A DNA stretch of 64,000 bases from positions 1 through 64,000 of the forward strand of contig CANFUT010000010.1 of NCBI GenBank assembly GCA_947450325.1, read 5' to 3'. Shown here piece after piece: positions 1 to 64,000 of the stretch. Each line of letters opens with the position of its first letter. Position 1 is the stretch's first letter. The position numbers and the translations under genes were made by a program. The stretch comes from Flavobacteriia bacterium (GTDB lineage Bacteria; Bacteroidota; Bacteroidia; Flavobacteriales_D; Crocinitomicaceae). The notes below the pieces were generated by a model. The model was not told the DNA's origin. It did not search any database and worked only from the letters and a program-made list of their open reading frames with translations.

Positions 1-63
1 TTACAAGACTCCTTGTCAAATGCACAACCAAAATAAAATCAAAATAAAAACCTATAAAAACAA

Positions 64-95
64 ATATCCCAGTAAACACGTGTTTACTGGGATAT
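64..95. terminator. 32-bp perfect palindrome, probable bidirectional terminator
   Basis: The two 16-base arms are perfect reverse complements meeting at CACGTG, so an RNA hairpin would have a forced tetraloop. T-rich runs lie on both sides, which would suit termination in either direction. It lies beyond the 3' end of the SUFU gene. Positions 1-36 could be the last codons of a plus-strand gene off the left edge, but that cannot be supported. I see nothing else between 96 and 223. Confidence 0.55.
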
Positions 96-223
96 AATTT
101 ATTAATTTAGTCTTTAATAATCTGTATCGCTTATTTAGGACTAGTCATAAATTTCAGTGAAATAATGAGAGCGCAAAGATTTACTTCTCTGTAAATATTG
201 AACTTCAAAATAGATTTAAGATT

Positions 224-838
224 TTACTTTTGAAAGAATCTCCATTTAGATTTCAAGCAACTCATGCGGTAGTCGTCTAGCAATTCAGAAACGCCTTTGC
301 CTTCGATCTTTTGCAACAATTTGTAAGTTCCTTTGCCCATTTTGTAATCCATTTCATCTTCGAAGATGGGAATGATACCTAAGAAGTGAATTTCCTTGTC
401 TTCAGTTTGAATTGGCGACAATTCTTTCTCTAAAAAGTAAGGTGCATTGAGCATCAAGTATTTTTGCTTCATCGTATTGGAAAGTGGCATCGCTGGATTT
501 CCATTCGGGAACGTATGACCGATTCCATACCACGTTTCTTTTTCGATGCAATGTTTGGCTAATTTTTGAATCCATTCAATGACCCATTTTCCATTTTCGG
601 TGGTTAAATCCCAATAACTTGGAAGGCAAAAATACAATTCTGCGTGATTGCGTTCTTTGTATTTTTCAGGAACAGGCATTGCATAGTCGCTCAAGCCATT
701 GGTCATCAAAACGATGATTTCTGAGCGCATTTCGATTTTGATTTCTAGTAAAGGGAAATCATTTTCAGACGTAGAAAGGTGCGTTTTGACATTGTTTTCG
801 CCAAATCTTTCAATCAATGTTTGCTCGAGGATATTCAT
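224..838 (-). CDS. SUFU (suppressor of fused-like) domain protein
   Basis: This is a 204-residue cytoplasmic protein with the hallmarks of the bacterial suppressor-of-fused domain: NGLSDYAMPVPE near residues 47-58, then HAELYFCLP and a tryptophan-rich stretch (WDLTTENGKWVIEWIQ), and IPIFEDEMDYK near the C-terminus. The domain is a fold found in animal Hedgehog signalling and in many bacterial proteins of unknown role, often linked to immunity or contact-dependent systems. No toxin gene is visible next to it, so no role is assigned. No signal peptide or membrane segment is seen. The ATG at 838 is preceded at only 4 nt by a TAnnTTTG element, so the transcript may be leaderless. Family assignment is good; function is unknown. 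Confidence 0.8.
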   Translation of the reverse strand: MNILEQTLIERFGENNVKTHLSTSENDFPLLEIKIEMRSEIIVLMTNGLSDYAMPVPEKYKERNHAELYFCLPSYWDLTTENGKWVIEWIQKLAKHCIEKETWYGIGHTFPNGNPAMPLSNTMKQKYLMLNAPYFLEKELSPIQTEDKEIHFLGIIPIFEDEMDYKMGKGTYKLLQKIEGKGVSELLDDYRMSCLKSKWRFFQK

Positions 839-842
839 GACT

Positions 843-850
843 CAAAGATA
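843..850 (-). promoter_or_regulatory. -7 promoter element of the SUFU gene
   Basis: On the minus strand this reads TATCTTTG, an exact match to the Bacteroidota TAnnTTTG -7 element. Its last base is 5 nt from the A of the ATG at 838, so transcription would begin at or almost at the start codon. No convincing -33 TTTG is present. Confidence 0.5.
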
Positions 851-891
851 AGTCTTGTTGCATGAAAAAAATGGTAAAATGGAAAAAAGAT

Positions 892-1503
892 TTAAGCGGC
901 AACCCTTTGTAAAATGACTTTGCACGGAATCGAAGAAGTTACAGTCACAAAATGGTTTTCGAAAAGTGGAATGGATAGAAAATCTCCCGCTTGAAGTTGG
1001 TGAATTGTTTCTCCGATTTGGATGTCACAAGTACCTTCAACGATTAGAAAACGCTCAAATTCGTTCGTGTGAATTTCTTCAGGTGCCATTTCTTTGATCC
1101 AAACGATGGCGGTGGTTTGCTCAGGCGTGTAGCCGATAATTTTAGCGTGAACAGATTCCAATTCTCTATCCAAAACCATGTCTTCACGAGAAAGCCAAGG
1201 TGCGAAATCTTCAATTGTAGAACTTTCGTTCAACGCAGGAGGGAAAGTAACCGTTTCGCCATTTTCGATGCGCTCAGTGTAATCTATGGTCGCTAAAAGA
1301 AAAGGTTTGATTGTTGGATCTGGTTCTACAGCATTCAATCGAGCGAAAGATTCCAAAGAGGCGCTGATTTTTTCAATTTCTGCGAGCAAAGCTTGATTGG
1401 TAGCAATTTTTGACTCAACTTCCAAAATCTCGGCATCAGACAAAGAACCCAAAACATACGCTTCAAGGATTCCTGATTCAATATATGATTGTGTTTCTGG
1501 CAT
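892..1503 (-). CDS. Anti-sigma-factor-like N-terminus fused to a cupin domain
   Basis: This is a 203-residue protein. Residues 9-45 (ESGILEAYVLGSLSDAEILE) resemble the N-terminal region of RskA/ChrR-type anti-sigma factors, which grips the sigma factor. Residues 110-200 form a cupin barrel with a conserved glycine-rich segment (LQAGDFLSIPLFENHF). The architecture resembles ChrR, which responds to oxidative stress, but the N-terminal zinc-binding His/Cys motif is not evident and there is no ECF sigma factor gene beside it. A TAnnTTTG -7 element lies at 1546-1553, giving a leader of about 40 nt. The role is inferred: an orphan anti-sigma factor or a stand-alone cupin sensor. Confidence 0.65.
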   Translation of the reverse strand: MPETQSYIESGILEAYVLGSLSDAEILEVESKIATNQALLAEIEKISASLESFARLNAVEPDPTIKPFLLATIDYTERIENGETVTFPPALNESSTIEDFAPWLSREDMVLDRELESVHAKIIGYTPEQTTAIVWIKEMAPEEIHTNEFERFLIVEGTCDIQIGETIHQLQAGDFLSIPLFENHFVTVTSSIPCKVILQRVAA

Positions 1504-1605
1504 CTAAACTGTAGAAATTAAGTAAAAGCAAAAGCTTTCAACAATCAAATTTAATGAATTCAAGTGAGAATAAAAATTTAATTTTTGAAATTCTTGCAAT
1601 TGTTG

Positions 1606-1679
1606 TGGAGAATATCGGACTCGAACCGATCACCTCAACGCTGCCAGCGTTGCGCTCTAGCCAGATGAGCTAATCCCCC
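1606..1679 (-). tRNA. tRNA-Ala (anticodon GGC)
   Basis: A 74-nt cloverleaf folds on the minus strand. The acceptor stem pairs GGGGGAT with ATTCTCC and includes a G3-U70 wobble, the alanine identity element. The D arm is GCTC/GAGC, the anticodon loop is CTGGCAG giving GGC, and the T arm has TTCGAGT. The discriminator base is A and CCA is not encoded. Confidence 0.95.
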
Positions 1680-1695
1680 TTTTTGAATGACTCGC

Positions 1696-1726
1696 CAAAA
1701 GTACGATAATTAATGAAATGGACAAA
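1696..1726 (-). promoter_or_regulatory. Canonical Bacteroidota promoter of tRNA-Ala
   Basis: On the minus strand TTTG (1726-1723) is followed after exactly 19 nt by TACTTTTG (1703-1696), the textbook -33/-7 arrangement of the Bacteroidota housekeeping sigma factor. It ends 17 nt before the tRNA 5' end. It is the clearest promoter in the window and a reference for the others. Confidence 0.8.
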
Positions 1727-1826
1727 AGGAATTTTTGGGTGCAGCGTGCGAAATCAAAAAGGGAAAATTACAGTTTGCAATGATCCCTTTGGAAGTGTGA
1801 AAATGGATTCATTTTGTGAACGAGTA

Positions 1827-2549
1827 TTATTCGCCTATAGTGGTTTTTTGGTCTTTCTTTTTGAAATTTAAAGGGTAATTAATACCTAGGCCAAGGTTGC
1901 TGTAAAAACCAAAATTAGACCCATCATCAATACGGCCTTCTGCAAGAGGGTAGAGTAAATTATATTTAATTTTCATAAAATAGGCTTGGCAATAAAATTT
2001 TAGAGCCCATTTTTTGAAAGTATACTGAAATGCTAAATTGGTTGTGATAGCATAAGGAATACTAGTAATTATGCGCGAATTTTCATATTCATTAGAACCA
2101 GTATATGAGTATGGGTTTTTTAAAACATAAACTAACAAATATGAGGGTTTGGTTATATCTAAAACACCAGGACCATAAGTACTTAATGAATCTTTCATTT
2201 GATTGAAAAAGTAAATTTTGCCCCCAATCCCAAGATTAATCGAAAGTTTTGATTTGATTAAAAAAAATTGATGTTCAAGCAAAGTTGAAACTTTGTACGT
2301 TCTACAATGTGCATTATAAATGGAAGGATTGGTGTAATACTTATTATCAAAATATTCTAAATACCAATCTTCCCTGCCAAAACCAATATAACCAACCGTT
2401 TTATTTTTTGTGATGCCAAATGAAATATTGTTGTCAAATATTATATGATTGCTAGGGAAAATATTAGAAACATTATACTCAACAAAGTATTTCAATTGCG
2501 CATTAGAGCACAAACTTAATAATAGGCAAAAAGCAAGGTTAAATTTCAT
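1827..2549 (-). CDS. Secreted hypothetical protein, probable outer-membrane beta-barrel
   Basis: This is a 240-residue protein starting at the ATG at 2549, chosen over an upstream in-frame start because it gives a clean signal peptide (MKFNLAFCLLLSLCSNAQ). The rest alternates hydrophobic and polar residues, rich in Tyr, Phe and Asn, and ends with FGFYSNLGLGINYPLNF, as in small Bacteroidota outer-membrane barrel proteins. No named family is recognised. A TATTTTTG -7 element lies at 2603-2610 on the minus strand. It stands alone between the tRNA and the hpt operon. Function is unknown. Confidence 0.6.
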   Translation of the reverse strand: MKFNLAFCLLLSLCSNAQLKYFVEYNVSNIFPSNHIIFDNNISFGITKNKTVGYIGFGREDWYLEYFDNKYYTNPSIYNAHCRTYKVSTLLEHQFFLIKSKLSINLGIGGKIYFFNQMKDSLSTYGPGVLDITKPSYLLVYVLKNPYSYTGSNEYENSRIITSIPYAITTNLAFQYTFKKWALKFYCQAYFMKIKYNLLYPLAEGRIDDGSNFGFYSNLGLGINYPLNFKKKDQKTTIGE

Positions 2550-2712
2550 ATCAATTGGTTCAATAGGATATAGAAAGCACAAAAAATCAAATAATAAAAA
2601 GTCAAAAATATCTTACTTTGGCGTTTATGTTTTTCCAACAAATATTCATGAATTTTCACTTAAATGTAAGAAATTATAACAAAATCGCAAAAAATATTAT
2701 TTTTCTTTCAAT

Positions 2713-3282
2713 TCAACCTCGCCACCAAGTTCGCCAAACGATATAGGAAACCAATATCCCTATCAGCGCGCCGCCGATTAAGTCAGAGAGGTAATGCACG
2801 CCCAGGTACAACCTCGAAAAACTAACCAAAACCGCGATAAAAATCAGTGTTGGAAACAGCCATTTGTAGGATTTTTTCAGTGATAGTCCGATGAAAGTGG
2901 CCATGGCGAAAAAGTTGGCTGCGTGGGAAGAAACAAATCCAAATTGTCCGCCTTTGTAGAATTCGCCGGGTTTTATTTCGTAGAAATGCAATTTATTTGT
3001 CAGCAAAGCATGGTGCGAAGGGCGGTAACGTTCAATGATGTTTTTGATTAATTGACTGGAGATTAAATCCGCCAAACCAACGCAAATCAGCGCCACGAGC
3101 AAAAAGAGCATCGATTTTTTGAAGCCGTATTTTTTGTAAGCCAAAAAAAGCAAAAACAAGTAAAATGGAATCCAAAAAAACTTCCCAGAAACGAGCCACA
3201 TCAATTCATCGAGCCAAGGAGTGTGAATCGAATTTACGGCTAAAACGATAGACCGATCAACAGATTCAAGCCATTCGATCAT
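2713..3282 (-). CDS. PAP2-family membrane phosphatase
   Basis: This is a 189-residue multi-pass membrane protein with the three acid-phosphatase signature motifs of the PAP2 superfamily: KNIIERYRP (KxxxxxxRP), VSSHAANF (the PSGH-like motif with catalytic His) and [12 protein letters not shown] (SRxxxxxHxxxD). About five or six membrane helices surround them. Family members dephosphorylate lipid phosphates such as phosphatidate, phosphatidylglycerophosphate or undecaprenyl pyrophosphate; the substrate cannot be told here. The start ATG overlaps the stop of obg by 4 nt (ATGA), so it is the last gene of the hpt-adk-obg operon and probably translationally coupled. Confidence 0.88.
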
Positions 3283-4271
3283 TCATCGTTGAGTTTCTTC
3301 CAAATCATGTCTTTCAATTCCACCAAGTTTTGTTGCGCCAAAGAGGAAATGAAAAGATAAGGAATCGCAGGTAAATCTACTTCCATTTGCGATTTCATTA
3401 CGTCGTCTAACATGTCAGATTTGGTAATTGCCAGCAAACGGTCTTTGAGCAACAATTCTGGATTATATTGTCTCAATTCGTTGAGCAGAATTTCGTATTC
3501 TTTGGCCACATTATCGCTATCTGCGGGCACCATGAAGAGCAACAAAGAATTTCGTTCAATGTGTCTCAAAAAGCGCAAACCAATGCCTTTTCCTTCGTGC
3601 GCTCCCTCGATGATTCCTGGAATATCAGCCATTACAAAAGAACGGTAATCGCGGTAAGAAACGATGCCTAAATTGGGGCGCAAAGTGGTGAAAGGATAAT
3701 TTCCGATTTCAGGTTTCGCTGAACTCAACACAGAAAGCAAGGTGCTTTTTCCAGCATTTGGAAAACCAACCAAACCAACATCAGCCAAGACTTTCAATTC
3801 TAACACTTTCCAGCCTTCTTGTCCAGGTTCTCCCGGTTGCGCGAATTGTGGCGCTCGGTTGGTTGAAGATTTAAAATGGTTGTTTCCCATTCCACCTCGT
3901 CCCCCAGGAACCAAAATCACTTCTTCTTTGTCTGCGGTAATTTCGAATAAAATTTCGTCTGTTTCCGCATCGCGCGCGATTGTTCCGATAGGAACTTCGA
4001 TGTATTTATCTTCTCCTTGCGAACCAGTTTTCAAATTTCCAGTTCCATGGGCACCATGACCCGCTTTGGAGTGTTTGTGAAATTTCAAATGGAGCAAAGT
4101 CCACAATTGTGCATTTCCGCGCAGGATGATGTGACCACCACGACCACCATCACCACCATCTGGACCACCTTGTGGAATGTATTTTTCTCTTCGATAATGC
4201 GTAGAGCCGCCGCCCCCATTTCCAGAGGCACAATGAATTTTAACGTAATCTACGAAGTTATCTGAAGCCAT
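3279..4271 (-). CDS. obg: GTPase Obg/CgtA
   Basis: This is a 330-residue essential GTPase of late 50S ribosome assembly and stress control. The glycine-rich Obg domain occupies residues 1-160 (for example GGDGGRGG and GGRGGMGN). The G domain follows with G1 GFPNAGKST near residue 169, G3 DIPGIIEGA and G4 TKSD. The C-terminal OCT extension of some Obg proteins is absent, as is usual in this phylum. It sits 12 nt downstream of adk and overlaps the PAP2 gene. The order hpt-adk-obg is common in Flavobacteriales, which supports co-transcription from the promoter before hpt. Confidence 0.97.
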
Positions 4272-4283
4272 ATTTTTTTGTGA

Positions 4284-4856
4284 TTATCTATTGTCAATTG
4301 CTTGGTAAAGACGCGTTGAAATTTCGTCAATTTCACCAATTCCTTGAATAGAAATAAATTTATTTTGCGCCTCGTAAAAAGCTTTCACGGGAGCTGTTTC
4401 GTTTTTGTAAACGTTGATTCTATTTTGGATGATTGCAGGATCGGCGTCATCAGGTCTACCGCTGAATTCTGCTCTTTTCTTCAATCTTTCTCTCAATTCA
4501 TCTTCTTCCACATCCAAAGCCAACATCATGGTGATGGAAGTGTTTAAAGAACTTAATAATTCGTCTAATGCCGTTGCTTGTGCATTTGTGCGTGGAAAAC
4601 CGTCGAAAATAAATCCTTTCGCGTTTTCGTGTTTCAACACTTCGCTTTTCAGCATCTTGATTGTAACTTCGTCAGGAACCAATGCTCCTTTGTCCATAAA
4701 ACTTTTAGCCAAAAGACCTAATTCGGTTTCGCCTTTGATATTGGCGCGAAAAATGTCACCTGTTGATAAATGAACCAATCCGTATTTTTCGATTAAACGT
4801 TCAGATTGCGTTCCTTTTCCTGCTCCTGGAGGACCAAATAATACAATATTTAACAT
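4284..4856 (-). CDS. adk: Adenylate kinase
   Basis: This is a 190-residue cytosolic enzyme that interconverts ATP + AMP and 2 ADP. It shows the P-loop GPPGAGKGTQ (residues 8-17), the AMP-binding STGDIFRA and GFIFDGFPRT (DGFPR lid hinge), and the arginine-rich R-AEFSGRPDDAD lid. The lid is the short form without the four zinc-binding cysteines, so this is a short-type adenylate kinase. It starts 3 nt after the hpt stop and is followed by obg, within the same operon. Confidence 0.97.
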   Translation of the reverse strand: MLNIVLFGPPGAGKGTQSERLIEKYGLVHLSTGDIFRANIKGETELGLLAKSFMDKGALVPDEVTIKMLKSEVLKHENAKGFIFDGFPRTNAQATALDELLSSLNTSITMMLALDVEEDELRERLKKRAEFSGRPDDADPAIIQNRINVYKNETAPVKAFYEAQNKFISIQGIGEIDEISTRLYQAIDNR

Positions 4857-4859
4857 AGC

Positions 4860-5405
4860 CTATTGTGCGGGATCATTGCCCTTTAGTTGATAAATTGCTT
4901 CAAGATTTCGTCCTTTTTCGTTGTAATCTAGTCCAAAGCCTACAACAAAAACATTCGGAATGGTGAAACCTACGTAATGGGGTTCATTCTTTCCTTTGAA
5001 CGCGTCTGGTTTGTACAATAAAGTTGCGATTTTTACTGAACTCGGTTGATGCGCTCTAAGTAGCGTAAAAATTTTGTCGATGGTAATTCCCGTATCGACA
5101 ATATCTTCTAAAATAACGATGTGTTTATCGGTAATATCTGTGTTCAAGCCAATTAATTCATCCACTCTTCCAGTAGTTTGCGTGCCTTTGTAAGAGCTAA
5201 CTTTCACAAAAGAAATTTCGCAAGGAATGGTGATTTTTTTGAAAATATCAGATGCGAACATAAAAGAGCCATTCAACACCGCAATAAAGAGTACTTCTTT
5301 ACCAGCATAATCTTGATTGATTTTTTGCGCAAGGTTGTTAATCTCTTCCTGAATTTTTTCAGGTGAAATGTAAGTCTCGAATGTTTTGTCCAGTATCTGA
5401 ATCAC
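4860..5405 (-). CDS. hpt: Hypoxanthine phosphoribosyltransferase
   Basis: This is a 181-residue purine salvage enzyme converting hypoxanthine or guanine with PRPP to IMP or GMP. The PRPP-binding motif is VILEDIVDTGIT (two acidic residues then DTG), the N-terminal loop is VLNGSFMFASD and the purine-binding region contains KPDAF and VGFGLDYNEKGR. The start appears to be GTG at 5405 because no in-frame ATG fits the family N-terminus. A TAATTTTG -7 element lies at 5424-5431. It heads the hpt-adk-obg-PAP2 operon, linking nucleotide salvage and adenylate balance with ribosome assembly. Confidence 0.95.
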   Translation of the reverse strand: MIQILDKTFETYISPEKIQEEINNLAQKINQDYAGKEVLFIAVLNGSFMFASDIFKKITIPCEISFVKVSSYKGTQTTGRVDELIGLNTDITDKHIVILEDIVDTGITIDKIFTLLRAHQPSSVKIATLLYKPDAFKGKNEPHYVGFTIPNVFVVGFGLDYNEKGRNLEAIYQLKGNDPAQ

Positions 5406-5423
5406 TATTTGGCAATTTTACTG

Positions 5424-5431
5424 CAAAATTA
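5424..5431 (-). promoter_or_regulatory. -7 element of the hpt-adk-obg-PAP2 operon
   Basis: On the minus strand this reads TAATTTTG, an exact TAnnTTTG match, with the GTG start of hpt 19 nt downstream of its last base. No clear -33 element is seen. Confidence 0.45.
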
Positions 5432-5533
5432 AGATTTTTGACCGAAAAATGGTCATTTTTAATGAAATCAAATCAAAAAAACACCTTTAATTTTACGATT
5501 TTGTTAAACTTTTTTGAATGAAAGATGATATTC

Positions 5534-5911
5534 TCAATTTTCCTCTAACAATTCCTTCACTTTGCTAACGACAAATTTCGTCGAAAACGGTTTGGTAATG
5601 TATAAATCTGCGCCCGTGTCATATCCTTTTTGGATGTCTGATTCTTTGGTTTTGGCACTGATAAATACAATTTTGCATTTTTTCAATTCCTCTGTTTCTT
5701 TCACGTGTTTGCAAATTTCGTAACCGTCCACATCGGGCATCATGATGTCTAACAACGCGATGTCTGGCGTGTTGGATGCAAGAAGTTCCAACGCTTCAGT
5801 TCCATTTCTGGCAATGAAAACGGAATAACCGCTTTTGCGCATCAAAAACTCGAGTGACATTAGGATATTTGGATCGTCGTCAACGATTAAAACTTTGGCA
5901 AGATCTGACAT
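5534..5911 (-). CDS. Single-domain response regulator (CheY-like receiver)
   Basis: This 125-residue protein is only a receiver domain: acidic triad DDD at 11-13, phospho-acceptor Asp55 in LLDIMMPD, a Ser of KIVFISAK and the conserved Lys in YITKPF. No DNA-binding or enzymatic output domain follows. Its ATG shares one base with the stop of the upstream kinase gene (TAATG), so the two are translationally coupled and form a cognate pair. It must act by protein contact or by passing phosphate on. In the related CrbS/CrbR acetate switch the regulator has a LuxR DNA-binding domain, which is missing here. Confidence 0.93.
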   Translation of the reverse strand: MSDLAKVLIVDDDPNILMSLEFLMRKSGYSVFIARNGTEALELLASNTPDIALLDIMMPDVDGYEICKHVKETEELKKCKIVFISAKTKESDIQKGYDTGADLYITKPFSTKFVVSKVKELLEEN

Positions 5912-8631
5912 TATTGTTCTGATTTTCTAGCCCCAAAATTAGGGATTAAAAATCTAAAAACAGAACCTTTTCCTTCTACACTTTCTGCCCAAATTTTTCC
6001 GTTGTGCATTTCAATGATTTTTTTACAAATCGCCAAGCCCAATCCGCTGCCTTGCGGTTTTTTCAATGTCTGGTTGTGCGCTTGGAAAAATTTATCAAAA
6101 ATATAGGGCAATTCAGCACTTGGAATTCCTTTTCCGAAATCTTCAATCGAAATGCCAATTTCATCTTGTTCATCTACAATGCGCAGCACGATTTTATTGT
6201 TTTTCGTGGAAAATTTGATGGCGTTGCTCAAGAGATTCAAAATTACTTGTCGCAACAAATCTTCATCTGCATGAATGAGCAAGGAACTATTTGGATAAAT
6301 CAATTGGATTTCAATGTCTTTGTTTCCAGCCAAATGTTTAAGTGAATCTGCAGCTTCTTTAGCCAAACCAATAATATCGAAAGAGTTAAGATTCAATCGC
6401 TGTTTGCCATTTTCGTATTTTTCTAAGTTTAAGACTTGCGTAATTAAATGACTCAAACGTTCTGTTTCTTTCACGATGGTTGACATAAATTCCATGCGTT
6501 GTTCTTCTTCCATGTCGGGATTGTCGTGCACAATTTCCGAAAGCGCGCGGATGGAGGTCAGTGGTGTTCTGAGTTCGTGCGTCACGGTGTACAAAAATTC
6601 ATCCTTCGAAATGTCAATCATTTTCAGCTGTTCATTCACCTTGGTCAACGCGTTGGTCGCTTTGGTCAATTCACTCGATTTCTTGCGTAATTCTTTGTTG
6701 AGTTGAATCAATTGTTGTGATTCATACAAGATTTTCAATACACCATCGATGCTGATTTCTTCTTCTTTGGTGATAGAGCGCACCATGATTCTCGCTGATG
6801 CAGAACCAATTACTCCTGCTAAAATCTTTTCCGAAAAGTCAACCAATCTCGGATCGGCTTCTTTCACAGCATCAATTGGAATTTTGTTTCGTTGCGCATA
6901 AGATTGAAGCAAATTTTTCGCTCGTTTTGCTCCTAAAAAGTTTTCCAACAAGGCATTTAAATCTGGAATAAAAGCGACACCTTTCCAAACGCCTTGGTTG
7001 TCTTTTTTGGCGTGTTTGTAGATATTGACAAAAATTTCAGCTTGGTAAAGTTCCTGCGCATTTGGTTTATCGTTGACGGAAATCACGATGTAGAAGAAAA
7101 TATTGAAAAACATGCTCCAAATAACTGAGTGCGTGATGCTATCAAAACCTTCTAAGCCAAAAAGTGCGTTCGGTTTGAGCCATGAAAAACCAAATAATCC
7201 ATTTTCAATGATGCTGAAATTGATAACGCCTGAATTGGCCAAAGACGGAACAACCAGCGTGTAAAACCAAATGGTGAAACCAGCGATTAATCCGACCAAA
7301 GCGCCATTTTTTGTAGCACCTTTCCAATAGATGCCACCCAAAATGGAAGGAGCAAATTGAGTTACCGCAGCGAATGAAATCAAGCCAAGAGAAACCAATG
7401 AGAAATGTTGCGCAACATTTTTTTCATAAAGAAACGCAAAAACGAGAATGAGCACAATGCTGATTCTTCTTACATACAAAATGACTTTGCTAAAAGATTG
7501 ATCGATGGTTTTTTTGAATAGATTATTTCGGATAAAAACCGGCATAATGATATTGTTGCTCAGCATGGTACTAATGGCAATGGTTTCCAAAATAATCATA
7601 CTGGTAGCGGCTGAAAATCCTCCGATGAAAATGAATAATCCCAATAAATCTTGCCCGAAATGGAGTGGAAGCGCGAGTACAAAAGTATCAGCGTCCAAGG
7701 AATTGTTTCCAAAAATCAAGATTCCACCGAAGGCGATGGGCAACACGAAAATATTGATCAAAAACAAATACAGAGGAAAGAGCCAAGTTGCTTTTTTCAA
7801 GTGCGCTTCTTTGATGTTTTCAACGACACTGACTTGAAATTGACGCGGAAGAAAAATAACAGCCATCATGGAGATAAACATCATGGTAAACCAAGATGAA
7901 TAGGATGATTTTTCGGCATCGATTTCAAATAATTTGTTTAAATTTTCATGTTTTGCAGCGCGCGTGAAAATGTCTTCAAAACCATTAAAAATGCCGTAAG
8001 TGACAAAAATTCCTGCACAAATAAATGCGACCAATTTGATAATCGTTTCGAAAGCGATTGCTGCGACCAAACCTTCATGTTTTTCAGTGGCATCGACAGA
8101 TCTTGTACCAAATAGAATTATGAAAAGTGCCAAAATCAAGGTGATGATAAGCGTGCTGTTTTCCAAGAAAATATTTCCACCAGGATTTTTGTTGACAATG
8201 ATCTCAAAACTGGATGTAATGGCTTTGAGTTGAAGTGAAATGTATGGAATTACCCCTATGATACAAATGATTGTAACAACAATTCCAATGGTGAAATTCT
8301 TTCCATATCTGGTGGAAATAAAGTCTGCAATACTGTTGATTCGCTGAAACTTAGTGATGCGGATAATTTTTCCTAAAACCGGTATCATGAAAAAAGCCAT
8401 GATGGTTGGACCGATGTAAATCGAAAGAAACATGACACCATCATCTGTCGCTTTTCCAACACTTCCGTAGTATGTCCAAGCGGTGCAAAAAACTGCCATC
8501 GAAAGTGCATAAACGTAGCCATTGTTGATGATGCTTTTTCCTTTTTTAGCTAAAAATTCAGCAAAATAGGCGACGCCAAAAAGCAATAGCAAATAAGCAA
8601 AAGCAGAAAGAATGACGACTAAATTACTCAT
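5911..8631 (-). CDS. Sodium/solute symporter-STAC-histidine kinase fusion (CbrA/CrbS-like)
   Basis: This 906-residue inner-membrane sensor kinase begins with a full SSS-family transporter of about 13 helices (residues 1-530). A STAC-type linker follows (FIPDLNALLENFLG to about residue 620), then a coiled coil, a HisKA domain with phospho-acceptor His near residue 685 (VTHELRTPLTS) and a HATPase with N box LLSNAIKF and G box GSGLGLAICKKI. Known relatives CbrA and CrbS couple solute sensing or uptake to carbon-use genes; CrbS controls acs in Vibrio and Pseudomonas. Here it is coupled to a lone receiver and lies in the same cluster as transporter, porin and acs, so acetate or another short-chain acid is the likely cue (inference). 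Confidence 0.92.
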   Translation of the reverse strand: MSNLVVILSAFAYLLLLFGVAYFAEFLAKKGKSIINNGYVYALSMAVFCTAWTYYGSVGKATDDGVMFLSIYIGPTIMAFFMIPVLGKIIRITKFQRINSIADFISTRYGKNFTIGIVVTIICIIGVIPYISLQLKAITSSFEIIVNKNPGGNIFLENSTLIITLILALFIILFGTRSVDATEKHEGLVAAIAFETIIKLVAFICAGIFVTYGIFNGFEDIFTRAAKHENLNKLFEIDAEKSSYSSWFTMMFISMMAVIFLPRQFQVSVVENIKEAHLKKATWLFPLYLFLINIFVLPIAFGGILIFGNNSLDADTFVLALPLHFGQDLLGLFIFIGGFSAATSMIILETIAISTMLSNNIIMPVFIRNNLFKKTIDQSFSKVILYVRRISIVLILVFAFLYEKNVAQHFSLVSLGLISFAAVTQFAPSILGGIYWKGATKNGALVGLIAGFTIWFYTLVVPSLANSGVINFSIIENGLFGFSWLKPNALFGLEGFDSITHSVIWSMFFNIFFYIVISVNDKPNAQELYQAEIFVNIYKHAKKDNQGVWKGVAFIPDLNALLENFLGAKRAKNLLQSYAQRNKIPIDAVKEADPRLVDFSEKILAGVIGSASARIMVRSITKEEEISIDGVLKILYESQQLIQLNKELRKKSSELTKATNALTKVNEQLKMIDISKDEFLYTVTHELRTPLTSIRALSEIVHDNPDMEEEQRMEFMSTIVKETERLSHLITQVLNLEKYENGKQRLNLNSFDIIGLAKEAADSLKHLAGNKDIEIQLIYPNSSLLIHADEDLLRQVILNLLSNAIKFSTKNNKIVLRIVDEQDEIGISIEDFGKGIPSAELPYIFDKFFQAHNQTLKKPQGSGLGLAICKKIIEMHNGKIWAESVEGKGSVFRFLIPNFGARKSEQ

Positions 8632-8637
8632 GATTGT

Positions 8638-8844
8638 TTATTTGTTTTTGCGAAAAGGTCTTTCTAAGGTGATTGCAATAATGATAATCATGGAAATCCA
8701 GCATCCAAAAACGTATAAAAACAAATTGGGAAAAGAACCGAAAAATCCTTTTTTATTGGCGATCAATAGAAATGGAAAGTTTAGCAATAACAAGGTCAAA
8801 AACCCCATTAATCCAACTTTGACGATTTGTTTTTTGTTTTGCAT
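8638..8844 (-). CDS. Small two-helix membrane protein upstream of the symporter-kinase
   Basis: This 68-residue protein has two predicted membrane helices (GLMGFLTLLLLNFPFLL and LFLYVFGCWISMIIIIAI) and basic ends (KNKKQ at the start, RPFRKNK at the end). It ends 6 nt before the symporter-kinase ATG on the same strand, so the three genes form one unit. Topology and position recall the small subunit (DUF4212-like) that accompanies some sodium/solute symporters, but the sequence match is not strong enough to name it. A role as an accessory subunit of the fused symporter is an inference. Confidence 0.7.
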   Translation of the reverse strand: MQNKKQIVKVGLMGFLTLLLLNFPFLLIANKKGFFGSFPNLFLYVFGCWISMIIIIAITLERPFRKNK

Positions 8845-8908
8845 TTATTCTAAAATTACAAAAATTCACGAAATAAAGATTGCATTTTTTGGAAAGTCTC
8901 TAAAATCA

Positions 8909-8940
8909 TACACCCACAACATCAAAATGCTGCGGGTGTA
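8909..8940 (-). terminator. Hairpin terminator after the porin-transporter operon
   Basis: A 14-bp stem (TACACCC...GGGTGTA) closes over a 4-nt loop. The two non-Watson-Crick positions are G-U wobbles only when read on the minus strand, and the minus-strand run after it is ATGATTTT. It separates the porin-transporter operon from the symporter-kinase operon. Confidence 0.6.
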
Positions 8941-8967
8941 ATCATGATAACTATGAACTCAGGATAT

Positions 8968-9210
8968 TTATTCTTCTGCATCCAATCGATCGTATTCGCC
9001 TTTCAGAGAATAGAATCCAAAAATGGTAAAACCAATGCTGATTGGAATGAAAATGAATAAGATGATTCCCCATTGAAGAGCAGTATTTGTTCTTGCAATA
9101 CCTTCTGCGGCAGCACTTGTTTTTTCAAATGCTTGAATGAACATTAATACAACTGAAGTTGGAGCCAATAATATCCAAACGATGCCTAATAATTTTTTGA
9201 TTGCGCTCAT
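8968..9210 (-). CDS. Small two-helix membrane protein of the MHS transporter operon (DUF6814-like)
   Basis: This 80-residue protein has two membrane helices (LLGIVWILLAPTSVVLMF and WGIILFIFIPISIGFTIFGF) separated by a short polar loop, and ends in an acidic tail (DRLDAEE). It starts 30 nt after the stop of the MHS transporter. Small proteins with this pattern accompany Bacteroidota MHS transporters; I associate it with the DUF6814 family from memory, not from a search. It may be a transporter partner. The function is unproven. Confidence 0.65.
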   Translation of the reverse strand: MSAIKKLLGIVWILLAPTSVVLMFIQAFEKTSAAAEGIARTNTALQWGIILFIFIPISIGFTIFGFYSLKGEYDRLDAEE

Positions 9211-9240
9211 GTTTTTATATTTTAAAGTTTTACAATGAAA

Positions 9241-10761
9241 TTAATCTTCTGTTGTATGGCGTTTGTTGCTCAAATAAACTGTTCCGATAATCAAGCACAA
9301 GGATGCCACGCCAATCGGATACCACAATCCTGAAAGTGGAGTAGAGCCAGGGAAACTTGCAACCAATGTCGCGATGAACGGAACCAATCCACCGAAAACT
9401 CCATTTCCGATGTGGTACGGCAAAGACATCGAAGTGTAGCGAATTTTAGTTGGAAACAATTCCACCAAGAAAGCCGCGATCGGACCGTAAACCATCGTCA
9501 CTAAAAGGATTTGAAAGAAAACCAATGCTACGAACATCCAGAAATTTCCAGAGGATAATTCTTTGTCGACTTGCGTAATTTCAACTTTGGATCTTGTACC
9601 GTCAGCAGCAATTTTCGTTTTTCTTAGTTCGTTGAATTTAGCACCATTTTTCAAAACCATTGGAGTTTTAACGGTCATCAAACTGTCTTTAGAATCTTTG
9701 ACCAATTCCATTTTTGTTTCAGATTTACCTGTAGAAACCAATTCTGTTTTCTGTAAAGTTTTGTAATCTGTACTGTCCAAGAAATGCTGGTAAATCGGTC
9801 TGTAAAAGATAATTCCTAATGCCATTCCTGTCATCATGATCCATTTTCTTCCGACTTTATCACTCCACGAACCAAAAATCACAAAGAACGGAGTTGCCAT
9901 AGCAATCGCCCAAAGTAAAATGTAGCGGGAATCATTGAAGCCAAGTTTACAAGTGTTTTCCAAGAAAGATTGTGCGTAGAATTGACCTGTGTACCAAATC
10001 ACCCCTTGTCCCATTGTTGCTCCAAACAAAGCCAACAAGACCATTTTGAAATTGGTTTTATTTCTGAAACTTTCTTTCAAAGGATTTTTAGAAACTTTTC
10101 CTTCCGTTTTCAATTTTGTAAACTGTGGAGATTCGTGCATTTTCATTCTGATGTAGATGGAAACAACAACCAACAAGATTGAAATCAGGAATGGAATTCT
10201 CCAACCCCAAGCACCAAATGCTTCAGAACCGATTAAGTTTTGTGTCAATACGATTACACCCAATGACAAGAAAAGTCCCATCGTTGCTGTCGTTTGAATC
10301 CAACTTGTGAAATAACCTCTTCTTCCAATCGGCGCATGTTCTGCGACATAAGTTGCGGCTCCTCCATATTCGCCACCAAGTGCCAAACCTTGAACCAATC
10401 TCAAAATCAGTACTAAAATCGGCGCTAGATATCCAATGCTTTCATAAGATGGAATCAAACCGATTAAAAAGGTTGAACCTCCCATTAAAACCAAGGTCAA
10501 AAGGAAAGTGTATTTTCTTCCAATTAAATCACCCAATCTACCGAAGACCAAAGCTCCAAATGGGCGAACGATGAAACCTGCGGCAAAAATCGCCAAGGTA
10601 TTTATCAAGGCAGAAGCGCCTGAATCTGACGGAAATAAATGTTTTCCAATGACTCCAGCTAAACTCCCGAAGATGTAAAAGTCATACCATTCGATCAAGG
10701 TCCCAAGAGACGATGCACCGATGACTTTGATGATGCTGTTTTTCTTTTCTACTGTATCCAT
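9241..10761 (-). CDS. MFS transporter, metabolite:H+ symporter (MHS) type
   Basis: This is a 506-residue inner-membrane carrier with 12 helices. The MFS signature GRLGDLIGRKYTFL lies between helices 2 and 3, and GLALGGEYGGAATYVAEHAP is typical of MHS members such as ShiA, ProP and KgtP. A hydrophilic insert of about 80 residues (from about 330 to 410) separates helices in the second half, a feature of Bacteroidota members. It lies 38 nt downstream of the porin gene and before an 80-aa membrane protein, so outer- and inner-membrane passage are encoded together. Substrate is unknown; neighbourhood with acs suggests a short-chain carboxylate (inference). Confidence 0.88.
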   Translation of the reverse strand: MDTVEKKNSIIKVIGASSLGTLIEWYDFYIFGSLAGVIGKHLFPSDSGASALINTLAIFAAGFIVRPFGALVFGRLGDLIGRKYTFLLTLVLMGGSTFLIGLIPSYESIGYLAPILVLILRLVQGLALGGEYGGAATYVAEHAPIGRRGYFTSWIQTTATMGLFLSLGVIVLTQNLIGSEAFGAWGWRIPFLISILLVVVSIYIRMKMHESPQFTKLKTEGKVSKNPLKESFRNKTNFKMVLLALFGATMGQGVIWYTGQFYAQSFLENTCKLGFNDSRYILLWAIAMATPFFVIFGSWSDKVGRKWIMMTGMALGIIFYRPIYQHFLDSTDYKTLQKTELVSTGKSETKMELVKDSKDSLMTVKTPMVLKNGAKFNELRKTKIAADGTRSKVEITQVDKELSSGNFWMFVALVFFQILLVTMVYGPIAAFLVELFPTKIRYTSMSLPYHIGNGVFGGLVPFIATLVASFPGSTPLSGLWYPIGVASLCLIIGTVYLSNKRHTTED

Positions 10762-10799
10762 AATTATTAGTTTATAGCATTTTTAGTTTTACTTGTGAT

Positions 10800-12242
10800 T
10801 TATAAATACACCTGAAATTGAACCGTAAATTCATTTTTCGTAGTGCTTTTGTTTACTGCGCTCCATCGTTGTGTTGGGTTTTCATACACATAAACAGGGC
10901 GAATTCTATAGTTAAGAGTAACTTTTGCAGAATGACCAGCCAAGTACCAATTTAATCCAAAATCTGGCACAAATAGCGGATCACTCAATCTTTCATATTT
11001 TCCGACAATCGCAGAAGCATACGGTTGGAAGCGACCAATATTTTTGATTTTTGGGAAAACGAATCCCGCTTGCGCAAAAAATACACTTCCTGTTCCAATA
11101 ATTGGAATGGCATTTCCACCACCATTGAAACTTACTTCGCTGGCAATCGTCCCATTTGTTGGATTGTTGATGCCAATATTTCTGATGTAGTTTTTACCCA
11201 TATTCACGTAATTGTAGGACGCATAAGCAGTCAACGCTGATTTTTTCTTTTTTCCTAGAGGTAAATCTAAAAAAACATCCGCAGAAACATTCAATTGATT
11301 GTGCGTGGTTGTATCAACTTTGTTGGTAGCTGTGTTTAAACTGGTTGTCCACATCGCATTTGAATGCTGGTAAAAACCCGCGCCGACATTGAAAACTTTT
11401 TTTGTTCCCAAATAAGTACCCACGTTGAACGGCAACAAATTGCTTTCTACATCTAAAAATTGATATTGGAAATAACCAGTAAATGCTGGATTTGGTTGAC
11501 CGCCAATTTTGTAAGACGACAAATTCAAACCATTTCTAGCTGAAAGCGTATCCAAAGCACCTTGCGCGTTTCCTTTTCCGATGGCGAATGGAAAATTGAC
11601 TGCAACGCGATAGTCTAATTTTTTTCCTTTCAATAATTTCCCTTTGAAATACAAACCATATTGACGTGCAAATTGATCTGTTGCATCAATGTTTTCCCAA
11701 CTGAAAATCGGAGAATCAATGCCTAAGAAGTTCAAAGTTGATGTTCCTGTCATTCTTGAAGGTCCTTGCCAATAGTGTAAACCGCCACCCATGAACAGCG
11801 CATCTTTGTATAACCTATGTTCTACATATGCATCGTGAATGAATAGTTGTGGTTTTTTCCCGTCAATCGAAGCTGCGCCTGCGTTTGCTCCTTGTCCAAC
11901 ACCTCCACCGCTGATTTGGTTGGCGTTGTTGATTCCAAAATGGGTTAGAATCAAGAAATTTGGATTGATTTGAGAATAAATCAAAAATCTCGATCTGCGC
12001 AAACTCATGTCGGTTTGTCCTGCGGATTTTTGACCGTTGATGGTGGAACCTGGATTGTTTTCATTCACACGAAGCCAAACTTGGTGCCAAGTGATGATTC
12101 GAACAAACTTTTTACCAGTGGTGTCTAAATTGATTTTTAGTCCACTTCCGTAATTATCCGTTCCTTGTGCTTTTACATTCATTTGCCAGCATAAACTGAC
12201 AACAAAGAACGCTAAAAGCTTGATTTTGTAATTACTTTTCAT
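10800..12242 (-). CDS. Outer-membrane porin (OprO/OprP-like)
   Basis: This is a 480-residue protein with a signal peptide (MKSNYKIKLLAFFVVSLCWQ then cleavage after KAQ). The mature part has many amphipathic strands and the segments RRSRFLIYSQINPNF, HDAYVEHRL and YRVAVNFPFA seen in phosphate-selective-porin-like proteins, and a C-terminal phenylalanine-containing strand (EFTVQFQVYL). It heads the operon with the MHS transporter. A near-consensus -7 (CACATTTG) lies at 12267-12274. It probably admits the anionic substrate of the downstream carrier; phosphate selectivity is not implied. Confidence 0.82.
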   Translation of the reverse strand: MKSNYKIKLLAFFVVSLCWQMNVKAQGTDNYGSGLKINLDTTGKKFVRIITWHQVWLRVNENNPGSTINGQKSAGQTDMSLRRSRFLIYSQINPNFLILTHFGINNANQISGGGVGQGANAGAASIDGKKPQLFIHDAYVEHRLYKDALFMGGGLHYWQGPSRMTGTSTLNFLGIDSPIFSWENIDATDQFARQYGLYFKGKLLKGKKLDYRVAVNFPFAIGKGNAQGALDTLSARNGLNLSSYKIGGQPNPAFTGYFQYQFLDVESNLLPFNVGTYLGTKKVFNVGAGFYQHSNAMWTTSLNTATNKVDTTTHNQLNVSADVFLDLPLGKKKKSALTAYASYNYVNMGKNYIRNIGINNPTNGTIASEVSFNGGGNAIPIIGTGSVFFAQAGFVFPKIKNIGRFQPYASAIVGKYERLSDPLFVPDFGLNWYLAGHSAKVTLNYRIRPVYVYENPTQRWSAVNKSTTKNEFTVQFQVYL

Positions 12243-12349
12243 AGAATCGGGGTTTTAATTTCGATTCAAATGTGAAGTAAAGAATGACTAAAACAATAGC
12301 TAATGTATTTATCTGTTAAATAGTATATTTATTTCAAGCGTTTAGACTG

Positions 12350-12769
12350 TTATTTCTTGAATTTCTCCCATTTGATTAACATGTATTTATCTCCTAATTC
12401 AGTGATAATCATGCCTGCATCTTTGATTTGTTCTCGATCGCTCAAAAACTCAATTAATTCACTGTGTTTTAACACTTTGTATGTTGGGTGATAGTCCGTG
12501 TTTTCTGGCGCTTGAATCTTGTATTTTTTCACCCAATTCATTACAGAAACGTGACTTACACCTATTAATCGCTCGATTTCTCTAAAACTTACGCCTTCAA
12601 TATACAGCTGTAAAGCCTTGATTACATAGTATGGATCAATCTGTTTGCCATCTTTCATCACGGTGAAAAAGTATTTGCAATTTTTACATTGATAGCGCTG
12701 TCTTCCTTTTACAATGCCACTTTTAATGGTTACATTGTGCTGACATTTAGGACATTTATTGAGTTTCAT
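12350..12769 (-). CDS. IS1-like zinc-ribbon/HTH protein, probable domesticated regulator
   Basis: This 139-residue protein opens with a zinc ribbon (CPKCQ at residues 6-9 and CKNC at about 34-37, with the GRQRYQCKNC pattern of IS1 InsA) followed by a helix-turn-helix (VSFREIERLIGVSHVSVMNW). That is the DNA-binding half of IS1-type transposases. The C-terminal 50 residues are not a DDE nuclease, no second transposase frame follows and no terminal inverted repeats are seen. It lies between the porin operon and acs, divergent from acs. A role as local regulator is inferred. It could also be a relic of an insertion sequence, but the intact frame and own promoter argue against decay. Confidence 0.75.
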   Translation of the reverse strand: MKLNKCPKCQHNVTIKSGIVKGRQRYQCKNCKYFFTVMKDGKQIDPYYVIKALQLYIEGVSFREIERLIGVSHVSVMNWVKKYKIQAPENTDYHPTYKVLKHSELIEFLSDREQIKDAGMIITELGDKYMLIKWEKFKK

Positions 12770-12794
12770 CTGTGATAATTTTCAAATATTATTG

Positions 12795-12802
12795 CAAACA
12801 TA
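12795..12802 (-). promoter_or_regulatory. -7 element of the IS1-like regulator gene
   Basis: On the minus strand this reads TATGTTTG (exact TAnnTTTG), 26 nt upstream of the ATG at 12769. It lies in the 212-nt region shared with the divergent acs gene, for which no exact -7 element is visible. Confidence 0.5.
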
Positions 12803-12981
12803 CAAGAACAAGTATATTAAATTTACATAACTATATCAATTTAGCAATATAAATTCAATTTTAACTTTTAATTCTATTTCAATCGTCTAAATTCGCAACC
12901 AATAAGTCGTTGTATTTATTTACAACTGCAATTGATAGCGCTAGAAAAACTATAAAGAACTATAAATCAATTCAAAAGAGT

Positions 12982-14898
12982 ATGAAAAAGTATCCTTATC
13001 AAATCACTTCTTTAGAAGAATACAAGGAAGCTTACGAAAAAAGCATCCAACAGCCAGAAGCATTTTGGGGAGACATCGCTGAAAATTTTACTTGGAAAAA
13101 GAAATGTGACGATGTATTAAGTTGGAATTTTCAAGAACCAAAAGTAGAATGGTTCAAAGGAGCATCGTTAAATATTACTGAAAACTGCTTAGACAGACAC
13201 ATTGAGTCTATTGGAGATCGTCCTGCGATCATTTGGGAGCCCAATGACCCGGAAGAACATCACCGCGTTTTGACTTACAAAGATTTGCACAAAAAAGTTT
13301 GTCAATTTGCGCATGTTTTAGAAAACAATGGCGTCAAAAAAGGCGATCCAGTTTGTATTTACATGGGAATGATTCCGGAATTGGCAATAGCTGTATTGGC
13401 TTGTGCTAGAATTGGTGCGATTCATTCAGTTATTTTTGGTGGTTTTTCAGCACAAAGTATTGCAGATAGATTGTTGGATGCGAAAGCAGAATTTATTGTT
13501 ACTTGCGACGGTGCATTTAGAGGTCAAAAAGACATTCCATTGAAAAGTGTGATTGATGATGCTTTGATTGCTTGTCCATTTGTGAAAAGAGTTATTGTTT
13601 GCACCAGAACAAGAATTCCTGTGAGTATGATCAAAGGAAGAGATGTTTGGTGGGAAGAAGAAATCAAAAAAGTGGAAACGTTGGGCTTGAAATATTTCGA
13701 TGCAGAACCGATGGACGCTGAAGATCCTTTGTTTATACTTTACACTTCTGGTTCAACAGGAAAACCAAAAGGCGTTGTGCATTCAACGGCTGGATATATG
13801 GTGAACACCAATTATTCGTTTGTCAATGCGTTTCAATACAATCCAGGCGACATTTTCTTTTGCACGGCTGATATTGGTTGGATTACAGGACACAGTTACA
13901 TTTTGTACGGACCATTAAGCGCTGGTGCAACAACTGTTATTTTTGAAGGGATTCCAACTTGGCCAGACGCTGGTCGTTTTTGGGACATCATTGACAAATA
14001 CAAAGTAAACACTTTATATACAGCGCCAACAGCCATTAGAAGTTTGATGGGATTTGGATTAGAACCACTGAAAGGGAAAGATTTATCGTCGTTAAAAGTG
14101 TTGGGAAGTGTTGGTGAACCAATCAATGAAGAAGCTTGGCATTGGTATGATGAACACATTGGAAAAGGAAAATGTCCGATTGTAGATACTTGGTGGCAAA
14201 CGGAAACGGGTGCAATCATGATTACCAATTTAGCTGGTGTAACTCCAGCAATTCCTGGAACAGCAACTTTGCCAATGCCTGGCGTTTTGCCATGTTTGGT
14301 GGATGAAAATGGAAAAGAAATTGAAGGAAACAGTGTTTCTGGTAATTTATGTATCAAACAACCTTGGCCGTCAATTATAAGAACGACTTATAAAGACCAC
14401 GAAAGATGCAAACAAACGTATTTTTCAACTTATGAAAACATGTATTTCACCGGCGACGGTGCCATGCGTGATGAAAAAGGCAATTACAAAATTACAGGTC
14501 GAGTAGATGATGTGTTGAATGTCAGTGGACATCGAATTGGAACTGCGGAATTAGAAAATGCCATGAACATGCACGCAGGTGTGATTGAAAGTGCCATTGT
14601 TGGATATCCGCATGATTTGAAAGGACAAGGAATTTATGCTTTCTTGATTTATGAAGGAAATTTGGAAGATCCTGATTTGATTCGTCAGGACATTATTCTA
14701 ACTGTTTCAAGAATCATCGGACCTATTGCAAAACCGGACAAAATTCAATTTGTAACAGGTTTACCCAAAACCAGAAGTGGTAAAATAATGCGTAGAATTT
14801 TGAGAAAAATCGCTGAAAATGATTTCGCAAATGTGGGAGATACTTCAACTTTATTGGATCCTGCTGTAGTGGAAGAAATTATCGCTGGGAAAATTTAG
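12982..14898 (+). CDS. acs: Acetyl-CoA synthetase (AMP-forming)
   Basis: This is a 638-residue enzyme making acetyl-CoA from acetate, ATP and CoA through acetyl-AMP. The ATG at 12982 is preferred over an upstream TTG because the family N-terminus (YKEAYEKSIQQPEAFW) begins just after it and AAAAGAG precedes it. Motifs are the P-loop YTSGSTGKPKG, the acyl-adenylate motif TWWQTETG, the hinge GRVDDVLNVSGHRIGTAELE and the C-terminal PKTRSGKIMRR, whose lysine is the acetylation switch in homologues. It is divergent from the IS1-like regulator, transporter and symporter-kinase genes. A strong terminator follows. Confidence 0.96.
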   Translation: MKKYPYQITSLEEYKEAYEKSIQQPEAFWGDIAENFTWKKKCDDVLSWNFQEPKVEWFKGASLNITENCLDRHIESIGDRPAIIWEPNDPEEHHRVLTYKDLHKKVCQFAHVLENNGVKKGDPVCIYMGMIPELAIAVLACARIGAIHSVIFGGFSAQSIADRLLDAKAEFIVTCDGAFRGQKDIPLKSVIDDALIACPFVKRVIVCTRTRIPVSMIKGRDVWWEEEIKKVETLGLKYFDAEPMDAEDPLFILYTSGSTGKPKGVVHSTAGYMVNTNYSFVNAFQYNPGDIFFCTADIGWITGHSYILYGPLSAGATTVIFEGIPTWPDAGRFWDIIDKYKVNTLYTAPTAIRSLMGFGLEPLKGKDLSSLKVLGSVGEPINEEAWHWYDEHIGKGKCPIVDTWWQTETGAIMITNLAGVTPAIPGTATLPMPGVLPCLVDENGKEIEGNSVSGNLCIKQPWPSIIRTTYKDHERCKQTYFSTYENMYFTGDGAMRDEKGNYKITGRVDDVLNVSGHRIGTAELENAMNMHAGVIESAIVGYPHDLKGQGIYAFLIYEGNLEDPDLIRQDIILTVSRIIGPIAKPDKIQFVTGLPKTRSGKIMRRILRKIAENDFANVGDTSTLLDPAVVEEIIAGKI

Positions 14899-14927
14899 GA
14901 ATCAAGTTCAAAGTAAATCATAGTTTT

Positions 14928-14957
14928 AATGCAGGTGAATTTTCATCTGCATTTTTT
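14928..14957 (+). terminator. Rho-independent terminator of acs
   Basis: A 12-bp stem (AATGCAGGTGAA with TTCATCTGCATT, one G-U pair) with a 2-nt gap is followed by TTTT. The rest of the 409-nt gap up to 15307 holds the Crp-like boxes, promoter and a short leader ORF described below. Confidence 0.8.
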
Positions 14958-15075
14958 GTGCTTTGGTCGATTTTATTATTTTTTTCAAAAATCAAAAGTG
15001 TCATTTTTACATACAGATAAAAAATGCTAATTAACTATTTGTTTTTTAAAATGTTATCTCGACTGTAGTGTTTTG

Positions 15076-15091
15076 TGTAACAAAAATAACA
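15076..15091 (+). promoter_or_regulatory. Distal degenerate Crp/Fnr-like box upstream of crp gene 1
   Basis: TGTAACAAAAATAACA shares its left half and spacer with the proximal box 90 bp downstream (TGTAACAAAA in both), a separation near nine helical turns. The right half is poor. It may be a second regulator site or chance. Confidence 0.3.
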
Positions 15092-15165
15092 AACGTTGTA
15101 TTTTGAAGCTTTTTTTGTAAACACCTGAATTTCAAAAAATTAATTTTTAATTATTTTATTAATTG

Positions 15166-15210
15166 TGTAACAAAAGTTGCTGAATAAATTAATAATATAG
15201 TTTATATTTG
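15166..15210 (+). promoter_or_regulatory. Crp-like box plus -7 element of crp gene 1 (class II geometry)
   Basis: TGTAACAAAAGTTGCT (15166-15181) matches TGTGAC-N4-GTCACA at 8 of 12 positions. A perfect TAnnTTTG element, TATATTTG, lies at 15203-15210. The box centre is 36.5 bp upstream of the final G, exactly the distance found at the rhodanese operon promoter. No -33 TTTG is present, consistent with activator dependence. Confidence 0.5.
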
Positions 15211-15253
15211 TTAGGATAATAACAAGTAAAGTACAACGCTACTATATTAACTG

Positions 15254-15301
15254 ATGGACTTCTCAAAAAAGAAAATTCGTTATGGTGGCGAAAAATTTTG
15301 A
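15254..15301 (+). CDS. Possible 15-aa leader peptide before crp gene 1
   Basis: Within the leader of about 90 nt downstream of the -7 element is the short frame MDFSKKKIRYGGEKF, ending 6 nt before the crp ATG. It is basic and has no hydrophobic core. It could be a translated leader affecting crp translation or a chance frame. Only its placement entirely between promoter and gene supports it. Confidence 0.2.
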   Translation: MDFSKKKIRYGGEKF

Positions 15302-15307
15302 TTCAAC

Positions 15308-15943
15308 ATGGAACTTCAAAATATTCAAGAGTTCAAAGCTGCCCCTTCAATAATTGATAAATTATTGTCTACAAGTTTAGAAAAATCATTTTCTAACGGC
15401 GAAATCATTATCAATGAAAATGCATTTATTAATTCAATTCCAATTGTCAAAAGTGGTTGTATTAAAGTAATGAGAACTGATGAGGAGGGAAAAGAAATTT
15501 TACTCTATTATATCAAACCTGGTGATTGTTGTATCATGGGTTTTTTAGGAAGTTTGAATGACCAAATAAGTAGAATCAAAGCAACTGCGGAAGGTGACAC
15601 AGAAGTATTATTTGTTCCTGTAACGACAGTGGCAATTCTAAATCGTGAGCATCCAGAATGGTTAGACTATATTTTCAGAATTTACTATAAATGTTACGAT
15701 AATTTACTAGAAGTTGTCAACGCGATTGCTTTCAAAAAAATGGATGAAAGAATTTTAGCCTCTGTTCGTCAAAAGGTTGAAATGGCTCAAAATGACACGA
15801 TTTTTATTACGCATGAACAATTAGCGGTTGAACTTGGGACTGCAAGAGTTGTTGTTTCAAGACTACTCAAACAAATGGAAGATGAAGGTTTTGTGCAACT
15901 TGGAAGAAATAAAATCACGTTGTTAGAGAAAGGGGTAATGTAA
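15308..15943 (+). CDS. Crp/Fnr-family transcriptional regulator (copy 1)
   Basis: This 211-residue regulator has an N-terminal cyclic-nucleotide-binding-fold sensor (residues 20-120: INENAFINSIPIVKSGCIKV, EILLYYIKPGDCCIMGFLG) and a C-terminal winged helix with recognition region THEQLAVELGTARVVVSRLL. The four FNR iron-sulfur cysteines and the cAMP-binding Glu/Arg signature of Crp are absent, so the ligand is unknown; a double cysteine in GDCCIM is notable. It is paralogous to the gene at 37440-38060. A Crp-like box at class II position in its own promoter suggests control by itself or the paralogue. YceI follows downstream. Confidence 0.9.
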   Translation: MELQNIQEFKAAPSIIDKLLSTSLEKSFSNGEIIINENAFINSIPIVKSGCIKVMRTDEEGKEILLYYIKPGDCCIMGFLGSLNDQISRIKATAEGDTEVLFVPVTTVAILNREHPEWLDYIFRIYYKCYDNLLEVVNAIAFKKMDERILASVRQKVEMAQNDTIFITHEQLAVELGTARVVVSRLLKQMEDEGFVQLGRNKITLLEKGVM

Positions 15944-16012
15944 TATCACAAAAAACCCTTTAAAGTAAAAAGTACAATAAAAAAGATAAAAAATACTTTC
16001 CATGGTAAATAA

Positions 16013-16033
16013 ATGACATTACTTTTGTGTCAT
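16013..16033. promoter_or_regulatory. Inverted repeat overlapping the yceI -7 element
   Basis: ATGACA (16013-16018) and TGTCAT (16028-16033) are perfect inverted arms around TTACTTTTG, which contains an exact -7 element TACTTTTG (16020-16027). A protein bound here would cover the promoter, so a repressor operator is plausible. ATG of yceI is 55 nt downstream. Confidence 0.4.
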
Positions 16034-16082
16034 CAATTGAAATTGAACACAAATAAGAATTTATACATTAAAATTAAAAGTT

Positions 16083-16619
16083 ATGTCAACAAAAACTATT
16101 TGGAAATTAGATCCTTCTCACTCAGAAGTACAATTTAAAGTGAAACACTTGGTTATTTCAACTGTAACAGGTCAATTTACTGACTTCACAGGAGAAATTC
16201 ACACAGAAGGAAATGAAATCGCTGGAGCTAATGCGATTTTTGAAGCGAAAGTGGATAGCATTTCTACAAACAATGCAGACAGAGACGGTCACTTAAAATC
16301 ACCAGATTTCTTTGATGCTGTAAGTTTTCCAACAATCAATTTTGCTGCAACATCTTTCGATAAAGTAAGCGGAGATGAATTCGAAATCACTGGAGATTTG
16401 ACTTTGAGAGGAATCACAAAATCAATCAAATTGAAATCAGAATTGGGTGGAATGGCAACAGATCCATACGGACAAGAGAAAGTAGGTTTTGAGATTACAG
16501 GTAAAATCAGCCGAAAAGAATTTGGTTTGACTTGGAGCGCAGTAACTGAAGCTGGTGGAGTTGTAGTTGGTGATGAAATCAAATTGTTGTTGAACTTACA
16601 ATTTGTAAAACAAGCATAA
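16083..16619 (+). CDS. YceI-like family protein
   Basis: This is a 178-residue lipocalin-fold protein. It has the family hallmarks WKLDPSHSEVQFKVKHLVIS at the N-terminus, then NADRDGHLKSPDFFDAVSFP and ITGDLTLRGITKSI, and ends with GDEIKLLLNLQFV. Family members bind polyprenoid or other long hydrophobic molecules. No signal peptide is visible, so this copy appears cytoplasmic. It is a single gene between its own promoter with an inverted repeat and a strong terminator, directly after crp gene 1. A stress-related role is known for some relatives but not shown here. Confidence 0.92.
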   Translation: MSTKTIWKLDPSHSEVQFKVKHLVISTVTGQFTDFTGEIHTEGNEIAGANAIFEAKVDSISTNNADRDGHLKSPDFFDAVSFPTINFAATSFDKVSGDEFEITGDLTLRGITKSIKLKSELGGMATDPYGQEKVGFEITGKISRKEFGLTWSAVTEAGGVVVGDEIKLLLNLQFVKQA

Positions 16620-16660
16620 TTCAATCTTAGCAGATTAAAAATAAACCAAAACAAAAAGAT

Positions 16661-16692
16661 AATCCCGTTAGTTTTCTAGCGGGATTTTTTTT
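16661..16692 (+). terminator. Rho-independent terminator after yceI
   Basis: An 11-bp stem (AATCCCGTTAG with CTAGCGGGATT, one G-U pair) with a TTTT loop is followed by six T. Confidence 0.9.
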
Positions 16693-16734
16693 GTGAATTA
16701 TAATTTGTTGGATTCTAATCTCAAACTGAATGCT

Positions 16735-16742
16735 TACTTTTG
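16735..16742 (+). promoter_or_regulatory. -7 element of queE, 4 nt before the ATG
   Basis: TACTTTTG matches TAnnTTTG exactly. The ATG at 16747 begins 5 nt after its last base, so the expected transcription start is at the start codon and the mRNA would be leaderless. Confidence 0.5.
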
Positions 16743-16746
16743 ATTT

Positions 16747-17370
16747 ATGAACGTAAAAAACATCGATTCAAAAGTTGCTTTGCCTGTCATGGAACGATTT
16801 TACACCATTCAAGGTGAAGGTCGTTATTCAGGAAGAGCCGCTTATTTTATTCGTTTAGCAGGCTGCGATGTCGGTTGTGTTTGGTGTGATGTGAAAGAAA
16901 GTTGGGATGCTGAAATTCACCCGCTTTTGACAATCGATGAAATTATCGATGAAATAAAACGTACTCCAACCGAATTTGTAGTCATCACAGGAGGCGAACC
17001 TGCCATGTATGATTTGACCACCTTGGTTGAAAAATTGCACAAAAACAATTGGGAAGTAGCCATCGAAACATCTGGCTGTTATCCGCTCAACGGCGCAATT
17101 GATTGGTATTGTTTTTCACCCAAAAAGTTCAAAGCGCCTTGTGATGAATCTTACCAAAAAGCCGCTGAATTGAAAGTCGTAATCTTTCATAAGTCTGATT
17201 TTGAATGGGCTGAAAAACATGCTGCACTTGTAAATTCAAATTGTTTATTATACCTTCAACCCGAATGGTCAAAACAGGAACAATTATTGCCACTCATCAT
17301 TGAGTATATAAAAAGCAATCCAAAATGGAGAGTTTCTTTGCAAACACATAAATTCATGAATATTCCTTGA
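16747..17370 (+). CDS. queE: 7-carboxy-7-deazaguanine synthase (radical SAM)
   Basis: This 207-residue radical SAM enzyme catalyses ring contraction of 6-carboxytetrahydropterin to 7-carboxy-7-deazaguanine in queuosine biosynthesis. The N-terminal ERFYTIQGEGRYSGRAAYF is diagnostic. The cluster-binding cysteines are in CDVGCVWC (CxxxCxxC spacing), followed by VITGGEPAMYD, which binds SAM. Length fits short QueE forms. The next gene starts 2 nt after its stop and may be co-transcribed. No other queuosine genes lie in the window. Confidence 0.95.
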   Translation: MNVKNIDSKVALPVMERFYTIQGEGRYSGRAAYFIRLAGCDVGCVWCDVKESWDAEIHPLLTIDEIIDEIKRTPTEFVVITGGEPAMYDLTTLVEKLHKNNWEVAIETSGCYPLNGAIDWYCFSPKKFKAPCDESYQKAAELKVVIFHKSDFEWAEKHAALVNSNCLLYLQPEWSKQEQLLPLIIEYIKSNPKWRVSLQTHKFMNIP

Positions 17371-17372
17371 AC

Positions 17373-19412
17373 ATGAAACATATATTCTTAATTGTCAGTC
17401 TTTTTAGTTTGCTTTCCTGCGCAACAGCGCAGCAATCATATTCGACAAAAAATAAAAAAGCCATTTCCCTTTTCGAAGAAGGACAAAAAGCACCCAATCA
17501 ATCTGCTAGTCCCAATGGAATGCCAAATTATCCAGCTGGGATTGCCCTTATGGACAAAGCGATTGAAAAAGATCCAATGTTTTGGGAAGCTTATTTAGTA
17601 GCTGGAGAGTTTGCCGAATATTCCAATCTATACGACAAGGCGATTAAATACTATGAAGCAGCATTGCGTATCAATCCAAATCACAGTGTTACAGGAAGTA
17701 CACAGTTTTATCTAGCCAATTTGAAATTTGCTGTTGCGGATTACAAAGGTGCATTGGACTTGCTGAAAGGATTTATCACCAATCGAAATGCGAATCCAGA
17801 ATACGTAAAAGTTGCTAGAGAATTGCAAGCATCTTGCGAATTTTCAATTCAAGCGTTGAATAATCCTTCTGATTTCGAACCAATCAATATTGGACCTGGA
17901 ATCAACACGAAGGATCCAGAATATTTCCCAACAATCACGGTCGATGGAAAAACGATTTTGTTTACACGCCGAATTTTTGATGCACGTGTTCCGCGCCATT
18001 TAGACCAGCCAGAAAATTTACAACAACAACAAGAAGATTTTTACATCTCTCATTTGAGCGATAAAAATATTTGGATGAAAGCCGATCCGATGCCGGTAAA
18101 CATTAATACTGTGAACAATGAAGGGGCGCCTACTTTGGGACCTGATGGAAGAACCTTGATTTTTGTTGGTTGTCCAGATCAAACAGGCGAAAATTATGGT
18201 GAAGGCAGAAATGGAAAAGGAAGTTGTGATTTTTTCATCACCAAAAAATTAGGTCAACGTTGGACCAATCCGATTAACCTTCCAGGAAGTGTCAATACAC
18301 GCAATTGGGAGACGCAGCCTTCGCTTTCTTCAGATGGAAAAACAATGTATTTTATTCGTGGAATGCGTGGACAAAGTACAACAAGAAATGATGATATTTA
18401 CATGTCAACGATGAAGGAAGATGGTACTTGGAATGAAGCGGTAAAATTGCCTTCATACATCAATTCACCTCAAAATGAAGAGTCTGTATTGATTCACCCT
18501 GATGGAAAAACTTTGTATTTTGCTTCTCGCGGTCATGTCGGTATGGGAGGAACAGATTTATTTGTTTCAAGAATGGACGACAAAGGAAATTGGGGAAAAC
18601 CTGAGAATTTGGGTTATCCAATCAACACCAAATTTGACGAAAACTCTTTGATGGTGAGCGCTGACGGTGAAATCGCATTTTTTGCTTCCGACAGAGCGGG
18701 CGGTTATGGCGATTTAGATATCTATTATTTCGTGATGCCAGAAAAATTACGTCCTACCAAAACCTTGTATTTTGAAGGAATTGTGTACGATGCAGTGACC
18801 AAAAAACCAGTTCCTGGAAGATTTCAGTTGATCGATGTGAAAACTGGAAAAGAAGTCATTCGTTCTCAAGCAGATTTAATCACCGGAGAATTCATGGTTT
18901 CCTTGCCGTTGAATGCTGATTATGCTTTGAGCGTTGAGTTTGAAGGTTATTTCAATTTTTCTAAAAACTTCAATATGATGGTTGCCGAAGGATTGGAATC
19001 TTTCAAAATGGATGTTCCAATGATTCCTTTGACTAGTGCAGAACCAGTGCTTTTGGACAACATTTTCTTTGATTTCAACAAAACAGCCTTATTACCTGAA
19101 TCTTACGTTGAATTAGCCAAATTGAAAAAATTCTTGGTTCAAAATCCAACTTACAAAATTGAGTTGGGTGGTCACACAGATACACGAGGTGAAGCAGCTG
19201 ATAACTTGGTGCTTTCTCAAGGTCGTGCCAAAGCGGTTGTTGATTATTTGATTAAAGAAGGCATCGCTGCAGATCGATTGGTTGCTAAAGGATATGGTGA
19301 AACATTGCCGAAAATTTCTGATGCAGACATTGCCAAATTGAAAACAACTGTTGAACAAGAAAAAGCGCACAGAAAGAATCGTAGAACCGAATACAAAATC
19401 ATCGCTAGATAA
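17373..19412 (+). CDS. PorE-like lipoprotein: TPR, PD40 propeller, CRD, OmpA domain
   Basis: This is a 679-residue lipoprotein. The ATG at 17373 is chosen because it gives the signal peptide MKHIFLIVSLFSLLSC with a lipobox cysteine. Domains in order are TPR repeats (about 50-160), WD40-like PD40 blades (about 190-450, with repeats such as PSLSSDGKTMYF and LIHPDGKTLYFASRG), a carboxypeptidase-regulatory-like beta domain (about 470-550) and OmpA-C (about 560-679, LGGHTDTRGEAADNLVLSQGRA) that binds peptidoglycan. This order matches PorE of the type IX secretion system. It could instead be one of several paralogues. It shares an A with the next gene (TAATG). Confidence 0.88.
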   Translation: MKHIFLIVSLFSLLSCATAQQSYSTKNKKAISLFEEGQKAPNQSASPNGMPNYPAGIALMDKAIEKDPMFWEAYLVAGEFAEYSNLYDKAIKYYEAALRINPNHSVTGSTQFYLANLKFAVADYKGALDLLKGFITNRNANPEYVKVARELQASCEFSIQALNNPSDFEPINIGPGINTKDPEYFPTITVDGKTILFTRRIFDARVPRHLDQPENLQQQQEDFYISHLSDKNIWMKADPMPVNINTVNNEGAPTLGPDGRTLIFVGCPDQTGENYGEGRNGKGSCDFFITKKLGQRWTNPINLPGSVNTRNWETQPSLSSDGKTMYFIRGMRGQSTTRNDDIYMSTMKEDGTWNEAVKLPSYINSPQNEESVLIHPDGKTLYFASRGHVGMGGTDLFVSRMDDKGNWGKPENLGYPINTKFDENSLMVSADGEIAFFASDRAGGYGDLDIYYFVMPEKLRPTKTLYFEGIVYDAVTKKPVPGRFQLIDVKTGKEVIRSQADLITGEFMVSLPLNADYALSVEFEGYFNFSKNFNMMVAEGLESFKMDVPMIPLTSAEPVLLDNIFFDFNKTALLPESYVELAKLKKFLVQNPTYKIELGGHTDTRGEAADNLVLSQGRAKAVVDYLIKEGIAADRLVAKGYGETLPKISDADIAKLKTTVEQEKAHRKNRRTEYKIIAR

Positions 19413-20398
19413 TGCATTTTTTAAAACTTATTCGTCCGATAAATTTGGTCATCATTGCGTTGACCATGTATTCAGTACGATTTTTTTACTTCGTATTGGG
19501 AGGTGCGCATTCAAGCAATTCGGCGGAAAGTTTTGACTTCCTTTTATTGGTTTTTTCAACGGTTTTAATTGCCGCTGGTGGAAACATTATCAACGATTAT
19601 TTTGATGTTCGCGCAGACAGAATCAATCGACCTGAAAGATTGATCATTACCAAATATATCAAACGACGTTGGGCCATTATCAGTCATTGGGTACTCAATT
19701 TGGTCGCATTTTCCATTGCGATATATTTGAGTGCGCGTTATCATACTTTGTGGTACGTTTTTGTTCATTTGGTAACCATCAATAGCTTGTGGTTTTATTC
19801 GATGTATTTCAAAAGAAAACCTTTCATTGGAAACATGATGATTGCAGGAATGACGGCGCTTGTTCCAATTTTATGCGGCATTCATTTCTATTTTCAAATC
19901 GATTTTCCAAAAGAAAACATTTCAGTTTTTCCGTTGGTTGATTCCTTACACGATAGCATCGCAGTTTGGAAAAACTTTTTGTTGACCAAAGGACGTTTCA
20001 TTTATGTGTTGGCCTATTTTGCATTTACATTGAATTTGAGCAGAGAAATCATCAAAGACATTGAAGACATGGAAGGCGACAAATTGATTTTCGCTAAAAC
20101 CTTGCCCTTGATTTTGGGAATCAAAAAATCACTTTGGATCGCGATGTTGATTTTACTTTCAGCACCGATTTGTTTTACTGTCTTATTTTTATTGCAAGTA
20201 CACAAAGATTTCGCATTTCATTTATTGGCGTTGCTTCCCTTGGCGCTTTCTAGCATTTTGAATTTGTTGAGTATCGTTTATTTATTGAAGAAACAAATAG
20301 ACAGGAAAACGTTAAAAAGAGCAGATTTTTTCATCAAAATAGCGATGTTAAGCGGTATTCTAATCCCATTTTACTGGTGGTTTTTGTTGATGCGTTAA
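19412..20398 (+). CDS. UbiA-family prenyltransferase
   Basis: This is a 328-residue membrane protein with about eight or nine helices and the two aspartate-rich motifs of the family: NIINDYFDVRADRINRPER (NDxxDxxxD) and EIIKDIEDMEGDK (DxxxD). Family members move a prenyl chain from a diphosphate donor to an aromatic or glycerol-phosphate acceptor. The second motif and size resemble the Bacteroidota group annotated as geranylgeranylglycerol-phosphate geranylgeranyltransferase or MenA/UbiA-like. The acceptor cannot be told from sequence. The start overlaps the stop of the PorE-like gene, so the pair is probably coupled. Confidence 0.9.
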   Translation: MHFLKLIRPINLVIIALTMYSVRFFYFVLGGAHSSNSAESFDFLLLVFSTVLIAAGGNIINDYFDVRADRINRPERLIITKYIKRRWAIISHWVLNLVAFSIAIYLSARYHTLWYVFVHLVTINSLWFYSMYFKRKPFIGNMMIAGMTALVPILCGIHFYFQIDFPKENISVFPLVDSLHDSIAVWKNFLLTKGRFIYVLAYFAFTLNLSREIIKDIEDMEGDKLIFAKTLPLILGIKKSLWIAMLILLSAPICFTVLFLLQVHKDFAFHLLALLPLALSSILNLLSIVYLLKKQIDRKTLKRADFFIKIAMLSGILIPFYWWFLLMR

Positions 20399-20487
20399 TG
20401 GAATTTAACCCGAACTGACGAATTTCATATTTTGTCATTCATCTTGCATCATTTCTTTTTGTAATTTCGTTTCAAAATTGTTGAGTT

Positions 20488-21012
20488 ATGATGATGCCGT
20501 TTAATTTGCACCAATGGATTGAAGAAAACAGAGATTTGTTGAAACCACCTGTTGGGAATAAAAACTTGTACAAAGAAGCAGGTGATTTTATTGTGATGAT
20601 CGTTGGTGGACCAAATGCACGCAAAGATTATCATTACAATGAAAGTGAAGAACTTTTTTACCAAATTGAAGGTGATATCACGGTGAAAGTTCAATTAGAC
20701 GGCAAAGCGCAAGAAATCCAAATCAAAGAAGGCGAAATGTTTTTATTGCCTGGAAATATTCCTCACAATCCAATGCGCGGACCAAATACAGTTGGTTTAG
20801 TAATCGAAAAAGTCCGCAAAGGAACGGATTTGATGGATGGTTTGATGTGGTTTTGTGAAAAATGCAATCATCCATTACAAACATACAGATTCCCGCTTTC
20901 AAACATTGAAAACGATTTCCTACCAAGATTCAGAGAATTTTACGGTTCTGAAGATATGAGAACTTGTAAAAGTTGTGGACACGTGATGGATGTAGATCCA
21001 AAGTTTGTTTAA
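20488..21012 (+). CDS. nbaC: 3-hydroxyanthranilate 3,4-dioxygenase
   Basis: This 174-residue non-haem Fe(II) cupin opens the ring of 3-hydroxyanthranilate in the kynurenine pathway to quinolinate and NAD. The N-terminal FNLHQWIEENRDLLKPPVGN is diagnostic. Iron ligands are the His/Glu of DYHYNESEELFYQ and the His of LPGNIPHNP. The bacterial rubredoxin-like iron site is intact: CEKC and CKSC. Tryptophan 2,3-dioxygenase, the first enzyme of the pathway, is encoded about 11 kb away at 31510-32475. Kynureninase and kynurenine monooxygenase are not in the window. A bidirectional terminator follows. Confidence 0.95.
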   Translation: MMMPFNLHQWIEENRDLLKPPVGNKNLYKEAGDFIVMIVGGPNARKDYHYNESEELFYQIEGDITVKVQLDGKAQEIQIKEGEMFLLPGNIPHNPMRGPNTVGLVIEKVRKGTDLMDGLMWFCEKCNHPLQTYRFPLSNIENDFLPRFREFYGSEDMRTCKSCGHVMDVDPKFV

Positions 21013-21031
21013 AAATATTTTAGTTAAAAAT

Positions 21032-21069
21032 AAAAGCCACTCAATCTGTATAGGATGAGTGGCTTTTTT
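21032..21069. terminator. Bidirectional terminator between nbaC and der
   Basis: AAAAGCCACTCA (21032-21043) pairs with TGAGTGGCTTTT (21056-21067) and is T-flanked on both strands. The genes on either side converge on it. Confidence 0.88.
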
Positions 21070-21090
21070 AGTTTTTTAATACTTAGTTTA

Positions 21091-22398
21091 TTATTTCTTT
21101 CTAAAGAAAATACGAATCGGAATTCCTGTAAAATTGAAATTTGCGCGTAATTTGTTTTCCAAGAAACGTTTGTAACTGTCTGGAATATATTGCGGTAAAT
21201 TACAAAAAAATGCAAATGCTGGTGCGTGTGTTGGCAATTGCGTGATATATTTGATCTTGATGTATTTTCCTTTCAACGATGGAGGAGGAGTAGCATCAAT
21301 AATCGGCAACAACAAATCATTTAATTCTGAAGTTGGGACTTTCTTGATGCGATTTTCATACACTTCCATTGCGGTTTCAAGCGCTTTGTGAATACGTTGT
21401 TTGGTCAAAGTGGAAGTAAAAATAATTGGAACATCGTTAAACGGTGCCAATTCTTCTCTCAATTTTTCTTCGTATTGCAACATCGTCGTGTGGTCTTTCT
21501 CCACCAGATCCCATTTATTGACCAAAACAACCACGCCTTTGTGGTTTTTCTCAATCATGTAATAAATGTGTAAATCTTGCTTTTGAATTCCTTCTGTAGC
21601 ATCAATCATGAAGATACAAACGTCTGCATTTTCAATCGTGCGCACTGAACGCAAAGTTGAATAATACTCGATGTCTTCCGTAACTTTCGCTTTCTTACGA
21701 ATTCCAGCAGTATCGATCAACATGAAGTCAAAACCAAAGGCTTTGAAACGGGTATTAATCGCGTCTCTCGTTGTTCCAGAAATGTCAGTTACAATGTTTC
21801 TTTCTTGACCTGTGAAAGCGTTGATCAAAGAAGATTTTCCAACGTTAGGTTTTCCAACAACCGCAATTCTCGGTAAATCAGAAACTTCTTCAAATTGCGC
21901 GTTTGGATCAAAAGCATTGATGATATCATCTAACAATTCTCCTGTACCTGAACCATTTGTAGCAGACATGTCATACACATCTCCCAAACCAAATTGGTAA
22001 AATTCAGACGACAAACCGTAACGTTGTGTATTGTCTACTTTGTTAGCAACGATGAAAACTTTCTTTTTAGATTTTCTCAACATCGCAGCTACCGTTTCGT
22101 CTAAATCAACGATTCCAGTGGTTACGTCTACCATAAAAACAATGAGACTCGCTTCTTCAATCGCCAATTTCACTTGCTTGCGGATTTCACCTTCGAAAAT
22201 ATCTTCCGAACCGTGCACATATCCTCCAGTGTCGATTACTGAAAAAGGCATTCCGTTCCATTCCCCACGACCATAAATTCGGTCACGCGTCACACCGCTA
22301 ATTTCTTTCACAATCGCATTCGACGATTCTGTCAATCGATTAAACAAGGTCGATTTCCCCACATTTGGCCGCCCTACAATGGCTATAATATTGCTCAT
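21091..22398 (-). CDS. der: GTPase Der (EngA)
   Basis: This is a 435-residue ribosome-assembly GTPase with the characteristic two tandem G domains: [11 protein letters not shown] at about residue 8 with DTGGYV, NKVD, and [11 protein letters not shown] at about residue 182 with [11 protein letters not shown] and [10 protein letters not shown]-terminal KH-like domain (residues 350-435) follows. Der acts on 50S maturation. It lies downstream of era on the same strand, separated by 165 nt carrying an 8-bp tandem repeat. Stop is just before a bidirectional terminator. Confidence 0.97.
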
Positions 22399-22412
22399 AA
22401 TTTCTTTTTTTA

Positions 22413-22497
22413 GATATTAGGATATTAGGATATTAGGATATTAGGATATTAGGATATTAGGATATTAGGATATTAGGATATTAGGATATTAGGATAT
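22413..22497. repeat. 8-bp tandem repeat, 10.6 copies, between era and der
   Basis: GATATTAG is repeated ten times without error from 22413 to 22492, plus GATAT. It lies 14 nt upstream of the der start codon, in the presumed era-der transcript, where it reads as repeated CTAATATC. The segment to 22560 after it has loosely similar words (CTTAATATCTTCC). Perfect short tandem arrays are prone to slippage, so copy number may vary between strains. Confidence 0.95.
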
Positions 22498-22563
22498 GTT
22501 TGTTTTATGTCCTGAAGTATCTTCATCTTAAAATCCTAACGTCTTAAAATCTTAATATCTTCC

Positions 22564-23442
22564 TTAATACCCATATTTCTTCAATTTCACTTCAGAAGCT
22601 CTCCAGTCTTTGTCTACTTTGACGAAAGTTTCTAGGAACACTTGTTTGCCGACAAAGTTTTCTATGTCTTTGCGTGCTTCGCGACCGATTTTCTTCAGCA
22701 TTGCGCCGCCTTTTCCGATGATAATTCCTTTTTGGGAATCTCGTTCAACGACAATGACTGCGCGAATTTTGATGATTTTTTCTTCGTCTAAATACGTATC
22801 TACTTCAACTTGACAAGAATATGGAACTTCTTTGTCGCAAAACAAGAAAATTTTCTCGCGAACCATTTCTGAAACGAAAAAACGAACTGGTCTATCTGAT
22901 AATTCTTCTTTGTCAAAGTATGGTGGCGATTCTGGAAGCAATTCCAATAATCTGTCCCAAACCCACTCTTTATTGAATCCGTGCAAAGCAGAAACTGGAA
23001 TGATCTCCGCTTTAGGAAGTTTTTCTTGCCAAAAATTCATTCTAGCTGTGACTTGCGCTTGATCTGCAACCAAATCCACTTTATTGATAATCACCAAAAC
23101 AGGGATATTCAATTTTTGAATGCGCTCCAATGTAGCAACGTGATTCATTTCACTTTCGTAAATATCTGTGATGAAAAGTAAAATATCGGCATCTTTGAAA
23201 GAGCTTTCAACATAACTCATCATCGCTTCGTGCAATTTGTATGCAGCATTCACAACGCCAGGCGTATCAGAAAAAACAATCTGATAATCTTCTTCGTTAA
23301 CGATTCCGTGAATTCTGTGTCTGGTAGTCTGTGCTTTAGATGTTACAATGGATAGTTTTTCTCCTACCAATTGGTTCATTAACGTGGACTTACCAACGTT
23401 TGGGCTGCCAACGATATTGACAAATCCTGCTTTATGTGACAT
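22564..23442 (-). CDS. era: GTPase Era
   Basis: This 292-residue GTPase binds the 3' end of 16S rRNA in 30S maturation. The G domain has [11 protein letters not shown] (about residue 12), the switch region QTTRHRIHG, DTPGV and NKVD. The C-terminal type II KH domain includes GIIIGKGGAMLKKIG. Length is normal for the family. A TACTTTG word upstream resembles a -7 element with a shorter spacer. The gene order era-der is common in Bacteroidota. Confidence 0.97.
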   Translation of the reverse strand: MSHKAGFVNIVGSPNVGKSTLMNQLVGEKLSIVTSKAQTTRHRIHGIVNEEDYQIVFSDTPGVVNAAYKLHEAMMSYVESSFKDADILLFITDIYESEMNHVATLERIQKLNIPVLVIINKVDLVADQAQVTARMNFWQEKLPKAEIIPVSALHGFNKEWVWDRLLELLPESPPYFDKEELSDRPVRFFVSEMVREKIFLFCDKEVPYSCQVEVDTYLDEEKIIKIRAVIVVERDSQKGIIIGKGGAMLKKIGREARKDIENFVGKQVFLETFVKVDKDWRASEVKLKKYGY

Positions 23443-23517
23443 TCTTGTATTCTAAATTGAACTGCAAAGTAACGAATAATCTGTTTGTTATCCTATTTTT
23501 AGCCTAGACAGAAAATT

Positions 23518-25812
23518 TCACTTCAGTAAACTCGCGCGATATAACTTCAATTCGTCCCAAGAAAATTCGTCCCCATATTTTTCTTTTAAAGGCGTAAGTG
23601 ATTCCTCTGAATAACCTTCAAAGGCAGTTTGCAAAGCAGCCAATCTTTCTGGCGACAAAACTTGTTCAATTTCGATTAATTCCTGTTTGATGAGGTTTGC
23701 CACATGACCCAAAATTGTTGATTCGGAAAGCATTCTGAGTGTTGCAATTTGCGCGACTGTTTTGTTTTCTTGAATCATTTCATAAGTCAAATCAATGCTC
23801 GATTTTTTCTCTTTCTTTTCTTTGGTTTTCGTTTTGTTGGAAACTTTGATTTCAATCGTTTCCGTTTCTTCAAAGCTTTGGTCTAAATCCATGAGCGAAG
23901 GATTTTGTCTCAATTCTTGCTTGATTAACGCAATTTTAGTGACCTTATAGTTCAATATTTCTGAACTGAAAATATTTTCCTTCGTAATTTCTTTTCCATT
24001 TAGCACGTTTTCCAACAACACTTTAGCGCGTTTCAAATTGAGTACAACGGTAATTTGCTTTTCGTCTATTTCTTCCAATTCTTCCACATACGCTTTGATT
24101 TGCTTCAACTTTTTGATTTCTTCTATTTTTTTCAAAGTGCTATAAACCAAACCGTCCAACGTTTTGTAGAAATAATCAAAAGCAGCCTGAAATCTTTCAG
24201 CGATAAATTCAATATCAAAAGGTTCTCTTCTGAAAAGATTGTCCAATTGATTCATGAATTTCTGAGAAGGATCAATCAAATCATTCATGCTTGAAGCTTG
24301 TCGATGCGCCCAAACTTTGTGTTTGTATTTTTCAGTTTTCGAACCTGAGCCGATATAAGAAGCCTCATGGATTCGCCAAGCATCGTTCAAATCGCGCCAT
24401 TCAAAAGCGGTTTTCAAAGTGTTCAGCAAGAAATTTTTCGTTTCGATTTCTAGGCTATTTTCGAGCTGTTTTTCATCCGCTTTGTTGTTGGCAAATTGCA
24501 TCACATGTTGATCATTGCTCAATCCATTCATGCGCATAGGCGAAAGTAAAACCAAGCCGTCCAAAGAACGCAAACGAGAAAGTGCAACATACGCTTGTCC
24601 TGGTGCAAAGACCTGAGAAACATCCAAAACCGCTTTGTCGAATGTCAAACCTTGGCTTTTGTGTACCGTAATCGCCCAAGCCAATTTCAATGGAAAATGA
24701 ACGAAAGAACCCAAAACTTCTTCATTGATTTCTTTGGTATTTTCATTCAACGAATAGCGAATGTTCTGCCATTCGTGTGTTTCAACCTCAATCGTTTTCT
24801 TTTCCTCAGGAAAATAAACCAAAATTTCGCCCTCGGAAAGAGATTTCACAACGCCCATTTTTCCATTGAAATAATTTTTTTCTGACGAAGGATCGTTTTT
24901 GATAAACATCACCTGTGCGCCTTTTTTCAATTCCAAAGTTTCTTCCAAAGGATACATGTGTGCAGGAAAATCGCCAGTAATTGTGGCGTCGTATTTGAAA
25001 CTTTTGCCTTTCAATTCTGCCAATGATTTGGCGTTCATTTCATCTGCTTTGGCATTGTGAGTCGTCAAAGTGATGTAGCCTTCATTGCTTTTTAAATCAA
25101 AATCTGGATGTACAAATTCATTCAAATTTTCGACGTCTTGCGTCGTAATCGAGTTGTTTCTCAGGTTGTTTAGGATGTGAATGAATTTTTCGTCCGATTG
25201 TCGATAGATTTTCGTCAATTCAATATACAAAGGCGGATTTTCTTGGATCACGCGCGCATGAAAAAAGAAAATTCCAGGGTAATATTTGCGCAATTCTGCC
25301 CATTCTTCGTTTTTAACTACAGGCGGTAATTGCAATAAATCTCCAATATACAATACTTGTACGCCACCAAAAGGCGCATTGTTTTTTCTTACATTTCTGA
25401 GCGTCCAATCAATTGCATCTAATAAATCTGCGCGTAACATGCTGACTTCATCGATAATTAAAAGTTCCATGCCGAGCAACACATTTTTGCGCTGTTTGTT
25501 CATGTTGAAATGGCGCATCAAGGTGTCTTTCGTTTCCAATTTTGCTCGATCTGAGAAACTAGGTGCTGTTCCAAATTCTGGAATAAATCCAGCGAACGGC
25601 AATTGAAACATGGAATGAATAGTCACGCCACCTGCATTCAAAGCAGCGATTCCAGTGGGCGCAACAATGACAGCTTGCTTGTGTGTTGAAGCAATGATTT
25701 TGTGCAATAAAGTTGTTTTTCCCGTTCCGGCTTTACCAGTTAGAAAAACGGAGCGTTGAGTTTGGTTGATGAAACGAGTTGTAAATTCCGCAGGATCTGA
25801 TGTTTGTGACAT
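23518..25812 (-). CDS. Pif1-like/UvrD-type DNA helicase with C-terminal HTH
   Basis: This is a 764-residue helicase. Walker A is GKAGTGKTT at residues 26-34, Walker B LLIIDEVSM near residue 117, a glutamine motif DLLQLPPV follows, and a UvrD-like C-terminal motif AWAITVHKSQGLTFDKA lies near residue 380, with YVALSRLRSLDGL. This matches Pif1-type superfamily 1B helicases. Residues 500-640 are helical and charged. Residues 690-764 form an HTH_40-like domain (TVAQIATLRMLSESTILGHV), as seen at the end of some RecQ proteins. It probably unwinds structured DNA during replication or repair. Confidence 0.88.
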   Translation of the reverse strand: MSQTSDPAEFTTRFINQTQRSVFLTGKAGTGKTTLLHKIIASTHKQAVIVAPTGIAALNAGGVTIHSMFQLPFAGFIPEFGTAPSFSDRAKLETKDTLMRHFNMNKQRKNVLLGMELLIIDEVSMLRADLLDAIDWTLRNVRKNNAPFGGVQVLYIGDLLQLPPVVKNEEWAELRKYYPGIFFFHARVIQENPPLYIELTKIYRQSDEKFIHILNNLRNNSITTQDVENLNEFVHPDFDLKSNEGYITLTTHNAKADEMNAKSLAELKGKSFKYDATITGDFPAHMYPLEETLELKKGAQVMFIKNDPSSEKNYFNGKMGVVKSLSEGEILVYFPEEKKTIEVETHEWQNIRYSLNENTKEINEEVLGSFVHFPLKLAWAITVHKSQGLTFDKAVLDVSQVFAPGQAYVALSRLRSLDGLVLLSPMRMNGLSNDQHVMQFANNKADEKQLENSLEIETKNFLLNTLKTAFEWRDLNDAWRIHEASYIGSGSKTEKYKHKVWAHRQASSMNDLIDPSQKFMNQLDNLFRREPFDIEFIAERFQAAFDYFYKTLDGLVYSTLKKIEEIKKLKQIKAYVEELEEIDEKQITVVLNLKRAKVLLENVLNGKEITKENIFSSEILNYKVTKIALIKQELRQNPSLMDLDQSFEETETIEIKVSNKTKTKEKKEKKSSIDLTYEMIQENKTVAQIATLRMLSESTILGHVANLIKQELIEIEQVLSPERLAALQTAFEGYSEESLTPLKEKYGDEFSWDELKLYRASLLK

Positions 25813-25918
25813 TCTTTTTGTTAATTTGATAATGAAGATACGAAAAAAGTATAGATTGAAAAGTGTTTTCCGAAAAAAAATAAATTATTTTGAATTTCTG
25901 AAATTAAGGTGAAAATCG

Positions 25919-25926
25919 TACATTTG
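25919..25926 (+). promoter_or_regulatory. -7 element directly before the TonB-C gene
   Basis: TACATTTG matches TAnnTTTG exactly and ends 4 nt before the A of the ATG at 25930. An upstream GTG at 25909 would place the promoter inside the gene, so the ATG is the better start. Confidence 0.5.
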
Positions 25927-25929
25927 AGT

Positions 25930-26343
25930 ATGATAAAATGGTTGATTTGTTTGGTTTTTGTGGGATTTATGATTCCAGATTTCACAGCACAGGTGGATAA
26001 AAATATGCAAACCATCGATAGCACATCTGTGATTGAGGTAGATAAGCCGGCTGAGTTTCCGGGAGGTGAATCTGCCATGTTTCAATTTTTAAGCAAGCAT
26101 TTGGTTTATCCTCCTCGCGCAAAAGAAGAAGAAATCAGTGGCAAATGTTACATGCAATTTGTTGTCACAAAAGAAGGTTTGATTGTGAACGTAAAAGTGA
26201 TGCGAGGTGTTCCTGGTTGTCCTGAATGCGACCAAGAATGTATTCGGGTTATCAAATCAATGCCAAATTGGATTCCAGCACAAAACGATGGAAAACCAGT
26301 GAATTCATATTACAATATTCCATTCACTTTTAAAACAAATTAA
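25930..26343 (+). CDS. Secreted TonB C-terminal domain protein
   Basis: This is a 137-residue protein. A signal peptide (MIKWLICLVFVGFMIPDFTA) is followed by a TonB C-terminal fold: PGGESAMFQFLSKHLVYP, then GKCYMQFVVTKEGLIVNVKV and PNWIPAQNDGKPVNSYYNIP, the usual Bacteroidota pattern. A cysteine-rich insert GCPECDQEC is unusual. There is no N-terminal energy-coupling helix with proline-rich spacer, so it is probably not a canonical TonB but one of the many periplasmic TonB-C proteins of unknown role. ArsC-like gene follows after 7 nt. Confidence 0.83.
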   Translation: MIKWLICLVFVGFMIPDFTAQVDKNMQTIDSTSVIEVDKPAEFPGGESAMFQFLSKHLVYPPRAKEEEISGKCYMQFVVTKEGLIVNVKVMRGVPGCPECDQECIRVIKSMPNWIPAQNDGKPVNSYYNIPFTFKTN

Positions 26344-26350
26344 AGTTTTT

Positions 26351-26701
26351 ATGAAACGCATTTACCACTTAAGTAGTTGTTCAACTTGTCAGCGCATATT
26401 GAAAGAAATCAGTCCATCAGCAGACGTTGAATTGATTGATATCAAAGTACAAAACATCGACGCTGAAACCTTGGATTGGATCAAGTCGAAAGTTGGCTCT
26501 TATGAGGCTTTGTTTTCGAAACGCGCAATGAAATTCAAAAGCATGGGATTGAATCAAATGCAATTGACAGAAGCTGATTACAGAAAATACATGTTGGAAG
26601 AATATACCTTTTTGAAGCGACCTTTCATGATTTTCGGCGAACAAGTATTCATCGGAAATGCTGCCAAAGAAGTTGAAAAAGCAAAAATCGCTTTTGGATA
26701 A
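26351..26701 (+). CDS. ArsC/Spx-family thioredoxin-fold protein
   Basis: This 116-residue protein has the ArsC/Spx fold with a redox pair SCSTCQ at residues 9-13 (CxxC), LKEISPSADVELIDI, and the RPFMIFGEQVFIGNAAKEVE C-terminal pattern. Spx-type proteins modulate RNA polymerase and ArsC-type proteins reduce arsenate with glutaredoxin; no ars genes are nearby, so neither is assigned. It starts 7 nt after the TonB-C gene and is probably co-transcribed. Confidence 0.85.
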   Translation: MKRIYHLSSCSTCQRILKEISPSADVELIDIKVQNIDAETLDWIKSKVGSYEALFSKRAMKFKSMGLNQMQLTEADYRKYMLEEYTFLKRPFMIFGEQVFIGNAAKEVEKAKIAFG

Positions 26702-26746
26702 ACAAGTTTTGTTGAACTAATTTAATTCGAATTTGTACTGCGTTCC

Positions 26747-27370
26747 ATGAAAAAATGGTTTTCAGTACTTTTCATTCAATTTTTTGTGATAGGGGCTTTC
26801 CATGCTCAGAGCAAAGGATTGATTTTGGGTCGTAACATCCAATTGCCAGAAATTGATAGTTCAATACATCTTAAGTATGAGTCAACATTTCCAGTAGACT
26901 CATTAAAAAATTACGATTTCATTTTGATTTTTTCTTCTTCCAATTCAAACCTCACGACTGACGCGGTTTCTAAAATCGAAGCATACGTCAATGAAGGCGG
27001 GAATTTGTATCTCGGAGCTGACAATTGGCCATTTGTGGAGGAAAGCAATCAATTGACGCAAGTTTTTTTCGGAAAACGCTATTGGGGAAATCAGCAACAC
27101 AACAACGAATTGATGCGCGAAAAAAAGCTACTAAAAGATGATTCTGACAATAACCAAGATTTTGCGCTACAATCCACAGTGACATTTCCGATGGATTATC
27201 GCTTGAAAGTCGAAGTTTGGTCGGGCGATGAGCCTTTGATTTTATCTGGTAATTTCGGAAAAGGTAAAATAATCCTCGATGGCGGCTACGCAAGATTTAA
27301 TGTAGCACTGAATCAATCAGCTGAAAGCGAGCAAATTTTCAAAGAATTGATTGATTTTTTGGTGAAGTGA
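26747..27370 (+). CDS. Secreted DUF4350/GATase-like hypothetical protein
   Basis: This is a 207-residue exported protein. It has a signal peptide (MKKWFSVLFIQFFVIGAFHA) and a central segment VSKIEAYVNEGGNLYLGADN typical of the glutamine-amidotransferase-like fold used in DUF4350 and related periplasmic domains, where an elongated VxxGGxL turn precedes a strand. The nucleophile Cys of true amidotransferases is absent. A later GKGKIILDGGYARFN would close the fold. It is 45 nt after the ArsC-like gene and convergent with the cyclase gene. Function is unknown. Confidence 0.65.
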   Translation: MKKWFSVLFIQFFVIGAFHAQSKGLILGRNIQLPEIDSSIHLKYESTFPVDSLKNYDFILIFSSSNSNLTTDAVSKIEAYVNEGGNLYLGADNWPFVEESNQLTQVFFGKRYWGNQQHNNELMREKKLLKDDSDNNQDFALQSTVTFPMDYRLKVEVWSGDEPLILSGNFGKGKIILDGGYARFNVALNQSAESEQIFKELIDFLVK

Positions 27371-27393
27371 ATTAAAGAAGACACCATCTAGCG

Positions 27394-30300
27394 TCAATCA
27401 ACATATTCATTCCTTGCCAATCTGTCTTTGATTTCTTGCAGATTTTGTGCTTTTTTCTCGTTTCTTGCTGCTTTTGCTGTTTCTGTGAAATAGCGGTGGT
27501 TTGTTAAAAAGCCGACCTGAATTTCGTCCCACTTTCTATCACTGTCAATTTTACCATGCTCGCGCAATTCAAGGCGCAATTTATCAGCAATTTTATGGAA
27601 ATCGTCTCTTCCCAAGTAATCTAAATCCGCATCACAAATGATTTCTTCCAAATGATTTTGTGGATTGTGCGGGATTTGCGTCACATAAATTAATTCTTTG
27701 ATTTGCTCGATGTGACTTTCAGAATATCCGAAGTTCGGCAAAATTTCTTCGGCCATGCGTGCCCCGACGGGTTCATTGTTCTCATAACTTTCAACAAATC
27801 CAGCATCGTGGTACGTTGCTGCTGATTTCAATAAAAACAAACCCTCATCCGTAATTCCTTCAGAAAGTGCCAATCGTTCAATTGCATGACAAACGTCTTT
27901 GGTATGTTCAATACAATGGTAGTGCAATTTTGGTGAAAGTTTCTTTTCCAAAATTTTCATGATGTGTTTTTCTGCCTTGTAATAATTGATGCTGCTATAA
28001 AAGTGCAAGTTCATGATTTGTTTGAACTTTTCGTTTGGCACCAATCCTTTTCCGTCTATCGATAATTCAGGTTTGATTCCCTCAACGGAGTACATTTCAA
28101 CATAACCTTTGCTTTTAGACATGGCTTTTCCTCTGAAAGCGCAAGCAAAATATGGTTCAATATGTTTGAATGTATTTCCTGAAATATTTACTTTTCCAGG
28201 TTCGCCCAACATTTCCATTCTTTGAGCTTGATTGACTGTCGAACCCCAAATGTCGTATTGCAATTTTTCAGAACCAATCACTCCAGCTGTCACTTCGCCA
28301 GTATTGATTCCTAAACGTAAATCCCAAATAACTTGGTTGTTTTTTTCTGCTTCAAGTCGAAGTGTTTTGACATAATCTTGAATTTGCAATGCAGCGACAC
28401 AAGCATCAATTGGATTGGTAATATTTCGAACAGGAACGCCACCAGCGCACATATAGGCGTCACCAATGGTTTTAATTTTTTCTAAATTATTTTTGACAAT
28501 GATATCATCAAATTTTCTGAAGTAAATATCCAATTGATTTACAAGTTCTGAAGGTCTTATTTTTTCAGCAATTTTAGTAAAACCAACAAAATCAGTAAAC
28601 ATCACAGAAACCGATTTGAACGCCCTAGCTTGTGCTTTTCCTTTTAATTTTAATTCTTCGTAGGTTGATTCAGGAATAATGTTTTTAAGCAATTTTTCAG
28701 TTTTCTCTTTTTCAATTTCTAACAATTGTTTTTGTTCTTCAAGCTTGTCTTTTTTCTCTTCGATGGTTCTTTTTTGCTTTTCAATTTTGACATTTTGCAA
28801 TCTAATCTCTTTTGTTCTTTCAGCAATTTTCATTTCTAATCGCACTTGTTCTCTTCTTTCGTTGTCTATTCTTTTTCTGATTAAAACAAAAATCGCAATA
28901 CCAATAATTAAGATGATTAAAATCCAAAACCAAGCTGTTTGCCAGAATGGCGTTGCAATTACAATTTCAAGAGTTGCGGGTTCTTCGCTCCATTCGCCAT
29001 TTCCAAGTCGTGCGTAAACTTTTAAAACATACGCGCCCGGTTGGAGTGAATTAAAGTGAATTTGATTAAAATTTCCCATCAATATTTCGCCTTCATCTGA
29101 ACCTTCAAGGAGATATTTGTAGGAAACTAATTCAGGATTACTTAAATCGACAGCCATGATTTTAAGCGTAAAACTGCGCTGTTTATAAGACAAATCAATA
29201 TGAGAAGTATTGGAAATGGTTGTTGTAAGAATTTTGGTGTCATCATTTGGTTTGAGCCAGTTTGCATCTAATTTTATTTTAGTGAAACTCACCTCCATTT
29301 TCCGAGTGACATTATTGAGCGTATTTGGATCGAAATAATTGAAACCAGAAATTCCTCCAAAATACAAAAGACCAGATTTCGAACGAAGAAAAGCTCCTTG
29401 GTTAAATTCATTGCTTAATAATCCATCGACTTCGGTGAAATTTGTCGATTCATAATTGAAAATATTGAATTTAGAAATTCCCTTATTTGTACTTAACCAC
29501 AAGTTACCTTGGTTATCATTTAAAATTCCGTAAATTACATTGTTTGGCAAGCCATTTTTCTTGCTGAAAATCTTTCCTTTCTGATTTTTAATGTCGAGGC
29601 GAATAATACCTGAACCCATGGTTCCCAGCCAAAATACATTTTTTGAACATTGATTGATATGCGTAATGTAATCTTTGGAAAGACTTGAAATGATTCCGTT
29701 TAATTTGGAAGGAACAATGGACAAATTATTTCCATCGATTTTTAATTCATTCAGTCCACCAACGCTTGTAGTGAACCAAATATTCCCATTTAAATCTTTG
29801 TAAATCAATCGGCAAACACCAGGAGCAATCGTTTCTTTTTTCCTTTTTGGATTGTGCTCGAAAACGGTAAAATCATTTTTACTTCTATCATATAAAAGTA
29901 CGCCGCCTTTTGTTGCTAAAAAATAGAGATTGTTTTTCCAATGCACGATATTATAGACTCTTTCAAAATTAGAAGGATTTTTAATTTTATCGAATTTGAT
30001 TTTCTCATACTTGAAATTATTTCCTACTATTTTGAGTGAAAATAGCCCATCTGTTGCGCCAACTAACAAGTCGTTTTCCGAGAGAACGTGAATGCTTAAA
30101 ATCGAAGTTTCACCAACACTTCCTTGCGAGTTAAACTGTTTTTGTTTAAAGAATTGGTCAAATTTCCCGGTTGAAATATTAAGTCTTGAAATGGCATTAT
30201 CGGTTCCGACGAAGAGAAATTTTGTTTTTTGATCTTCTCCAAAACACCAAACACTTGGCGAAGGAATTCCTTTGCTTAAATCACCGCTTGCTCCGATAGT

Positions 30301-31305
30301 TAAAAACCCTGCATTGATTGGATCAAAACTACCCAAGCCACGATTTGTTCCCAACCAAAAAGTTCCTTTTTTGTCTTTAAAAAGTACATTTAAATCATTG
30401 TCAAGCAAGCTGTTTTTTTGAAAAATATTATTGGTTGCTTGAGAAATGATTGGTTTTCCTGAATTTAAATCAATCGAAAAAAGCCCTTGAGATTGCGAAG
30501 CGACGAAAAAATGATTGTCTGTTTCAATCTCGATATCTGAAATATTCAACAGGCCAAATGATTTGTCTAAAACAGGAAGAAAGGGTGTCGCATTGATTGA
30601 ATGATTTTTCAGTTGATAAAGTCCTTGGTTTGTGCCGATCATCCAAGAATAATTGTCCATGGCACGCATGGTATTTACCCGCACAAAACTTCCTTTTTTT
30701 CCAAAAATATAAATTGGAGTCACATGTTTCGTTTTGATGTTTAGCGTAAAAAGACCTTGATCTTCAGTACTTACAAAAATGTGATTCAGATCTTTTTGAG
30801 CAACAAATTTTATTTTGTTGGAAGTAAGATTTGATTTTAGGTGCTCAATTTTTTGGTTTTTTTTATTGAGCAAATACAAACCACTTGATGCACTTCCAAA
30901 CCAAATATTTCCTTGATTGTCTTCAACTAAGCTTTCAATTTGCAATGCCACATTTCCCTTCAATTGAAAAGTTTTAAAAACCTCTAAAAGCGGGTTGTAG
31001 CAGGTTAAACCATTGGCGGTACCAAACCACAATTTACCATCAGTTGCTTTGATAGACGAATGAATGTAGTCGTTTTCAAGTCCGTCGATTTTATCGGAAG
31101 TAAAATTTTCAAAATTCTGCCCATCAAAACGATTCAAGCCATCTTGCGTTCCAATCCATAGTGTTCCAACATTGTCTTGAATAACAGTGGTTACAGCACT
31201 TTGTGATAAACCATCATTGATCGTATAATTTCTGAATCGATAATTATTTTGAGCAATAACTTGGCAAAAACTGGCAATGAATAATATGCAAATTAACTTT
31301 CTCAT
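27394..31305 (-). CDS. Propeller-Y_Y_Y sensor with adenylate cyclase and C-terminal HD domain
   Basis: This is a 1303-residue membrane sensor. Signal peptide 1-18; regulator-propeller repeats to about 690 (LWIGTQDGLNRFDG and similar); Y_Y_Y domain about 715-790; one membrane helix about 797-815; coiled coil 820-885; class III cyclase 889-1080 with metal-binding Asp905 (VMFTDFVGF) and Asp949 (KTIGDAYM), substrate-type Lys/Asp consistent with ATP, and the transition-state Asn/Arg in STVNQAQRME; then an HD-type domain about 1125-1240 with HD near 1166 (ATYHDAGF). The usual output for this sensor type is a kinase plus HTH, so cyclase and HD are unusual. A TAATTTTG -7 element ends 7 nt before the ATG. 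Confidence 0.9.
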   Translation of the reverse strand: MRKLICILFIASFCQVIAQNNYRFRNYTINDGLSQSAVTTVIQDNVGTLWIGTQDGLNRFDGQNFENFTSDKIDGLENDYIHSSIKATDGKLWFGTANGLTCYNPLLEVFKTFQLKGNVALQIESLVEDNQGNIWFGSASSGLYLLNKKNQKIEHLKSNLTSNKIKFVAQKDLNHIFVSTEDQGLFTLNIKTKHVTPIYIFGKKGSFVRVNTMRAMDNYSWMIGTNQGLYQLKNHSINATPFLPVLDKSFGLLNISDIEIETDNHFFVASQSQGLFSIDLNSGKPIISQATNNIFQKNSLLDNDLNVLFKDKKGTFWLGTNRGLGSFDPINAGFLTIGASGDLSKGIPSPSVWCFGEDQKTKFLFVGTDNAISRLNISTGKFDQFFKQKQFNSQGSVGETSILSIHVLSENDLLVGATDGLFSLKIVGNNFKYEKIKFDKIKNPSNFERVYNIVHWKNNLYFLATKGGVLLYDRSKNDFTVFEHNPKRKKETIAPGVCRLIYKDLNGNIWFTTSVGGLNELKIDGNNLSIVPSKLNGIISSLSKDYITHINQCSKNVFWLGTMGSGIIRLDIKNQKGKIFSKKNGLPNNVIYGILNDNQGNLWLSTNKGISKFNIFNYESTNFTEVDGLLSNEFNQGAFLRSKSGLLYFGGISGFNYFDPNTLNNVTRKMEVSFTKIKLDANWLKPNDDTKILTTTISNTSHIDLSYKQRSFTLKIMAVDLSNPELVSYKYLLEGSDEGEILMGNFNQIHFNSLQPGAYVLKVYARLGNGEWSEEPATLEIVIATPFWQTAWFWILIILIIGIAIFVLIRKRIDNERREQVRLEMKIAERTKEIRLQNVKIEKQKRTIEEKKDKLEEQKQLLEIEKEKTEKLLKNIIPESTYEELKLKGKAQARAFKSVSVMFTDFVGFTKIAEKIRPSELVNQLDIYFRKFDDIIVKNNLEKIKTIGDAYMCAGGVPVRNITNPIDACVAALQIQDYVKTLRLEAEKNNQVIWDLRLGINTGEVTAGVIGSEKLQYDIWGSTVNQAQRMEMLGEPGKVNISGNTFKHIEPYFACAFRGKAMSKSKGYVEMYSVEGIKPELSIDGKGLVPNEKFKQIMNLHFYSSINYYKAEKHIMKILEKKLSPKLHYHCIEHTKDVCHAIERLALSEGITDEGLFLLKSAATYHDAGFVESYENNEPVGARMAEEILPNFGYSESHIEQIKELIYVTQIPHNPQNHLEEIICDADLDYLGRDDFHKIADKLRLELREHGKIDSDRKWDEIQVGFLTNHRYFTETAKAARNEKKAQNLQEIKDRLARNEYVD

Positions 31306-31311
31306 TTACTT

Positions 31312-31319
31312 CAAAATTA
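31312..31319 (-). promoter_or_regulatory. -7 element of the cyclase-HD gene
   Basis: On the minus strand this reads TAATTTTG, ending 7 nt from the ATG. The leader would be only a few nucleotides. Confidence 0.45.
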
Positions 31320-31405
31320 ATAAACTCGAATTGAAATTTCACTTTTTTGATGTTAATGTTTTTGGTTTATACCAAGATTCTCATTTTTGGAAATTTCGAA
31401 AAGCC

Positions 31406-31442
31406 AAAAAAGCCACTAGAATCGAGTGATTTCAGTGGCTTT
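31406..31442 (-). terminator. Terminator of the tryptophan dioxygenase gene
   Basis: AAAGCCACT and AGTGGCTTT pair around an imperfect inner stem. On the minus strand a run of six T follows, placing it after kynA. Confidence 0.75.
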
Positions 31443-31509
31443 ACTTCTTGTTTAATAAAATATGATTTTGGTCAGTTTATTTTTAGACCTTGATTTTAAG
31501 TGTTTTAAA

Positions 31510-32475
31510 TTATTGCAATTTAGGATCTGCCAATACACTATCGACCCATGATTTTCCCCAAAGTTCGATTTCTTCATTTGACCAAATGGCAGGATAAAAA
31601 ATGCGCTTTTGGAATCTTGGAGGTAAATATTGTTGCCAATTTGTTCCACCTGTTGCAGCTACATCTGAAGATTTAATTTGCAAATATCTAACAGCAGATT
31701 TATAATGCGCCAAAGGCCAATTTACGTTCACATTGATGTCATTTTGTTTCAAGGCTTGAATGATGTCAGGATTTTTTTGTTCTTCGTCTGTCAATCTCAA
31801 ATAAGCTTGCCAAAGATTCCTCGTTTTGTTTGCCTTTCCTAATGTGATGAATTCATCTTTGTATTTGGCTTCAAATTCAATTAATGTCAAGGTTTTGGTT
31901 CCCGTCCCGACTTCTGTTGCGCCTTCCTTCCAATAAATGTGTTCAAACATGGCTTCAATGTCATCAGAGTTGGTAAACGTAGCGCGTTTGTCTTTGTGCA
32001 CCAAATTGATGAATTCAGTGGAATACATTTCAATTTTTCTATATTGCGCAGATTGAAAACCACTTGCAGGAAGCAAAGACATTCTGAATTTCAGAAATTG
32101 TTCTTTTTCCATGCCGTCTATCATGATTTGGAAACTGGCTGTTAAGGCCTCAAAATAGCGATTGATTCTTGTCAGTCTTTCCAAGAAAAATTTACCTGTC
32201 AACGCTTGGTGATTTCCTATTTGTTCAAATTCATGCAAGGCTAAATTGAAATACAATTCAGTAATTTGGTGATACATGATAAAAATTTTCTCATCTGGAA
32301 AACTGGTACGAGGATTTTGTAATCCAAGCAAGCTATCTAATTGTATGTATTCCCAGTATTTAACTGAATCTGCATACAACAAACCATCCAAATATGCATT
32401 CAAATCTTGACCAATTAAGGCGTACTTTTCCTGCAACTTTTCAAGTCGTTCTTTTAATTCTGGTGTTATATCCAT
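31510..32475 (-). CDS. kynA: Tryptophan 2,3-dioxygenase
   Basis: This is a 321-residue haem enzyme opening the indole ring of tryptophan to N-formylkynurenine. It has the family core YWEYIQLDSLLGLQNPRTSF then FIMYHQITELYF, in which the His contacts substrate, and FLERLTRINRYFEALTASFQ. The C-terminal GGTNWQQYLPPRFQKRIFYP matches the region around the haem ligand but is less conserved. It starts the kynurenine pathway whose ring-cleavage enzyme nbaC is also in the window. It has its own TATATTTG -7 element (32495-32502) and terminator, so it is a single-gene unit. Confidence 0.9.
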   Translation of the reverse strand: MDITPELKERLEKLQEKYALIGQDLNAYLDGLLYADSVKYWEYIQLDSLLGLQNPRTSFPDEKIFIMYHQITELYFNLALHEFEQIGNHQALTGKFFLERLTRINRYFEALTASFQIMIDGMEKEQFLKFRMSLLPASGFQSAQYRKIEMYSTEFINLVHKDKRATFTNSDDIEAMFEHIYWKEGATEVGTGTKTLTLIEFEAKYKDEFITLGKANKTRNLWQAYLRLTDEEQKNPDIIQALKQNDINVNVNWPLAHYKSAVRYLQIKSSDVAATGGTNWQQYLPPRFQKRIFYPAIWSNEEIELWGKSWVDSVLADPKLQ

Positions 32476-32494
32476 TGTTAATGTTTGACAATAA

Positions 32495-32502
32495 CAAATA
32501 TA
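32495..32502 (-). promoter_or_regulatory. -7 element of kynA
   Basis: On the minus strand this reads TATATTTG, exact TAnnTTTG, ending 20 nt before the ATG. Confidence 0.5.
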
Positions 32503-32588
32503 AACTTTACAAGGACATAGAAATAATTTATTTCGGTTAAGAATTTAACTAGGTGCAAATATGTATGATTATCAATTTTTTACAACAA

Positions 32589-32616
32589 AAAATGGCGTTT
32601 AAATAAACGCCATTTT
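32589..32616 (-). terminator. Hairpin terminator after the DUF3108 gene
   Basis: AAAATGGCGTTTA pairs perfectly over 13 bp with TAAACGCCATTTT; a T-rich run follows on the minus strand. It also shields kynA. Confidence 0.82.
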
Positions 32617-32638
32617 AAAATTTTGTTAAAAATTGAAC

Positions 32639-33427
32639 CTATTTTACTTGGTTTATTTCATGTTTTAATCCTTCCCATTCTACTAAATGGAGCTTCACAA
32701 TTCCAACAGGAATTTTTGCGCGCACAAAAATTGGAATTCGATTTTCGTCATTGGTAACCCAAAAACTGACATCGTTTTCGTTTTTAAAATACCTTCCTTT
32801 TTGCAGAACTGGAACAAACTTTTTGCAATTGAATTTTCCTTTGCGAATGTGGATTACTTCATCGCCAACAAACTTGATTTTCAAAGGCCAGATTTCATCG
32901 TCCATGAAGCATTTGAATTCAACGACATCACCGACCTTCATTTTTTTGAAGTCCAAGGTTCTCGCATAATAAAATGAAGAAACCATGTCTTGAATCGCCA
33001 AAGGAACTGTAAATTCTTTTCCATTTCCATTATTGACTTTCAATTTGTCGTGTTTGAACGTATAATCTTGCGTCACTTTGTGTCCGCCTTCATCTACTCT
33101 GCGAACGAATTGCCAAGGAAAAACACCTTTTTTGTCGATGTAACTTTCATAAACATCATTGACTTTGAAGAAAGTATTGAATCCTCCCAACGTTCGTCCC
33201 GTTCCTTTCATGTGCAACAATTCTCTTTCTCCTGCTTTTTTAGACGTCTTACTAACTTCCAAAACTGCTTCACCAGCATCCACAAAACCATAGGTAATTC
33301 GATACCTCAATTTTTCTCCTGCTTGAAATGCTTTGTTTGTAACTGTAGGATATGTAACAACTGAAGTGCTACTCGTCATTCCGAAAACAACAGCAACCAA
33401 ACTCAATACAAAAAACCAATTTTTCAT
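32639..33427 (-). CDS. Exported DUF3108 protein
   Basis: This is a 262-residue protein starting at the ATG at 33427, which gives the signal peptide MKNWFFVLSLVAVVFG. The mature part carries the DUF3108 pattern: FQAGEKLRYRITYGFVDAGE, VNDVYESYIDKKGVFPW, QDMVSSFYYARTLDF, and FVPVLQKGRYFKNENDVSFW near the end. It is a periplasmic beta-rich protein (also called ATP-dependent exoDNAse-like in some annotations, without support). Function is unknown; it is common in Bacteroidota. It is a single gene with its own terminator. Confidence 0.8.
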   Translation of the reverse strand: MKNWFFVLSLVAVVFGMTSSTSVVTYPTVTNKAFQAGEKLRYRITYGFVDAGEAVLEVSKTSKKAGERELLHMKGTGRTLGGFNTFFKVNDVYESYIDKKGVFPWQFVRRVDEGGHKVTQDYTFKHDKLKVNNGNGKEFTVPLAIQDMVSSFYYARTLDFKKMKVGDVVEFKCFMDDEIWPLKIKFVGDEVIHIRKGKFNCKKFVPVLQKGRYFKNENDVSFWVTNDENRIPIFVRAKIPVGIVKLHLVEWEGLKHEINQVK

Positions 33428-33642
33428 AATCATAGATTTTAGATAAAAATTGTAAATCAAAGTACATGCCAGAATGTAATTTTCTAAAATGAAATAACAG
33501 TTTTTTACAATAACTTCATTCTATTCAAATTGTTGCTCGGTGCTTTTAATTTAACATTTCTGGATTTAGATAATTTTGAGACTTTGTCTAAAAATCATAT
33601 TTCCGCCTGATTTTAGTCATGTTTGGCACTTTGAAAATGACG

Positions 33643-33650
33643 TAATTTTG
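33643..33650 (+). promoter_or_regulatory. -7 element of the YdcH-like gene
   Basis: TAATTTTG, exact TAnnTTTG, 23 nt before the ATG. TTTG at 33622-33625 may be its -33 partner at a slightly short 17-nt spacing. Confidence 0.45.
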
Positions 33651-33673
33651 TTTCAAATCAACAAGATATAAAA

Positions 33674-33904
33674 ATGGAAAAACACGATCTTCGCCACGAG
33701 TTTCCTGAATTGGAACAAAAAATTCACGATTTAAAAGTTTCTGACAATCATTTCAGAAAATTGTTTGAGCAATACGACGAGGTGAACCACGCAACGCACC
33801 GAATTGAAACAGGTGCAGAAGTTGCCTCAGATGAGGTTTTGAATGATTTTCGCTTGAAAAGAGTTCATTTGAAAGATGAACTTTACAAAATATTGACACA
33901 ATAA
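33674..33904 (+). CDS. YdcH/DUF465-family small protein
   Basis: This 76-residue helical-hairpin protein belongs to the DUF465 family: HEFPELEQKIHDLKVSDNHF and RLKRVHLKDELYKIL are diagnostic. It is cytoplasmic, charged and without cysteines. Family members are small and widespread; their function is not known. It is monocistronic, with its own promoter and a terminator 89 nt downstream, in an otherwise 250-nt gap after the DUF3108 gene. Confidence 0.9.
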   Translation: MEKHDLRHEFPELEQKIHDLKVSDNHFRKLFEQYDEVNHATHRIETGAEVASDEVLNDFRLKRVHLKDELYKILTQ

Positions 33905-33992
33905 GTCAAAAGCGGTGACCTTGGAGATTGGATTTTATTGGTTATCAAATTCAATGGCAAGGTTTTCTTAGCATCAGTAGTAAATGTTAAAG

Positions 33993-34025
33993 AGGGTTTT
34001 GTCAAATTTGATGAAACCCTTTTTT
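33993..34025 (+). terminator. Rho-independent terminator after the YdcH-like gene
   Basis: AGGGTTTTGTCAAA pairs with TTTGATGAAACCCT, with G-U wobbles, followed by a run of T. Confidence 0.8.
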
Positions 34026-34882
34026 TATTTCCTGGCATTCAGGAAAGTGATACCCACTTTAAGTGACAATTGCAGTACACCTATAATTAGGCCGCCACGT
34101 GACACAGAAAAGTTCTTATTATATTGATATTGAATTGAAGGTAAGTAAGCCGCTTCACCTCCAATGAAATAGCCAATTTTGTGATTGAAAGTTTGCGAAA
34201 ATTGAAATCCAAGTCTTCCACCAAAGCCGTTTTTGTTTAGTTGATACTTTTCTGAAATAGAGTACGGAGAATAAACCTTTTGAACTTGAATAAATCCTGC
34301 AACATTATGATGAATACCCAAAAACACATCTGCGTATGCTTGCGTCCGATTGATTCTCGTTTTTTTATTCTAGATGCGTTTGAAACGATTGGATTCTATC
34401 CCTAAAACCAGGTTGTGGACTTTGACTCCACTGATTCCGTATCGATTTCCGTTGGGTAAACTATCAATGATAAAATAATCTAAATCATAATGTCTAAATG
34501 AATTCTGGTAATAAAAGTATCCACCTCTGATACCTAGACTCCTAGTTTTTTCAATTTGATATTCACCTTTGGATTTGGTTTTCAAAGAACCTGTGAAAAA
34601 ATGTCTGGCAGCGATTACATTTGTTTGGTTGTAGAGAAGGAATTCTCTATTTCCGTCAAAACGATAACGTTGCTCGTAAAAATTATTTTTAATTGGCAGA
34701 AAAGTTTTGCCTTCTAAACTCCATTTTTTGTTCAGGTAGTAATTGATTTTCAATTCATTTCCAAACACAAATTGATCTCTCAATTCTACGCCGCCACCAT
34801 AAGAAATATGTAATTTGGGTTCAATTTGCGCTTGAGCAAAACCCAGTGAGAATAGTAAGAATGCAAAAGTTGTGAATTTCAT
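34025..34882 (-). pseudogene. Outer-membrane-type protein interrupted by an in-frame TAG
   Basis: A signal peptide (MKFTTFAFLLFSLGFAQA) starts a frame of 170 codons ending in TAG at 34372-34370. The same frame continues without a break for 114 more codons to 34025, through NKKTRINRTQAYADVFLGIH, with the same alternating, Tyr/Phe/Asn-rich beta-barrel composition. No ATG restarts translation soon after the TAG, only a GTG at 34327. One base change would restore a 285-residue protein. It is either a recent nonsense pseudogene, a strain polymorphism, a base-calling error or a read-through case. The family is not recognised. The thioredoxin operon ends just upstream. Confidence 0.75.
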
Positions 34883-34915
34883 TTGAATCAAGTTATTGAC
34901 TCAAATATATGCAAA

Positions 34916-35635
34916 TTATTTCAACTTTTCAATTTCAGAAACCATCTTCGCTTTTTCAGTAAAACCAAGGTTATTCCAAGCTAATTTTTGATTTTTGTAC
35001 AATTGAATCACAGGCAAAGCTTCGATTTTCATTTCTGCGCACAGTGCTGGATTGGCGTCTGCATCTATGCGAACAATTACTACTTGATCACCCATTTCTT
35101 TAGAGATTTCATCCAAGGAAGGTTTCATTTTTTTGCAAGGTGCACACCATTCCGCGTAAAAGTCGATCAATACAACTTTGTCGGTTTGCAACAATTTGTC
35201 GAAATCTGCTTTGCTCATTCCTGCTGAAACAATTTTATTGTCTGTCGTTTCTGGTAATCTAGCGCTGCGCCATTGCATCATTCCACCTTCCATTTCATAG
35301 ACTTCTTTGAAACCTTGAGAACGCATTTGACTTGCAGCCGAACCACTTCTTCCGCCGCTTAAGCAATAAACCAAAATTGGTTGCGACTTGTCAAATTTCG
35401 AAATTTGCGCGTCAAAATCACTTCCATTCCAATTGATATTTCTAGCGTTTTGAACGTGTCCATTGGCAAATTCTTCGGGAGAACGCACATCAATGATTGG
35501 CGCGCTTGGAAGTTCTTTGATTTTTGCTGCAAATTCAGTGGCTGCTAAAACCGTTTTGGTATTTTGTGATTGTCCGTTAGAGCAAGCTGCAAAAAGCAAT
35601 GCGGTTACTAACAAAAAAGGGAAAAGATTTTTCAT
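34916..35635 (-). CDS. Rhodanese-thioredoxin fusion lipoprotein
   Basis: This 239-residue periplasm-facing lipoprotein has a signal peptide with lipobox (LLFAAC, Cys18). An N-terminal rhodanese domain covers residues 35-125, with PIIDVRSPEEFANGH and the catalytic loop YCLSGGRSGS. A C-terminal thioredoxin domain covers residues 135-239, with DFYAEWCAPCKKMKP as active site. The fusion should couple sulfane-sulfur transfer to disulfide reduction in the envelope. It is the last gene of the rhodanese operon, 44 nt after the DUF983 gene. Confidence 0.93.
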   Translation of the reverse strand: MKNLFPFLLVTALLFAACSNGQSQNTKTVLAATEFAAKIKELPSAPIIDVRSPEEFANGHVQNARNINWNGSDFDAQISKFDKSQPILVYCLSGGRSGSAASQMRSQGFKEVYEMEGGMMQWRSARLPETTDNKIVSAGMSKADFDKLLQTDKVVLIDFYAEWCAPCKKMKPSLDEISKEMGDQVVIVRIDADANPALCAEMKIEALPVIQLYKNQKLAWNNLGFTEKAKMVSEIEKLK

Positions 35636-35679
35636 GAAATATCTATTTGATTATTAAAATGTTGATTTGTTGGAAAGAA

Positions 35680-36069
35680 TTAATTTTTTGCTTCTTGTAA
35701 AAGCGCTTCTTTGTCAAATTTAGTAAAAAAGTTGATCCAAATTAATCGTGACCAGCGATAAGTAATTGGAACAGAAACAATCATTGCGGTTACCAAAAAA
35801 GTCATGTATTGCCAAGTTTCAGAATGAATCCAGAGATTGTCAATCACAAAAGAAGAGATGAAAAGCGCTGACATCAATGCATAACTTACATACATCGCAC
35901 CGAAGAAAAACCCAGGTTCTTTCTCATATTTTGCATCGCAAGCGCTACAATGTTCGTGCATTTTGTCAAACTTTTTTAAGTTGTAAGGATTTTTGTAGAT
36001 AAAAACATCTCCTTGGTGACATTTCGCACATTTGTTTCTTACGACAGAATATACAATATCTTTAATCAT
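35680..36069 (-). CDS. DUF983 membrane protein with two zinc-type CxxC knuckles
   Basis: This 129-residue protein has two CxxC pairs in the N-terminal 45 residues (CAKC at 14-17 and HCSACDAKY at about 40-48), as in a zinc ribbon, then GFFFGAMYVSYALMSALFI and a second membrane helix, matching DUF983. The function of the family is unknown. It is within the rhodanese operon, 7 nt after the preceding gene. A redox or metal link is suggested only by context. Confidence 0.88.
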   Translation of the reverse strand: MIKDIVYSVVRNKCAKCHQGDVFIYKNPYNLKKFDKMHEHCSACDAKYEKEPGFFFGAMYVSYALMSALFISSFVIDNLWIHSETWQYMTFLVTAMIVSVPITYRWSRLIWINFFTKFDKEALLQEAKN

Positions 36070-36076
36070 GGTATTT

Positions 36077-36328
36077 TTATTTTACTTCTTCGAAAATGAC
36101 TTCGTTGCTTGATTCATTAGAACGATTTTGAGGAACAGAACAATTTCCTGTACTACAACTACCAAATTTGCTGCAACCAACATTGGCGAATGCTTGATAT
36201 AGAAAAAAGAGTGCGATAAATCCAGTGAATGCGTCCCAGTGTTGAATTGCTTCAATCGCAATGTAAATTCCGAGCGCTAAGCGAATAAATCGCATCCAAT
36301 GCCAATTCCTCAAAAGTGCTTTAATCAT
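36077..36328 (-). CDS. Small YgaP-type membrane protein
   Basis: This 83-residue protein starts at the ATG at 36328, which overlaps the stop of the upstream rhodanese gene (ATGA). The longer frame upstream is the rhodanese gene read in another frame. The pattern NWHWMRFIRLALGIYIAIEA, then FFLYQAFANVGCSKFGSCST, matches the small membrane proteins that accompany rhodaneses in this phylum (DUF2892/YgaP membrane part). The cysteine motif GCSKFGSCSTGNC is likely redox active. Two membrane helices. Confidence 0.82.
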   Translation of the reverse strand: MIKALLRNWHWMRFIRLALGIYIAIEAIQHWDAFTGFIALFFLYQAFANVGCSKFGSCSTGNCSVPQNRSNESSNEVIFEEVK

Positions 36329-36642
36329 GAGATTTTGTTTTGTAAACTCATCCAGCTTCCACCGTTGTGAACAACAGCGTAACCTTTTGATTTTAATATT
36401 CCTTTCGCACTTGCGCTTCTCATTCCAGAGGCGCAACAAGTGATGATTGGCTGGTTTTTGTTTGCCAATTTTGACAAATTACTTCCCAATGCATCCACAG
36501 GAATGTTGATTGAATTTCGGATGTGTCCGCCAGCATATTCTGCTTTCGATCTTACATCCACGATGATTGCACCTTGTTTCATTAAAGCTGCATAATCTAC
36601 TTTCGGACCAAATCCGAGTAAATTTTTGATTGCTGTTAACAT
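36325..36642 (-). CDS. Single-domain rhodanese (second)
   Basis: This 105-residue cytoplasmic sulfurtransferase has IIVDVRSKAEYAGGHIRNSI and the active-site loop CCASGMRS with a catalytic Cys. Its start lies 3 nt after the stop of the first rhodanese, and its stop overlaps the next gene. Both copies carry a CCASGxRS loop, so they probably have similar substrates, and a role in handling persulfides or sulfane sulfur is inferred. Confidence 0.92.
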   Translation of the reverse strand: MLTAIKNLLGFGPKVDYAALMKQGAIIVDVRSKAEYAGGHIRNSINIPVDALGSNLSKLANKNQPIITCCASGMRSASAKGILKSKGYAVVHNGGSWMSLQNKIS

Positions 36643-36645
36643 AAT

Positions 36646-36930
36646 TTAGATTGCTTGAGATTGAAAATAATTTACTTCCAACCAAGAACCGCCGTTGTAG
36701 CATTCTAGTCCTTGTTGTGATAGCATTTGTGTTGCCATTCCGCTTCTGTTTCCAGATGCACAGCAAAGGATTAAAGGAGCTTCCATCGCTTGGAATTCTT
36801 CTAATCTTGCTCCTACTTCTTGTAAAGGAATGTTGATTGAACCAGCAACGTGTCCGCCTCTGTATTCTTCAATTGAACGTACATCGACGATTGTTCCTTT
36901 TTTTTCTTTGATGATGTTTTCGATGTTCAT
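36646..36930 (-). CDS. Single-domain rhodanese (first)
   Basis: This 94-residue sulfurtransferase has TIVDVRSIEEYRGGHVAGSI and active-site loop CCASGNRSG. The tight spacing (19 nt after the DUF6132 gene, 3 nt before the second rhodanese) shows one operon. The two rhodaneses share IDVRS-type and CCASG motifs and presumably arose by duplication. Neither has a signal peptide, in contrast to the fused lipoprotein at the operon's end, so the operon acts on both sides of the membrane. Confidence 0.93.
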   Translation of the reverse strand: MNIENIIKEKKGTIVDVRSIEEYRGGHVAGSINIPLQEVGARLEEFQAMEAPLILCCASGNRSGMATQMLSQQGLECYNGGSWLEVNYFQSQAI

Positions 36931-36949
36931 GATGTGTGTGTATTTGTGT

Positions 36950-37141
36950 TTATGATTTTTTGATGAAATTGCTGAATAATAATCCGCCCATAAAAGCGCC
37001 GTACAAAGTGCTATTCAATGGTTTCGAAGTGATTGCGCAGGTTCCGCTTGCGCATCCTACATAGTAGTAGTACATAAAACCACCCAATGCGCCAACGGCA
37101 GCACCAATGAAAACGAGTTTATATTTGAGGATAAAATTCAT
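36950..37141 (-). CDS. DUF6132-type small membrane protein
   Basis: This 63-residue protein has one or two membrane helices (KLVFIGAAVGALGGFMYYY and LYGAFMGGLLFSNFI) around a conserved GCASGTCAITSKP segment with two cysteines. I associate this pattern with DUF6132, a small Bacteroidota family next to rhodaneses (from memory). Its ATG directly follows the stop of the DUF2892 gene. The cysteine pair fits a redox or sulfur role. Confidence 0.8.
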   Translation of the reverse strand: MNFILKYKLVFIGAAVGALGGFMYYYYVGCASGTCAITSKPLNSTLYGAFMGGLLFSNFIKKS

Positions 37142-37345
37142 TTACTTTTTTTTGCGTGTTGAGATTCCAAAAGGAAGATACAATGGACAAAAACTGATGA
37201 AGCTTGTCAATAAGAAAACTCCTCCAAGCACTAACAAAACAATTCCCAATGTTCCAGAAATTACTTTGGTAAAGAATAATATTGCGATTACTGCTGCGAT
37301 GATTGCTCTGAGCACTCGATCGACATTTCCCATATTTGCTTTCAT
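37142..37345 (-). CDS. DUF2892-family small membrane protein, first gene of the rhodanese operon
   Basis: This 67-residue protein starts at the ATG at 37345. A longer upstream frame would read through the promoter and is rejected. The N-terminal MGNVDRVLRAIIAAVIAIL and LLTSFISFCPLYLPFGIST are diagnostic of DUF2892, which in Escherichia coli YgaP is fused to a rhodanese domain. It heads a seven-gene operon under a Crp-like box. Confidence 0.9.
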   Translation of the reverse strand: MKANMGNVDRVLRAIIAAVIAILFFTKVISGTLGIVLLVLGGVFLLTSFISFCPLYLPFGISTRKKK

Positions 37346-37370
37346 AACTTGATTGTTTGAATGTATGATA

Positions 37371-37415
37371 CAAAGTTCAGACATTTTCAAGTGAAAGTAT
37401 GTGACTATTGTCACA
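37371..37415 (-). promoter_or_regulatory. Rhodanese operon promoter with perfect Crp-type box
   Basis: TGTGACTATTGTCACA (37400-37415) is a perfect palindrome (6-bp arms, 4-nt spacer) that also matches the Escherichia coli Crp core TGTGA-N6-TCACA. A near-consensus -7 (GAACTTTG on the minus strand, 37378-37371) follows. The box centre is 36.5 bp from the last G, about -41 from the expected start, the class II activator position. No -33 TTTG is present. The gene for crp copy 2 is directly upstream. Confidence 0.72.
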
Positions 37416-37439
37416 CTCGCGAAAAAAAATGATTTTTAT

Positions 37440-38060
37440 TTACAACATCGTAATTTTATTTCGCTCCTGGGTAATCACGCCTTCATCGACCAATTGTTTT
37501 AATAATCGTGTTATCACCACGCGCACTGTGCCTAATTCGTTGGCAATTTGTTCGTGGGTTACGTGCAAGGTATTGCTATTTGTCAATTTACATTTTTTAT
37601 TCAAAAAGTCCAGCAATCGTTCGTCCATTTTTTTGAAAGCGATGGCATTTACGACTTCCAATAATTCTTCGAATCGTTTGTGGTACAATCTGAAAATATA
37701 ATCCAACCATTCGGGAAATTCACGAATCATGGAACTTACTTTTTCAATCGGAATGAATAGAATTTCTGAATCTTCTTCAGCGACTGCTTTGATTTTGCTG
37801 GTGTCTTGGTGCATTCCGCCTAAAAAAGACATGATGCAACTTTCTCCAGCGACGATGTAATACAATAAAATTTCTCTGCCATCAGGTTCCGTTCTGATTA
37901 CACGAATGCTTCCTTTAGTCACAATCGGAATGGCGTTGATGTAGGCATTTTCGTTCATAATAACATCTCCAGCCTTAAATTCTCTGGCGATTCCATTTTC
38001 GCTCAGTTTCTCAATGATTCGAGGCGATGATTTAAACTCAACAATTGTATCTAATTCCAT
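37440..38060 (-). CDS. Crp/Fnr-family transcriptional regulator (copy 2)
   Basis: This 206-residue regulator (ATG at 38060) is a paralogue of the one at 15308, sharing VNAIAFKKMDER, PEWLDYIFR and the recognition helix region THEQIANELGTVRVVITRLLKQ. The N-terminal sensor fold lacks both the FNR cysteines and the Crp cAMP motif. A single Cys lies in GESCIMSFLGG. It is divergent-free: the rhodanese operon is transcribed in the same direction 95 nt downstream, under a perfect box that this protein or its paralogue probably binds (inference). Confidence 0.92.
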   Translation of the reverse strand: MELDTIVEFKSSPRIIEKLSENGIAREFKAGDVIMNENAYINAIPIVTKGSIRVIRTEPDGREILLYYIVAGESCIMSFLGGMHQDTSKIKAVAEEDSEILFIPIEKVSSMIREFPEWLDYIFRLYHKRFEELLEVVNAIAFKKMDERLLDFLNKKCKLTNSNTLHVTHEQIANELGTVRVVITRLLKQLVDEGVITQERNKITML

Positions 38061-38185
38061 AGCGTTAAAGATAAGCAATGTTTCTGTTTTTTTGTCTAGT
38101 TTTGTTTAAACAGAAAGTAATAAGCAGGAAAATCTCATTTCAAACTAAATACACAAAATATTGATGATTAATCTTTCACAAGTTT

Positions 38186-38193
38186 TAACTTTG
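38186..38193 (+). promoter_or_regulatory. -7 element of the 38241 lipoprotein gene
   Basis: TAACTTTG matches TAnnTTTG exactly, giving a leader of about 45 nt. Confidence 0.4.
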
Positions 38194-38240
38194 GAACCTA
38201 ACTATTATTAAACGATTACGACCAAACAAATTCAAAAATT

Positions 38241-38888
38241 ATGAAATTTTTTACTATTCTATTTCTCGCTTCAGTGCTTTTTTGTTGCGGTAAAATCAAT
38301 AAAAGAGCAGTTGAGGGACATGTAATGAACCCTATCACCGGTTTACCAATTGAAGGGGTAAAAATGAGCTTGGTTAAAACTACGAACGGCTTACCTGGGG
38401 GTGAAAAAACAATTGGATCTGCTGTAACAGATGCAAATGGATATTACAAAATTGAAGAAAAAAGTATGAAAGCTGTTTATTTACAGGTAAATACTTTTGG
38501 AAATTATCATCCCATCGGTTGGTTTAAAGATGGTAGTTATTCTGGAGGAAATAATTTTCCAATTGAAAAAGGAGACGTTCAAACTGTAGATTTTCATGCA
38601 GTGCCTTATGGGAATCTTCAAAGACATGTTAAGAACATAAGTTGCTTCAACACTTTTGATGAAATTAAATTGTATTACGATGGTGCTTCAAAAGCTAACT
38701 ATGGATACAATATTGGTATGATGACGACACTAACAGGGTGTATAGATATTACCACAAATCCACTAAAAATGACTTCAGATTACCATTATTTTCATTGGGC
38801 AGTTACAAAAAATGGGCTGACCAATACTTATTATGATACAATCTTTGTGAATGCTTCTGGAGTAACCAATCTCGATATTTTCTATTAA
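38241..38888 (+). CDS. Lipoprotein with carboxypeptidase-regulatory-like domain
   Basis: This is a 215-residue protein with signal peptide MKFFTILFLASVLFCCGK and a lipobox cysteine. Residues 25-115 follow the pattern of a CarboxypepD-regulatory-like beta sandwich (VEGHVMNPITGLPIEGVKM, then TDANGYYKIEEKS). The remainder has no recognised motif. A decayed copy follows directly (38889-39210) and shares almost identical DNA over the first mature segment. Function is unknown. Confidence 0.7.
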   Translation: MKFFTILFLASVLFCCGKINKRAVEGHVMNPITGLPIEGVKMSLVKTTNGLPGGEKTIGSAVTDANGYYKIEEKSMKAVYLQVNTFGNYHPIGWFKDGSYSGGNNFPIEKGDVQTVDFHAVPYGNLQRHVKNISCFNTFDEIKLYYDGASKANYGYNIGMMTTLTGCIDITTNPLKMTSDYHYFHWAVTKNGLTNTYYDTIFVNASGVTNLDIFY

Positions 38889-39210
38889 ATGAAACAATAT
38901 TTTTATATCATTTTCACAATATTTCTAGTTATTTCCTGCGGTAAAATCAATAAAAGAGCAGTTGAGGGACATGTAATGAACCCTAACATCGGTTTACCAA
39001 TTGAAAGTATATGGGCACATGGGTTTCGAAAGATGAACTGAATGAATACTACACTGAATATGGATGCTTCGGTTTTAAAGGTTATTATTTGGTTAAACCA
39101 CCTGAAGAATATATGAAAGGGAAGTAAAACGAATGGGAGTGACGAATTATTACGACAGTTCTTTTACATTGATTCCAAATCAATATTTTGAATTTAACTT
39201 GAATTACTAA
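38889..39210 (+). pseudogene. Frameshifted remnant of a second lipoprotein copy
   Basis: The ATG directly follows the stop of the intact copy. A different signal peptide (MKQYFYIIFTIFLVISCGK) joins a segment with near-identical DNA to the intact gene (at least 49 consecutive identical bases from TGCGGTAAAATC). After LPIES the frame breaks. The frames then give TWVSKDELNEYYTEYG...KGK stop and VKRMGVTNYYDSSFTLIPNQ...NLNY stop; the last matches the C-terminus of the intact copy (VTNTYYDTIF-type). At least two frameshifts and an internal deletion are needed. Confidence 0.75.
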
Positions 39211-39362
39211 TCAGAGAACTTCATTATTCGCAATTGAAATCCTTTTTAATTTTCCTGTTCTGGCGAGAAATAAAAGATTGTTTCAAAATTCTTTTTCATT
39301 ACTTTTAACGCCAATTAGTTTGGGTTAAATGCTCCACAAACTATTCATTAAACACTTAGGTC

Positions 39363-39998
39363 ATGTTAGGTTTAAACGCTTTTTGGATGAAATTTTGTTT
39401 GTTAAGTTTCATCATTTTCTCCCAAACAATCGGTTTTGGACAAGAAAAATTGCCTCGTTGGTTTTCGCTCGGAGCGCGCACCACGTTGAGTGCTTTTGAC
39501 CATGATGGCGCTGGATTAGGAACAGGTGGGCAATTCAGAATTCAAATCAACAATCGCGTAAATACAGATTGGTTTGCAGATTATATTACCATCAATGTAA
39601 ACGACAAAGTGAGAAGCGATTATTACCACATCGGTTGGTCAGTTTTGTTTTATCCTTTTGAAGGATTGCATTATCCGAAACGTTTTCAACCGTATATTTT
39701 GGCAGGACATTGTTTTGATTACAATCGTAAAACTGCGATTTTGGATCCTTCAAATACCAAAGATCGTTGGGGTTCTGCAGTTCAAGCAGGAATCGGAACA
39801 CATTTTAACCTGACGGAAAGATTTGATGTTTCATTGACTTGCCAATACATGATTCACTTGACAAAAGAAATTGAAGCAGAAATTGATGGAAATATCGTGA
39901 CCATTTCAGAACAAAAAAGTCGTCATTTAGAAGGACATTTATTGACTACATTGAGTTTAAACTACAAAATTTTCAAGTTATGGAACCAAAAAAAATAA
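39363..39998 (+). CDS. Secreted outer-membrane beta-barrel protein
   Basis: This is a 211-residue protein. A second in-frame ATG at 39387 would give a more usual signal peptide (MKFCLLSFIIFSQTIGFG). The mature part has repeated amphipathic strands (FSLGARTTLSAF, YHIGWSVLFYPFE, LLTTLSLNYKIF) and is probably a small outer-membrane barrel. It overlaps the next gene by 19 nt in another frame, so the two are coupled. Family not recognised. Confidence 0.65.
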   Translation: MLGLNAFWMKFCLLSFIIFSQTIGFGQEKLPRWFSLGARTTLSAFDHDGAGLGTGGQFRIQINNRVNTDWFADYITINVNDKVRSDYYHIGWSVLFYPFEGLHYPKRFQPYILAGHCFDYNRKTAILDPSNTKDRWGSAVQAGIGTHFNLTERFDVSLTCQYMIHLTKEIEAEIDGNIVTISEQKSRHLEGHLLTTLSLNYKIFKLWNQKK

Positions 39999-40546
39999 TC
40001 TATTGGATATTATTGCTTGTGTTTCCAATTTGTTTGAATGCACAAGAAAAGCCAATCATTCGCAGTGGTTTAGCTAGCGGTCAATTAACCTTGGCACCAA
40101 GTTACATGTTTCAAGACCGTACAGGACAGTTTTATGCGCACGGAAGTTTGGAGGTTTTTTTACAACCTAAAGTGTCATTTATCGGCGAAGGATTTTACCA
40201 TTTGGGTTCTTTGGACGACAAAAAAACGTTTGATGCCAACCACAATATATTTTTCGGCTTGGGTTATCACTTCACTAATGGAGGCCATGATTTGCTTCTA
40301 GCATTGCAGCCTGGTGTTTCATTTACCAAATTGAATGAACAAGAAAATGCGTTAATTAAATCTCATTTAGGAGTCAATCCCGTGGTGGCGCCAACTGTTG
40401 GTTACACATTTTACATCAGTCGATTTTTCCACTTTTTTGTGCAATCTAAATTGGTTATAGGCAGTCACAAATACGATATTCAAAAAAGTCTGACTGAATT
40501 TCGTTTTTCAGCAGGATTGGGATTCAATATTAATGCGTTGAAATAA
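39980..40546 (+). CDS. Secreted outer-membrane beta-barrel protein
   Basis: This is a 188-residue protein with signal peptide MEPKKIIYWILLLVFPICLN. It has an alternating strand pattern (LASGQLTLAPSYMF, HNIFFGLGYHFTN, HDLLLALQPGVSF, FRFSAGLGFNIN) consistent with an 8-10 strand barrel. It starts inside the end of the preceding barrel gene and is probably co-translated. It ends 1 nt from the end of the convergent glycosyltransferase gene. The function is not recognised; the pair may form one complex. Confidence 0.65.
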   Translation: MEPKKIIYWILLLVFPICLNAQEKPIIRSGLASGQLTLAPSYMFQDRTGQFYAHGSLEVFLQPKVSFIGEGFYHLGSLDDKKTFDANHNIFFGLGYHFTNGGHDLLLALQPGVSFTKLNEQENALIKSHLGVNPVVAPTVGYTFYISRFFHFFVQSKLVIGSHKYDIQKSLTEFRFSAGLGFNINALK

Positions 40547-40547
40547 A

Positions 40548-41678
40548 TTATTTGGATTGATTGAGCACTTCCAGAATCGTGTTCCAAATCACTTTTTCGG
40601 TATTGTTCCAATCAAATAATTGTGCTCTTTCGAGTCCCTTTTGAGCTAATACAGCTGTCAGTTTTTCATCTTGATCGAAAGTCAAAAGTGCTGTTGCAAT
40701 TGCTTCCACATCAAATGGATCAACCAACAAAGCTGCGTCTTCCGCCACTTCAGGCAAGGAAGTTAAATTCCCTGAAATGATTGGAACACCACTTTTCATT
40801 GCTTCGACCAACGGAATTCCAAATCCTTCAAAATAAGGTATAAAGACAAATCCAGCGGATGCAGCAACTGTTTTGGCGAGTTTTTCAATTTTCAAATGTC
40901 CTGTAAAATGGATTTTTGATTTCGTTTGTTCGCTGATTTTATCGGTGTAATTGTTGTTGGATTTCCACAAATTTTCACCCACGATAACCAAATCATTTTT
41001 TCCACCTTGTTGTACATATGATTCAAATGCTTGCAACAAGCGACCTATATTTTTTCTTGGATGTAACGCACCAACAAACGAAAAATAGGAATTTCCTTGT
41101 GCTAATTCTTGTTGCATTTCTTGTTTTTCGACAGCATCAATTGGCTTGAAAACCTCAGAAACGCCATTCCAACCGACATTGATTTTTTCTTGGTCAATGT
41201 TGTATTGTTCAACAATGTCTTTTTTGGAATAATGAGAAACGGTGACGATTTTCGCAGCTTTTTCGGCAAATTTCGGAAAGAAAAAACGCAAATATTTGCG
41301 CGCTGTCCATGGAATATCAGCTGGATAATGCTCAAAATTCAGATCGTGAATGACTGGAATTTGCGGAATCTTGGAGCGCAAACTCAAATATCCGTCTGGC
41401 GAGAAAAAAACGTCTGCCTTGTATTTTTTCAACGCACGAAAAACAGCCCATTCAAACCATATGACAAATAAAATCGGATGCCTAGCCGGCGGATTGAGCA
41501 CCACAGGAATTACATTTGGACCAAAGACAAATCGCGCTTCAAAAGGTCTGTCGAAAAAGAGAATAAACGTATGTTCTGGATGATTTTCAACCAAGCGTTT
41601 GGTGGTCTCAAAAGTGTACCAACCAAAACCTTCCATTTTATGGGAAAGTAAAAACCGAGTATTTATGGCGATTCGCAT
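40548..41678 (-). CDS. Glycosyltransferase family 4 (GT-B)
   Basis: This is a 376-residue cytoplasmic enzyme with the GT-B double Rossmann fold. The N-terminal MRIAINTRFLLSHKMEGFGWY is the acceptor-binding start. The C-terminal domain has FSFVGALHPRKNIGRLLQAFE and the donor-site motif FVFIPYFEGFGIPLVEAMKS (E-x7-E type), then PVISGNLTSLPEVAEDAALLVDP, as in family 4. It transfers a sugar in surface-polysaccharide synthesis. It is next to the FkbM methyltransferase and flippase genes but on the opposite strand. Confidence 0.92.
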   Translation of the reverse strand: MRIAINTRFLLSHKMEGFGWYTFETTKRLVENHPEHTFILFFDRPFEARFVFGPNVIPVVLNPPARHPILFVIWFEWAVFRALKKYKADVFFSPDGYLSLRSKIPQIPVIHDLNFEHYPADIPWTARKYLRFFFPKFAEKAAKIVTVSHYSKKDIVEQYNIDQEKINVGWNGVSEVFKPIDAVEKQEMQQELAQGNSYFSFVGALHPRKNIGRLLQAFESYVQQGGKNDLVIVGENLWKSNNNYTDKISEQTKSKIHFTGHLKIEKLAKTVAASAGFVFIPYFEGFGIPLVEAMKSGVPIISGNLTSLPEVAEDAALLVDPFDVEAIATALLTFDQDEKLTAVLAQKGLERAQLFDWNNTEKVIWNTILEVLNQSK

Positions 41679-41760
41679 CCGTGCGAAGTTAGTAAAGTTT
41701 GGGGAAGAAATATGCTTTTACGAGAATTCTGATTTTCCTTAAAAGGAATAGATTATCGAA

Positions 41761-41850
41761 GAATTTCGCCCTTTCAGGGCTAAGGACGTAAGCGTTTGAG
41801 AATTCGGATAGGCGATGCCCATCCTTGCTGGATTTCGCCCTTTCAGGGCT
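41761..41850. repeat. REP-like pair of GCCCT-TTC-AGGGC palindromes
   Basis: ATTTCGCCCTTTCAGGGCT occurs at 41763-41781 and 41832-41850 in direct orientation. Between them GGATAGGC and GCCCATCC form a further hairpin with one G-U pair when read on the minus strand. The arrangement resembles REP/BIME elements mobilised in some genomes by RAYT transposases. No RAYT gene is in the window. The other part of the 281-nt gap (41679-41959) holds only AT-rich DNA. Confidence 0.75.
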
Positions 41851-41959
41851 GTGAATTGTTATGATTTTTCACCTAACAAATTTAGATAGATTGAATTTAT
41901 CCGGCATTTTACCCTAAAAACTGCTAACTTTTTCTAATTTTGGTGAGTTTAAGCAGAAG

Positions 41960-42688
41960 GTGAAAAATTCAGTCAAATACATATTGCAAAGTTTACTCGG
42001 TTTTCAGAGGTATCTTTTTGTGTTTTCACTTTTCAAAATCAGGACTTTAAAGACAGACTCTAACGAAAAAGACTTTTTTCATTTTTTGAATTTATTGCAA
42101 GATGGAAAAGGTGATGTGTTGGACATTGGTGCCAATATTGGAATCATGACCGTTCATTTAGCGCAAAAATTGCCGAATTCAACTATTCATGCTTTCGAAC
42201 CAATTCCAGATAACATTTCGGTTTTGAAAAAAGTGATTGCAAAATTCCAGTTGAAAAAAATCAAATTGCACACCTTGGCTGTCGGTGATTCTGAAGGAAT
42301 TGTAAAAATGATTTTGCCCAATCAAGGTAAAACCAAAATGCAAGGTTTGAGCCACGTAAAACACGAAAGTATCCAGGAATGGAACGATGGTGAAGAATTT
42401 GATGTGGAAATCAATAAATTGGATAATTTGTTGAATGGACAACCGATTCAAGCAATTAAAATCGACATTGAGAATTTTGAATATTACGCTTTGAATGGCG
42501 GGAAACGCATTTTAAATGACAACAAACCAATCATTTACGCCGAACTTTGGGACAATGAAAACAGAACGAAATGTTTTGAATTATTGACTGACTTGGGCTA
42601 TACTACACACGTCGTTGAAAACGAAGAATTGGTTCATTTTGAATCAGAGAAACACATCAAACAGAATTTCATTTTTATAGCCAGATAG
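41960..42688 (+). CDS. FkbM-family methyltransferase
   Basis: This 242-residue SAM-dependent methyltransferase starts at GTG (41960) after AGAAGG. Motifs are VLDIGANIGIMTVHLAQ (glycine-rich SAM loop), HAFEPIPDNISVLKK, and IKIDIENFEYYALNGG at the family's second motif, ending with IIYAELWDNENR. FkbM proteins O-methylate sugars or other polar acceptors. A TAATTTTG -7 element lies at 41935-41942. It is followed after 33 nt by a flippase gene, so a surface-glycan role is likely. Confidence 0.9.
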   Translation: MKNSVKYILQSLLGFQRYLFVFSLFKIRTLKTDSNEKDFFHFLNLLQDGKGDVLDIGANIGIMTVHLAQKLPNSTIHAFEPIPDNISVLKKVIAKFQLKKIKLHTLAVGDSEGIVKMILPNQGKTKMQGLSHVKHESIQEWNDGEEFDVEINKLDNLLNGQPIQAIKIDIENFEYYALNGGKRILNDNKPIIYAELWDNENRTKCFELLTDLGYTTHVVENEELVHFESEKHIKQNFIFIAR

Positions 42689-42703
42689 TCTGGTTTGAAA
42701 TCT

Positions 42704-42711
42704 TATTTTTG
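42704..42711 (+). promoter_or_regulatory. -7 element between FkbM and flippase genes
   Basis: TATTTTTG, exact TAnnTTTG, ending 10 nt before the A of the flippase ATG at 42722, so the flippase may have its own short-leader transcript. Confidence 0.35.
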
Positions 42712-42721
42712 AACTCAGAAC

Positions 42722-44155
42722 ATGCAGCGTAAATTTTTGAATAACTTAATGCTGATGGTTTTGCTCAATTTATTGGTGAAGCCACTTGCCGTTTTTGGCA
42801 TCGATGCAACAGTTCAAAATCGCATTGGCGCTGAGGAATATGGTTTGTATTTTTCCCTGCTCAATTTCACGTATTTTTTCAATATCATTCTCGATTTAGG
42901 AATCACCAATTACAATACCAAATATGTGGCGCAACATCCGCATTTGGTGAAACGTTACATGGGCAAAATCTTGCCGCTGCGCTTTTTGCTTTTCTTTGTT
43001 TACGTCTTTCTTTCGTTGGTTTTAGCTTACTTTTTAAACTACGAAGGCAGACAATTTATTTTTCTTGGGATTTTGATTTTCAATCAATTTTTGATCAGCG
43101 TTATCCAATATTTACGAAGTTATTTTGCAGGTTTATTGCTCTTCAAAGTCGATACATTGTTGTCGGTGTTGGACAAAGTTTTGCTGATTTTCATTGTTGG
43201 ATATTTGCTTTACAGTCCAACGTTTGAAGGGAAATTTAAATTGAGTTGGTTCATCGGCGCGCAAACAATCAGCTATTTTATCACCGTTTTATTGGCGGTG
43301 AGTTTGGTTGTAGTCAAAATTGGAATTCCAACTATTAAATGGTCGCCAGCATTCAACAAAGTGATTCTAAAACAGAGCTTTCCATATGCGATTTTGATTT
43401 TGTTAATGATGTTGTATAATCGCGTCGATGCGGTGATGATAGAACGTTTGCATCCTTCAGGAGCGAAGGAAGCGGGAATTTACGCCCAAGCTTTTCGAAT
43501 TTTGGATGCTTTTGTGATGTTTGGCATGTTGTTTACCAACATTTTGTATCCGATTTTTTCGAGGCTAATCAAAGAAAAAACGAGTGTAAAACCTTTGCTT
43601 GATTCAGCTTCTAGGTTGTTATTTGCATTCGCGTTTGTGGGAATCATTTTGTGTTTTTGCTTTCCTGCGATGATTCTTAATTTGATTTACACCCAAAACA
43701 TCGAAGAAGCCGTGCCCACTTTTCAGTGGATCATGTTGAGCTTTTTACCGATTTGTGTCATCATGATTTTCGGAACATTGTTGACCGCCAACGGAAGTTT
43801 AAAAACTTTGAATTACTTGTCGCTTTTTGGGTTGATTTTAAACATTGGATTGAATGTATTTTTCATCCAAATCTGGGGTGCATGGGGCGCAGCTTTGGCA
43901 ACATTGATGACCCAATCAGGATTGGCGATTTTGCAATTGTTTTTCGTTTGGAAGTATTTTGACTTGCAATTCAATTGGCTACAATTCGGAAGATACGCTG
44001 GATTTTTAGCGTGGTTGATAGGAACTATTTTCGTCCTTCAGCAAATTACTGTTTCCAATTGGAGTTTGCTTTATTTCATTATTTCAGCGGTCATTGCGAC
44101 TTTCGTTTTCCAAATGTTTCAATGGAGAATGTTGCTTCAAACGATGAAAAAATGA
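42722..44155 (+). CDS. Oligosaccharide flippase (Wzx/MATE-like)
   Basis: This is a 477-residue inner-membrane protein with about 12-14 hydrophobic helices. The N-terminal GIDATVQNRIGAEEYGLYFS and FNIILDLGITNYNTKYVAQ match the polysaccharide-biosynthesis flippase family, and a central LYNRVDAVMIERL with helices follows. It would move lipid-linked sugar units across the inner membrane. Position behind the FkbM gene and the nearby glycosyltransferase supports surface-glycan export. No Wzy polymerase is adjacent, although an O-antigen ligase-like gene lies at the right end. Confidence 0.88.
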   Translation: MQRKFLNNLMLMVLLNLLVKPLAVFGIDATVQNRIGAEEYGLYFSLLNFTYFFNIILDLGITNYNTKYVAQHPHLVKRYMGKILPLRFLLFFVYVFLSLVLAYFLNYEGRQFIFLGILIFNQFLISVIQYLRSYFAGLLLFKVDTLLSVLDKVLLIFIVGYLLYSPTFEGKFKLSWFIGAQTISYFITVLLAVSLVVVKIGIPTIKWSPAFNKVILKQSFPYAILILLMMLYNRVDAVMIERLHPSGAKEAGIYAQAFRILDAFVMFGMLFTNILYPIFSRLIKEKTSVKPLLDSASRLLFAFAFVGIILCFCFPAMILNLIYTQNIEEAVPTFQWIMLSFLPICVIMIFGTLLTANGSLKTLNYLSLFGLILNIGLNVFFIQIWGAWGAALATLMTQSGLAILQLFFVWKYFDLQFNWLQFGRYAGFLAWLIGTIFVLQQITVSNWSLLYFIISAVIATFVFQMFQWRMLLQTMKK

Positions 44156-44220
44156 TAGATATTAAGTTTTTTGCGGCTAAAAATTCAATTTCATATGAAA
44201 TGATTATTGTCCGACTAAAA

Positions 44221-44259
44221 TTTTTTGTTCCTTTTGCTTGATCAAAACGAACCCAAAAA
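44221..44259. repeat. Hairpin of a possible dispersed intergenic repeat
   Basis: TTTTTTGTTCCTTTTG and CAAAACGAACCCAAAAA form an imperfect 15-bp stem around CTTGAT. The words TTGTTCCTTTTGCTTGATCAAAA and ATCAAGGCTGAG recur, to my memory, in intergenic DNA of other Bacteroidota; this is unverified. It lies in the 386-nt gap 44156-44541 with no gene I can support. A frame at 44279-44470 looks like noise. The rest of the gap is dense in A/T with a GC-richer patch at 44370-44440. Confidence 0.5.
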
Positions 44260-44541
44260 TCAAGGCTGAGTCATAAAGTTAAAGCGCAAATTTTTGCACG
44301 CAATTAAATTTTAATTCTAGCGCTTTATTTTCAAAGCTTCTGAAAAAGTGATTTTGTCGGTGATCTACTCCGCTGACACTGCGTAGCTTCCTCCAAAAGT
44401 CTACATTTTCAGTGCACCTTGAAAAACCTTTCTTCCAAGGCCAAAATTCGAAAACAATTAATATAAGCATCGCAGAATTTAAATCGCCTTAAAATATATG
44501 ATTTTATTAGAATAGATCAATTTTTTAAACAGCTTGTTTAA

Positions 44542-45423
44542 TTATTCGTAAGCGACACCACTGGATTTCAAGACCATATAAAATCCTTCCTCCGATGTTG
44601 GTTGCATTTCTTGCGGCATGTGTTCGTTTCCATAGAGTGGCACCCAAACCAATACGTAATCATCTCCTGCAGGACCGAAAGTTGCCACAAAATAAGTGAC
44701 ATAATCTTTGATTTGTTCAGCAGATTCCAATCTGTTTTCTAATGTTGCCATTCCACTTGGCCAGCTATTTTCAGTTGACATGGATGCCAAATAGGAAAAT
44801 TCTTCTTCTGTCAAAATAGCTGAACCAACCATTACCTCACGGGCATTTTCGTCGCTATTTAAATCAAAAGTGGAATACAAATCTCCAGGTTCTGTAATAT
44901 ACACTTGCGCTTGTACATTTTCACCTTCTTCCTCAACACCATAATCGCCTTCAACGTATTCATCTTCCCCATAAACTTCTTCAGGTGACACAATTCTGGA
45001 GGCTGTGTTTCCTTCAAAATCGACGCCTACAGTTTCCATGACAAAGTAAATATCTCTTGTGGGTTTGAATTTTGTATCCAAGTTTTTATTTTCTGCTGCT
45101 GGCACGACTAGAATACAATAATCTGCGGTCGCAACAATTTTGTACACCGTGTATTTAAAAAATTCTTCTCGGTTTTCCAGTCTAGAATCTAAGTTATTTA
45201 GTCCTTCAGGCCATTTTGCCTCTTGGGAATAGGTAGTGATGTCTGTCAAAATTTTGCCCGCACCTTGCAATTTTGCTGCAGGTTTAAGCATTCCAATATC
45301 TTCCGTGAAATCATAAGTGCTAAACAACGAACCAGGATCAACGATGGTCGCGTTCACTTTCACAACTTGCGCTGAAAGAGTGATTGGCAAAAGAAAAAGG
45401 AGCATCAAAAGATTGAATTTCAT
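44542..45423 (-). CDS. Secreted protein with two tandem homologous domains
   Basis: This is a 293-residue exported protein with signal peptide MKFNLLMLLFLLPITLSAQ. The mature part is two copies of a domain of about 115 residues. Copy one (about 30-140) begins VDPGSLFSTYDFTEDIG and ends YFVMETVGVDFE; copy two (about 175-293) begins TEPGDLYSTFDLNSDEN and ends FYMVLKSSGVAYE. Each has a WPxGxxxLxxRLE segment and a hydrophobic VVP/WVP strand. An acidic linker (YGEDEYVEGDYGVEEEGE) joins them. I recognise no family. Confidence 0.7.
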   Translation of the reverse strand: MKFNLLMLLFLLPITLSAQVVKVNATIVDPGSLFSTYDFTEDIGMLKPAAKLQGAGKILTDITTYSQEAKWPEGLNNLDSRLENREEFFKYTVYKIVATADYCILVVPAAENKNLDTKFKPTRDIYFVMETVGVDFEGNTASRIVSPEEVYGEDEYVEGDYGVEEEGENVQAQVYITEPGDLYSTFDLNSDENAREVMVGSAILTEEEFSYLASMSTENSWPSGMATLENRLESAEQIKDYVTYFVATFGPAGDDYVLVWVPLYGNEHMPQEMQPTSEEGFYMVLKSSGVAYE

Positions 45424-45569
45424 GGCGAAAGATTTTATAAATAATTTTTAAAGGTAGAATAATTTCGGAAAATATTTAAAAAGCTCCTCAATTTTTCTAG
45501 ATTATAATTTTGGAACTAAATTCCCCAATTAATCGCCGCCTGAAATTGATTTTGCGCACGAACTTTTGT

Positions 45570-45577
45570 TATTTTTG
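45570..45577 (+). promoter_or_regulatory. -7 element of dxr, 4 nt before the ATG
   Basis: TATTTTTG with TTG at 45546-45548 (21-nt spacing) as a possible -33. The ATG at 45582 begins 5 nt after its last base, so the mRNA would be leaderless. Confidence 0.5.
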
Positions 45578-45581
45578 TGGT

Positions 45582-46739
45582 ATGACAACAAAAAAAGGAA
45601 TCGCCATTCTTGGTTCAACTGGTTCAATCGGAACGCAAGCATTAGAGGTAATTGAAGCTTATCCAGCTTTTTTTGATTTGCAGGTTTTAACCGCCAATAA
45701 CAATGCAGAATTGTTGATTGAACAAGCCAAAAAATACAAACCGAATAGCGTTGTCATCGTGAAAGAATCTTTGTATGAAGAAGTGAAAGCGGCTTTGATT
45801 GACGAAGACATTCACGTTTATACAGGCGCTGAAGCGATGTCGCAAGTGGTGACTCATACAGACGTTCATGTGGTTTTGACTGCGTTGGTTGGTTATGCTG
45901 GATTGAAACCAACATTGGCAGCGATTGAAGCCAAAAAAGACATTGCACTGGCCAACAAAGAAACGCTCGTTGTGGCAGGTGAATTGGTCACAAAAATGGC
46001 GAGAGAAAATGGTGTCAATATTTATCCTGTTGATTCAGAACACTCTGCTATTTTCCAATGTTTGGTAGGCGAATTTCACAATCCGATTGAAAAAATATAT
46101 TTGACTGCTTCCGGCGGACCTTTCAGAGGTTGGGATTTGGAAGAGTTGAAAAATGTAACACCGCAACAAGCGTTGAAACATCCAAATTGGACGATGGGCG
46201 CAAAAATCACGATTGATTCTGCTTCGTTGATGAACAAAGGACTTGAAGTGATTGAAGCAAAATGGTTGTTCAATTTAAAACCTGAACAAATTGATGTCAT
46301 CGTGCATCCGCAATCGATTGTGCATTCTTTGGTGCAATTTGAAGATGGAAGCATGAAGGCGCAAATGGGTTTGCCCGACATGAAATTGCCGATTCAATTT
46401 GCATTGACTTATCCAGATCGATTTAAGACAGATTTTCCGCGTTTCAATTTCATGGATTATCCGCAATTGACGTTCGAAAAACCTGACCGAAAAACATTCA
46501 AGAATTTAGATTTGGCATTCGTCGCGATGGATTTGGGCGGAACAGCCGCCTGCGCGTTGAATGCAGCCAATGAAATCACCGTTCAGGCGTTTTTAGAAAC
46601 GAAAATCGGGTTTTTGCAAATTGCCGAAATTAATGAAAAGGTCATGAAAACGTGTTCGTTTGTGCAAAATCCCGTTTATGAGGATTTTGTTGAGGTCGAT
46701 GCGGAGGCGCGTGGATTGGCGTTGAAGATTATTGGATAG
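45582..46739 (+). CDS. dxr: 1-deoxy-D-xylulose 5-phosphate reductoisomerase
   Basis: This 385-residue NADPH-dependent enzyme makes 2-C-methyl-D-erythritol 4-phosphate, the committed step of the MEP isoprenoid pathway. The ATG at 45582 is chosen because the family starts with the NADPH motif KGIAILGSTGSIGTQALEV. Others are ALANKETLVVAGELV, VDSEHSAIFQCL (metal and phosphate), LTASGGPFRGW and HPNWTMGAKITIDSASLMNKGLE. The C-terminus ends with the short helical domain. An upstream TTG in frame would put the promoter inside the gene. It supplies precursors used by the UbiA-type prenyltransferase. Confidence 0.97.
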   Translation: MTTKKGIAILGSTGSIGTQALEVIEAYPAFFDLQVLTANNNAELLIEQAKKYKPNSVVIVKESLYEEVKAALIDEDIHVYTGAEAMSQVVTHTDVHVVLTALVGYAGLKPTLAAIEAKKDIALANKETLVVAGELVTKMARENGVNIYPVDSEHSAIFQCLVGEFHNPIEKIYLTASGGPFRGWDLEELKNVTPQQALKHPNWTMGAKITIDSASLMNKGLEVIEAKWLFNLKPEQIDVIVHPQSIVHSLVQFEDGSMKAQMGLPDMKLPIQFALTYPDRFKTDFPRFNFMDYPQLTFEKPDRKTFKNLDLAFVAMDLGGTAACALNAANEITVQAFLETKIGFLQIAEINEKVMKTCSFVQNPVYEDFVEVDAEARGLALKIIG

Positions 46740-46791
46740 AATCCGGTTGAGAAATAATTAATATTTCAAAAAAATAATGATTGTCGCGAGG

Positions 46792-46832
46792 GTTTTTGTC
46801 ATGGTTTTTAATCAAAAACGCATGCCAAAAAC
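46792..46832. repeat. Hairpin 1 of the dxr/lepA intergenic block
   Basis: GTTTTTGTCATGGTTTTT pairs with AAAAACGCATGCCAAAAAC around AATC, with one mismatch and one bulge. Confidence 0.75.
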
Positions 46833-46846
46833 AATGAAATTATCTT

Positions 46847-46897
46847 CGTTCGCGATAAGCCAATAATTGCATAATTATTGGCTTATCGCTAGGAACG
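46847..46897. repeat. Hairpin 2 of the dxr/lepA block, 17-bp perfect stem
   Basis: GCGATAAGCCAATAATT pairs perfectly with AATTATTGGCTTATCGC around GCAT, extended by CGTTC/GAACG beyond a TAG bulge. It lies between the convergent dxr and lepA genes and could terminate both, but T-runs are lacking. Confidence 0.85.
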
Positions 46898-46900
46898 TTT

Positions 46901-46915
46901 GGTGCCTCTGGCACC
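46901..46915. repeat. Hairpin 3 of the dxr/lepA block
   Basis: GGTGCC-TCT-GGCACC, a perfect 6-bp stem 4 nt after hairpin 2. The whole 197-nt gap is thus mostly inverted repeat. Confidence 0.75.
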
Positions 46916-46936
46916 TTGTAATTTAAAATATGAGGG

Positions 46937-48733
46937 TTAATCGTTCAACTTCAAAACAGCCATGAATGCTTCTTGCGGTACTTCTACACGTCCGACTTGG
47001 CGCATGCGTTTTTTACCTTCTTTTTGTTTTTCCAGCAATTTACGTTTACGGGAAATATCACCTCCGTAACATTTGGCTGTCACGTCTTTACGCAACGCTT
47101 TGATGGTTTCACGGGCGATGATTTTTGCGCCGATCGCTGCTTGAATTGGAATTTCGAATTGTTGTCTTGGGATCAATTCTTTCAATTTGACACAAATTTT
47201 CTTCCCAAGTTCGAAAGCGTTGCTTCTGTGAACCAAGGCAGAAAGTGCATCCAATACTTCTCCGTTCAACATCAAATCCATTTTCACCAAATCGGAAGTT
47301 TTGTATCCAATTGGATGGTAATCAAATGATGCGTAACCTCTTGAAACGGATTTCAAACGGTCGTAAAAGTCGAAAACGATTTCTGCCAACGGCATTTCAA
47401 ATGTGATTTCAACGCGGTCTTGTGTCAAGTAAACTTGGTTTTTCAACTCGCCACGTTTTTCGATACACAAACTCATCACTTGTCCGATGTATTCCGATTT
47501 GGTGATGACTTGCGCCTTGATATATGGTTCTTCGATGCGCTCCATGGCTGATGGATCTGGCAATTCAGAAGGATTGTTTACGATGATCGCTTTCTCAGGG
47601 TCGCGGCGCATGTAAGTGAAATACGAAACGTTAGGTACAGTCGTAATTACCGTCATGTTGAACTCTCGTTCTAAGCGTTCTTGGATGATTTCCATGTGCA
47701 ACATTCCCAAGAATCCACAACGGAATCCGAAACCAAGTGCAGCTGAAGATTCTGGTTCAAAAACCAAAGATGAATCGTTCAATTGCAATTTTTCCATCGA
47801 ATAACGCAATTCTTCGTAATCGTCCGTTTCAACCGGATAAATTCCAGCAAAAACCATTGGTTTTACGTCCTCAAAACCTTTGATTGGCGTATCACAAGGA
47901 TTGGCAGCCAAGGTAATTGTGTCTCCCACTTTGACCTCGTTTGCTTGCTTGATTCCAGAAATAATATAACCAACATCGCCCGCTCGAACTTCTGTTCTAG
48001 GACTCAAATCCATTTTCAAAATTCCGATTTCGTCCGCGTTGTATGTTTTTCCTGTGTTGAAAAATTTCACTTTGTCTCCTTTGCGAATCACGCCGTCTTT
48101 TACGCGGTAATAAGCAATAATTCCGCGGAAAGCGTTGAAAACAGAATCAAAAATCATTGCTTGAAGTGGCGCGTTTTCATTTCCTGAAGGCGCTTTGATT
48201 CTTTCAATAACAGCAGATAAAATTTCGTCTACCCCCAAACCAGTTTTTCCACTTGCTTGGATTACTTCTGAAGGATCACAACCAAGCAACTCAACAATTT
48301 GGTCTGTCACTTCCTCTGGATTTGCACCTGGAAGATCCATTTTATTCAAAATTGGAATGATTTCCAAATCGTGCTCTAAAGCCAAGTATAAATTCGAAAT
48401 GGTTTGTGCTTCAATTCCTTGAGATGCATCTACAATCAATAACGCGCCTTCGCAAGCAGCGATTGAACGAGAAACTTCGTAAGAAAAATCTACGTGTCCA
48501 GGAGTATCAATCAAATTCAAGATGTAATCTTCACCTTTGTATTTGTAATTCATCTGAATCGCGTGACTTTTGATCGTAATTCCGCGTTCGCGCTCCAAAT
48601 CCATGTTATCCAAAGCTTGATTTTGCATGTCTCGATCGGCAATTGTGCCAGTAGTTTGCAATAATCTATCCGCCAAAGTACTCTTACCATGGTCGATGTG
48701 TGCGATAATACAGAAATTACGTATGTGCTTCAT
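46937..48733 (-). CDS. lepA: Elongation factor 4 (LepA)
   Basis: This 598-residue translation GTPase is normal in length when started at the ATG at 48733 ([20 protein letters not shown]); an upstream extension of 23 residues is rejected. Motifs are the G1 [23 protein letters not shown]-type switch, [15 protein letters not shown] (G3) and NKMDLPGA (G4). The LepA-specific C-terminal domain ends [20 protein letters not shown]. It promotes correct ribosome movement under ionic stress. Single gene, convergent with dxr. Confidence 0.98.
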
Positions 48734-48948
48734 GTGTGTTTTTAAAACTGTTGATTCCTCGCGGAAGGAATGCAAAATTAAGGTAAAAAGTTGGGATATC
48801 AAATGAAAACAACATATTGAATTTTGTAGCGCAGCGAATTATTTTCGTTCTTATCTAGAATCATTCTAAAATACCTTTTTTGTGGTATTGTCAAAAGTCT
48901 CATGTGTCCGTTACTTTGCAAAAAAATATTTATCAAATTCATTTTATC

Positions 48949-51174
48949 ATGGTTTTCGGTCGAAACATTTTGTTGCTTTTTTCGGTTCTATCTTCTTCAT
49001 TATCTGCTATCAGTCAAATTGATACGTTGAAGAAAGATTCAGTACTTGTTCAAAAATTGAGTGAGTTGATGGTAATCGAAAAGCAGATTATTGTGAAAGA
49101 TGTTTTTTATTTAAACGAAATTGATGGTACAAGAATCTTATCTGGAAAAAAGAACGAAATAATCAATTTGGGAGCATTGGATGCAGATTTATCGACCAAC
49201 AATGCGCGACAAGTTTTTGGAAAAGTTCCAGGAGTGACCGTTTGGGAAAGTGATGGCTCTGGAATTCAGGTTGGAATTGCTACTCGCGGATTGAGTCCGA
49301 ATCGCTCATGGGAATTCAATGTGCGCCAAAACGGCTACGATATCAGCTCGGAAGCTTACGGTTATCCAGAAGCATATTACACGCCACCGATGGAAGCCTT
49401 GGAGAGAATTGAAGTGATTCGCGGTGCTTCTTCTTTGCAATACGGAACGCAATTTGGCGGTTTGTTGAATTATGTGGTGAAGAAAAATCAAACCAACAAA
49501 ATTTTTAGTTTTGAAACGCAACAAACGCTTGGTTCTTACGGACTTTACAATGCGTTCAACGCCATCAGTGGGAAATATAAAAAGTTCTCTTATTACGGTT
49601 ATTTCCACCACAGAGGTGCAGATGGTTGGAGAGAAAATAGCGAATACAAAACCAATACTGGCTACATCAATTTCAATTTTGAATTGACCAAAAAGTTGAA
49701 TTTGAGCATCGAATATACGCGCATGAATTACCAAAGTCAGCAACCAGGCGGATTGACAGATTCTATGTACAATGCTGATTCAAGACAAAGTTTGCGCGCC
49801 AGAAATTGGTTCAGCACTCCGTGGAATTCTACTGCTTTGAATTTGGATTATGCAATCAATGCAAACAGCAAGTTGAATGTCAAAATTTTCAGCACCATTG
49901 CGCAAAGAAACAGCGTTGGATTTACCAAAGCAATCACCATTGCGGATACGTTCAACACAGCGATTGGTTCTTTTAATCCGCGTCAGGTTGATAGAGACAA
50001 TTACAACAATTTGGGAGCAGAAATTCGCTATTTGCAGTCGTATTCACTTTTCAAAAACACGCATTCTTTGGCGGCGGGTGTGCGCGTTTATCAAGGAAAA
50101 ACAAACCGCAACCAATTGGGAATTGGAACTACTGGCGACGACATTGATTTTTCAATTTCAGCGCTGAGTAGCGGGAAAGATTATGGTCGTTCGTTGGATT
50201 TCACCACCAAAAATGTGGCAGTTTTCGCGGAGAATTTATTCAAAATTGGTAAAAACTTGAATGTTACTCCAGGTGTGCGTTACGAAATGATTCAGTCGAA
50301 CGCCAAAGGATACATCAACACTTCCGCGACTGGAAATATAAATGAAAATCAAGCGGATAGAAATGTTATTTTGCTTGGTTTGGGAATGGAATACAAAATC
50401 AAAAACACGAATGTGTATGCCAATTTCAGTCAATCTTTTCGTCCGGTGACTTTTTCAGAATTGACTCCATCCGCAACAACAGACGTGATCGACCCAAATC
50501 TCAAAGATGCCAAGGGATACAACTTGGATTTTGGATACAGAGGATATGTAAAAGCATTTTTGACTTTTGACATTGGCGGTTTTTTCGTGAATTATGATAA
50601 TAGAATTGGTACTATTTCTCAAAATGGTGCCGCTTACAGAACAAACATCGGTACTTCCGAAAGCAAAGGAATTGAGAGTTTTGTGGAATTAGACCCGATT
50701 CGCATTTTCCGATCAACTTCCAAAATTGGGAATTTCAAGTTGTTTGTCAATTACGCTTTTGTGGATGCGAAATATACGCAATGGAACAATCCAGCGATTG
50801 CCAATGATGCGAGTAAATCGATTGAAAACAAACGTGTTGAAAACGCACCACGCCAAATTTTGCGCTACGGCTTCAATTACAAATACAAACAGTTTTCAGC
50901 TACTTTTCAAGTCAATCAAGTAGATGCGATTTACACCGATGCAGCCAATACAGAATTGCCAAATGCACTTGCAACGATTGGAAAATTAGATGGATATACC
51001 GTGATGGATGCTTCTTTCACCTATTTGTTTCAAGGAAAATTCAACTTGAAAGGCGGAGTGAACAACCTGACAAACGAAAAATACAGCACCAGAAGAGCAG
51101 GAGGTTATCCAGGACCAGGGATTTTACCAGCAAATGCGCGCACTTTTTATGTGGGGATTGGGGTGAAGATTTAA
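48949..51174 (+). CDS. TonB-dependent receptor, FecA-like
   Basis: This 741-residue outer-membrane receptor starts at the ATG at 48949 (signal MVFGRNILLLFSVLSSSLSAIS). The plug domain has NNARQVFGKVPGVTVWESDG, GIATRGLSPNRSWEFNVRQN and IEVIRGASSLQYGTQFGGLL, the pattern of ferric-citrate/iron-type receptors. The barrel follows to the C-terminal NARTFYVGIGVKI. It has no SusD partner, so siderophore or iron uptake is more likely than glycan uptake. No FecR-type sensor is nearby. A TACTTTG word upstream is a weak -7 candidate. Confidence 0.92.
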   Translation: MVFGRNILLLFSVLSSSLSAISQIDTLKKDSVLVQKLSELMVIEKQIIVKDVFYLNEIDGTRILSGKKNEIINLGALDADLSTNNARQVFGKVPGVTVWESDGSGIQVGIATRGLSPNRSWEFNVRQNGYDISSEAYGYPEAYYTPPMEALERIEVIRGASSLQYGTQFGGLLNYVVKKNQTNKIFSFETQQTLGSYGLYNAFNAISGKYKKFSYYGYFHHRGADGWRENSEYKTNTGYINFNFELTKKLNLSIEYTRMNYQSQQPGGLTDSMYNADSRQSLRARNWFSTPWNSTALNLDYAINANSKLNVKIFSTIAQRNSVGFTKAITIADTFNTAIGSFNPRQVDRDNYNNLGAEIRYLQSYSLFKNTHSLAAGVRVYQGKTNRNQLGIGTTGDDIDFSISALSSGKDYGRSLDFTTKNVAVFAENLFKIGKNLNVTPGVRYEMIQSNAKGYINTSATGNINENQADRNVILLGLGMEYKIKNTNVYANFSQSFRPVTFSELTPSATTDVIDPNLKDAKGYNLDFGYRGYVKAFLTFDIGGFFVNYDNRIGTISQNGAAYRTNIGTSESKGIESFVELDPIRIFRSTSKIGNFKLFVNYAFVDAKYTQWNNPAIANDASKSIENKRVENAPRQILRYGFNYKYKQFSATFQVNQVDAIYTDAANTELPNALATIGKLDGYTVMDASFTYLFQGKFNLKGGVNNLTNEKYSTRRAGGYPGPGILPANARTFYVGIGVKI

Positions 51175-51181
51175 AATTTCA

Positions 51182-53809
51182 TCAATCAAAAATCACATGC
51201 ACAAATCCATGCAATGTAACCCATTTCTCGCCACTCAGTGTGTTGATTTTCACTTTACACAAATACGTATAAACACCTTCCGTGACCCATTCGCCGGATT
51301 TTTGGTCTTTGCCATTCCAGCCAATCATCGGGTCTTTGGTTTCAAAAATGGTATTTCCCCAGCGGTTTAGAATGACTAAATCTACTGCATCGATGAATTT
51401 ATAGGGAAGCAAAGGGTGAAAAACGTCATTGTTGTCGTCGTCATTCGGCGTGAAAACGTTAGGCAGTTCATAGGAAGGATCACAATTTTCAACGCAAATC
51501 ATGTTGGAAGCGACACTTTCATTTTGATTGGGCAATGAATCATACGCCGTCACGTAAAAACAACCTGCCAAATTGCTTGTGTCACTGAAAATGAAACCAG
51601 TTGAACTTGATGGAAAATCGGCAATGACTTCAAAATTACCGTCAGTCGTTGGAGCATAATAAACGCGATATCCGATCACATCTTCCGCACAAAATGCTGG
51701 GTTTTGGTCCCAAAAAAGACTGTTTTGAAAGGTTTCACAATTTTGGGTCAAGTTGCCCAAAGTGGGGGCGCAAGGTGGCGTTAAATCTGTTGGCTGCGCG
51801 CACGCGATGTTCGACCAATTCAGTAATGGAGAAACAATTCCCGTCAAAGAATAAGCGCCAATGCTGCGAACTTTGTAGCAATAAGAAGTTTCGTTCAACA
51901 AGTTTGAATCGATGTAGCTTTTTTCTGAAATGATGTCGAGTAACACAAAATTCCCAGAATTGGTGGGCGATTCTTTCCAGATTTCATAGAGCGAATTTGT
52001 CCATGGAACAATCTCATTCCAAACCAACTGCAGTTGATTGTCGTTTGGAACCAAACTCAAGAAAATCGTCGTCGCCGTTGGACTGAATCCCAATTCTTGT
52101 CCGTTGTTGATCAAAGCGACTTTGTACTGAAAAGCATTGGTCGAAGTGGGTAAATTTTGGTTGATGAAAAAGGTATCGCATTGCGTCAAGGTATTTTGTG
52201 GCGCCGTGGTGAAAACGGGCTCAAAACTGAGTGCGTTGGAAGTCGATTGATACAAACGGTATTGATAAGGACCGCCGTAAACGTTCAAATCCAATTCTTT
52301 CGGATGCGTCCAACGAACAGTGTCAACGCCCAAAATTGGATCTGTGAAACCAATTGTTGCATGCGTGAGCACGGGAATTTGAAAATTCATTTCACCACAA
52401 ACTTGATTGGAAATACAACTTTCAGCACCATTTTGAAAAACCGCGGTGACTAAATAACAATATTGATTTCCGACCACCAAATTGCTTGAATCTGTGAAAG
52501 TAGTCGTTTGTTTACCATCAACTTCCGCCAAAAGCGTGTAGCCAATGCTCAACGGGAAATTCGGCGTGCAACAATTTTCAGGATTTAATGCGATGCTATC
52601 GTTGCTTTTATACAATTTATAACCAACTACTTGCGGACAATCGGCAGCGTCCCAATTGAGTTCAAATGCGTTCAATGATTCTGTCAAAGTCAAATTTTGA
52701 ACAGGCGGCGCATTGACCGTGATGTTGAATGTTTCCAAGTCTTTCAAAATCACGTTTGGACCAGCGTCTGTGGCTTCCAAAGTGAAAATGTAGCTGTTGT
52801 TTCGCACTGCATCGCAACCCGGTTGCCAGTGAAAATCGCCTGTAATTGGGTTTCCATTGGGAGAAGCAGCAAAGGTCGCAGGATTAGTTTCCAAGAAAAA
52901 ACCTTCGCCGAAATATTCCCAATGCAACACGGGATTGTCTTGGGCCGTTGCAGGATCGTCTTGCGCAAACGCTTGAAAATCTATGTTTTCATTGGCAAAA
53001 ACGCAAGTGTCGCTGACCGCAGAAACCATCGGTGCATTGTTCAAACACAGGCCTTTTACAGTCAATTGCATGTCGCGAATCACAAATCCGATGCGAATTC
53101 CACGGCGGTATTCAGTGACGACAACCGCCAAATTGTATTCGCCGGAAATCGTTGGTGCGTTCCAAAAAAGTGTTCCTGTTATGGCGTCTAATGTCAGCAA
53201 ACCGCCTCCCACTTCTTGTGGATATTGATAGACATCAGGAATCGACAGGTCGAAACAATCTTCGCCTTTGCAGGGAATCAATTGGTAAGACAAACTGTCG
53301 CCATCTGGATCATACGCGCCAAAATTGTAAATCCACGGTTGTCCAGTGCAAGTTTCTTCTGGACAAGGACAATCAACCAATTGCAAACTGTTATTGGGCA
53401 ATCCTAAAAAAGGCGAAATGATGAGTAAAGTTTGAATGCAAAATATTTTATCGACTGAATTGGCGATATTCAATACGTTGGCATTACGGTTTGGATCTTC
53501 GCACTGAATCAAAAATGTGCCAGGACCAATGTAAGTGTGCGTTCCCACGTAGTAATTTTGCTTGGCGTCAGTGGCAGGGAAATCGTAAAAAACAACTCTG
53601 GGAATTGTGTCAATTGTGCCATCTCCGTAGTTGATTTCCAAATCTATGCGGTTGGCTTCACTGCTTAATTTGGTGCAGGTGGTGATGGTAAATTCGTAAG
53701 TGTTGCCGTATAGATGTTTGTAAGTTATTTCTCCCGAGCGATTGTGCGTAGCATGTGCCTGCAAGGAAATGCAAATCAGTACGAGGGAGAAAAATCTTTT
53801 TAGTAACAT
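51182..53809 (-). CDS. T9SS-exported surface protein, gliding-motility C-terminal domain
   Basis: This is an 875-residue exported protein (ATG at 53809, signal MLLKRFFSLVLICISLQAHA). It begins ATHNRSGEITYKHLYGNTYEF, seen at the start of many T9SS adhesin-like proteins, then contains cadherin-like/FN3-type beta domains (NAFELNWDAADCPQVVGYKL and LQLVWNEIVPWTNSLYEIW are FN3-like). It ends with LPNVFTPNDDDNNDVFHPLL and WNGKDQKSGEWVTEGVYTY, the CHU_C/gliding C-terminal domain used for T9SS secretion and cell-surface attachment. Confidence 0.93.
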   Translation of the reverse strand: MLLKRFFSLVLICISLQAHATHNRSGEITYKHLYGNTYEFTITTCTKLSSEANRIDLEINYGDGTIDTIPRVVFYDFPATDAKQNYYVGTHTYIGPGTFLIQCEDPNRNANVLNIANSVDKIFCIQTLLIISPFLGLPNNSLQLVDCPCPEETCTGQPWIYNFGAYDPDGDSLSYQLIPCKGEDCFDLSIPDVYQYPQEVGGGLLTLDAITGTLFWNAPTISGEYNLAVVVTEYRRGIRIGFVIRDMQLTVKGLCLNNAPMVSAVSDTCVFANENIDFQAFAQDDPATAQDNPVLHWEYFGEGFFLETNPATFAASPNGNPITGDFHWQPGCDAVRNNSYIFTLEATDAGPNVILKDLETFNITVNAPPVQNLTLTESLNAFELNWDAADCPQVVGYKLYKSNDSIALNPENCCTPNFPLSIGYTLLAEVDGKQTTTFTDSSNLVVGNQYCYLVTAVFQNGAESCISNQVCGEMNFQIPVLTHATIGFTDPILGVDTVRWTHPKELDLNVYGGPYQYRLYQSTSNALSFEPVFTTAPQNTLTQCDTFFINQNLPTSTNAFQYKVALINNGQELGFSPTATTIFLSLVPNDNQLQLVWNEIVPWTNSLYEIWKESPTNSGNFVLLDIISEKSYIDSNLLNETSYCYKVRSIGAYSLTGIVSPLLNWSNIACAQPTDLTPPCAPTLGNLTQNCETFQNSLFWDQNPAFCAEDVIGYRVYYAPTTDGNFEVIADFPSSSTGFIFSDTSNLAGCFYVTAYDSLPNQNESVASNMICVENCDPSYELPNVFTPNDDDNNDVFHPLLPYKFIDAVDLVILNRWGNTIFETKDPMIGWNGKDQKSGEWVTEGVYTYLCKVKINTLSGEKWVTLHGFVHVIFD

Positions 53810-53869
53810 CTTGGAATAAAGGTACACAAAAGTATGGGAAAGTGAAAAATTATAACCTTGTAAAATCCT

Positions 53870-54496
53870 TTACTTTTTCGTCGAAGGTTTATAATTAAAG
53901 CGAAATGTAAGCCCCAATGTTGGAAAGAAATATCGCTTTGCCCGATACAAAGATGTTTTTACATTGTAAGATTTTACACCTAAATTTACTCCAAAGTGCT
54001 TGGAAAAATACCAGCCACATCGAATTTCATTCATGTATTTTATTTTTTCTCGCAATTGCGGATTTGGATTTTCAAGAATTTGACCAGAAACTTCTCCAAT
54101 AGTTGGCCAAAGATGATCATCAGTGATTAGACTGGTGGCATTGTTTGAATACAACGGTACACCAATATTAATTTTCGCATACCATTTTTTATTTTTTGAA
54201 AATCCTGCCGCGTTTAAATAGATAGGAACATAAGAATAGAGCATGTGATAATTGCTTTCTTCTCTACTATCAACCAAGAAAAAACCTGATGATATTGAAA
54301 GCTGAAAACCTTCGTCTTGCAATGTTATTACATCAATTTTTAGTTCATTTCCACCATATCGCAGGTATTGTAAGTCTAAATAAGTTGAAAGTTCAAATTT
54401 GTTTGCGAATTCAAAACGGTTCGCTTTTAAGTCCGTTTGCGCAACACACACACAAGAGATTGACAGAAAATAAAATAAAAGAAATTGTTTAATCAT
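53870..54496 (-). CDS. Exported outer-membrane-type hypothetical protein
   Basis: This is a 208-residue protein with signal peptide MIKQFLLFYFLSISCVCVA. Its strands (FELSTYLDLQYLRYGGN, IRCGWYFSKHFGVNLGVKSY, YFFPTLGLTFRFNY) fit an outer-membrane barrel. It is 3 nt after the stop of the lipocalin-like gene, so the two form a small operon. No family is recognised. Confidence 0.62.
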   Translation of the reverse strand: MIKQFLLFYFLSISCVCVAQTDLKANRFEFANKFELSTYLDLQYLRYGGNELKIDVITLQDEGFQLSISSGFFLVDSREESNYHMLYSYVPIYLNAAGFSKNKKWYAKINIGVPLYSNNATSLITDDHLWPTIGEVSGQILENPNPQLREKIKYMNEIRCGWYFSKHFGVNLGVKSYNVKTSLYRAKRYFFPTLGLTFRFNYKPSTKK

Positions 54497-54499
54497 ACA

Positions 54500-55036
54500 C
54501 TATAACTTAATGAATTTTGCATATTTCTCTACATAAACAGTGGAATATGGTTGCGTATGACCAGGTCCCGAGTAACAAGATATCACACTCAAATTCGGGG
54601 ATTCTTTGCTCATGTAATTCTGATTAGGAGTCCAAAAAGTGCCAATCATTTTAGCGTGATTTTCATCGAAAAAGAATTTAAAAATAAAGATGTTCCCTTT
54701 TTTATCTCTAACTCGACAAGTGTAGCGGTTATTGGTCACTTGGTTTTTGTAAAAAGTTACGAAAATTCCATTTTCAACTATTTCGATGATTTTTAGTTTT
54801 TGGGTTTTACCATCTAGCGATGATATGATGTTTCCATCAGCGGTAATTTCCATCACCAAATTTTTGAGAGCAGCAGGAGTTGCCAATGTATGTTGACAAG
54901 TATGATTAATATCTTCAAATACCTGTGATTCAAGTTTCCATCTACCAACCATCGGATGAGTTGAACCCAAATTTTCTTTTTGGCAAGTTGATAAAAAGAG
55001 TGATAGTACAAAAAGAAGGAATAGATGTAGTTTCAT
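54500..55036 (-). CDS. Lipocalin-like lipoprotein
   Basis: This 178-residue lipoprotein has signal MKLHLFLLFVLSLFLSTC with a lipobox Cys. HPMVGRWKLESQVFEDINH is the typical start of the lipocalin-like domain, followed by repeated strands. Two later cysteines (TCRVRD and SCYSG) may pair. It is the first gene of a two-gene operon with the barrel protein. Ligand unknown. Confidence 0.68.
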   Translation of the reverse strand: MKLHLFLLFVLSLFLSTCQKENLGSTHPMVGRWKLESQVFEDINHTCQHTLATPAALKNLVMEITADGNIISSLDGKTQKLKIIEIVENGIFVTFYKNQVTNNRYTCRVRDKKGNIFIFKFFFDENHAKMIGTFWTPNQNYMSKESPNLSVISCYSGPGHTQPYSTVYVEKYAKFIKL

Positions 55037-55096
55037 GTATTCAGCATTAAATGTTATCGAAAAGTACTAAAAAATCCGAAACATTGCTAAAAAACT

Positions 55097-57103
55097 TTAT
55101 AACTCTATTTGTTTGTTATTATTGAAAGTTGCGTTATAACGAAGTCCATTTTGATTTACAAATTCAAACTTGGCTTTCAGCTGTTTGGAAAAAATGTTGA
55201 TTAACTTAATTCCCAAAGAGTCTAATTTTAGGATGTCAAAATCGGCTGCAAGTCCATGTCCGTTGTCGAAAATGGCAAGTTCAATCATCGCATCTTTTTC
55301 TGACAGTTGAATCGTGATCGAAGGATTATCAATTCCTTCAAATGCATGTTTGTAAGCATTTGTAATTAATTCATTGATGATCAATGCAACAGGAACCGTA
55401 TTTTTGGTATTTGCAAAAACTTCATCCAATTCAAATTTTATTTTGACTTTTTGCTCGACATCAAAAAACTTACTTAAATAATTTACAAAATCGAGGATGT
55501 ACTCTCTTAAATCGATTTGAGCAAAATTGGCTGATTTGTATAATTTTTCATGTATCAAAGACATGGAAATGATCCGATTTTTTATCTCTGCAAATTCATT
55601 GATTAGATTTGGTTCTTGCATTCGATTCATTTGCATTTCAACCAATCCTAAGAAGATCGAAAGATTATTTTTTACTCTGTGGTGAACTTCCCCAAGAAGT
55701 GCTTCTTTTTCAACCAAAGATTCTCTGATTTGCATAGATTGTTCTGTTTTTTCAGTTACATCTAAGCCAATGCCGAGCATATATTCAAGTTCGTTTTGCG
55801 CATTTAAGAACGGGAAGAATTTCCGCAAAACGTAAACGTCTTTTCCTTCTTTATTGGTCGCTTTATCAGTAAATTCAAGAAGTTTTTTAGACTTTAGCAC
55901 TTGGTCAAAAATAGCTTGCCTTGCATCTGCTATTGAAATGTCTTTCTTGTATTGCTTGCAATAATCGTAGTCCGTTTTTCCAATCACAAATTTCCTTGTT
56001 TCAGGATCTTTAATTCCAATTGGATTGACGTATAAATATTCGTGTTTTTCATTGAAAACAGCAATGTCAAGCGGAAGATTATTTAAAATTGTTTCGTAAA
56101 AAGTTCGTTGTGCTTCAACTTTTTGTTCCTCCAACACTTTTTCAGTTACATCGACCTGAATGGAGATATAATTAATCACTTTTTCGTCCTTAATGAAAGG
56201 AATAATCGTCGTGTCAAGCCAATAAATTTCACCGTTTTTATTGATGTTTTTGATAGTTGACTTCCAATTGTCATTGAGTTTTAAACTTTCAATGATTTCC
56301 TCAAAGCTATTCTCTTTTGTTTTATCTGTCATCAAGAAATCAAAAGATTTACCAATCATCTCTAGGTTTTTGTAACCAGAAATGTCAGAAAAATTTTGAT
56401 TTACGAAACTTATTTTTCCGTCTATATTGATGGTCGATAACAAGACAGTTTGATCGATCACGCTCTTGTAAAATTCTAAATTAAGAATGGCATTTTCCAA
56501 TTCGTGTTCATGCATTTTGGTTGCTGTCAAATCCTTGACAACGACTTGCAATAATTCATCCCCTCTTTCATTGATTACTTCTCCATTGATGCTGAAATAT
56601 CTATTGTCTTTAATAGATCTAACTTCGTCAAATCGTATGCTGCTTTTGGTCAATTTACAATTTGAAATTGCTTCGTTGATTAAATCAGATTCAATAAATA
56701 GCGACGAGAAATTTTTAAAAGTTGGTTCGTATTCATTGATGTCAAACATCCGAGACATTTGATTAGAATTAGCCATTATATCTGATCTTAAATTGATTTT
56801 AAAAGAGCCAGCATGGGATAATTTTTCAAAATTGGAAATTTGAATTTTGCATTGTTCTAGTCGAAAATTTTTCAGCTGAATTTCATTGCTTAAAACCTCA
56901 TTTTGGTGCGTTAAAATCCCTTTTTCTAAGAGTGTAGACTCGTATTTTGAAAAGACAGTTTTTCTGTCGACTAAATTTTCTTCGTATTGTTCGTATGTGG
57001 AATTCACAACCGAAAGCAAACCAGCTATTTTCCTTTTTAGTCTAGAGTTTTCGCCAACAAACTGCCTTATTTGTTCTTCTAATTTAGGGTGAAATTCATT
57101 CAT
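55097..57103 (-). CDS. PAS-domain sensor histidine kinase (HisKA_2 type)
   Basis: This 668-residue soluble kinase has an N-terminal coiled coil, then three PAS-like domains (about 85-190, 205-325 with LNGKISFVNQNFSDISGYKN-type motif, and 335-455 with GLDVTEK as PAC end). The HisKA_2 phospho-acceptor is LLGEVHHRVKNNLSIFLGL near residue 467, and the ATPase has LIINELITNAYKHAF and DNGHGL. No membrane helices are seen. It starts 35 nt after the receiver-PP2C gene and is likely its partner. Confidence 0.9.
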   Translation of the reverse strand: MNEFHPKLEEQIRQFVGENSRLKRKIAGLLSVVNSTYEQYEENLVDRKTVFSKYESTLLEKGILTHQNEVLSNEIQLKNFRLEQCKIQISNFEKLSHAGSFKINLRSDIMANSNQMSRMFDINEYEPTFKNFSSLFIESDLINEAISNCKLTKSSIRFDEVRSIKDNRYFSINGEVINERGDELLQVVVKDLTATKMHEHELENAILNLEFYKSVIDQTVLLSTINIDGKISFVNQNFSDISGYKNLEMIGKSFDFLMTDKTKENSFEEIIESLKLNDNWKSTIKNINKNGEIYWLDTTIIPFIKDEKVINYISIQVDVTEKVLEEQKVEAQRTFYETILNNLPLDIAVFNEKHEYLYVNPIGIKDPETRKFVIGKTDYDYCKQYKKDISIADARQAIFDQVLKSKKLLEFTDKATNKEGKDVYVLRKFFPFLNAQNELEYMLGIGLDVTEKTEQSMQIRESLVEKEALLGEVHHRVKNNLSIFLGLVEMQMNRMQEPNLINEFAEIKNRIISMSLIHEKLYKSANFAQIDLREYILDFVNYLSKFFDVEQKVKIKFELDEVFANTKNTVPVALIINELITNAYKHAFEGIDNPSITIQLSEKDAMIELAIFDNGHGLAADFDILKLDSLGIKLINIFSKQLKAKFEFVNQNGLRYNATFNNNKQIEL

Positions 57104-57138
57104 TGGACAATAGCTTTTAAAAATTATAAAATCTAATT

Positions 57139-58272
57139 TTATTTTAATTTGTAAGAATTCGGTTCAAATCCGATCAACAAAATATCATCTGTTTGATCTT
57201 CATTTCCTTGCCAATTTCTGAGAAAAAATTCAATCTCAATTTCTCGTTTGAGACAATCTAAACCATCTATTTTCTCTAAAAAATGGGCAAGTCCTTTTCT
57301 TTTCAACTTTTTTGAATCTGGACCGCCAAATTGATCTGTTAAGCCATCCGTGAAAAAGTAGAAAAAGTCATCGGGCGCATAGTCTATTTCAATAAATGGA
57401 ATTTCATCTAGTGACTGATAGTGCTCTCCAATTGAATTTCCTTTGAAGTTTAAAATTTTGTGTTCGTTGGCGGTGGAATCATAGTAGATGACAATTCTTT
57501 TTATTCCAGCGATTTGGATAATTGATTTTTCAGGAATGACTTTGAAAATAGCCAAATCTAAAGCATCGGAAATCCTGTTTTTTTTATCAATGTTTGCCAA
57601 GTTTTCAATGATTTTTTCGTTCAACTCATTGATGATAACTTTTAAATCGTCGTGTTTTTTTGATTTTGATACCAATATTTCATAGCTCAATACGGAGAGT
57701 AAAGCGCCAGGAATACCATGACCAGTGCAGTCTCCAATGCCTCCGATTAAGGCATCCCCGCCGCTTTTTTCGATTAAAAAACCAAAATCTCCTGAAATAA
57801 AATCTTTTGGGCGATTGATAAATATTGACTTTGAAAAATACGAATGCAATTGATCTCTTTGTAAAAATATTGCTTCTTGAATTTTTTGTGCATAGACCAT
57901 AGAATCAGTCAATTCATTCATTGTGTCTATAATCTCATCAATCGCTTTTTTGCTGATAGGCTTCGACAAAAACGCCTTCATATTCGTCGATTTCGCCCTT
58001 TCTTTGTTTCTTTCTTCCGTATTTCCAGAAATATATACTACCGGAATTGAATTCAACTTTTGAATTTCCCGCATGGTATCAATTCCATCCAAACTGCCTT
58101 CTAGACGAATATCCATCAAAATCAAATCTGCAGTATTTTCTTGAAAAAATGCAATTGCCTCCTCGCCACTTTCAAAAGTTGCTACAACTTCATGACCTAA
58201 ATCTTCAACATACTCTTTGTAAAGCGCTTGAATAATTAATTCATCTTCAACAATGACGATTTGCTTTGACAT
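57139..58272 (-). CDS. Receiver-PP2C (SpoIIE/RsbU-type) phosphatase
   Basis: This 377-residue protein has a receiver (1-120) with phospho-acceptor in LILMDIRLEG and Lys in FLSKPIS, and a PP2C-type phosphatase (about 145-377) with RPKDFISGDFGFLIEK and IGGIGDCTGHGIPGALLSVL (the metal-binding GDxTGHG motif), and GLTDQFGG. In known systems such phosphatases act on STAS anti-anti-sigma proteins. No STAS gene is in the window. It lies between a 40-aa membrane protein (8 nt upstream) and the PAS kinase, so it is a two-component output. Confidence 0.93.
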   Translation of the reverse strand: MSKQIVIVEDELIIQALYKEYVEDLGHEVVATFESGEEAIAFFQENTADLILMDIRLEGSLDGIDTMREIQKLNSIPVVYISGNTEERNKERAKSTNMKAFLSKPISKKAIDEIIDTMNELTDSMVYAQKIQEAIFLQRDQLHSYFSKSIFINRPKDFISGDFGFLIEKSGGDALIGGIGDCTGHGIPGALLSVLSYEILVSKSKKHDDLKVIINELNEKIIENLANIDKKNRISDALDLAIFKVIPEKSIIQIAGIKRIVIYYDSTANEHKILNFKGNSIGEHYQSLDEIPFIEIDYAPDDFFYFFTDGLTDQFGGPDSKKLKRKGLAHFLEKIDGLDCLKREIEIEFFLRNWQGNEDQTDDILLIGFEPNSYKLK

Positions 58273-58279
58273 ATTTAAA

Positions 58280-58402
58280 TTAATTAAGACCTATTTTTGT
58301 TTGATTAAAGAAGGAGTAGATGATGTAAATCATTGCACCAAAAATCAGAAAGGCTATGAAAAGTAAAAAATTGATAAAGTCGCGATCACTGTTATTTTTC
58401 AT
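58280..58402 (-). CDS. 40-aa single-helix membrane protein heading the signalling operon
   Basis: This is a frame too short for usual callers, from ATG 58402 to TAA 58280. The N-terminus is polar (MKNNSDRDF), followed by one helix (INFLLFIAFLIFGAMIYIIY) and a short polar tail. It ends 8 nt before the receiver-PP2C start. A related 41-aa protein at 62452-62577 has the same order (MNKNDVDLRF, then a helix with GMIYITYQLLN) and also heads an operon. The repeated arrangement supports both as real. Function is unknown; a membrane anchor for soluble partners is possible. Confidence 0.6.
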   Translation of the reverse strand: MKNNSDRDFINFLLFIAFLIFGAMIYIIYSFFNQTKIGLN

Positions 58403-58564
58403 TGAATGGGGTAATTTTATTTTTAATAATTAGTAAATATCACCACCAGACTAGGCCGCGAAATTAGTTTTATTTTTAGTGAATTTTAAAGAAACAGATA
58501 CGCATAACAATGTGTATTGAACTACATTTTTAATAGGAATAGATTCTGACAATTTTTAAAAAAG

Positions 58565-58572
58565 TATTTTTG
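58565..58572 (+). promoter_or_regulatory. -7 element of the propeller kinase operon
   Basis: TATTTTTG, exact TAnnTTTG. The first ATG at 58576 lies 4 nt after its last base; a second in-frame ATG at 58624 lies 52 nt after it. Confidence 0.5.
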
Positions 58573-58575
58573 TTT

Positions 58576-61464
58576 ATGATTGCTAAAATTCAATATCAAG
58601 GTCGGAAAATACATTTTTTGAAAATGTTCAAATTTTCTCTGTTATTAGTTTTTTCAATATGGTCTGATGTTGCAGATTGTCAATACAATTATCTTTCACC
58701 ACTTTTTGATATAAATTCAGGTTTACCTCACAATGAAGTCAATGACATTGTGAAAGATGATGCGGGTTATATTTGGATCGCCACAGACAATGGACTTTCA
58801 AGGTTTGATGGCTATAATTTCATCAATTTCAATCATGAAACGCATCCAAACATATTTAAAGAAAGTCGAATCACCAAAATTCATAAAAAAGGTTCAGTTC
58901 TATACCTATTGACTGCTTCTGACGGATTAATTGAATTGCAACCAAAAATTTTGTCGTTCAAGAAATTGTACACTGCAAATTCCGTTGCGATGGCATTTTC
59001 AAATGATACAACTGCCATTCTTTTTGATTCTGGAAAATTGGTCTTTAAGGTTAAAAATAAGGTCATCTTCATTCAAAACCTAAACCTTTTCCCGAAATCT
59101 GATATTACCATTTACAAGGGGAAAATTTTTGTTTCTGTAAGTAATAAAACTATACGAATAATTAATCCAAAATTCCCAAAGAAAATAATCCAAATTACAT
59201 TTAAAGATACAGATCAATTAGGTAAATTTTATGTTTCAAAAAAATATGGTCTCGTGCTCTGGAATGGTGATGTTGTTCGTTTACTGCGAAACAATATGTT
59301 GGTTTACCATCCGAACTTTATAAATAAAAAACAGATCACTTATTTTGCTGAAGAAGATGGTAAACATATATTTATTGAAAAAAATAAAGTGCCATATGTC
59401 TATTTAAATGGACAAATGACAGGATTTTTCTCTCCCGTAGTAAATCAAAATATTTTATACAAATTTATTATTAGACTGAACAAGAGTTGTTTTATTGTAG
59501 GAACCAATCAAGGTTTCTTAAGAATAGAACAAATGCCCGCTTTGTCTTATGGAATAGATGATTTTCCATTGAATGTTGATTATCAAATAATGCAGAGACG
59601 TAAAATCATCGAATATCAAAATCAGCGATTTTTTTTGGGTTTCCCTCGCATTTCAGTAGAAAAAGAAAATGTAGTCGATCTTTTTTCAAAAAGAAATTTA
59701 ACGACCTATGACGGTTTGATTTTTAACAATGAATTATTTTGCACTACAGAAGGAGATGGATTGGTTAGTTTTGATTTAAACACAAAGGAAATTACCAATC
59801 ATGTCAATACAAATCTTGGTTTACATGAAACTTTTCAATCAATTCTAAAAATATCAGATTCTCATGTCTTGTTGTGTGGAGGAAATAAAATGGTTTTGTA
59901 TAATCCAAAAAATAAAACATCATTCGCCTATTTTTTGAAAACAGGAACAGAAATTCATGTTGCTGTAAAAAGCAACTATTCAAATGTTATTTATTTAGGT
60001 ACTAATCAAGGATTATTTCGCGGTCGATTAACCAATGGAAATGGATTCAAATTGATTGACACAGAAAAATATTCGAAATTAGACGTTAGGGATATTCTCG
60101 TGAGAGAAAAGCAAAATGAAATTTGGTTAGCAACCTACAGTGGTGTATTTGTTTTGAATTCAAAAAATCTAAAAAAGATTCACGAATATTCTAACGCAAA
60201 TCAGGTTTCAAACATTAAAGTCGTAAAACTGGTAGAGGATAAATGCAACTGTATTTGGGCTTCTACTTATTCAGGGATAACGATTTACAACACTGCGGAT
60301 GGAACGATTCGTTTTATCAACAAAAGTCATCAACTTAAGAATATTGAATATAATAATAAATCTGCTTGTTTATTGCATGACGGAAAAATTGCTTTTGGAG
60401 GTCTAAATTATTTTGAAATTATTGATCCAAAGGCTCTGAATGAATTTACATATGCCAAAACCTTTGCTATATCTGGGATTGAAACTATTGAAAATGAAAA
60501 CAAAAAATATTTTTCAGCATATCAAGAGGGACAAAACATTTCGTTTAATACGGGCAAAGAAGCGATCAAAATTTATCTTGCCAATTTGGATATTAAATTC
60601 GGAAGCGGTTATTCCTTCCAATACAGTATTGATTCTAAAAATTGGTTTACCACAGAAAAAAAGAACTGGATATTAATTTCCAATCTTACTTATGGCGAAT
60701 ATGACTTGAAAATTCGAATGTATAACCCATTTGGTCAGCTTGTTGAAGAAAAAACTTTCTCATTAACCGCCAAGACATCCGTTTTTTATAAAACAGAATT
60801 TCTAAGTTTTATCTTTATTCTTGTAATTATTATCTCAATACTTTTAGTCTACACTTTGAGACGTTCTCTACGTATAAAAACACAAACAAAATCAAGAATA
60901 GCAATGGATCTTCATGACGAATCTGGAACGATCTTAACGCGCTTGTTGATGTTGAGTAAAAAGGAAAACATTCAAGAAAAAGACAAAGAACTATTGCAAT
61001 CAGGATTGAGAGAAGCATTGTATAATTTTAGAACTTATATAAATTCGATTTCGCGTGAAAAACATACTTTACAAGATTTAACTTATGAACTAAAAGATTT
61101 TGTTACAACTTCCTGCGCGGATGCAAATATCCAAGTTGATTTTAAACCTAAATATGATTTGGATTATACTATTCAGGGAGAGCTCTATAGAGACATAAAA
61201 CTTTCCATTTATGAGATTGTTACAAATTGCATCAAGCATGCAAATGCTAATCAACTATCCATAAAATTCTTGGCTATTGACTACAGGTTAAATATTCTAG
61301 TTACTGACAATGGTTTTTGCAATATTTCGGATGTAGAAAGTTACAAAGGAAACGGAATTCGAAACATTAAAAAGCGAATCCAGAGAAATCAAGGTCAATT
61401 TAAATACTATGTTTTAGAAGGCACTACAGGATTGATGATAGAAATAAATTTACCGTTAGTATGA
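58576..61464 (+). CDS. Propeller-Y_Y_Y sensor histidine kinase (HisKA_3)
   Basis: This is a 962-residue membrane kinase of the extracellular-propeller type. Starting at the second ATG (58624) would give a neat signal peptide (MFKFSLLLVFSIWSDVADC); the first ATG is kept because the -7 element fits leaderless start. Propeller repeats (GLPHNEVNDIVKDDAGYIWI) run to about 640, Y_Y_Y about 665-735, one membrane helix near 745-765 (FLSFIFILVIIISILLVYTL). The kinase has HisKA_3 AMDLHDESGTILTRLL near residue 782, and ATPase motifs IYEIVTNCIKHANAN and DNGFC. Coupled by ATGA with a LuxR-type regulator. Confidence 0.93.
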   Translation: MIAKIQYQGRKIHFLKMFKFSLLLVFSIWSDVADCQYNYLSPLFDINSGLPHNEVNDIVKDDAGYIWIATDNGLSRFDGYNFINFNHETHPNIFKESRITKIHKKGSVLYLLTASDGLIELQPKILSFKKLYTANSVAMAFSNDTTAILFDSGKLVFKVKNKVIFIQNLNLFPKSDITIYKGKIFVSVSNKTIRIINPKFPKKIIQITFKDTDQLGKFYVSKKYGLVLWNGDVVRLLRNNMLVYHPNFINKKQITYFAEEDGKHIFIEKNKVPYVYLNGQMTGFFSPVVNQNILYKFIIRLNKSCFIVGTNQGFLRIEQMPALSYGIDDFPLNVDYQIMQRRKIIEYQNQRFFLGFPRISVEKENVVDLFSKRNLTTYDGLIFNNELFCTTEGDGLVSFDLNTKEITNHVNTNLGLHETFQSILKISDSHVLLCGGNKMVLYNPKNKTSFAYFLKTGTEIHVAVKSNYSNVIYLGTNQGLFRGRLTNGNGFKLIDTEKYSKLDVRDILVREKQNEIWLATYSGVFVLNSKNLKKIHEYSNANQVSNIKVVKLVEDKCNCIWASTYSGITIYNTADGTIRFINKSHQLKNIEYNNKSACLLHDGKIAFGGLNYFEIIDPKALNEFTYAKTFAISGIETIENENKKYFSAYQEGQNISFNTGKEAIKIYLANLDIKFGSGYSFQYSIDSKNWFTTEKKNWILISNLTYGEYDLKIRMYNPFGQLVEEKTFSLTAKTSVFYKTEFLSFIFILVIIISILLVYTLRRSLRIKTQTKSRIAMDLHDESGTILTRLLMLSKKENIQEKDKELLQSGLREALYNFRTYINSISREKHTLQDLTYELKDFVTTSCADANIQVDFKPKYDLDYTIQGELYRDIKLSIYEIVTNCIKHANANQLSIKFLAIDYRLNILVTDNGFCNISDVESYKGNGIRNIKKRIQRNQGQFKYYVLEGTTGLMIEINLPLV

Positions 61465-62078
61465 AAAAAATCATCATCATAGAAGACGATATTCATTTAG
61501 CGCAATTGATGCGAGATAGTATCAATGCGATTGAAAGTTTAGAATGTAAACACGTTTTTCTCAATCCAATTGATTTCTTAAATAATCCGATTGAAGCAGA
61601 TATTTACCTGCTTGATATCGTCATGCCAGAAATGAATGGATTGGAAGCGATCGACAAAATCCTGAAATTGTTTCCCAACGCAACCATCGTAATGAATACC
61701 ATCAAAGATGATTCTGAAACCATTTTCCAAGCGTTGCAATTGGGTGCATCAGGTTACATCGACAAACAAAGTTTTCAAAGAAATTTTAAAGAGGTTTTTT
61801 CAAGCATAGAAAACGGCGGCGCTTACATGACTCCGAAAATTGCTCGCAAAGTAATTTCCTTTTTTAATCAACCGTGGAACATTTCAGAACAATTAACTGA
61901 CCGTGAAAAAGACATTGTAAATGGAATTTTGGACGGTTTGAGTTACAAACTCATCGCTGATCGATATGAGATTGCCATTGACACGGTTCGCATGAATATC
62001 AAAAAAGTTTATCGCAAGTTGAATATTAATTCGAAATCAGAATTGTTTAAAATGATTGGTAACAGGCAAAGATTTTAA
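61461..62078 (+). CDS. NarL/LuxR-type response regulator
   Basis: This 205-residue regulator has a receiver with phospho-acceptor in IYLLDIVMPEM near residue 53 and Lys in IDKQSF (K replaces the KPF form), and a C-terminal LuxR helix-turn-helix (LTDREKDIVNGILDGLSYKL, then DTVRMNIKKVYRKLNI). It overlaps the kinase stop by 4 nt (ATGA), forming a cognate pair. It probably controls nearby envelope or signalling genes; targets are unknown. Confidence 0.95.
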   Translation: MKKIIIIEDDIHLAQLMRDSINAIESLECKHVFLNPIDFLNNPIEADIYLLDIVMPEMNGLEAIDKILKLFPNATIVMNTIKDDSETIFQALQLGASGYIDKQSFQRNFKEVFSSIENGGAYMTPKIARKVISFFNQPWNISEQLTDREKDIVNGILDGLSYKLIADRYEIAIDTVRMNIKKVYRKLNINSKSELFKMIGNRQRF

Positions 62079-62179
62079 TCAACGACTTCATTTTTCTTTA
62101 GTAATCCTTCATTCAACTTAAACTCCAACGCGATAAAACAAGCACAAATTCCCCAAATTGGAATAGCCGCTTTATCGGT
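62075..62179 (-). pseudogene. Duplicated 3' end of the O-antigen ligase gene
   Basis: Positions 62106-62179 match 63057-63130, the 3' end of the O-antigen ligase gene, at 69 of 74 bases. On the minus strand it encodes DKAAIPIWGICACFIALEFK and a few further residues up to a stop at 62075. It has no start and is truncated at its 5' side. The module 62180-63046 lies between the two copies in direct orientation. Confidence 0.85.
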
Positions 62180-62205
62180 TTTGCTATTCAATTTTTTTAT
62201 TGCTT

Positions 62206-62442
62206 CTAATATTTAAGTAGTCTGTCTAACAACATATTAATTTCCTTCAAATTTTTCTTTTCTAAAAACGCAGATTCTTCAATTTTTACCGAAAATAATT
62301 TTTCTAAGCGCATTTTTAGCTCTAAAAAGTCTAAATCATCTAAATTAAGTTCTCTGAGTAATGTTTGTTCATGTAGATCAGAATTTTCACAATGCAGATA
62401 ATTTGAAATAACTTTTCGGATTTTATATTTAAGCTTTTCCAA
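62206..62442 (-). CDS. Acyl-carrier-protein-like protein lacking the phosphopantetheine serine
   Basis: This 78-residue protein follows the acyl carrier protein pattern. The region LLRELNLDDLDFLELKMRLE aligns with the ACP motif L-x-DSLDxVEL, but the serine that carries the phosphopantetheine arm is replaced by aspartate (DDLD). The hydrophobic helix positions and length are otherwise normal. It cannot carry an acyl chain by the usual chemistry, so a protein-interaction role is likelier. It starts 9 nt after the 41-aa membrane protein on the same strand. Fatty-acid or polyketide genes are not near. Confidence 0.65.
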   Translation of the reverse strand: MEKLKYKIRKVISNYLHCENSDLHEQTLLRELNLDDLDFLELKMRLEKLFSVKIEESAFLEKKNLKEINMLLDRLLKY

Positions 62443-62451
62443 AATCTAATT

Positions 62452-62577
62452 TTATTTCGTAAGAGGTATATTACTATTGAGCAATTGGTAAGTAATATAA
62501 ATCATTCCTAATAGGATTACTATTGCCATGAGTGCTAGAAAAGTTGCGAATCTCAAGTCGACGTCATTTTTGTTCAT
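62452..62577 (-). CDS. 41-aa single-helix membrane protein, paralogue of 58280-58402
   Basis: This frame (ATG 62577 to TAA 62452) encodes MNKNDVDLRF, a helix (ATFLALMAIVILLGMIYITY) and a tail QLLNSNIPLTK. Like the protein at 58280 it has a charged start, one helix ending in G/A-MIYI-x-Y and a short polar end. It heads the operon with the ACP-like gene. Too short for standard callers; judged real from the paralogue, spacing and promoter (TAACTTTG at 62620-62627). Confidence 0.58.
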   Translation of the reverse strand: MNKNDVDLRFATFLALMAIVILLGMIYITYQLLNSNIPLTK

Positions 62578-62619
62578 TACAGATAGTCTATTTTATTTAT
62601 TTTAAGATTTTAGACACTA

Positions 62620-62627
62620 CAAAGTTA
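62620..62627 (-). promoter_or_regulatory. -7 element of the 41-aa/ACP-like operon
   Basis: On the minus strand this reads TAACTTTG, exact TAnnTTTG, about 43 nt before the ATG at 62577. Confidence 0.5.
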
Positions 62628-62666
62628 TTTTCTTTAGTTTAAAAAATTTGCTATTTTAAAGGTTTT

Positions 62667-62699
62667 TTTGTTCTTTCTAAATTTATTTTGCTACTTTTG
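62667..62699 (+). promoter_or_regulatory. Promoter of the XRE gene, -7 element 4 nt before the ATG
   Basis: TTTG (62667-62670), 21 nt, TACTTTTG (62692-62699), then the ATG at 62704, 5 nt after its last base. A full promoter placed so close predicts a leaderless mRNA. Confidence 0.6.
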
Positions 62700-62703
62700 A
62701 GGT

Positions 62704-63042
62704 ATGAAAAATGTTAGTGATAATATCAAGAAGTTTAGGGAATTAAAAAACATTACTCGAGAACAGATAGCTGATAGCCTTGAAATGAGCTTATCAGGGT
62801 ATAGTAAGTTGGAACGAGGAGAGGTAGAACTGACGGTCTCGAAATTGTACAAAATTTCAGAGATATTAGAAGTGGATATTTCTCAAATCTTAAATTTTGA
62901 TGCTTCTCAAATTTTTAATGTTACAAATAATCAAATAGTAAATGGAGTGAAAGTTAATGAACAGATTAATAATTACAATGATATTTACAAAGACAAGTAT
63001 ATCAGTAAATTAGAAGAGGAGATTGAACGTTTAAAAAAGTAG
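62704..63042 (+). CDS. XRE-family HTH regulator with coiled-coil tail
   Basis: This 112-residue protein has an N-terminal XRE helix-turn-helix (residues 5-60: REQIADSLEMSLSGYSKLER then VSKLYKISEIL) and a C-terminal tail with Asn-rich NVTNNQIVNGVKVNEQINNY followed by a charged coiled coil (LEEEIERLKK), as in small regulators or antitoxin-like proteins. No toxin is adjacent. It is divergent from the 41-aa/ACP-like operon and shares a 126-nt control region, so it may regulate both. It ends 4 nt before the end of the O-antigen ligase gene on the other strand. Confidence 0.88.
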   Translation: MKNVSDNIKKFRELKNITREQIADSLEMSLSGYSKLERGEVELTVSKLYKISEILEVDISQILNFDASQIFNVTNNQIVNGVKVNEQINNYNDIYKDKYISKLEEEIERLKK

Positions 63043-63046
63043 TATT

Positions 63047-64000
63047 TTATATTTCACCTTCATTCAACTTAAACTCCAACGCAATAAAACAAGCACAAAT
63101 TCCCCAAATCGGAACTGCAGCTTTATCGGTGTCTAAATAGTTGTTCAAAATACCGTGAACAAAATACGTCACCAACGCTAAAATCATCGCGAGAATCAAT
63201 ACTTTCATTTCTCGTTTTTCCGATGGCCAGCGGTTGTAAAGCGTAATTCCTTTGTAGAAAATCGCTGAAATTAGAATCAAAATAACAATCAATCCCATGA
63301 ATCCCATTTCTGCCAAAGGACCCAAATATTCGCTGTGCGCATTTCCGCCGTCTCCGAAGTTGGTGGAAATAATCGTTAAATTTTCTGGCTCTTGAAATCT
63401 AGCGTATTCAAAGGCGTAAGTTCCTGGACCAAATCCAACAATCGGGCGTTCTTGAAACATCGCAATCGCGCACGACCAACGGTTGATTCTTTCCAAATTG
63501 GAGGCGTCTGTCGTTACGTTTGCGGCACTTTCCAAGCGTTTACCGAAATCTTCTGTCGTGTGTTCTGATTTGTTTTTCGACATGCTTTGTTCAATCGATG
63601 TCCAAGAGAAAAACACGAAAACACCAATCGTTGCAACGACGCCCAAAATCAAGCTAAATTTGATTTTGAAGTGAATCAAAAGCCAAACGAACATGGCAGC
63701 GATGATGCTTAGCCAAGCGGCGCGTGTGTAGGAGAAAAACAGTGCAATCAAATTGATAGCAATCAAAACCAACAAAACAGCTTGAATCAACGGCGAATGT
63801 TTTTTCGAGAAGTAAATTCCAAAAATGAGCGGAACCAAAAACGCGGTCATCGCACCATAAATCGTATGATCTTTGAAAAATGGCCACATCACCCAGTGAC
63901 TTTCTTTTTCGCCGAAAGCATAACTTGCGTGCATGAAAACGGTGTAAACCATGGCGATGGTCATACCAATGGTGAAGAACCACAAGAAAGTTTTGATGTT
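63047..64000 (-). CDS. O-antigen ligase/polymerase-like protein (partial, 5' end off the window)
   Basis: At least 317 residues are visible, with the frame open to position 64000. It is a multi-pass membrane protein with the Wzy/WaaL-type pattern: hydrophobic helices (VLLVLIAINLIALFFSYTRAAWL contains the SYTRAAW motif), a long periplasmic loop with FGKRLESAANV, RWSCAIAMFQERPIVGFGPG and NFGDGGNAHSEYLGPLAEMG (the conserved HSEYL), then helices. It ligates or polymerises O-antigen units at the periplasmic face. Its 3' end is duplicated at 62106-62179. Confidence 0.9.
   Translation of the reverse strand, partial: NIKTFLWFFTIGMTIAMVYTVFMHASYAFGEKESHWVMWPFFKDHTIYGAMTAFLVPLIFGIYFSKKHSPLIQAVLLVLIAINLIALFFSYTRAAWLSIIAAMFVWLLIHFKIKFSLILGVVATIGVFVFFSWTSIEQSMSKNKSEHTTEDFGKRLESAANVTTDASNLERINRWSCAIAMFQERPIVGFGPGTYAFEYARFQEPENLTIISTNFGDGGNAHSEYLGPLAEMGFMGLIVILILISAIFYKGITLYNRWPSEKREMKVLILAMILALVTYFVHGILNNYLDTDKAAVPIWGICACFIALEFKLNEGEI

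Follow-up and report, generated by a model that had tools for sequence, protein, structure and literature searches.

Introduction

The mRNAs of Bacteroidota lack Shine-Dalgarno sequences (PMC6847099), and how the ribosomes of this phylum choose their start codons therefore remains a question. Leaderless mRNAs, on which translation begins without any upstream contact, are abundant in some other bacteria. In Actinobacteria and Deinococcus-Thermus, leaderless genes with a Pribnow-like box were estimated at 19.2% and 39.4% on average, respectively, and the leaderless scan in the same paper flagged one of 37 Bacteroidetes/Chlorobi genomes (PMC3160421). According to the openly available part of that paper, its authors modelled only Pribnow-like promoters and thought it unlikely that many genes had been missed.

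Within the Bacteroidota, leaderless mRNAs have been proposed from nucleotide biases (PMC5397173), and the accessible sections of three RNA-based studies provide numbers. In Flavobacterium psychrophilum, 5.5% of 890 coding sequences with high-confidence starts are leaderless (PMC9723704). In Flavobacterium johnsoniae, 87% of the predicted transcripts have leaders longer than 10 nt (PMC6847099), so that about 13% have 10 nt or less. Differential RNA-seq of Bacteroides thetaiotaomicron placed about 3.7% of the 5′ UTRs below 10 nt (PMC7366714).

A sequence-only reading of the window, by which we mean the whole 64-kb stretch of DNA analysed here, had pointed to TAnnTTTG elements shortly before several start codons and had suggested leaderless mRNAs, with the remark that such transcripts are rarely considered in this phylum. 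The remark is at odds with the accessible literature, since the three RNA-based studies had already measured them and the study of nucleotide biases had proposed them. The observation itself led further, as we describe in the following.

Results

The motif in the window. TAnnTTTG is present, as an exact match, at all seven positions that had been named, one of them as a possible seventh (Table 1). The proposed spacing of 4–7 nt was right in being short but not in its range: counted from the G of TTTG to the ATG (hereafter the gap), it is 3–6 nt. Two gene labels stood in part. The cyclase in "cyclase-HD" is supported by Pfam, which returns Guanylate_cyc, Reg_prop and Y_Y_Y (E <= 0.001); for the "propeller kinase" Pfam returns only Reg_prop at the same threshold, which supports the propeller but not the kinase. 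The name queE for the frame at 16747 is also adopted from the earlier reading, the domain match itself being Radical_SAM.

Table 1. Candidate −7 elements, the genes that follow them and a terminator-like hairpin in the window (gap, nucleotides between the G of TTTG and the ATG)
Feature	Position	Strand	Sequence	Gap	Basis and remarks
Putative −7 element of queE	16735..16742	+	TACTTTTG	4	exact motif match
queE (radical SAM) reading frame	16747..17370	+			Radical_SAM (Pfam); predicted RNA start 16747, the A of ATG
Hairpin with T-run, resembling an intrinsic terminator, between queE and its upstream gene	16661..16692	+			fold
Putative −7 element of SUFU-domain gene	843..850	-	TATCTTTG	4	exact motif match
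SUFU-domain gene	224..838	-			Pfam SUFU 2e-28; predicted RNA start 838
Putative −7 element of dxr	45570..45577	+	TATTTTTG	4	exact motif match
dxr	45582..46739	+			Pfam DXP reductoisomerase domains; predicted RNA start 45582
Putative −7 element of XRE regulator	62692..62699	+	TACTTTTG	4	exact motif match
Helix-turn-helix (XRE type) gene	62704..63042	+			Pfam HTH_3 5e-13; predicted RNA start 62704
Putative −7 element of cyclase gene	31312..31319	-	TAATTTTG	6	exact motif match; predicted leader 1–2 nt
Reg_prop / Y_Y_Y / adenylate-guanylate cyclase gene	27394..31305	-			Pfam
Putative −7 element of TonB-C gene	25919..25926	+	TACATTTG	3	exact motif match; least certain class
TonB C-terminal domain gene	25930..26343	+			Pfam
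Putative −7 element of propeller gene	58565..58572	+	TATTTTTG	3	exact motif match; least certain class
Reg_prop (propeller) gene	58576..61464	+			Pfam

The window as a whole contains no excess of TAnnTTTG. Both strands together hold 77 copies where shuffled sequences predict 84.2 (sd 8.95), or one per 1.7 kb per strand, in fair agreement with the one per 1–2 kb that had been estimated beforehand. The 49 window starts, on the other hand, are preceded by seven motifs at gaps 3–6, a range picked post hoc, where the window-wide rate predicts 0.12 (Poisson P 6e-11) and the intergenic rate 0.28 (P 2e-8). The unusual feature of TAnnTTTG is where it is placed, not how frequent it is. None of the seven motifs contains a G at the free (nn) positions.

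Five places in the window match TAnnTTTG-N4-ATG exactly. One of these (TATGTTTG-TTTT-ATG, 22495–22509, +) has a minus-strand gene on either side and is not the start of any called gene; it may be a chance match or the start of a short unannotated frame. Because of this case, a gap-4 match by itself is no proof.

Two classes of gaps in the host genome. The histogram of motif-to-start distances that had been proposed as a check was compiled from 864 kb of the host genome (25%; 635 genes, window included). Each start was taken as the 5′-most ATG within 3 score units of the coding score, a rule in which the motif plays no part, and genes were left out if they had less than 150 nt of sequence upstream or offered no ATG candidate. 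The histogram peaks sharply at gap 4, falls into a trough and rises again to a broad second peak: TAnnTTTG occurs at gaps 3–7 in 33 genes (3, 15, 6, 5 and 4 at the individual gaps), at gaps 8–14 in 5 and at gaps 15–27 in 74. A retrained gene model returned nearly the same numbers (33, 6 and 75; n = 649). At gaps 3–6 the motif matches 29 times. Its 29 letter permutations gave flat profiles, averaging 1.6 matches at these gaps and never exceeding 8. The short-gap layout hence precedes about 5% of the sampled host genes, or about one in twenty.

Samples from relatives gave 16, 11 and 47 genes at gaps 3–7, 8–14 and 15–27 for the family (n = 501; 8 of the 11 at gaps 13–14) and 7, 2 and 34 for the order (n = 234). 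The trough is less clean in these relatives than in the host. In the class sample of 227 genes, gaps 3–7 do not rise above gaps 8–14 (3 vs 4; permuted controls 0.4 and 1.0), and 11 genes have the motif at gaps 15–27.

Three of the 33 short-gap genes are tandem paralogues at one locus of the host genome (L014:9916–14674, −). These adjoining genes encode proteins of about 350 residues each, and all three carry the motif at gap 5; the unit of promoter and start may therefore have been duplicated together with the gene.

A proposal for the short-gap class. We surmised that these motifs are −7 elements of promoters recognised by the primary sigma factor, sigma-ABfr. Promoters placed in this way would direct RNA polymerase to begin at the A of the start codon or no more than about 3 nt from it. 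The resulting mRNAs would be leaderless, and the ribosome would begin on a 5′-terminal or nearly terminal AUG without upstream contact. Some genes keep the layout across genera, and in other relatives a predicted leader takes its place, often one of roughly 11–23 nt. In F. johnsoniae, the accessible text places the element at −12 to −5 of mapped starts, 4 (or 5) nt before the start of the RNA (PMC6847099). Combined with a gap of 4, this spacing would put +1 on the A of the ATG, and it is from this that we infer the exact RNA 5′ ends and translation from a 5′ AUG. We regard it as very probable that sigma-ABfr −7 elements set the RNA start at or near the A of the ATG and thereby produce leaderless mRNAs.

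The degree of support differs between the window genes. An RNA start at or near the ATG, as the sequence-only reading had it, is strongly indicated for the four gap-4 genes and less so for the TonB-C, propeller and cyclase genes. With a gap of 3 (TonB-C, propeller; 3 of the 33 genes), the spacing would have to be 3 nt, which is unusually short, and the gap of 6 before the cyclase gene would leave one or two nucleotides ahead of the AUG.

Start codons at gap 4. Beginning from the motif rather than from the genes, we considered the 395 TAHHTTTG outside called genes, a set that itself rests on gene calls. An ATG that opens at least 60 codons stands at gap 4 in 18 cases, and at each of gaps 8–14 in 0–3. 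Among other start-like codons that open at least 60 codons at gap 4, there are four GTG, one TTG and no CTG; no such GTG occurs at any other gap between 0 and 9. The 619 TAHHTTTG inside genes have no gap-4 peak (11 ATGs there; range 4–20 over gaps 0–40).

These counts bear on the possibility that the promoters are real but that translation begins at a downstream in-frame codon, in which case the mRNAs would have ordinary short leaders and the starts would be misassigned. Calling starts from sequence alone is indeed imperfect: the coding score alone chose internal ATGs for several window genes, and codon 15 of queE is another in-frame ATG, which is common to many relatives. However, a promoter that serves a downstream start would be indifferent to the codon at gap 4, whereas the spike at exactly this gap requires a start codon there, and the codons found are mostly ATG with a few GTG. 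Furthermore, 24 of the best 30 dxr loci have a single in-frame ATG in the start region (five have none and one has six). We judge misassigned starts to be very improbable, and continue with the ATG next to the element as the predicted start of translation, at or near the predicted start of the RNA.

Promoter character of the short-gap motif. In the combined host, family and order samples, the base at −1 is a pyrimidine in 24 of 28 gap-4 genes, compared with 705 of 1307 other genes (P 8e-4) and with 49 of 102 leadered sites that have an A at the same place (P 4e-4). Bacterial RNA polymerases usually prefer to start at a pyrimidine-purine step. The pyrimidine at −1 agrees with a predicted transcription start 4–5 nt past the element; at leadered promoters, the base bias at the expected −1/+1 is weak. 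The free positions of the motif also avoid G, which occurs in 2 of 56 short-gap motifs, in 21 of 239 motifs at gaps 15–45, and in 24 of 117 at gaps 60–140. Mapped promoters of F. johnsoniae likewise avoid G at these positions, according to the accessible text (PMC6847099). We found no peak of TTTG, the −33 element, 18–29 nt upstream of the 56 short-gap or the 239 leadered motifs. Since this element is hardly visible in F. johnsoniae promoters with mapped starts either, as far as the available text goes (PMC6847099), we did not treat it as defining.

The gene order around the short-gap genes is what would be expected for first genes of transcription units. None of the 33 lies less than 50 nt behind a gene on the same strand, compared with 187 of 488 genes that have no motif within 45 nt; 13 are divergent from their neighbour, 19 follow a same-strand gene at 50 nt or more, and one has no neighbour. 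In the window, dxr, the TonB-C gene and the propeller gene are divergent from their upstream neighbours (44542–45423, 23518–25812 and 57139–58272, respectively, all −). Upstream of queE, the region 16655–16700 folds with −18.3 kcal/mol (z −6.57). Because this strong hairpin with its T-run precedes the gene, queE probably needs a promoter of its own within the 54 nt before its ATG.

Alternatively, the conserved TTTG-N4-ATG could be a translation signal that lies inside a leader, with the actual promoter further upstream. At dxr the window genome does contain a second TAATTTTG 69 nt upstream, and Bacteroidota are described, in the accessible text, as tuning translation by the sequence near the start codon (PMC6847099). 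Yet a dxr orthologue of 98% identity (L072) has kept the gap-4 motif but lacks the second one within the 100 nt displayed. There is also the additional peak of this 8-mer at 15–27 nt, as one would expect of a promoter whose leaders vary and not of a fixed translation signal. The avoidance of G, like the pyrimidine at −1, is in keeping with a transcription start. We give a translation signal marginally less credence than misassigned starts, and return to the motif as a putative −7 element.

Conservation and movement in orthologues. For each window gene we inspected the best 30 or best 20 loci, drawn from 30 to 40 genomes each. An in-frame ATG at gap 3–7 was found in 14 of the best 30 queE loci (at gap 4–5) and in 12 of the best 30 dxr loci (11 of them at 4–5). 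The corresponding numbers are 8 of the 19 best SUFU loci (gaps 4, 5 or 7) and 6 of the 16 best XRE loci with a hit (gaps 4–6; four of 20 loci without a tblastn hit were left out). The cyclase gene has the layout in 5 of its best 20 loci (gap 6 in three, gaps 3 and 7 once each), the propeller gene in 4 of its best 20, and the TonB-C gene in 3 of its best 20, which are the three closest, all within the genus and all at gap 3. Each of these counts includes the window's own locus, and the relatives of XRE and TonB-C outside the genus are partly paralogues. For the propeller gene, the closest relative among the best 20 loci lacks the short-gap motif; three other loci have it at gaps 4–7, two of which are orthologues of the cyclase gene. 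The propeller and cyclase proteins match each other in their N-terminal parts, and both genes have short-gap motifs. The protein encoded at 27394–31305 (−) carries the cyclase domain; in the one encoded at 58576–61464 (+), Pfam finds no output domain (E <= 0.001).

The spacing, for which conservation had been suggested as a check, is kept in part of the best loci, but many divergent loci are without the layout. At less than 90% identity, 11 of 27 queE loci and 9 of 27 dxr loci (from the best 30 each) have it; the layout is not obligatory, and more than half of the divergent queE and dxr loci do without it. Where a motif is present, its position is far from random. Among the best orthologue loci below 90% identity of six genes, 33 of 50 gap values between 0 and 40 fall at 3–7, where evenly spread gaps would give 5 in 41; this figure leaves out the propeller gene, whose relatives overlap with those of the cyclase gene.

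The start codon itself has moved during the divergence of these genes. Extrapolated from the protein alignment, the ATG of queE is shifted by −7 to +3 codons among relatives that retain gaps of 3–6, and that of dxr by +1 codon at gap 4 and by −3 codons at gap 7. Since the ATG has shifted and the short gap has been retained in these relatives, the box moves with the ATG. A set of named queE loci, which overlaps in part with the set above and is counted separately, has the layout in 15 of 80 cases. By its best named queE matches, the host stands close to Fluviicola/Crocinitomicaceae. The predicted leaderless type is found in 13 of 22 queE loci of the host's family, and most short-gap queE relatives of the window genome have gaps of 4–5. 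In nine queE loci of Sphingobacterium the motif lies at gaps 18–21 instead, so that one gene can apparently exist in either state, leaderless or leadered. Gaps in the trough do occur among orthologues: 8 in dxr, 9 in SUFU and 8–11 in queE (5 of 41 gap values in the named queE loci). Four queE loci from genera related to Sphingobacterium have gaps of 8–11.

Use across the phylum. We also counted TAHHTTTG-N(k)-ATG in whole genomes, where k = 10 and 13 are in the same codon phase as k = 4. An excess at k = 4 over k = 10 and 13 (P < 0.01) is present in 29 of the 45 genomes counted and missing in 16; these 45 were selected from 395 with their k = 4 counts already known, and the fraction is not a survey. 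The host genome contains 118 matches at k = 4, 45 and 49 at k = 10 and 13, and 89 at k = 19, a distance within the leadered peak. A 2.2-Mb genome of the host's family (G080) has 108 at k = 4 vs 25 and 19, with 35 at k = 19. The contrast is sharper in G182 (family f35; 35 vs 2 and 1, with 4 at k = 19), in G066 of the same family (25 vs 5, 4 and 5 at gaps 10, 13 and 19), and in G110 (family f19; 37 vs 9 and 2, with 9 at k = 19). In three genomes of family f21, the counts of 28, 59 and 73 compare with control means of 38, 41.5 and 78.5, which is little or no excess. The counts show that use of the layout differs between lineages. They give no leaderless share, because the leadered class is broad and any single k samples just a part of it. 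G182, G066 and G110 represent lineages in which the TAHHTTTG box may be used chiefly for leaderless genes.

Chance matches of an AT-rich motif within AT-rich upstream DNA, a reading that fits the lack of enrichment in the window and the orphan match at 22495–22509, are scarcely conceivable in view of the permuted motifs, the five permuted patterns per clade, the sites within genes and the genome-wide counts at gaps 10 and 13, and would predict neither the low host counts at gaps 8–14 nor the gaps in orthologues. The initial judgement that chance was unlikely is thus borne out by the positional excess in the window and by the permutation test on 864 kb.

Which genes have the layout. We scanned 27 of the 33 short-gap genes for known families, namely 20 sampled genes with NCBIfam and the seven window genes; with no background set, we claim no enrichment. 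Twelve of the 20 match a family above the curated cut-off: purK, tlyA, mgtE, hemW, rluF, acireductone synthase, mtnB, feoB, type III pantothenate kinase, recG, an Rrf2 regulator and prfB. The window adds, by Pfam, dxr, a radical SAM protein, a SUFU protein, a TonB C-terminal protein, an XRE regulator and two propeller proteins.

Discussion

A box followed by 4 nt and an ATG can be read directly from DNA, and this has practical consequences. Such genes offer natural test mRNAs with nothing before the AUG. The rule helps to fix start codons in annotation, and it shows where scans for Pribnow-like boxes can miss leaderless genes. The trough in the host at leaders of about 4–10 nt suggests that having no leader may be better than having a very short one. 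It is tempting to go further and to regard leaderless initiation in Bacteroidota as a distinct, selected state, in which the host would rarely have leaders of about 4–10 nt, genes would switch between states, and some lineages would lie well above the roughly 4–13% measured so far. We offer this broader view tentatively, and at present lean slightly against it.

Leaderless mRNAs are a known small minority in the phylum, and the host case is real but largely expected. Compared with the described sigma-ABfr promoter (TAnnTTTG or TAHHTTTG), the host motif has the same 8-mer, the same avoidance of G, a weak or absent −33 element and the same peak at 15–27 nt. In contrast to that promoter, however, the host subset is located 3–7 nt before the start codon instead of at least 15. 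The leaderless mRNAs of F. psychrophilum and F. johnsoniae come from the same phylum and the same promoter type, and the host's 33 of 635 genes are of the same order as their published shares, although the denominators differ. Their leaderless mRNAs were identified from RNA data, whereas those of the host are predicted from DNA.

B. thetaiotaomicron is a more distant member of the phylum. The example genes in the accessible part of its description are transposases, sensor kinases and transporters; of the 20 host genes scanned with NCBIfam, by contrast, 12 are named enzymes, transporters or regulators. The predicted host genes resemble the leaderless genes of Actinobacteria and Deinococcus-Thermus in the fixed distance from box to start and in the (predicted) start on a 5′-terminal AUG. 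Neither a trough in leader length nor conservation across genera is described for F. psychrophilum and F. johnsoniae in the accessible texts. Measured against the open-access literature, the new elements are the trough in the host, the joint movement of box and ATG, and the uneven use of the layout between lineages.
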